Source: a virus. From it: a stretch of DNA of 20,822 nucleotides. The notes below the pieces were generated by a model, which was not told the DNA's origin, did no database searches, and worked only from the letters and a program-made list of their open reading frames with translations. Position numbers and translations under genes: made by a program. Of the stretch, positions 1 to 20,822 are shown piece by piece (the stretch's first letter is position 1; each line of letters opens with the position of its first letter). The stretch is from the IMG/VR virus record IMGVR_UViG_3300022752_000009, positions 1 through 20,822 of that record. The stretch is one strand, 5' to 3'.

Positions 1-14
1 ATAAAGATCGCCAT
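1..14 (-). CDS. Tail tube protein, 5' fragment (duplicate of 20718-20731)
   Basis: The first 14 bases, read on the minus strand, are the ATG and next codons of the tail tube gene found whole at 20327-20731. The Shine-Dalgarno AAGGAG lies at 21-26. The fragment exists only because the circular genome was opened inside this gene. Confidence 0.85.
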
Positions 15-105
15 TTATTTCTCCTTTTATTTAGCCGATCAATTCGACATTATACCGATACGCAAGGTAATCGATACTAGCCACCTGTACAGATCCAGCG
101 GTAGC
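1..105. repeat. Terminal direct repeat marking circular assembly
   Basis: Bases 1-105 are identical to 20718-20822. The repeat carries the first 14 bases of the tail tube gene, its Shine-Dalgarno sequence and the last 75 bases of the tail terminator gene, so it cuts through two ordinary genes. This is what an overlap from closing a circular contig looks like. It argues against a biological terminal repeat, which would normally sit at a packaging site. The unit genome is about 20,717 bp. Confidence 0.9.
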
Positions 106-429
106 GGATGTTACTCGCAGGGTTTGGACAGCGCCGCTAAGTGTTGCATCTGCCTCGATCGCGGCTTTTACCGAGGTAGAACCTGTTGACGCTAGATAAC
201 CGTCTAGCTTTGTCTGTCCAGCTGACTCGCTCATACGTCCTACAATTAAAAGTATTGTACAGGTAGCGTTATCAAAACCACGATTAAAGGTGGCGTCAAA
301 ATTGAGATCTAACTGACCTACTACTGCACCTGGGACGTTAACAGAGTCTGGAATATAATCGTAAGTCTTTAAGCCTGTAATAGTTGCTAGTCGCGCTTTG
401 AGATTAGAGCGTACTGTCGATGGAACCAT
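31..429 (-). CDS. Putative tail terminator (tail completion) protein
   Basis: 132 residues. The protein opens with a short helix (MVPSTVRSNLKARL) and continues as mixed alpha/beta sequence ending in a beta-rich tail (YLAYRYNVELIG). Size, alpha/beta character and position between the head-tail connector and the tail tube protein match siphovirus tail terminators, which cap the finished tail and join it to the neck. No diagnostic motif is visible, so the call rests mainly on synteny. Its ATG overlaps the TAA of the connector gene in TAATG, which indicates translational coupling. The next gene downstream across the circle junction is the tail tube gene, 16 bases away. Confidence 0.6.
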   Translation of the reverse strand: MVPSTVRSNLKARLATITGLKTYDYIPDSVNVPGAVVGQLDLNFDATFNRGFDNATCTILLIVGRMSESAGQTKLDGYLASTGSTSVKAAIEADATLSGAVQTLRVTSATAGSVQVASIDYLAYRYNVELIG

Positions 430-1052
430 TAAGCTACGACCTCTTTTTTATAAGCTCTGACCATCGCAGTAACGTCGCGACCTAGTGGACTCATACGAAC
501 AGCTCCTAAATCGCCTAGACCTAAGATGCCGCCTGGAGAGTCTTTACGCTTATATAGGTCAGCTGTAAGTATCTGGCAGGCTGTCTCTATGTCATCTGGA
601 ACGCTAGGCCATCCCCATCTGGCAGTAACCTCAACACCTGGACGCAGACCATTACTAAACAGTCCAGGGAATATAGGCCAGACATAAGAAGTGTTAACCA
701 TTGTCAGCTGAGTAAAAGGCCTACCTAAAGACGAGGCAGTAAGTGGATCTAGTAAGAAATCTGTATCTACGGTTAACGTAGTCTCAAAGACGCCATCTCC
801 ATCATCGTCTATCTTTACTACGAGACTGCTACTGGTTCCAATATCATCGACATAAGTAAACAGCTCACTGTAAGCGCGATATTTACGAGCTGAGGCATTA
901 GCATCTAAATAAAAACGTCTATTAGCTATGCGATCAATACTGCGAGAGGCAGACTCAATAAGTCCCTCTAATAATGTATCGTCTGAGCTATCTGCAATAC
1001 TTAAAAAAGTTTTCATCGCGTTAAGCGTGGTGTAACCGTTAGTTATAGCCAT
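429..1052 (-). CDS. Head-tail connector / adaptor (HK97 gp6-like)
   Basis: 207 residues. The N-terminal helices (TLNAMKTFLSI, then TLLEGLIESASRSIDRIANRRF) are typical of the phage connector family represented by HK97 gp6 and SPP1 gp15: a helical ring protein that docks under the portal. A beta-rich middle and a late helix (DIETACQILTADLYKRK, near 155-171) follow. It sits directly after the capsid gene, where connectors normally lie. The ATG at 1052 lies 11 bases inside a possible 28-codon ORF (1043-1129), and the stop overlaps the next start in TAATG. No separate stopper gene follows, so the neck set looks minimal. Confidence 0.8.
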   Translation of the reverse strand: MAITNGYTTLNAMKTFLSIADSSDDTLLEGLIESASRSIDRIANRRFYLDANASARKYRAYSELFTYVDDIGTSSSLVVKIDDDGDGVFETTLTVDTDFLLDPLTASSLGRPFTQLTMVNTSYVWPIFPGLFSNGLRPGVEVTARWGWPSVPDDIETACQILTADLYKRKDSPGGILGLGDLGAVRMSPLGRDVTAMVRAYKKEVVA

Positions 1053-1129
1053 CCAGGAGCCTCATCGTCAATAGGGACAGGTATTTTCGAGAATAGGTCA
1101 TCACTAAAGTGTTTTCTAATATCACTCAT
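1043..1129 (-). CDS. Possible 28-aa small protein between capsid and connector
   Basis: An ATG at 1129 opens 28 codons beginning MSDIRKHFSDDLF and ending DDEAPGWL, with TAA at 1043-1045. AAGGGG stands just upstream at good Shine-Dalgarno spacing. The last 11 bases overlap the connector start, so translation could pass from one to the other. The product is acidic and not hydrophobic; no family is recognised. It may be a genuine micro-protein or a leader ORF whose translation opens the connector start after the hairpin at 1161-1189. Short length keeps confidence moderate. Confidence 0.45.
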   Translation of the reverse strand: MSDIRKHFSDDLFSKIPVPIDDEAPGWL

Positions 1130-1151
1130 AGCACGCCCCTTAGATCCTGGA

Positions 1152-1163
1152 TGGTTATAACCA
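1152..1163. promoter_or_regulatory. 12-bp perfect palindrome TGGTTATAACCA
   Basis: A perfect dyad of 12 bases in the capsid-connector gap. Its last three bases coincide with one foot of the hairpin at 1161-1189. It looks like an operator or an alternative RNA fold; no binding protein can be named. Confidence 0.4.
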
Positions 1164-1189
1164 CTGGGAGGCCGTAGCCCCCCAGATGG
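1161..1189 (-). promoter_or_regulatory. Stable UACG-tetraloop hairpin after the capsid gene
   Basis: In the minus-strand RNA a nine-pair stem (CUGGGGGGC with GCCUCCCAG, one G-U pair) closes a UACG loop on a C-G pair, an exceptionally stable UNCG arrangement. Three more pairs extend it beyond a single bulged U. It begins 11 bases after the capsid stop. No U-run follows, so it is not a classic terminator. It is better placed to protect the 3' end of a capsid mRNA or to partly block read-through to the connector. Confidence 0.7.
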
Positions 1190-1200
1190 TTTTATTAGCA

Positions 1201-2556
1201 CTAGAAGCTAGGTGCAGCTAATCCAGTTCCGTTAATTTGTGCGAACGCTTTAGGATAACGTAGAGAGGTATATGCGAACATACCGTACATAACGATATTT
1301 AGCGCGACCTTTCCATTTGGTTCCTCGAACGTAACGTATGTCGGACTACCAGTCTCCTCGAATAAGTGAGACTCGTTAAGGTCGACGATGTGGATCGTGT
1401 CTTGGTTTGTACCAGTTCCAGCTGCAGTAGTGATATTTGCGTCTGTGATAACTGGTAGACCGAGAATTGAGTAACCTGAATTATTACCGTAGTTAGGGTA
1501 TCCCTCACCTGTTCCAATAGCATTTACAGGATTATACGCAGTTGGTACGACTAGCGGACGATTCTGGCTATCTAGGCCTGAAAGCAAGAAGCCTAGACGA
1601 CGAGGATGCATCAAGATCGCGTTTGGCGATGCGTATACGTTGCTCTGAATTTGTTGAATAGCGTCTGCAAGTTTTGGATAGAGACCTGCGACTGTACCAG
1701 TGGTAGCAGTGTAAGTAACTAGGATTCCTGTAGTCATATTTTGGATGCCTAGAGGTTGTCCATTAGATCCTGTTCCATTTAGGATCAAGTTATCTAGCTC
1801 TGTGTTATATGCACGCATCAAGTCACTTAGAATAATTGACTCTAGGTTATATCCACGTAGTAGAGCTTGCTTTGATACGCTGTTTTGTCCAGCGACAGTA
1901 TTTACGTTAATTGTAAGTGTGCTGTCTTGCGGATCTGTAGATACCGCTGCTGTGTTTTGTGAAGTTTGAGCTGCGACGCCTGTACCAGTTCCAATAAGAG
2001 ATAGCACGACTGACATACCCTGCGGTGGCAAAGTATGACGACGTGATGCATCTGCGAACGGACGACCAGCGCGTAGCTTAGGTGCATACAGATCTACTAG
2101 ATACTGTGGTACTACTAAACCGCCAAAATTTGACGTACCAGCTGCGCGGTACTCTACGTTCATTTCTTGCTGGTGGCGACGGATACGATCCGCTGCATCT
2201 ACGTCAGTGTTGAAATGAGCCTTAACAGCATCAGCTAAAAAGCTGTACTCGCTGCGCTGTGAATATGTAGTAGGTTCGCTAACTACTTTAATAGCTTCGC
2301 GCTTTTCGCTAGCTGGCTTTGTGCTATCTACCTTAGCGGCTAGATCTGCAGCCTTAGCGTTACGTAGTTCCATATCTGAAATCTGCTCAATTCTTTCGTC
2401 GAGCTTCTTTACTTCGAGGTTGAGAGCTTCGATATTAGCTAGCTCTACCTCTGTTACGTCGCGAGTCTCCTCAGCGGCGCGGTCTACGATCGTCTGGATC
2501 ATAGAGGTCTTAGTCTCGCGCTTTTCGCGTAGACCATCTAAAAAGTTATTTCCCAC
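1201..2556 (-). CDS. Major capsid protein, HK97 fold
   Basis: 451 residues. Residues 1-65 form a charged coiled coil (REKRETKTSMIQ, NLEVKKLDERIEQI) like the HK97 delta domain, which acts as a built-in scaffold. The HK97-fold body follows, with a typical N-arm (near 140-160, FGGLVVPQYLVDLYAPKLRAG), an E-loop/spine region and a C-terminal A-domain with NAILMHPRR and LGLPVITDANI. The upstream S78 protease probably removes the delta domain. The start is GTG at 2556, preceded by AGGAGAG; no ATG gives a better N-terminus. A repeat array lies upstream (2594-2665) and a strong hairpin downstream (1161-1189), which suggests special control of this most abundant product. Confidence 0.93.
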   Translation of the reverse strand: MGNNFLDGLREKRETKTSMIQTIVDRAAEETRDVTEVELANIEALNLEVKKLDERIEQISDMELRNAKAADLAAKVDSTKPASEKREAIKVVSEPTTYSQRSEYSFLADAVKAHFNTDVDAADRIRRHQQEMNVEYRAAGTSNFGGLVVPQYLVDLYAPKLRAGRPFADASRRHTLPPQGMSVVLSLIGTGTGVAAQTSQNTAAVSTDPQDSTLTINVNTVAGQNSVSKQALLRGYNLESIILSDLMRAYNTELDNLILNGTGSNGQPLGIQNMTTGILVTYTATTGTVAGLYPKLADAIQQIQSNVYASPNAILMHPRRLGFLLSGLDSQNRPLVVPTAYNPVNAIGTGEGYPNYGNNSGYSILGLPVITDANITTAAGTGTNQDTIHIVDLNESHLFEETGSPTYVTFEEPNGKVALNIVMYGMFAYTSLRYPKAFAQINGTGLAAPSF

Positions 2557-2593
2557 GTTTTACTCTCCTAGAATAAAAGTTAATTATTTGTCG

Positions 2594-2665
2594 TAGAGGT
2601 GTCGATGTGTAACGTGGCGAGGTGTCGCACTATGCGAGGTGTCGCACCTGTTAAATCGAGGTGTC
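2594..2665. repeat. Four-copy GAGGTGTC repeat array upstream of capsid gene
   Basis: The core GAGGTGTC occurs at 2596-2603, 2619-2626, 2636-2643 and 2658-2665 (steps of 23, 17 and 22). The two middle copies share an exact 14-mer, GCGAGGTGTCGCAC, at 2617-2630 and 2634-2647, and each can fold as GCGA-GGTG-TCGC. The array fills much of the gap between the four-cysteine protein gene and the capsid gene. It resembles iterons or operator sites; an RNA-level role in capsid expression is equally possible. Confidence 0.8.
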
Positions 2666-2684
2666 TTACTCTATGAATATCTTA

Positions 2685-3356
2685 CTATATTTTGCGTAAT
2701 AGTTTTAGTATTGCTAAGGCTCTGTCTGTCCTATTTTCGTTTTTCTTAGCTATGTTATCTGCCCACGATTTACCAGGATCTCCACCCCATAGAGCCCAGG
2801 CGATACGACCATTACTAGGGTAGCCATCCTCTCCTGGACTAAAGCCTTTACCTTTTTTATCTACTTCGTGACGAGCAAAAAAAGACCTCATCCGTAGGAC
2901 AGTCTCTAAAGGTAAAGATTTACCGCCTGCAATATCTCGCGCTCTAGCTATTCCTACAGCTGTACCACCGCGCCCATATTCTTTACGCCAGTCTAAGCCT
3001 CGCTGAGCCTCAGCTCTCATAGCTGCAGTAGGTTTATAGCTTTCCTGACGTTGAGCCATTGGCTCCCAGGCGTTACAGTAATAATTAGCTGCTATCTCAT
3101 CATCCCATTTAATGCAGTATCCCTCGACATTAAAACCGCAGTTACCGCAGTTACGACCCTCTGGGACGTCTGAACTATCTGCAGGTCTGTAATTATCAGG
3201 TAAAGCTCTTTCGCCATACTCAGCGATATTTACCGCTGTTAATTGATCCTGCGCCTGAGCCTCTGTCCTATGACAGCCTATAAGCTCATTATTAGAGTCT
3301 TTTACGACTGCGTAGCCATCACACTCAGGATGGTTATTTACGATGCTGTATGGCAT
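2685..3356 (-). CDS. Head-region protein with Cys4 cluster, function unknown
   Basis: 223 residues, between the prohead protease and the capsid gene. Residues 1-45 form a small module (YAVVKDSNNELIGCH, then a helix with TEAQAQDQL). A cysteine cluster follows, C70-x2-C73-x7-C81-x12-C94, reminiscent of a metal or Fe-S site. Residues 112-203 form a conserved-looking domain (RAEAQRGLDWRKEYGRGGTAVG, RHEVDKKGKGFSPGEDGYPS, ALWGGDPGKSWA) that I associate with phage head-gene clusters. A scaffold, minor head or assembly role is inferred only from position. It overlaps the protease gene by 23 bases. Confidence 0.75.
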   Translation of the reverse strand: MPYSIVNNHPECDGYAVVKDSNNELIGCHRTEAQAQDQLTAVNIAEYGERALPDNYRPADSSDVPEGRNCGNCGFNVEGYCIKWDDEIAANYYCNAWEPMAQRQESYKPTAAMRAEAQRGLDWRKEYGRGGTAVGIARARDIAGGKSLPLETVLRMRSFFARHEVDKKGKGFSPGEDGYPSNGRIAWALWGGDPGKSWADNIAKKNENRTDRALAILKLLRKI

Positions 3357-3882
3357 CTAAAATCGCCTTAGCTGCATCGAGTCGAGGTGTACCTAGTGGC
3401 TCCTGTGATCGCACGCCGTTAACGGTTGCTAGATCTCCATAAGCGCCAAAAGTAACTAGAGATACCTCTGCTAGATGAGCCTTTAATCTTTCGATAACGC
3501 CATCTGTACGCTTACGGTTTTTAATTGGCATAAAACCTATTGAGAGCTGGTCTAGTGCGCCATCTTTTACTAGCTCTAACGCATCGTCTCCCTCACGTGT
3601 GCGGCTTACCTTAAATTCTGCGTAAAGTCCCTGATCTGTCTCTCGTAGTAACGTAGCTCGTCCTATTGGATTTTTAGAATCGTGGTTTCTTAATAGCTTC
3701 ACTCGATGGGCTGCCTTAATAACGTCAGCGAAAGCGCCTCGTCTAAATACCTCAGTAGTATCACCGCTTACGCGTTGCTCTTTGTCATAAGGGACAGCGA
3801 TACCATAAATAGTACGGCCTCCATTTTCATCCTCGCGGATTTCTAGGTCTAGTGCATAGCTGCGGATTTCATTAGTACTCAT
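3334..3882 (-). CDS. Prohead maturation protease, HK97 (S78) family
   Basis: 182 residues, the usual size. The family pattern is visible: a beta-rich start (RTIYGIAVPYDKEQ), FRRGAFADVI, the catalytic histidine in LLRNHDSKNPIG, the catalytic serine in DQLSIGFMPI and the acidic residue in HLAEVSLVTFGAY. The enzyme cuts the capsid delta domain and itself inside the prohead to allow expansion. The gene starts with a 4-base ATGA overlap with the portal stop, so the two are translationally coupled. Confidence 0.93.
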   Translation of the reverse strand: MSTNEIRSYALDLEIREDENGGRTIYGIAVPYDKEQRVSGDTTEVFRRGAFADVIKAAHRVKLLRNHDSKNPIGRATLLRETDQGLYAEFKVSRTREGDDALELVKDGALDQLSIGFMPIKNRKRTDGVIERLKAHLAEVSLVTFGAYGDLATVNGVRSQEPLGTPRLDAAKAILDAIQHRK

Positions 3883-5051
3883 ACGTCTAATTCATCCTCC
3901 TCGTCATATTCTGGAGCCTCGATAGTGTCTATAGGCTCATCATCTATACCCTGGATAGGGTCTCTATTTTCCATATCTCTCACCTCGTCTACAGTTAAGA
4001 AGCCGTTAGTAAGACCTACTGCGTGAGCTTGATAACGCGATAGCGTATCTGTACGTAATAGCGTGTCGTAATTAAATTTAGCTGTCTGACCTCGTACTAA
4101 TAATTCTGATAACGCTTGCTCTATTCTCTCTGCGATCGGCTGTATCGACCAGCGTACTAACTGTAGATTTTCTTGCTCGACGTTAGCGTAAGTACGAGAG
4201 CTGTTAGGCGCACCTAAATAATATGCAGGTAAGCCCAGGATATTAGCAGCCTCTGTAAGTCCCTGTATCTGCGCCTCTATTAATTGTGACTCTTGCGCGT
4301 TAGATGAAAGTATCTCAAAATCTGTAGTCGAATTTAGTACGGCAGGCTGGCGATTACGTCCGCTATACATAGATAGCCACGCTGTTTTAAGAGCGTCTGC
4401 CTCCTCCTGTGTTAAATCAGGATTACCAGATTTAATTACAGCTGTAGGATTTACGCCACCATCAAAGTAACGCGATGCATACTCATTAATGGCTATCTCT
4501 TTACCTATTGCCTGTTTTTGTGTCTCTACTATTCCTCGTCCAAAAAATTCGCCAGGTAACGTAAAGTTTTTAATATGTAATATATCGTCTGCCTCGTAGA
4601 CTTGCTCGTCAATTCTATAAACTATGCGACCATCTACGCGAGTAAGATTTACGCGATCGATAGCAACAGGGTAAAAGAAATCAGGTAAGCCGTTAGCGCC
4701 GCGTTCACCCAGTACAGCTATATAGTTACCATCTAAGATTAAAGATGCAGCCATAGCGCTAATAGTTTCGATGCGCGTCTCTTGCGGATTAGGTTTAATT
4801 AATATCTGCGGTGTTGGTTTAACGATACGAGCATTACGGTAACTATGTAGACCTAGTGCGCCTATAGCATCTGCGATTAATGTAACACCGCGATAAATTG
4901 CTGGTACGCCTAGCGCTGTATTAGTATCGACGTAAGTACCTGACCAGTTAGCCTGGAAAGCTCTACCTACTCTACCTAGCGAATCTACGTAGCCAGATGA
5001 TGTATAGACTACAGACGGCTGTATCTGCCGTTTAAGTAGTCGTCCTAGCAT
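3879..5051 (-). CDS. Portal protein, HK97 family
   Basis: 390 residues. Typical segments are GVPAIYRGVTLIADAIGALGL near the N-terminus, LILDGNYIAVL, DILHIKNFT, GRGIVETQKQAIG, the stem/wing region with SRYFDGGVNPTAVIKSG, and the crown-side helices with LTEAANILGLPAYYLG and TYANVEQENLQLVRWSIQP. The last 20 residues are very acidic. It forms the dodecameric ring at the packaging vertex, binds TerL and receives the connector. Its ATG at 5051 overlaps the stop of the 48-aa membrane protein in TAATG. Confidence 0.95.
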   Translation of the reverse strand: MLGRLLKRQIQPSVVYTSSGYVDSLGRVGRAFQANWSGTYVDTNTALGVPAIYRGVTLIADAIGALGLHSYRNARIVKPTPQILIKPNPQETRIETISAMAASLILDGNYIAVLGERGANGLPDFFYPVAIDRVNLTRVDGRIVYRIDEQVYEADDILHIKNFTLPGEFFGRGIVETQKQAIGKEIAINEYASRYFDGGVNPTAVIKSGNPDLTQEEADALKTAWLSMYSGRNRQPAVLNSTTDFEILSSNAQESQLIEAQIQGLTEAANILGLPAYYLGAPNSSRTYANVEQENLQLVRWSIQPIAERIEQALSELLVRGQTAKFNYDTLLRTDTLSRYQAHAVGLTNGFLTVDEVRDMENRDPIQGIDDEPIDTIEAPEYDEEDELDV

Positions 5052-5197
5052 TATTTATTCCTTTTCTCCATAGCAATACCAAAGAGCATTAGAAAAGACC
5101 CTCCTAATACTATCGCAGATGGAGCATAAATTAAGTATGCACCTGTGGTAATGGCGATAGATCCTAAAAGCTGTAGCGTTACTGGTAAATATTTCAT
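5051..5197 (-). CDS. 48-aa two-helix membrane protein between TerL and portal
   Basis: The ATG at 5197 shares its A with the TerL stop (TAATG), and the TAA at 5051-5053 shares its last A with the portal ATG. The 48 residues run MKYLPVTLQLLG through GIAMEKRNK. Two hydrophobic stretches, about 4-23 and 27-43, are joined by a short YAPS turn, with a charged C-terminus, so it should be a hairpin in the membrane. Coupling at both ends fills the whole TerL-portal gap, which strongly supports a real gene. Function is unknown; a second holin-like protein or a superinfection-exclusion protein is possible. Confidence 0.75.
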   Translation of the reverse strand: MKYLPVTLQLLGSIAITTGAYLIYAPSAIVLGGSFLMLFGIAMEKRNK

Positions 5198-6603
5198 TAG
5201 TAGATTTTGCTCCTTTGTACTGGCATCTCGATAGGTTCATTTACTACGCCGTATCGTGCCAGTGTTGCAGCGACCAGCGGCGTAATGTTATTTGTGCTAT
5301 TTCTCGACCAAGCCCAGGAATCACCTAAAGCTCTTTTACTAGATCCTACGATGGCCTGTCTTAGATTAGGGTCGTCTAGGTGACAGATGCTTTTAGCCTG
5401 TACAGCATCGTAAAAGGATCCGCAGGCTCTAGCGTAGTCTCTGAGGCCTACGCTAATTACGCCTACGCCTGCATTTTCTAGCTCTCCTATCATTGATGAG
5501 GCTGGAGAGCCATTATCTATAACTACTGGCGCGTTCCATTTTTTCGCAATTTCTATAAGGCGTGGTAATACCCAGTTAGCGCCGTCTTTAGCTTCGATGA
5601 TTTCTACTGGCGTCTTTTCTCTGACTAAACCAGATGCAGCTATAGAGGACTTATCGCGCTCCCTAGATATGTCTACACCTAAGACGATTTTATTACCTAT
5701 GGTTATATCGGTACGAGCTAGGCTGTCCCATAGATCTACGTCTATTACCGCTACGGCTTCTTTAGCAGGCCAGACGTTTAGCCATTCTTTCGTAAATATC
5801 TCTGGGCTGTTCGTGTTAGCAGCTTCTCTTACAGCTTCAATTAATACGCCATTAGACTCACCTAAAGATGGTATCGACTGCGCCCATACTGACTCATCCA
5901 TATAGTCAAATTTCTCCTCACGTGGACACCACTCGAACCAGGCTAGTCTCGTCTGTTTATCGTTAATGTTAGCGTGTGCTACCTCGCGGTAATGCTGTAG
6001 TAGTTCGCTTTTCCCAGGGATACCAGCATTAGACAGGATCCATAACTGTCCATCTTTACGAGTCGCTAGCGTAGGCTGCAGCGAAGCTATAAGACTAAGA
6101 GGATGCATAAGAGCTTCATCGATGACCATTAGATTAAGACTCATACCTCGCGCACCTTTATCGTTAGGTGTGACTATGCCGTATGTAGATCCGCTTTTCA
6201 TATATAGGCGCTCGCTGCCATTTATGTAACTAATACGATGTATGTGTTTAGCAATAGCAGGGCAACGCTCAAAGCTATTTATATGCTCCTGCCATTTTAG
6301 CTTAGCCATATTACGATCCTGAGCTGTATAGGCGACGTGATGGCGCGGCTTTAATAGCTCATAGGCGATACGTGTCTCTACGAGCTTAGACTTTCCAGAC
6401 TGACGACCTACGGCTACGCCTACAGTCCTATACCAGTAATGTCCGTCTACCTTTTCTAAGGCTGTGTCTGCTACTTGTCTCTGCCATTGATAAAGGCTAA
6501 AGCCCATTAGGTTAGCGACCTTCTCTAACTTGTCGCCATCTGTAGCTAGGGCTATATCTCTTTCAGTAGCCCATCTAGGAGGACATACGGTTGCTAAGTC
6601 CAT
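5197..6603 (-). CDS. terL: Terminase large subunit
   Basis: 468 residues. The N-terminal ATPase has Walker A GRQSGKS (66-72) and Walker B LMVIDEA (158-164, D162/E163), with the coupling SNAG motif at 191-194. The C-terminal RNase H-like nuclease shows metal-binding aspartates in LGVDISRERD (D311) and VIDNGS (D363), and ends with the usual LVAATLARYG segment. The motor pumps DNA through the portal and cuts it into genome units. It overlaps the small subunit gene by 10 bases. Confidence 0.95.
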   Translation of the reverse strand: MDLATVCPPRWATERDIALATDGDKLEKVANLMGFSLYQWQRQVADTALEKVDGHYWYRTVGVAVGRQSGKSKLVETRIAYELLKPRHHVAYTAQDRNMAKLKWQEHINSFERCPAIAKHIHRISYINGSERLYMKSGSTYGIVTPNDKGARGMSLNLMVIDEALMHPLSLIASLQPTLATRKDGQLWILSNAGIPGKSELLQHYREVAHANINDKQTRLAWFEWCPREEKFDYMDESVWAQSIPSLGESNGVLIEAVREAANTNSPEIFTKEWLNVWPAKEAVAVIDVDLWDSLARTDITIGNKIVLGVDISRERDKSSIAASGLVREKTPVEIIEAKDGANWVLPRLIEIAKKWNAPVVIDNGSPASSMIGELENAGVGVISVGLRDYARACGSFYDAVQAKSICHLDDPNLRQAIVGSSKRALGDSWAWSRNSTNNITPLVAATLARYGVVNEPIEMPVQRSKIY

Positions 6604-6866
6604 AGCTCGTCTATTGAGTCAGTAGGAGCTATCTTAAACCAGATCTCTCGTAGCTCCTTAGATATGGCTGGTATTGAATTTATAGCCTGGTTGCTTTCCT
6701 CTATCTGATCCCAGGCAGCGGTAAGACCTAGTAGCATCGTTCGCGTGACTGCATCGATGTCAGTGCGACCCTTTAGCATCCGCTTCATAGCTCTCACGTG
6801 TCTACCTGATCTACGTCGCCTACCACTTACGGCTACGTCTAACGGCCTGTCTGATTTTGTTACCAT
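6594..6866 (-). CDS. Putative terminase small subunit
   Basis: 90 residues from the ATG at 6866 (MVTKSDRPLDV), chosen because GAGGGGAG lies just upstream; an in-frame ATG at 6920 would add 18 residues but has no comparable signal. The N-terminus is arginine-rich (SGRRRRSGRHVRAMKRML), then amphipathic helices (AVTRTMLLGLTAAWDQIEE). No clear helix-turn-helix can be pointed to. The assignment as TerS, the DNA-recognition ring of the terminase, depends on its place between HNH and TerL. It overlaps the HNH gene by 47 bases. Confidence 0.6.
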   Translation of the reverse strand: MVTKSDRPLDVAVSGRRRRSGRHVRAMKRMLKGRTDIDAVTRTMLLGLTAAWDQIEESNQAINSIPAISKELREIWFKIAPTDSIDELWT

Positions 6867-7080
6867 AAATCGCTCCCCTCGAATAATTACACTTGCTGCA
6901 GGCTGGTCGCAGCTGTCCACGCCAGAGCCTCATATCTGTCACCGTATCTACAGGAGGATCGTGGTCTGCAGTCGTAGCAGGTCTGAGATGACACCAGTAG
7001 CAGGTCGGATTACCAGCCAAAATAATCTTTCGAGCTTTTCTATATTCTCGTCCATATTTCAAATGATGCGGATGTTTCAT
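6820..7080 (-). CDS. HNH endonuclease next to terminase
   Basis: 86 residues. A zinc-knuckle HNH fold is visible: CYWC (C27, C30), the catalytic ADHDPP (D39, H40) and CSKCN (C61, C64, N65). HNH proteins beside terminase genes are known to assist TerL in cos cleavage in HK97-like phages, and the position here fits. No Shine-Dalgarno sequence is seen: the 30 bases before the ATG are almost all A/T. A weak, leaderless or controlled start is therefore possible. The end overlaps TerS. Confidence 0.85.
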   Translation of the reverse strand: MKHPHHLKYGREYRKARKIILAGNPTCYWCHLRPATTADHDPPVDTVTDMRLWRGQLRPACSKCNYSRGAIYGNKIRQAVRRSRKW

Positions 7081-7104
7081 AACTTTTTGTTATTTATTTT
7101 TTTG

Positions 7105-7113
7105 TTTTCCACA
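7105..7113 (+). promoter_or_regulatory. DnaA-box-like site TTTTCCACA
   Basis: Eight of nine bases match the consensus TTATCCACA. It lies 16 bases before the perfect box and is followed by AGG in the same way. Confidence 0.5.
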
Positions 7114-7120
7114 GGTCGCG

Positions 7121-7129
7121 TTATCCACA
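7121..7129 (+). promoter_or_regulatory. Consensus DnaA box TTATCCACA
   Basis: A perfect match to the classic high-affinity DnaA box. One such 9-mer can occur by chance in 20 kb, but a second near-match 16 bases away beside an AT-rich tract makes it more credible. Confidence 0.6.
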
Positions 7130-7144
7130 GGGGGGAGAGATAAA

Positions 7145-7174
7145 CGCGCACCGCGGCGTATCGCAGGTGCTGCG
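7145..7174. repeat. Bulged GC-rich hairpin beside DnaA boxes
   Basis: Arms CGC-GCACC-GCG (7145-7155) and CGC-a-GGTGC-t-GCG (7162-7174) give 11 pairs with two single-base bulges around a six-base loop. It can form as a cruciform or in minus-strand RNA, where only a weak TTTATCTC follows. It could be part of the origin or cos, or a weak terminator. Confidence 0.5.
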
Positions 7175-7199
7175 TGTGGGAAAAAACGCCCATAATTGA

Positions 7200-7457
7200 T
7201 TAATCGACTCGCGTAGTTAATACGTATAGATCGTGAGATCCTGTAGATGCTACGACGTTAAGCTCGCAGCCTTGCGGTACTGTAATTACTAGCTTGTCCC
7301 CATTATCCAATAAGAAGCCAGTACTGGAAGTGACACCTGTGTTACCTATGTAAGTCGCGCCTTTACTGTGTAGGTGTACATACTGCGTCACGTTATCTAT
7401 TGATGCGATTACCTGAGCTGTTGTCGTCACTGATACTTTACTGCTCGTAGTTGCCAT
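7200..7457 (-). CDS. Small beta-rich protein, possible virion decoration
   Basis: 85 residues, rich in Thr, Ser and Val with almost no predicted helix (SVTTTAQVIASID, KGATYIGNTGV, DKLVITVPQGCEL). This resembles small beta-sandwich proteins that phages attach to heads or fibres. No catalytic motif is seen and the family is not certain. The ATG overlaps the TAA of the glycosyltransferase gene (TAATG), so the two are made together; the protein could be a substrate or partner of that enzyme, which is inference only. Confidence 0.6.
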   Translation of the reverse strand: MATTSSKVSVTTTAQVIASIDNVTQYVHLHSKGATYIGNTGVTSSTGFLLDNGDKLVITVPQGCELNVVASTGSHDLYVLTTRVD

Positions 7458-8224
7458 TACTTGTTATCCTCTTTTATTCCTAACGAGATTTCGTTAGCGA
7501 TCTCTATGTCTTGCTGCGCGCTTTGATGCCTAGCCGTTACGTACTTAGCGTAATCCTTATGATGCTCTCTGGTTAACCAATAGCTGCGCTTATGAGGTAG
7601 CTGAACCCCAGTGTGAGCAAACATCTTAAAGCCCATAGCCTTAACGCGTATGCTAAAGAATATATCCTCACCTACCCAAGCTTGGTTAATTGGCATATCT
7701 CTATAAAAGCACCATAGATCGCCTTCATTAGTTTTATCTTGATGCTCTCTCATTTTCTCAAAGACTGAGCGATGGATAAGTATGCAACCAGTACCAGCCG
7801 CATCTATCTCTACTATGCTCTCCTCTGGATATTCGTGCATAGCATAAAGACCAGTGTCCTCACCTATCTTAAACACGCAAGGGACAGGCTCAGGATAAAC
7901 ATTTTGGGTATCCCACGCTGCGTGCACGATACCGCTTACGATAGGTCTTTCATCCTTATCAGCTGCAGCTACTAACTTCTTAAAATTCTCTACTGTGATT
8001 ATCTGGTCTGTATCTATCTGTAATAACCAGTCGTCGGTAGTTTTCTCCAGAAATGTAGCTACTACTTGATTACGTAGACGGCTTATGACGCCAGATCCTT
8101 CGAGGCTAATGAGCTGTCCTAGCTGTGACTGACTACGAGCTATATCAATAATGCTGGTTGCAAACATCGCGTGCCACTGTCCAGGTGAACAGACGCCTAT
8201 CGTAATTTTTTCTCTCAGATCCAT
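7457..8224 (-). CDS. Glycosyltransferase, GT-A fold (family 2-like)
   Basis: 255 residues. After an N-terminal strand (KITIGVCSPG) and the RLRNQVVATFLE helix comes the metal/nucleotide-sugar motif LQIDTDQI (D71, D73). Further on are IDAAGTGCILIHRSVFEKM and the acidic VGEDIFFSIRVKAMGFKMF (E186, D187), the usual catalytic-base region. It should transfer a sugar to a phage or host acceptor. Phages use such enzymes to glycosylate virion proteins, DNA or host surface polymers; the sequence does not say which. AAGGGACA lies upstream of the ATG, after a tandem repeat at 8233-8268. Confidence 0.8.
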   Translation of the reverse strand: MDLREKITIGVCSPGQWHAMFATSIIDIARSQSQLGQLISLEGSGVISRLRNQVVATFLEKTTDDWLLQIDTDQIITVENFKKLVAAADKDERPIVSGIVHAAWDTQNVYPEPVPCVFKIGEDTGLYAMHEYPEESIVEIDAAGTGCILIHRSVFEKMREHQDKTNEGDLWCFYRDMPINQAWVGEDIFFSIRVKAMGFKMFAHTGVQLPHKRSYWLTREHHKDYAKYVTARHQSAQQDIEIANEISLGIKEDNK

Positions 8225-8232
8225 ATATGTCC

Positions 8233-8268
8233 CTTATCTCTAAATTAAGTACTAAATTTAGCACTAAA
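8233..8268. repeat. Three tandem 12-bp units with internal palindrome
   Basis: On the minus strand TTTAGTGCTAAA (8257-8268), TTTAGTACTTAA (8245-8256) and the degenerate TTTAGAGATAAG (8233-8244) follow each other head to tail. The first two units contain an 18-base dyad, AGTGCTAAATTTAGTACT, with one mismatch. It ends about nine bases before the glycosyltransferase start and includes its Shine-Dalgarno edge. It looks like an operator or promoter element. Confidence 0.6.
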
Positions 8269-8276
8269 CGTACAGT

Positions 8277-8606
8277 TTAATACCAATTATGACGCTTATG
8301 AAAGTCTAGCGCACTGCAGAAATCGCCGTAGCGATGACGCACATAGCCAATACCCCAGTGGATTTGATCTAAGGGGGAAGCTAGAAAAGTGTTTATCTCT
8401 TTTTTACTCTTACCCTTCATATGTCTCTGAGGTATGCCGTAATCGTGTGTAGGAGATTTAGCCTTATATCTCCAGTTACTCTCTTTAGTCCAGAGCTTGA
8501 CCATACATCTAACCTCGTATGGCTCTACGTGTTTAGCTGCGTATTCTTGCAGGCCTTGCGGTGTTGCTAGTGTTATAGCTAGAAATATCGATCCCATTAG
8601 TAGCAT
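8277..8606 (-). CDS. Secreted SLT-type lysozyme-like protein
   Basis: 109 residues. A hydrophobic start (MLLMGSIFLAITLA) suggests a signal or anchor segment. The rest is a compact lysozyme-like domain: VRCMVKLWTKESNW with probable catalytic E42, YGIPQ (56-60), WGIGYVRHRYG (84-94) and an ending in HNWY. C34 and C97 could form a disulfide. This pattern is common in actinobacterial SLT-domain proteins that cleave peptidoglycan glycan strands. AGGAG seven bases before the ATG fixes the start, although it lies 74 bases inside the preceding gene. It may aid lysis or entry, or be of host origin. Confidence 0.75.
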   Translation of the reverse strand: MLLMGSIFLAITLATPQGLQEYAAKHVEPYEVRCMVKLWTKESNWRYKAKSPTHDYGIPQRHMKGKSKKEINTFLASPLDQIHWGIGYVRHRYGDFCSALDFHKRHNWY

Positions 8607-8988
8607 TTCTATCTCCTATTAGGTAGATGATGGCTCTCATTAGGTATTGCCTGTTTTCGTCAAAAGAGGCTATACCGCTATTACAGTCGTGACAGAGTAG
8701 GCCTCTTATCTCCTGTGTTTTATGGTTATGGTCTATGGATAGGCGACTTTGTGTATTGGCTACATCGCAGATAGCGCATTTATAATTCTGCTTTTCGAGC
8801 AGCTGTCCATACTCATATTTTACCCTACGCATTATCCATCTGGATAGATTTCGACAGTTATTACAGTGATGGCGTCTTGCATTATTGGCTTTATTACGCC
8901 AGCCAAAATCATCTATCGGTAGTATCTTGTCGCAAGTGTTGCAGTGTTTATAGCCGTTAGGCGTCGCTTTCCGAGTCCGTCTCGTCAT
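8533..8988 (-). CDS. Endonuclease VII-like resolvase
   Basis: 151 residues. An N-terminal zinc ribbon (C16-x2-C19 ... C42-x2-C45) precedes a His-Me finger nuclease: CAIC (71-74), LSIDHNHKTQEIRGLLC with the active DHNH (86-89), and CHDCNSGIASF (C99, C102, N103), followed by a helix (ENRQYLMRAIIYLI). This is the recombination endonuclease VII pattern, which cleaves Holliday junctions and branched DNA before packaging. It overlaps its upstream neighbour by 32 bases and the lysozyme gene by 74 bases. About 25 C-terminal residues beyond the core are low complexity (SSYNTSNTARPARIRS). Confidence 0.9.
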   Translation of the reverse strand: MTRRTRKATPNGYKHCNTCDKILPIDDFGWRNKANNARRHHCNNCRNLSRWIMRRVKYEYGQLLEKQNYKCAICDVANTQSRLSIDHNHKTQEIRGLLCHDCNSGIASFDENRQYLMRAIIYLIGDRNATNGIDISSYNTSNTARPARIRS

Positions 8989-9181
8989 CTATGTCCTCAT
9001 CTGAGTCCGCGTCTAGGCCTAAAGCGTACTGCCTATCCTTCTCGCTTAAACTGTTGAACATAACTAATACGCTACTTACAGATCTACTTAGTAATGATTC
9101 GATAGCGTCAAAAGATAGAGACTGGTCTGTGTTTATCTGTGTTGACACTTCTCCAATAGATATATCTATCGTTAGTTGCAT
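8957..9181 (-). CDS. Small acidic protein, function unknown
   Basis: 74 residues. The first half alternates short strands and helices (LTIDISIGEVST, AIESLLSRSVSSVLVMF); the last 17 residues are almost all D, E and S. It is the first gene after the terminator and leader region, so probably the first product translated from that transcript. GAAGGGA provides the ribosome site. Its length and acidic tail resemble DNA mimics or small regulators, but nothing specific supports that. Confidence 0.7.
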   Translation of the reverse strand: MQLTIDISIGEVSTQINTDQSLSFDAIESLLSRSVSSVLVMFNSLSEKDRQYALGLDADSDEDIDDETDSESDA

Positions 9182-9213
9182 CTCTATCCCTTCACTGGTA
9201 AGGGTTTATCACT

Positions 9214-9254
9214 TGGTTTTATTATATTTTATTTTATGTATTTTTATATATATG
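9214..9254 (-). promoter_or_regulatory. AT-rich tract with TATAAT, candidate promoter
   Basis: A nearly pure A/T stretch with alternating TATATATA and a TATAAT (9221-9226 on the minus strand) about 40 bases before the first gene of the transcript. No good -35 hexamer stands 16-18 bases upstream, so the promoter call is tentative; DNA melting at an origin is an alternative. Confidence 0.35.
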
Positions 9255-9282
9255 ACCTGATACCAGAGCTAAAAGAGAAATG

Positions 9283-9316
9283 CCCCCCTACCCCCCATTA
9301 ATTAAAAATAATTAAT
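9283..9316. repeat. Paired C6/G6 runs and ATTAATTA inverted repeat
   Basis: CCCCCC-TA-CCCCCC (9283-9296) is followed directly by ATTAATTA-AAAA-TAATTAAT (9297-9316), a perfect 8-bp stem. The minus strand therefore carries GGGGGG-TA-GGGGGG, capable of G-G structures. Confidence 0.7.
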
Positions 9317-9358
9317 AGTGAGTAGTGGAGGATCCCTGTAGCTTTGTTTAGATCTTGA

Positions 9359-9367
9359 TGACCGTCA
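9359..9367. promoter_or_regulatory. TGACCGTCA dyad
   Basis: A 9-base dyad (TGAC-C-GTCA) inside the leader, next to a TTGACG on the minus strand. It could be an operator, but it is short and may be chance. Confidence 0.25.
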
Positions 9368-9392
9368 ACCGTCGCCGTAAGAGTTCCTGCCC

Positions 9393-9408
9393 CCAGTCTT
9401 TCGACCAG
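9393..9408 (-). promoter_or_regulatory. GNRA-capped hairpin in leader
   Basis: The minus-strand RNA CUGGUC-GAAA-GACUGG forms six pairs (two G-U) closed by a GAAA tetraloop. It lies between the terminator and the first gene and may belong to a larger structured leader RNA. Confidence 0.4.
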
Positions 9409-9434
9409 ATAAAACTATAGACCATCCTGGCGAC

Positions 9435-9476
9435 AAAAGAGAAAAGGGACTACTACCGCAGATGGAAAGTAGTCCC
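9435..9476 (-). terminator. Intrinsic terminator after the DNA genes
   Basis: On the minus strand GGGACTACT (9476-9468) pairs perfectly with AGTAGTCCC (9454-9446) around a 13-base loop, followed at once by TTTTCTCTTTT. Stem plus U-rich tail is the classic rho-independent form. It is the only clear one in the genome and closes the transcript that ends with the putative nuclease gene. Confidence 0.88.
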
Positions 9477-9482
9477 AGTCTC

Positions 9483-9508
9483 CTTACGCGTACCCTCAGT
9501 AGCGTAAG
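9483..9508 (-). repeat. Hairpin just after the last DNA gene
   Basis: CTTACGC-g-TAC and GTA-GCGTAAG pair over 10 bases with one bulge, starting 10 bases past the stop codon and just before the terminator. It may help protect or process the transcript end. Confidence 0.5.
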
Positions 9509-9517
9509 CCTATGTAT

Positions 9518-10033
9518 CTATGTAGGCCGAGCCCCCAAAGTGGCTAAAAACGGCCTTACAGCCTCTTTATAGGGCATATAATCGTATAGTCTGTCCTTAG
9601 GTATAAACCAGGTCTCCTCATCCTCTAGCTTATATTCGTCTATACGGCCTAAATAAACAGGGTAGTAACCTACTAAAAATAGAGTACTAAGTGATGAGCC
9701 TTGCACTAGGAAAGCTACGTCGCCATCGCGATCATAATGACGCAGGATAAGATTATTAGACCGCGACCAGCGCACCTCGACATTATCGCCTACGTCAGCT
9801 TTATCCTTAAAAGTGTTGAGGCCGTTCCAGTCAAGCCCTAATAACCTGGCTACGCCTATCTCAGCACCGTAAGCCATCTGCATCTCATACTTACGCTCGT
9901 AGTCATTTTTCCAGGGTACGGCTCTAGTGTGAGGGTTATCCGTCTCCTGTGTTTTCTTTGACCACTCGATAAAGAAATCTGCAGCTTGTCTCGCCAATTT
10001 CATATCAAGATCGTGTAAGGGTAATGGCCTCAT
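9518..10033 (-). CDS. Possible PD-(D/E)XK-like nuclease
   Basis: 171 residues. The layout helix-Glu (AYGAEIGVARLLG, E58), then KADVGDNVEVRW with D80, E86 and R88, then strands (LILRHYDRD, VAFLVQG, LFLVGYYP) resembles a PD-(D/E)XK fold in which Lys is replaced by Arg. The gene starts by a 4-base ATGA overlap with the Rad52-like annealase. An exonuclease next to an annealing protein is a common phage recombination pair, so that role is plausible. The fold is inferred by eye, and the missing lysine could mean an inactive or different protein. Confidence 0.45.
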   Translation of the reverse strand: MRPLPLHDLDMKLARQAADFFIEWSKKTQETDNPHTRAVPWKNDYERKYEMQMAYGAEIGVARLLGLDWNGLNTFKDKADVGDNVEVRWSRSNNLILRHYDRDGDVAFLVQGSSLSTLFLVGYYPVYLGRIDEYKLEDEETWFIPKDRLYDYMPYKEAVRPFLATLGARPT

Positions 10034-10707
10034 TTTTTCCAGGGCTTACCCTCTAAAGACATTGGCGTACATTGTTCAGTATATGGCTTACGCTGACAAA
10101 ATAGACCCTCGTATGGCTTACCGCTATTACTTGTCCCAGATCTATAAACGCGGCAGGCCATCTCTCTATGGTTGCAGTAAGGCTCACCCTCAGGCGGTAC
10201 TACTTTCGTAGGCTCTGACTCTGGTCGCTGTGAATCTAAAAAGGCTGCTAATTCAGGATTATCAGTCTCTACAGCTTTAAGAGGTGGGACAGAGCGTAGA
10301 GGTGGCGTGAAAGGTGTAGCCGCCAGCTCTACGCTCGAACCGTTGCTATCTGCTCCCCAAAGATCGAGAGCGACGCCAAAACGCATCGCTGCATTTTTTA
10401 TAGCGTCACTGATAGCAGTCTTAACCGCATCGGCCCCTTTTTGATGCGGCTCAGATGCACCGTAACCGATTCTAGTTACGCCGCATACTGTAAGTCTGAT
10501 CCATAGGCCGTTAAATTCATCTAATACTGGAGAGCCATTATCAGCTATAGCCATAGGCTGCCAATACCAGGCAGGATCTACAGAAATTAATCTATCTGTG
10601 ACTACTGCGTGATTAATAAAATTATAGGATCTCTGTCCTACATTTTTAGCCTCTATCTGATCATCTCTAAAAGGCGCACGTAATGCTTTAGCTTTGTCCT
10701 CGTTCAT
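10030..10707 (-). CDS. Rad52/Sak-like single-strand annealing protein
   Basis: 225 residues. Residues 27-118 show the core of the phage Rad52-type annealase group: NFINHAVVTDRLISVDP, GLWIRLTVCGVTRIGYG and the helix AVKTAISDAIKNAAMRFGVAL before DLW. A flexible proline-rich linker (130-175) leads to a C-terminal module with C178, H180, C185, C204 and C213 around RSGTSNSGKPYEGLFC, probably metal binding. It would pair complementary single strands during recombination-dependent replication and repair. It starts immediately after the stop of the 169-aa gene. Confidence 0.75.
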   Translation of the reverse strand: MNEDKAKALRAPFRDDQIEAKNVGQRSYNFINHAVVTDRLISVDPAWYWQPMAIADNGSPVLDEFNGLWIRLTVCGVTRIGYGASEPHQKGADAVKTAISDAIKNAAMRFGVALDLWGADSNGSSVELAATPFTPPLRSVPPLKAVETDNPELAAFLDSQRPESEPTKVVPPEGEPYCNHREMACRVYRSGTSNSGKPYEGLFCQRKPYTEQCTPMSLEGKPWKK

Positions 10708-11217
10708 TTACTCGATCTCCTTGCGTCTCTGTGACTCGACATAAATATTTAACCAGGGCAGCGACGTCACTCGATGCTCTCGAATTGCATCTAACACAGC
10801 TGCTCGACCCTCAGGAGAGAAGCGTGTAGAGACGTATGGAGCTTTAGTATCAAGTCCTATAAAAGGTAATACCTCACCTGTCATAGTGCTAAATATCTGG
10901 CTCTCAGGTGTTATAGCTAAGGTGTCTAAAAATTTCTTTCGAAATGACTCGCGCACTTTAGGCTCTATTTCACTAGGAAAATTCTCAATAATCCAAGTTA
11001 CTAAAGCCTTTTCGTCAGTAACTACAAAAGATACATCTCGACTAACTAAGGTTATCTTGGCTACCTCTTGATTATCGATAATAGCCTTAGTCATATCAGC
11101 GCCTACATTAGTTAGCTCATCTCTGGCTAATTCTCTTAATGTATTAGTCGCCTCTGTTACTGCATCCTTTATTACTGTTAGCGCTGCTAATTCTGACGCT
11201 ATATCTTTTAAGTTCAT
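10708..11217 (-). CDS. Unknown protein in recombination cluster
   Basis: 169 residues, mostly helical and charged. The N-terminal helices (KDIASELAALTVIKDAV, NTLRELARDELTN) are followed by a beta segment (VAKITLVSRDVSFVVTD), then helices (ALVTWIIENFPSEI, KVRESFRKKFLDTL) and a C-terminal part with SPEGRAAVLDAIREHRV. No catalytic or metal motif is seen. Its position between Prim-Pol and the annealase suggests a role in DNA replication or recombination, for example DNA binding. The start is coupled to Prim-Pol by TAATG. Confidence 0.8.
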   Translation of the reverse strand: MNLKDIASELAALTVIKDAVTEATNTLRELARDELTNVGADMTKAIIDNQEVAKITLVSRDVSFVVTDEKALVTWIIENFPSEIEPKVRESFRKKFLDTLAITPESQIFSTMTGEVLPFIGLDTKAPYVSTRFSPEGRAAVLDAIREHRVTSLPWLNIYVESQRRKEIE

Positions 11218-11681
11218 TACACACCTACCAGATCAGAAATTGGTTTAATATCGCTTAGGTCGTCGACCAAGTAGTAACTACCGCTCGGATGCTTAGATGG
11301 AGCAGCTACTACGTAACCGTTCCACTTAATATCTACACCCTCGCGCCATTTACCAGGGAAAGTCATATCGGCAGATGCCCAGTAGTAGTAATGGAATCCA
11401 TTACCTGTCTTTATACGTCTGGTCTCTGTTAGGCCGTCTATCGTGCCGCCATTACGTAGATCTACGTCAAAGACGACGAGATTAGATGGCTTACAGGCTA
11501 TTCCTATGTTTATGTCAGGCTGAGCCTTGAACCACTTATGAATAACCTCTATGTCGTCTGTGGCGCTATGTAGTCCACGTGGAGCGAATCTCTTATGAGG
11601 CTGTTTAGCTGCTACGCCTAAAGGCAAAATCTTAAAGCCTAGAGCTGCGTATGTAATCGCGTAATCATAGATACGGTTCAT
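11217..11681 (-). CDS. Primase-polymerase (Prim-Pol) domain protein
   Basis: 154 residues, a stand-alone N-terminal domain of the bifunctional DNA primase/polymerase family. All three active-site motifs are visible: VVFDVDLRNGG (D72, D74), KTGNGFHYYY (H97) and EGVDIKWNGYVVAAPS (D117). The family binds nucleotides and two metals and makes primers. It usually precedes a helicase domain, which is absent here, and no helicase or polymerase gene exists elsewhere. It probably primes synthesis for host enzymes. Its ATG overlaps the stop of the 54-aa membrane protein (TAATG). Confidence 0.9.
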   Translation of the reverse strand: MNRIYDYAITYAALGFKILPLGVAAKQPHKRFAPRGLHSATDDIEVIHKWFKAQPDINIGIACKPSNLVVFDVDLRNGGTIDGLTETRRIKTGNGFHYYYWASADMTFPGKWREGVDIKWNGYVVAAPSKHPSGSYYLVDDLSDIKPISDLVGV

Positions 11682-11845
11682 TATTGCTCGTATCTTGTCG
11701 ATGGATGCTTACGAGCCGCTACGCGACCACGCACGAATCCTCTTTGATGACCGTTATAGTGACCGTAATAATAACCAGTCATAAAAATACCTATAGCACA
11801 TAGAAATATAAATAGATCTGTGTACTCTTGAATAAAGACGATCAC
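11681..11845 (-). CDS. 54-aa single-pass membrane protein (GTG start)
   Basis: The reading frame starts at GTG 11845, in a GTGA overlap with the stop of the 87-aa gene, and ends with TAA whose last A is the A of the Prim-Pol ATG. Residues 9-27 (DLFIFLCAIGIFMTGYYYG) are hydrophobic; the tail (GHQRGFVRGRVAARKH) is basic and should be cytoplasmic. Coupling at both ends and full use of the gap argue for a real gene. Function is unknown; a membrane anchor for replication or an exclusion protein is possible. Confidence 0.75.
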   Translation of the reverse strand: MIVFIQEYTDLFIFLCAIGIFMTGYYYGHYNGHQRGFVRGRVAARKHPSTRYEQ

Positions 11846-12105
11846 GACGCTACCTCGATTTCTTTTGAGGTAGACATTTTGTACCAGGGCTTATAAGAGA
11901 TAATTTCTTTTAGATCGTGATAAACACCTTCCCAGACTTGCTTACGATTTTCAGCCTGAAAGGTTAATCCTTGTCGATTATCATCTAAAGCGAACTGATA
12001 ACCCTCTGGAATATCTACAGATACAGAATAAACCCAGCTCTGCGATATATTTATTTCTATATTATGTTTATCAGCTAAAGATAAACACCTTTTTTTCGTA
12101 GTCAT
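11842..12105 (-). CDS. Unknown 87-aa protein, first gene of DNA cluster
   Basis: The chosen ATG at 12105 (MTTKKRCLSLADKHNIEIN) has AAAGGGACA just upstream. An in-frame ATG at 12180 would add 25 residues reading through the hairpin and the epimerase 3' end, and lacks such a signal. The protein is alpha/beta, with a basic start, aromatic strands (SWVYSVSVDIPEGYQF) and a long helix (RKQVWEGVYHDLKEII). It looks like the small hypothetical proteins common in actinophages; no function can be given. Confidence 0.7.
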   Translation of the reverse strand: MTTKKRCLSLADKHNIEINISQSWVYSVSVDIPEGYQFALDDNRQGLTFQAENRKQVWEGVYHDLKEIISYKPWYKMSTSKEIEVAS

Positions 12106-12116
12106 TTCTGTCCCTT

Positions 12117-12171
12117 TGTCTGGAGGGTTGAGGGGTTCCAGACCCCTTAATGGTACTACTGCCTCCAGACA
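12117..12171 (-). promoter_or_regulatory. Nested stem-loop between epimerase and DNA genes
   Basis: A perfect 10-bp outer stem (TGTCTGGAGG / CCTCCAGACA, 12117-12126 with 12162-12171) encloses an inner stem, TTAAGGGGT / ACCCCTCAA on the minus strand (one mismatch), with loop CTGGA at 12128-12150. The inner loop region repeats GTCTGGA from the outer arm, so the 3' arm could pair with either copy. One arm overlaps the epimerase 3' end. No U-run follows, so it is not a simple terminator; an attenuator or processing site is more likely. Confidence 0.7.
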
Positions 12172-13028
12172 GTCAAGCACCTAGACACGCCGACCTCTAG
12201 GGTTACTTTAGGGTTATAGCCCAGGCTGTTTAAGAGCGCTGGATTACCTACGCGGTACGCGACGCCTTTAGGAGCGCCTTCATCGACCTCTACGACTGGT
12301 TTATAGCCCACCTGACGAGCTACTAGGTTAAATAGCTCCATAAAGGTCGTAGGCCTGCCTGTAGATAGGTTTATGTTTATGCTCATACGGTCTTTAGCCA
12401 ATAGCAAGGAGGCCTCCACTATGTCGTCTATATGTATCCAGTCCCTAGTAGTTAATGCTGATCCCCAGATAGTAAAAGGGTCTGCCTTACGACCAGCTCT
12501 CTCCATAAAGCTAGGAAATGGATATTCGAGGCTCTGATCCTCACCGTAACCGCTAAAAGGTCTAAGTACAGTGACGGTTAGGCCTTCACGTCTTAAATGC
12601 TCGCAGAGCATCTCTCCAGTTAATTTAGCCCACCCATACGTATAATCTGGTAGACGTATATCTCTAAGGTTTATATCGTTTTCTGTAAGCATTGTTTTAA
12701 GCTCTAAAGTCTGTAGCTCTACAGGATAGGCAGCGCTAGAGCTAAAGTAGAGAATATGTCCTGGCTGTGTACGCATCGCCCAGGATGCCATTTCGCTATC
12801 TATTGATAGATCTACCGCCAGAGATAGCGGACTACCCTCGATAGTCTGCCTACCTCCTACGACTGCCGCAAGATGTATCAAAAGGTCGAAATATGTGTCA
12901 TCGCGTCTAAAGAAATCTCTAGCATCGATACCGTCTTTTATGTCGACATATGTGACGTTATGATCTAATAAAGCATATGTAAAATGACGACCTACAAAAC
13001 CTCTATTACCAGTGATTAAGATTTTCAC
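12156..13028 (-). CDS. NAD-dependent epimerase/dehydratase (extended SDR)
   Basis: 290 residues. The Rossmann start has GNRGFVG (7-13, GxxGxxG). The extended-SDR active site is complete: YFSSSAAYP (S96-S98) and YTYGWAKLTGE with Y131 and K135. HLAAVVGG and the late RDWIHIDDIVEA are also typical of GDP-fucose synthase- or GDP-mannose epimerase-like enzymes. It converts a nucleotide sugar in the cytoplasm, probably feeding the neighbouring glycosyltransferase, with which it shares an ATGA overlap. The exact sugar cannot be read from the sequence. A host metabolic origin is possible. Confidence 0.9.
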   Translation of the reverse strand: MKILITGNRGFVGRHFTYALLDHNVTYVDIKDGIDARDFFRRDDTYFDLLIHLAAVVGGRQTIEGSPLSLAVDLSIDSEMASWAMRTQPGHILYFSSSAAYPVELQTLELKTMLTENDINLRDIRLPDYTYGWAKLTGEMLCEHLRREGLTVTVLRPFSGYGEDQSLEYPFPSFMERAGRKADPFTIWGSALTTRDWIHIDDIVEASLLLAKDRMSININLSTGRPTTFMELFNLVARQVGYKPVVEVDEGAPKGVAYRVGNPALLNSLGYNPKVTLEVGVSRCLTVWRQ

Positions 13029-13708
13029 GACAGAGCCACGACTAAGTCTTTATAAAACTGGCTGTTAATAAAGTCCTCGTAGATTAATCTATCGTGGCTG
13101 TAATACTGCTCAGAATTGACGCGTGCGTAATGATCATCCATAGCACCCTTAGCGGCTAGTGGATGCATATGCTCGATTACTATGTTTTCTGCATAAAACA
13201 GTCCATTAATATCCTGGCCTAATTTTTTCCAGAAATTATCTAGGTATAAATGCTTAGCTTTAGGCTGACACATACCTTTAAGATTTTCCACTATGCCTCT
13301 AGTCATTAGACAGGCAGTAGGTAAATTAGCGCCTTGCAGTAAGTCATTACCGTAAGCTATTCCTTGTCTATTACCTGGTATCTGTAGAGTTAAAAGATAG
13401 TCCCAGAAATCAGTACGCGGTACGTGATCATCTCCTAGAAAACCAAAATAGGTATAGCGATCATATTTAGTATCGTCTAGTAAAAGCATCGCAGCCATAT
13501 TAAGAGGCTGAGCCATACCAGCGGCGGTTATGTGATTAGTTATTATGTTTATGTCGTCTATAGCTTGATAATCGCGTAGCGACCAGTCATCTATATCGCA
13601 GACAAAGTATAAATCTGCTACAGCTTTCGTATCTTTCCAGGCTTTAAGAAGCCTTTTTGCGTTTTGTGGCCTTCCCCTGGTCGGTACAATGAATACACTT
13701 TTTTGCAT
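13025..13708 (-). CDS. Glycosyltransferase, GT-A type
   Basis: 227 residues. The start MQKSVFIVPTRGRP is the usual first strand and loop of GT-A enzymes; LYFVCDIDD and YFGFLGDDHVPRTDFW (D93, D94) give the nucleotide-sugar and metal site. LPTACLMTRGIVENL resembles the acceptor side. The start is supported by GAGGGAC before the ATG, although it lies 65 bases inside the preceding gene. Paired with the epimerase downstream, it forms a sugar-modification unit placed directly after the lysis genes. The target could be tail, capsid or host surface. Confidence 0.8.
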   Translation of the reverse strand: MQKSVFIVPTRGRPQNAKRLLKAWKDTKAVADLYFVCDIDDWSLRDYQAIDDINIITNHITAAGMAQPLNMAAMLLLDDTKYDRYTYFGFLGDDHVPRTDFWDYLLTLQIPGNRQGIAYGNDLLQGANLPTACLMTRGIVENLKGMCQPKAKHLYLDNFWKKLGQDINGLFYAENIVIEHMHPLAAKGAMDDHYARVNSEQYYSHDRLIYEDFINSQFYKDLVVALS

Positions 13709-13904
13709 TTTGTCCCTCTCGATCGTGGTCTTTGAGATGCGTAAATAGCATACGCCTTACCTCTCTGAGATCGCCTAAAACTTCATCGGCAAAACCGTTA
13801 GAGACAGGGCGGCTATTCTTTTCTGCACGTGAAGCGAATATAGCGGCTACCCCTGATATGGTCGCAGCCGCTATAACGCCTAGCTGAATTAAAAGACTAT
13901 CCAC
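13644..13904 (-). CDS. One-helix membrane protein of lysis cassette
   Basis: 86 residues from a GTG at 13904. One N-terminal transmembrane segment (about 4-24, LLIQLGVIAAATISGVAAIFA) is followed by SRAEKNSRPVSNGFADE and a soluble charged helix (VLGDLREVRRMLFTHLKDHD), with CIHC near the end. This form is common for second holin-like or spanin/antiholin-type proteins in actinophage lysis cassettes. It overlaps the holin gene by 8 bases and the glycosyltransferase by 65. A holin-partner role is inferred from shape and place. Confidence 0.65.
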   Translation of the reverse strand: MDSLLIQLGVIAAATISGVAAIFASRAEKNSRPVSNGFADEVLGDLREVRRMLFTHLKDHDREGQNAKKCIHCTDQGKATKRKKAS

Positions 13905-14100
13905 GTCCTAGCGGATCCTTAGGATTTAGGACACGCATTAAAGGAGGCAGAATCGCAGCGGCTGCAGCGCTAGTTAGACCTTTTACAGTCATATCGCCAG
14001 TAGCTAAGTAATAAGCTAATGCAGCGCTAAGAGCTGCTCTACCCCAGGAGGCAGATACCTCTAAAGCTGTTTTTACTTGTTTATTCTGTTTCGCCTTCAT
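13897..14100 (-). CDS. Putative holin (r1t-like)
   Basis: 67 residues. A basic N-terminus (MKAKQNKQVK) leads to two hydrophobic stretches, about 16-33 (ASWGRAALSAALAYYLAT) and 40-55 (GLTSAAAAAILPPLMR), and an end with LNPKDPLGRG. Small size, two helices and an NP-D-G ending resemble r1t-type holins of actinophages. It would form membrane lesions that release the endolysin. It overlaps the endolysin gene by 20 bases. Confidence 0.7.
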   Translation of the reverse strand: MKAKQNKQVKTALEVSASWGRAALSAALAYYLATGDMTVKGLTSAAAAAILPPLMRVLNPKDPLGRG

Positions 14101-14563
14101 CGGTCTCCATCTCTAAACCTCTTACTAAGGTTTCGACTTGCACTGCATTTAGAGCTATCTCAAAATGCATCTCATCCTTACGATTACGATAATTACCGCC
14201 CCATCTTAGACCATATTTACGGCATAAACGGTTAATTACTCTTACTTGCTCGTCATTAAAAGTACCTACAGCTGCTAGCGGATGCTGCGTAGCATTGAGA
14301 TCTATAGCAGTACCGCTACTGTGATTAGAGACTACGGTATTAGATCCTCTGACCTTGCGATAGCAATAACCCCAGTCGTCTAGGGTTTTACCCTCGTCTA
14401 TAGGCTCGACTAGCTTATGAAATTCTGCAGCAAAACCAATTAGTAAAGGCGCTACAGGCTTAGCCACACGTAGCTTTAGATCTGTCCCAGGGACACGCTT
14501 ACGAACTATATCTATAGCCTCTGGATCTGCAGACGCAGGCCATCCGTTAGCGCTTGTCTCCAT
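14081..14563 (-). CDS. Endolysin, M15 D-Ala peptidase
   Basis: 160 residues, a single catalytic domain. The zinc ligands are in the M15 patterns SNHSSGTAIDLN (H81, D88) and DEMHFE (H133), with an acidic residue (D130 or E131) as catalytic base. Such enzymes cut the peptide side chains of peptidoglycan. There is no signal peptide or separate wall-binding domain, so it should wait in the cytoplasm for the holin encoded just downstream. The gene starts 2 bases after the stop of the MAHYAF-type protein. Confidence 0.92.
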   Translation of the reverse strand: METSANGWPASADPEAIDIVRKRVPGTDLKLRVAKPVAPLLIGFAAEFHKLVEPIDEGKTLDDWGYCYRKVRGSNTVVSNHSSGTAIDLNATQHPLAAVGTFNDEQVRVINRLCRKYGLRWGGNYRNRKDEMHFEIALNAVQVETLVRGLEMETDEGETE

Positions 14564-14565
14564 TA

Positions 14566-14907
14566 TTAAAGGCTTATCTCAACCCAGGTTAAAGTAAATT
14601 CGTTCCATCTCCATAAATCACCATTAGGTCTAGGTGTAGGAGGCTGCCAGTCAAAATTGCTATCTAAAGTCCAGGAAGCAAAAGGCTGAGGCTTTATAAA
14701 AACGTCATTAATGTAATCGTAAGTAAAACCTATGCCTGCGTATTGTTTACGTATTTTATTATTATAAGACGTACGTTTACAGGTTTGATTTCTAAAATTA
14801 CCGTACCAGATCTCAGGACTTAAATTATCTATTAATTCATTTTCATCTACGCCAGTAATAACCTCAGTTACTACATTGTTTTCGTCTAAAAATGCGTAAT
14901 GTGCCAT
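14566..14907 (-). CDS. MAHYAF-type phage protein, likely tail associated
   Basis: 113 residues from the ATG at 14907 (MAHYAFLDENNVVTEVITG). That ATG overlaps the adhesin stop in TAATG, so it is preferred to the ATG three codons upstream. The segments CKRTSYNN, KQYAGIGFTYDYINDVFIKPQPFASWTL and PPTPRPNGDLWRWNE are characteristic of a small protein seen in many aquatic phages beside tail fibre genes. Its function is not established. The position right after the adhesin suggests a fibre chaperone or tip component. Confidence 0.75.
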   Translation of the reverse strand: MAHYAFLDENNVVTEVITGVDENELIDNLSPEIWYGNFRNQTCKRTSYNNKIRKQYAGIGFTYDYINDVFIKPQPFASWTLDSNFDWQPPTPRPNGDLWRWNEFTLTWVEISL

Positions 14908-15776
14908 TATGCCCAACTCACATTTCCTGTGCCAGCAGTAATTGTTGCTATTGTATTTGCGCCGCTAGTGGTTGTTGAACCTGTTAAACCAGCGCCAATG
15001 GTTATTGTTCCAGCAGCAGTTGGAAAACGCAAAATTACTATACCACTCCCACCATTTCCACCATTTCCGCCATTTTGTTCAGATGCCCCGCCGCCACCAC
15101 CAGTATTTGGTGAACCATTTGCACCAGTGTTACCAGAATTTCCACCGCCGCCAGTTCCACCATTACCTTGATTACCACTAGTTCCTGGCCCTCCACCACC
15201 GCCACCAGCTCTAGTTACAGATGAACCAGTAATAGATGAAGCAACTCCGACACCGCCGTTCATACCATTATTAGAATTTGCAGAATTAGTTACACCTACT
15301 GCGCCAGCGCCACCACCGCCACCACCGCCGCCAAGGACATTTATATTGTAATTAGCACCAGTTCCACCAGCGTAACCTTGATTGGCAGTTCCTGCACCGC
15401 CGTCACCATTAGCACCTAGTTTTAACGAACCACCTCCACCAGAACCACCTGAATTGCCACTACCAAATAAGCGACCACCAAGACCACCCTTTGTTGAAGT
15501 TATTGTAGAAAATACCGAATCAGAACCATTTGCTGAAAATGTGCCACCTGCGCCAACTGTTACAGTATAATTAGTTGATTTATTTAAGGTTAATTTACTT
15601 TCTGCACTTGCGCCTCCACCTGAATTTTCTCCAGTAACACTTGAACGATAGCCCCCAGCGCCACCACCGCCGCCGCGATTATCACCACCAGAACCGCCGC
15701 CTGCTATGACTAAATACTCGACCTGTAAAGGTACGGCGATAGTCTCACCACTTGCAATAATACCCAGTATAGGCAT
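14907..15776 (-). CDS. Glycine-rich tail adhesin
   Basis: 289 residues, dominated by glycine runs (GGGSGG, GGGGGAGG, GGTGGGGNSGNTG) in the style of glycine-rich domain fibre tips. The N-terminus MPILGIIASGETIAVPLQVEYLVIAGGG is a typical lead-in. The pattern resembles polyglycine-helix lattices of receptor-binding tips, with variable loops between Gly runs. It probably makes host contact. The C-terminus (TTTSGANTIATITAGTGNVSWA) is beta-like. Both start and stop are coupled to neighbours by TAATG. Confidence 0.8.
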   Translation of the reverse strand: MPILGIIASGETIAVPLQVEYLVIAGGGSGGDNRGGGGGAGGYRSSVTGENSGGGASAESKLTLNKSTNYTVTVGAGGTFSANGSDSVFSTITSTKGGLGGRLFGSGNSGGSGGGGSLKLGANGDGGAGTANQGYAGGTGANYNINVLGGGGGGGGAGAVGVTNSANSNNGMNGGVGVASSITGSSVTRAGGGGGGPGTSGNQGNGGTGGGGNSGNTGANGSPNTGGGGGASEQNGGNGGNGGSGIVILRFPTAAGTITIGAGLTGSTTTSGANTIATITAGTGNVSWA

Positions 15777-16156
15777 TAAGCAATACCACCTATGACATAC
15801 CAGCTATCAGTACCTACTTTAATGCACGATGCGGCCTTAAATGCAGATGTAATCGTAGGGCTAGTTGAGACAGCTCCAGCACTAGCAATAGTGACTCCTG
15901 AGCCTTGAACGATGCTGCAAGTACCACTAGCACCTATTTTAATAATGTTAATGATAGAGCCAGTAGTAAAAGCTACTGAGCTGTTAGGAGGTATGGTTAT
16001 AGTAGTAGCGCTAGTACTTGAATATGTTATTAACTTATTATCCGCATCTGCTAATACAAAAGTATCACTCGTAGTAGTAACAGCTCTTAACGTTATGTTT
16101 GCTATAGAGTTCATCGCAGCCGCGGTTAATACTTGACCTGTGTTAAATGTAGCCAT
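15776..16156 (-). CDS. Tail fibre-like protein
   Basis: 126 residues. The start MATFNTGQVLTAAAMNSIAN matches the usual opening of phage tail fibre or appendage proteins. The rest is beta-rich with many Thr/Ser/Ile (ATTITIPPNSSVAF, GSIINIIKIGASGTCSIVQG), like a beta-barrel or trimeric beta domain. It probably links the distal tail to the glycine-rich adhesin that follows. TAAGGAGAA gives a strong ribosome site. Confidence 0.7.
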   Translation of the reverse strand: MATFNTGQVLTAAAMNSIANITLRAVTTTSDTFVLADADNKLITYSSTSATTITIPPNSSVAFTTGSIINIIKIGASGTCSIVQGSGVTIASAGAVSTSPTITSAFKAASCIKVGTDSWYVIGGIA

Positions 16157-16164
16157 ATTTCTCC

Positions 16165-17418
16165 TTAATAAGCGAGCGAGTCCTCATCTAGTAGGCCATC
16201 TACCAGAGAGTCTAGCACGAAGCCACTCGCGAACGGTTGCGCGGTGGTAAAAGTAGTAAAAAATGAACTAGGCGTAATGTCGTAGGCAACCCCTGTTATA
16301 ACGGTATCGCTTTCGACATTACCTCCCTGTAATGACTGTATAACGCTAATAGGATCAAAGACGTCCAGCTCTAAAGCTGCAGTAACACGATCTGTGTTAG
16401 TGCCGTCTGAGGCATCGATAACCAGAGTTTCCATACGTAAATCTGCACCTACCTCCTGGCGACTTGCTAGGATCATAAGCGCCTGATTTAAGGCATCCGT
16501 ATCGGTCTGCGCTATAGAGCTGCGATTACGGCTATGCTTAAAAAAAGTATCGATACTATCTGAGCCATTGACTGTTTGAGGCGTTCCGCCAGTACGCGTG
16601 ACGGTGCAGCTATTTACTAATCCAAAATCTGATAAATCAAAAGATACGCGCTGATAGGTAATCGTGTTAGGGGCACCAGTATCGCTAAAGACGGTCGCCG
16701 TACCGCCAGAGGCTAAGATAATGTCATTACGAGACTTAAAAGTGGCGTAGCCTTGCTGATTAATATAAAAAGCGCCCAGGTCTGTAGCCTCGACTGTTTG
16801 ACAGGCAGCTAAAGCCGTCCTAGTACTACCTGTATCGGCCTGTACCGTAGTGGTACTACTCGTAGATATAGAGCGCATACCTCCAGGCCAGTCAGCCGCA
16901 TCTAAAATACTGCTGATACGTTGCGCTGTAGTTTGTCCAGCTGTACCGCCTGTGACCGTAGATATAGACGCGAGGTTAAGTAATTGGAATCCATCGACGC
17001 AGTTGAGATCTACGTAGGCAGGATCAAAACCTGTAGGGCTAGTATATTTCCAAGACTGAATATACATAGATCCTAAAGCGTATTCCTGACCTGCAAAGGT
17101 TCCAGTAAAACGTATTTTACGCATTGGTAAAATTTTGCCGTATAGGGCACTGGACGTATTCGCAGGGTTAAATAATCCTGTCTGATCAATTAATCTAACT
17201 GCAGCATTACCAGCTGTAAAACTATCCGAGGTACGGTTATAGGCTCTCCGTATTGCTGCTCTTATTAAATACTGAGTAACGTCTACTATGTCAGATGCGC
17301 TAGTACCTAATACTGACTGGTCTAGCGGTGTCGACGGATTATCTAAGACTAGGCTAGGGTCAAAGTTAGCACCGTTACTAAAGTCGATAGTGCAGGTAAA
17401 TACCGCGCCAGTAGTCAT
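16165..17418 (-). CDS. Minor / distal tail protein
   Basis: 417 residues, straight after the tape measure gene, where the distal tail or tail-hub protein lies. Mixed beta sequence with LVLDNPSTPLDQ, DVTQYLIRAAIRRAYNR, VDLNCVDGFQLLNLAS and ATDLGAFYINQQGYATF resembles the minor tail proteins of actinophages that build the tail tip. The C-terminus (VLDSLVDGLLDEDSLAY) is acidic. There are no enzymatic motifs. It starts by TAATG coupling with the tape measure stop. Confidence 0.8.
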   Translation of the reverse strand: MTTGAVFTCTIDFSNGANFDPSLVLDNPSTPLDQSVLGTSASDIVDVTQYLIRAAIRRAYNRTSDSFTAGNAAVRLIDQTGLFNPANTSSALYGKILPMRKIRFTGTFAGQEYALGSMYIQSWKYTSPTGFDPAYVDLNCVDGFQLLNLASISTVTGGTAGQTTAQRISSILDAADWPGGMRSISTSSTTTVQADTGSTRTALAACQTVEATDLGAFYINQQGYATFKSRNDIILASGGTATVFSDTGAPNTITYQRVSFDLSDFGLVNSCTVTRTGGTPQTVNGSDSIDTFFKHSRNRSSIAQTDTDALNQALMILASRQEVGADLRMETLVIDASDGTNTDRVTAALELDVFDPISVIQSLQGGNVESDTVITGVAYDITPSSFFTTFTTAQPFASGFVLDSLVDGLLDEDSLAY

Positions 17419-19241
17419 TATTGCTCGATAATAAGGCTGTTACCTGTCCGCTGTGTTGCATAAACGGCATCGGTAACAGCTGCTACTAAATCATTTTGTG
17501 AGATTAGACTGCCGTTAATGTTAACGTTAACGACCGTACCGCCTGTATCCCCTGTTCCCATAAAAGAGGTATTAGCGGTTAGGCCTAGTTCCTCAGGTGG
17601 TGTTATAGCTTTATAAGCGCCCCTAGCTGCAGTGTAGGTTGTTTCGCGCTGTTGTATCTGAGCGATAATAGGATTTAAGTCCACGTCAGGTCGAAAAGGA
17701 TTTTGCAAAATACCCTGCGCTCCAGAGGCCATAAATCTATCTATCAGCTGTTTCTCGCTTATGCTTAAGCCCTCTACGATATTTTTAGAAAATATAGGAT
17801 CGGTATACAAAGGCGCTAAAGCTGCATCTACTTGTACTTGATAACGTTGCAGAGCCGCCTCAATTTTGGCTAAATCTAAAACTAACTCTGGGACATTTGT
17901 ATTTATTTTTAGCTTAAATTCTTGACTTGATACGCCTTTAGCAGCTGTGACTAATTTGTCTATCTCAGCAATAGATTTTGTAGTCGTAGCAACGCGAGCC
18001 TCAGTTATTACCTTTTCGCCATCTAACAGAAAATTATAATAGCCCCTCTGTGTGTTTTCTAGCGTTTTAATTGCATTAATATCATTTTCATAACCTGACT
18101 TTTTTAAGTTAAAAGCCTCTATCGCTGCAGCTTTATCCTTATCATTAAGACCTCGCCGCAAAGCCGCCGATAGATTTATCAAATCTGCATCCACCTTAAA
18201 TCTTGCTTTATTCTCTAAGGCTTCTCTCTTTGCTTTTCGAGCCTTCTCTGCCGCAGCAGCCTTTTCCTCTTTTGCTCTACGCGCTTCCTCCGCTGCCCTT
18301 TCTTTCGCGTTTTCCTTCTCGGTCTTAAATATCTGACCTCTAGCTCGTAATGCAGCGCGTCCTCTTTCTTCCTCCAAGCGTGTAATTTCGGTTATATTGC
18401 CAGCAATATTACGTACAAACTTAGCTATAGCACGATCGCTCTCCTCGAAATACTTTTGTACATCTTTATTAACAGAAGCAATAAAGCCAGTGGTCTTGCC
18501 AGCCAAGAGTCCTAGAGCTTCACCCAGGTTAATCACATCTTTCTGTAAATCCTCTACAGCTACACCACTATCATCCAAACCCTTTACTAAACCTTCGCCG
18601 AAAGCCTCTTTAGCTTCGTCTACAGCCTGAGTTAGACGCGCTAATTTGCCTTCTAAGGTGTCGGCTGCGCGTGCAGATGATCCAGTAAATTTTGTTTCTA
18701 ATTCTGTAAGTACATCATCAAAATCTCTACCTTTAAGATTTGCAGTAGTAAAGCCAATTTTTAATCTAGTAAGAGCGGTAGTCTGCCCTGCAAAACCACG
18801 CTGTAATGCTGTTGTCACAGTCGATAAATCGCGTCCTGTAGCCGCCGATATATCCAGAGAGACAGCTAGTAATCTTTGCGCGGTGGTTACATCATTAGTG
18901 GCTTGCGATAGAGTATTGAAAGCGTCAGTCAAAACACCGCCTGATATGCCTGTAGCTAATTGCGTTTTCTGTATAAAGTCAGTTAGAAAAGGTTGAGCAA
19001 AACCAAGATTCAAAGAGTCCAACTGAGTACGTAGTCGATTAGCTTCTTTTTGTGACTCTTGAAAAGCCTTTACAGACGCCTTACCAAAATTGACCACAGC
19101 GGCTATAGAAAATGCAGCCGCTAGACGCTTACCTAAAGCCCCTAAGACTTTATCTTGTTTTTTTGACGATTTTTCTAAATCCTTAAAGCCTTTATCTTTT
19201 AGCCTTGTGACTAGATCTACGCCGACATCAGCGGTTGCCAT
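17418..19241 (-). CDS. Tape measure protein
   Basis: 607 residues. Typical tape measure features are an N-terminal helix with KGFKDLEKSSKKQDKVLGALG, a hydrophobic segment (LAAAFSIAAVVNFG, near 38-52), the conserved-looking TGRDLSTVTTALQRGFAGQ, and a long charged coiled coil (about 285-350, KERAAEEARRAKEEKAAAAE). At about 1.5 angstrom per residue it predicts a tail near 90 nm. No peptidase or lysozyme domain is embedded. It overlaps the gp10-like gene by 14 bases. Confidence 0.93.
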   Translation of the reverse strand: MATADVGVDLVTRLKDKGFKDLEKSSKKQDKVLGALGKRLAAAFSIAAVVNFGKASVKAFQESQKEANRLRTQLDSLNLGFAQPFLTDFIQKTQLATGISGGVLTDAFNTLSQATNDVTTAQRLLAVSLDISAATGRDLSTVTTALQRGFAGQTTALTRLKIGFTTANLKGRDFDDVLTELETKFTGSSARAADTLEGKLARLTQAVDEAKEAFGEGLVKGLDDSGVAVEDLQKDVINLGEALGLLAGKTTGFIASVNKDVQKYFEESDRAIAKFVRNIAGNITEITRLEEERGRAALRARGQIFKTEKENAKERAAEEARRAKEEKAAAAEKARKAKREALENKARFKVDADLINLSAALRRGLNDKDKAAAIEAFNLKKSGYENDINAIKTLENTQRGYYNFLLDGEKVITEARVATTTKSIAEIDKLVTAAKGVSSQEFKLKINTNVPELVLDLAKIEAALQRYQVQVDAALAPLYTDPIFSKNIVEGLSISEKQLIDRFMASGAQGILQNPFRPDVDLNPIIAQIQQRETTYTAARGAYKAITPPEELGLTANTSFMGTGDTGGTVVNVNINGSLISQNDLVAAVTDAVYATQRTGNSLIIEQ

Positions 19242-19878
19242 TTACAGCCCTCACAAACTTCCTAAGTCGCTCATTAATTACCTTCTCGACTTCCTGCCTA
19301 ACCTTATCGCCTACTTGCGCTTCTGCCTTAAATAACATACGACCTTTTAGACCATTTAGCGGCGCTACCCTTACTATCATCTCTTGAAAATCATTTTGCG
19401 CATTAGGGTTACGCGATACACTTTTAGTGCGTTTCCTAGAACTACGTCTACCAGCACCTGCCAATTCATATATGGCGCCAGCTGGTTTACTATTAACTAC
19501 GGCTAAGGCTGAATATGCCGTTTTGTTGTAGCCAAATGGAGCCTTATTCTTACGAGATCTTGTGATTTTGATGCCAGCCTTGATTTCCCCTGGTTGCCAC
19601 GTCCATCGTAAAGGATCTCTCGACCTATGCTCTGTATCGTTTATCCAAGATGGACTGGTATATGTAGGTGGGTTAGGTCTAAAGATAGGTACGCCACTCC
19701 CATTTGTAACATCCGCAGGTACAAAATTTCTTGCAGTATTTCTTAACGGTGTAGCTGCAGCATTTAATGCCTTACTAAAATCCTTTTTTAATTGTGGATC
19801 TAATTTCTTCAATTCTTTTACTAACTTATCAAAATCGTCTACGACGACAGAGCCTCTAAAAGTGCGCTTACGTGCCAT
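19228..19878 (-). CDS. HK97 gp10-like neck/tail protein
   Basis: 216 residues. The start (DDFDKLVKELKKLDPQLKKDFSKALNAAATPLRNTARNFVP) is the hallmark opening of the HK97 gp10-like family, often a head-tail joining component. The middle is basic and beta-rich, and the end is helical (EVEKVINERLRKFVRAV). Unusually it lies between the tail chaperone and the tape measure instead of before the tail tube gene. Its ATG overlaps the stop of the frameshifted GT frame (TAATG), so frameshifted ribosomes finish exactly at its start. Confidence 0.75.
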   Translation of the reverse strand: MARKRTFRGSVVVDDFDKLVKELKKLDPQLKKDFSKALNAAATPLRNTARNFVPADVTNGSGVPIFRPNPPTYTSPSWINDTEHRSRDPLRWTWQPGEIKAGIKITRSRKNKAPFGYNKTAYSALAVVNSKPAGAIYELAGAGRRSSRKRTKSVSRNPNAQNDFQEMIVRVAPLNGLKGRMLFKAEAQVGDKVRQEVEKVINERLRKFVRAVNGNR

Positions 19879-20305
19879 TAACGCCTCCTCGTTACGCGCG
19901 GTGTCTGTCGCGCCTGACTTTGCTCCTGTAAAATAAACTTGATAGCTGAATAGATAGCAGGATCGCAGTCTAATAGAGCATTAGGCGGTATACCTGTCGC
20001 TACCGACACAGTTGCGACTTCCCATATATCTCCGCGTCGGTCTATCCATTTTTTGAGTCTACGACCAGTTCAATATCGGTAAATTGATCTGTATAGGCCT
20101 CGCCTAATTCTAAAGTTGTATCACCTTTTTTACTTTGCAAGTAATGGGCGAACCACCATAAATCGCTTTCTAATTGCTCATCAATTAAGCGCCTACGCCA
20201 GCCTGACTTAAAGTGACTTTCAAAAGCCACTTTAGCAGACGGCGTAAGCTCATAAATTAACTTCTTGCCATCTTTCTTTGTTAGTTCAATAGACGTACTA
20301 GCCAT
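19878..20305 (-). CDS. Tail assembly chaperone, -1 frameshift product (GT-like)
   Basis: If ribosomes slip -1 at A-AAA-AAT (20054-20048), the 86 codons up to N continue into an open frame of 56 codons (WIDRRGDIWEVATVSVATG ... TPRVTRRR) ending at TAA 19878-19880, for about 142 residues. Siphovirus tail chaperones normally come as a short form and such an extended form, which together coat the tape measure during tail assembly. The extension contains AIYSAIKFILQEQSQAR, a helix fitting GT-type C-termini. The stop sits on the next start (TAATG), which supports use of this frame. Confidence 0.8.
20042..20305 (-). CDS. Tail assembly chaperone, short form (G-like)
   Basis: 87 residues, alpha/beta (MASTSIELTKKDGKKLIYELT, then SGWRRRLIDEQLESDLWWFAHYLQ), in the position between tail tube and tape measure where every siphovirus has its chaperone. 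It is made by normal termination at TAG 20042, six bases after the slippery heptamer. AAGGGGACA precedes the ATG. Confidence 0.8.
   Translation of the reverse strand: MASTSIELTKKDGKKLIYELTPSAKVAFESHFKSGWRRRLIDEQLESDLWWFAHYLQSKKGDTTLELGEAYTDQFTDIELVVDSKNG
20048..20054 (-). other. Slippery heptamer A-AAA-AAT for -1 frameshift
   Basis: In the zero frame the codons are TCA-AAA-AAT-GGA-TAG. The heptamer fits X-XXY-YYZ with a run of six A, and the zero-frame stop follows two codons later. A small hairpin (TGTCG-GTAG-CGACA) lies about 40 bases downstream, which is far for a stimulator. Confidence 0.75.
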
Positions 20306-20326
20306 TTTTGTCCCCTTGTTCGTTTA

Positions 20327-20731
20327 TTAAGATGTAGCTTTAGTAAGAGCAGTTACTGGAAGCGTAATCGATGCAGTCATTGGCGCATCGATACTTCCGT
20401 TAATTGGCTGCCACTGGGCAACCAAAACAGACATAGAGTAGCGAGGGTTAGTCGCTGTAACAGTGCCTGAGACTGGAATTAGCTGGATAGCTAATTTTGT
20501 ACCTAGTGCATCCTCAAAAATTGAGTTAACGCTAGATGCAGCAAAATCGTTAAACACTTCAAGCGTAACGCTTGGGCGTTCGATCCCACCTATTAAATTT
20601 TGGACGCTGTCGGTCATACTTGTTATCTCGACGGCATCAATTTCTCGCGACAGGCTGACCGCGCTAACGAAAGTGGTAATAGTTGTAGTGCCTGCGACTA
20701 CAGCTACTTTATTACCCATAAAGATCGCCAT
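20327..20731 (-). CDS. Major tail tube protein
   Basis: 134 residues. It is beta-rich with few helices (VAVVAGTTTITTFVSAVSL, VTLEVFNDFAASSVN, APMTASITLPVTALTK), matching the tail tube fold that stacks as hexamers around the tape measure. It lies between the tail terminator and the chaperone genes, the standard position. AAGGAG precedes the ATG. There is no added Ig-like domain. Confidence 0.85.
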   Translation of the reverse strand: MAIFMGNKVAVVAGTTTITTFVSAVSLSREIDAVEITSMTDSVQNLIGGIERPSVTLEVFNDFAASSVNSIFEDALGTKLAIQLIPVSGTVTATNPRYSMSVLVAQWQPINGSIDAPMTASITLPVTALTKATS

Positions 20732-20822
20732 TTATTTCTCCTTTTATTTAGCCGATCAATTCGACATTATACCGATACGCAAGGTAATCGATACTAGCCA
20801 CCTGTACAGATCCAGCGGTAGC
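20718..20822. repeat. Second copy of terminal direct repeat
   Basis: Identical to 1-105; see that entry. It should be counted once in the closed genome. Confidence 0.9.
20748..20822 (-). CDS. Tail terminator, 3' fragment (duplicate of 31-105)
   Basis: These 75 bases encode the last 24 residues (ending YLAYRYNVELIG) of the tail terminator gene found whole at 31-429. The gene is cut here only by the end of the window. Confidence 0.85.
   Translation of the reverse strand, partial: ATAGSVQVASIDYLAYRYNVELIG

Follow-up and report, generated by a model that had tools for sequence, protein, structure and literature searches.

Function of the gap

The locus raises the question of what a small gap between two genes does in the genome of an uncultured phage: whether replication starts there, whether the genome is cut and packaged there, or whether both take place on the same DNA. 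The window, by which we mean the whole stretch of 20,822 bases that was analysed, is a circular IMG/VR virus contig with a 105-bp end repeat and 20,717 unique bases, and all the genes assigned in it lie on the minus strand. The gap (7081-7199) has the gene of an HNH endonuclease on one side and an 85-aa gene on the other (Table 1), and the packaging genes stand in the order HNH, a small gene of 90-108 aa, the terminase large subunit (TerL), portal, protease and capsid.

With reference to an earlier note on this DNA, the gap had been proposed as an origin fired by host DnaA, possibly shared with the packaging site, and the sequence elements that it named were all found. The consensus DnaA box TTATCCACA and its near copy TTTTCCACA are present 16 nt apart, the A/T tract lies at about 7081-7108, the G-run reads GGGGGG at 7130-7135 of the plus strand, and the hairpin, at about 7144-7175, has a predicted DNA folding energy of -12.5 kcal/mol (z = -4.3). 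The description of the phage as having a Prim-Pol without helicase or polymerase also held, as the Prim-Pol was the sole replication enzyme found and no helicase or polymerase family match was obtained among the proteins scanned. This Prim-Pol is just 154 aa long (11217-11681, minus strand), and by tblastn a homologue is absent from L053, L056 and L022, which are relatives with the same cos. A single-strand annealing protein is encoded at 10030-10707 (minus strand), and its C-terminal part is like gp49 of the mycobacteriophages L5 and D29.

From the analysis below, the gap is most probably the cos site of a tailed phage of 20-22 kb, whose packaging enzymes would be an HNH endonuclease and the two terminase subunits, small and large, a reading to which we assign a probability of about 0.94.

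Table 1. Features in and around the gap, with positions in the window and the basis of each
Feature	Position	Strand	Basis
TerL, terminase large subunit	5197..6603	-	phrog_9, E 2.6e-63
90-aa helical protein, small-terminase candidate by position	6594..6866	-	family alignment; helical model pLDDT 75
HNH endonuclease, first gene of virion map	6820..7080	-	PHROG HNH families, E 3.8e-8
Second repeat, TTTTCCACA (TGTGGAAAA in gene orientation)	7105..7113	+	lost in L058 clade
First repeat, DnaA-box-like, TTATCCACA (TGTGGATAA in gene orientation)	7121..7129	+	exact in 10/64 spanning sites
Pyrimidine tract TCTCTCCCCCC (= plus-strand G-run), candidate small-terminase site	7130..7140	-	conserved across clades
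First bases of left genome end, GTGCGCGTTTA	7141..7151	-	~28 relatives' contigs start after GCCGCS; L188 adapter joint
Bulged hairpin over cut region, private to window's lineage	7144..7175	-	z -4.3 in window
cosN GCCGCG, putative 6-nt 3' overhang between genome ends	7152..7157	-	missing between right and left contig ends; spanning relatives GCCGCC or GCCGCG
ATAC, last double-stranded bases of right genome end	7158..7161	-	26/32 relatives' contigs
GTTTTTTCC element, right-end side of cos	7179..7187	-	invariant in 15-sequence alignment; nearly all spanning loci reached via neighbouring gene
85-aa gene, last before right genome end	7200..7457	-	relatives' contigs stop ~45 nt past gene

Genome ends in the contigs of relatives

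The genome ends were read from the ends of relatives' assembled contigs in the public collection. Forty-one loci were obtained when relatives of TerL were searched for, and many of them begin within the gap, approximately 545 nt upstream of the TerL gene; repeating the search with a more distant TerL (70% identical) as the query led to the same picture. Counting as left ends the contig ends within 1.5 kb of TerL, we observed that 13 of 18 fell in one 32-nt slot in the first search, against 0.38 expected, and 28 of 46 in the search from the distant TerL, against 0.98 expected. The left starts are exact to the base, namely GTGTTCG for the near relatives, GT[TGC]C for the distant clade, and CCCCATG and CGTTCC for L026 and L023, respectively, and, judged against relatives that read through the site, each of them is the base after GCCGC[C/G]. 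Exact left bases were thus available for two large clades, as well as for two smaller clades via the comparison with spanning relatives; L018 and L019 could not be placed exactly because no sequence spanning their site was found.

The right ends were obtained from contigs reached through the neighbouring glycosyltransferase and 85-aa genes. They finish in ...GATAC, ...GATAT or ...AATAC, and 26 of the 32 contigs that reach the T-tract stop exactly after ATAC or ATAT, while the left ends begin 6 nt later than this stop. One contig (3300028571_000144, 21,429 nt) has both ends exact, three others (L015, L119 and L250) end a few bases off, and in L188 the Illumina adapter sequence TGCTCTTCCGATCT is fused directly to the first left base. 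Likely adapter remnants at natural phage ends of public contigs were also noticed more generally, being clear in L188, likely in L105 and reduced to one extra A in L079.

The relatives' contig ends therefore cluster at single bases of one site, beside which the HNH and TerL genes lie. The end-repair step of library preparation fills in 5' overhangs and removes 3' ones, and in assembly contig limits come to lie at cos (PhageTerm paper, PMC5557969). A 5' overhang would leave the cohesive sequence on both ends, whereas GCCGCS is missing from both, and given this end-repair logic the simplest explanation is a 3' overhang of approximately 6 nt, which in the window would be GCCGCG (7157-7152, minus strand), probably trimmed in library making. 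Six nucleotides are fewer than the roughly 9-15 nt usual in the cultured relatives checked, a length that is not part of the definition of a cos site. Direct terminal repeats and headful ends were rejected, as the contig ends have no common repeat and do not scatter.

It might be argued that the contigs break here as an artefact of assembly, since the window carries a strong hairpin and a G-run at the gap, both of which could be hard to sequence. Such an origin of the breaks is extremely improbable, because the break falls at the same base in relatives that have no hairpin, the adapter of L188 is joined at the cut base, and other contigs, the window among them, read straight through. The hairpin is absent from L004, L009 and L098 (fold z of 0.2, 0.1 and -0.8, respectively), and as it is missing in the relatives tested, it was discarded as a functional element.

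In the cos reading, the pyrimidine tract and the repeats, a short way in from the left end, would be where the packaging machine docks, and TerL together with the HNH endonuclease would cut the two strands in a staggered way, so that 3' overhangs of about 6 nt remain, here GCCGCG. Packaging would then run from the HNH/TerL end, and after injection the sticky ends would re-anneal and close the circle, which would explain why the assembly of the window is circular and runs through the site.

Conserved core and the small-terminase question

A core of GTTTTTTCC-N-ATACGCCGC-N-TCTCTCnCCCC is kept in all the clades examined. The 38 non-redundant sites have in common TTTTTTCC, a version of ATACGCCGC and the TCTCTC/CCCC tract, a count that overstates conservation because the collecting pattern contains parts of these elements. 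The scan of IMG/VR with the core motif is likewise partly circular as a conservation test, its pattern being derived from the relatives; it supplied 59 newly fetched loci, four of which are unrelated and without the pyrimidine tract. Spanning loci that came from protein searches alone show the same core elements, and a phage contig whose TerL is 54% identical, and which was binned with an Acidimicrobiaceae MAG, has a looser version of the core. As for the host, the one genome-collection match, to an Acidimicrobiaceae MAG contig, was too weak for naming it.

Measured from the cut, positions of about +12 to +31 are taken up by the pyrimidine tract together with the first repeat; in HK97, the small terminase (TerS) binds +15 to +29 of the phage's cos, in a site that ends in an A-tract (PMC11331095). 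The side with the pyrimidine tract and the repeat is thus most likely the docking site of the terminase, and the overlap of the boxes with the position of TerS binding on the HK97 cos makes a packaging role for them more likely. More specifically, the TGTGGAWAA repeats may be contact sites of the small terminase, similar to cosB and specific to the clade through co-evolution, which would add to the cos reading and which we consider an even chance. With a start approximately 23 nt in from the left end, they overlap the position of the HK97 TerS site (PMC11331095), and they are direct repeats that follow immediately on the family-wide pyrimidine tract; on the other hand, distant clades retain the tract without the repeat.

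The small terminase itself would be the 90-aa protein, by position only. Homology did not identify it as such, since no Pfam match and no credible NCBIfam or PDB sequence match were obtained, and its fold model found no match among solved structures. In L053 and L056 there is about 1.5 kb extra between HNH and TerL, and the gene of 90-108 aa has no match there.

DnaA boxes and the origin of replication

In the window, boxes with one mismatch are not enriched (4 found, 3.9 expected). An exact box by itself appeared in 35 of 300 Markov sequences, and a close pair with one exact copy in none of them, so the observation of the box pair stands. The earlier note had named missing conservation in relatives as a finding that would speak against its proposal, and this is what we observed: the exact box stands beside cos in only 10 of the 64 spanning sites, all of them close relatives, in addition to L062 (TerL 76% identical), where it occupies the same place, while the cos core is found in all clades examined. 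L018 and L019 are without the exact box at the left-end position. L052 and L055, which are the right ends of the L018 and L019 contigs, have TGTGGATAA on the right-end side of cos, 65 nt before the contig end, and in the window it is on the left-end side. There may therefore be something that retains TGTGGATAA close to cos within this branch of the family, whereas the wider family does without it. Our literature search on DnaA boxes at phage cos sites found nothing relevant.

If the gap were a replication origin, host DnaA would bind the two boxes and melt the adjoining A/T tract. The improbability by chance of an exact box with a near copy 16 nt apart argues for this, together with the fixation of the exact box in near relatives, its occurrence across cos in L052/L055 and at the same place in L062, and the fact that no replicative helicase was found. 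Against it, the boxes are absent from most relatives having the same cos, and the A/T tract is not the AT-richest part of the genome, with 72% inside the gap compared with 88% in the 50 nt at 9204. Typical DnaA origins hold more than two boxes, and only two are present here. GC skew adds nothing: the extremes of the detrended skew on the closed circle fall at 2,719 and 20,315, away from the gap, and the amplitude lies within that of block shuffles, with the genes all on one strand, making this check uninformative. A DnaA origin in the gap is possible but unlikely. Thus, of the proposal that packaging site and origin share the gap, the packaging part is strongly supported by the contig ends that cluster there, and the part that invoked an origin fired by host DnaA is not supported, with the boxes gone in most relatives.

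For the near clade, one could also imagine cos and origin as one element, in which the TGTGGAWAA repeats, no more than 25-50 nt away from the packaging cut, are bound by a host initiator, be it DnaA or a different one. We hold this to be quite improbable; if it were true, replication start and genome cutting would compete for the same DNA.

A better origin candidate than the gap is the noncoding element at 9182-9517 (minus strand). It consists of a CTGGTCG-AAAGACTGGGGGCAGGAACTC core and a long G-run hairpin with a GGGGGGTAGGGGGG arm, and after the hairpin come the 50 nt with the highest AT content in the genome (88% at 9204). In relatives it is conserved with 72-96% identity over 190-336 nt, its predicted fold has a z of -4.2, and 10 of its 32 consensus pairs are changed on both sides; no Rfam family at threshold and no tRNA match were obtained. 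If the phage has a cis origin at all, its conservation, fold, two-sided pair changes and AT maximum tentatively point to this element, but a structured RNA or a leader would fit just as well, and in the distant clade the G-run pair occurs patchily, so that the assignment is rather doubtful.

Implications and comparison with known systems

For an uncultured phage family that is known here from metagenomes alone, our data provide genome ends at the level of the base and, as a likely assignment, the polarity of packaging. They indicate that the ends of public contigs can by themselves map cos sites without reads, they remove what is likely a false origin call, and the conserved core could be used for orienting contigs of the family and judging their completeness. 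The site is of an ordinary kind, a 3' cos, in a family where contig ends had to reveal it.

As in bacterial clusters of the oriC type, a consensus TTATCCACA box and a near-consensus one lie next to an A/T tract in the gap; in contrast to those clusters, the gap has only two boxes, which are not conserved in the family and lie inside a cos site.

Cultured Arthrobacter phages with defined cohesive ends carry 3' overhangs of 9-13 nt (PMC4205034, PMC5513430), with 13 bases in Vulture (cluster AK, KU160671), 11 in the Prospero/Jessica type (cluster AN) and 9 in ArV2. The TerL proteins of Vulture and Prospero are about 29% identical to that of the window. The left end of Vulture, GTGTCCTCTCCCTCCCCGGC (GTGTCCTCTCCCTCCCC), which goes with its 13-base 3' end (PMC5513430), resembles the left end found here. 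As in our family, HNH is next to an end in these phages, but Vulture, Prospero and Kepler have it as their last gene, at the right end, and here it comes first, at the left end.

HK97 (TerS gp1, TerL gp2, HNH gp74) is like the present family in having HNH and terminase genes at the ends, a 3' overhang and a recognition sequence that lies a short way in from the left end (PMC9410871, PMC11331095). Its host is E. coli, and its overhang is 10 nt, or 12 in one passage of the same paper, compared with a putative 6 here. The comparison with HK97 covers gene content, overhang type and layout.
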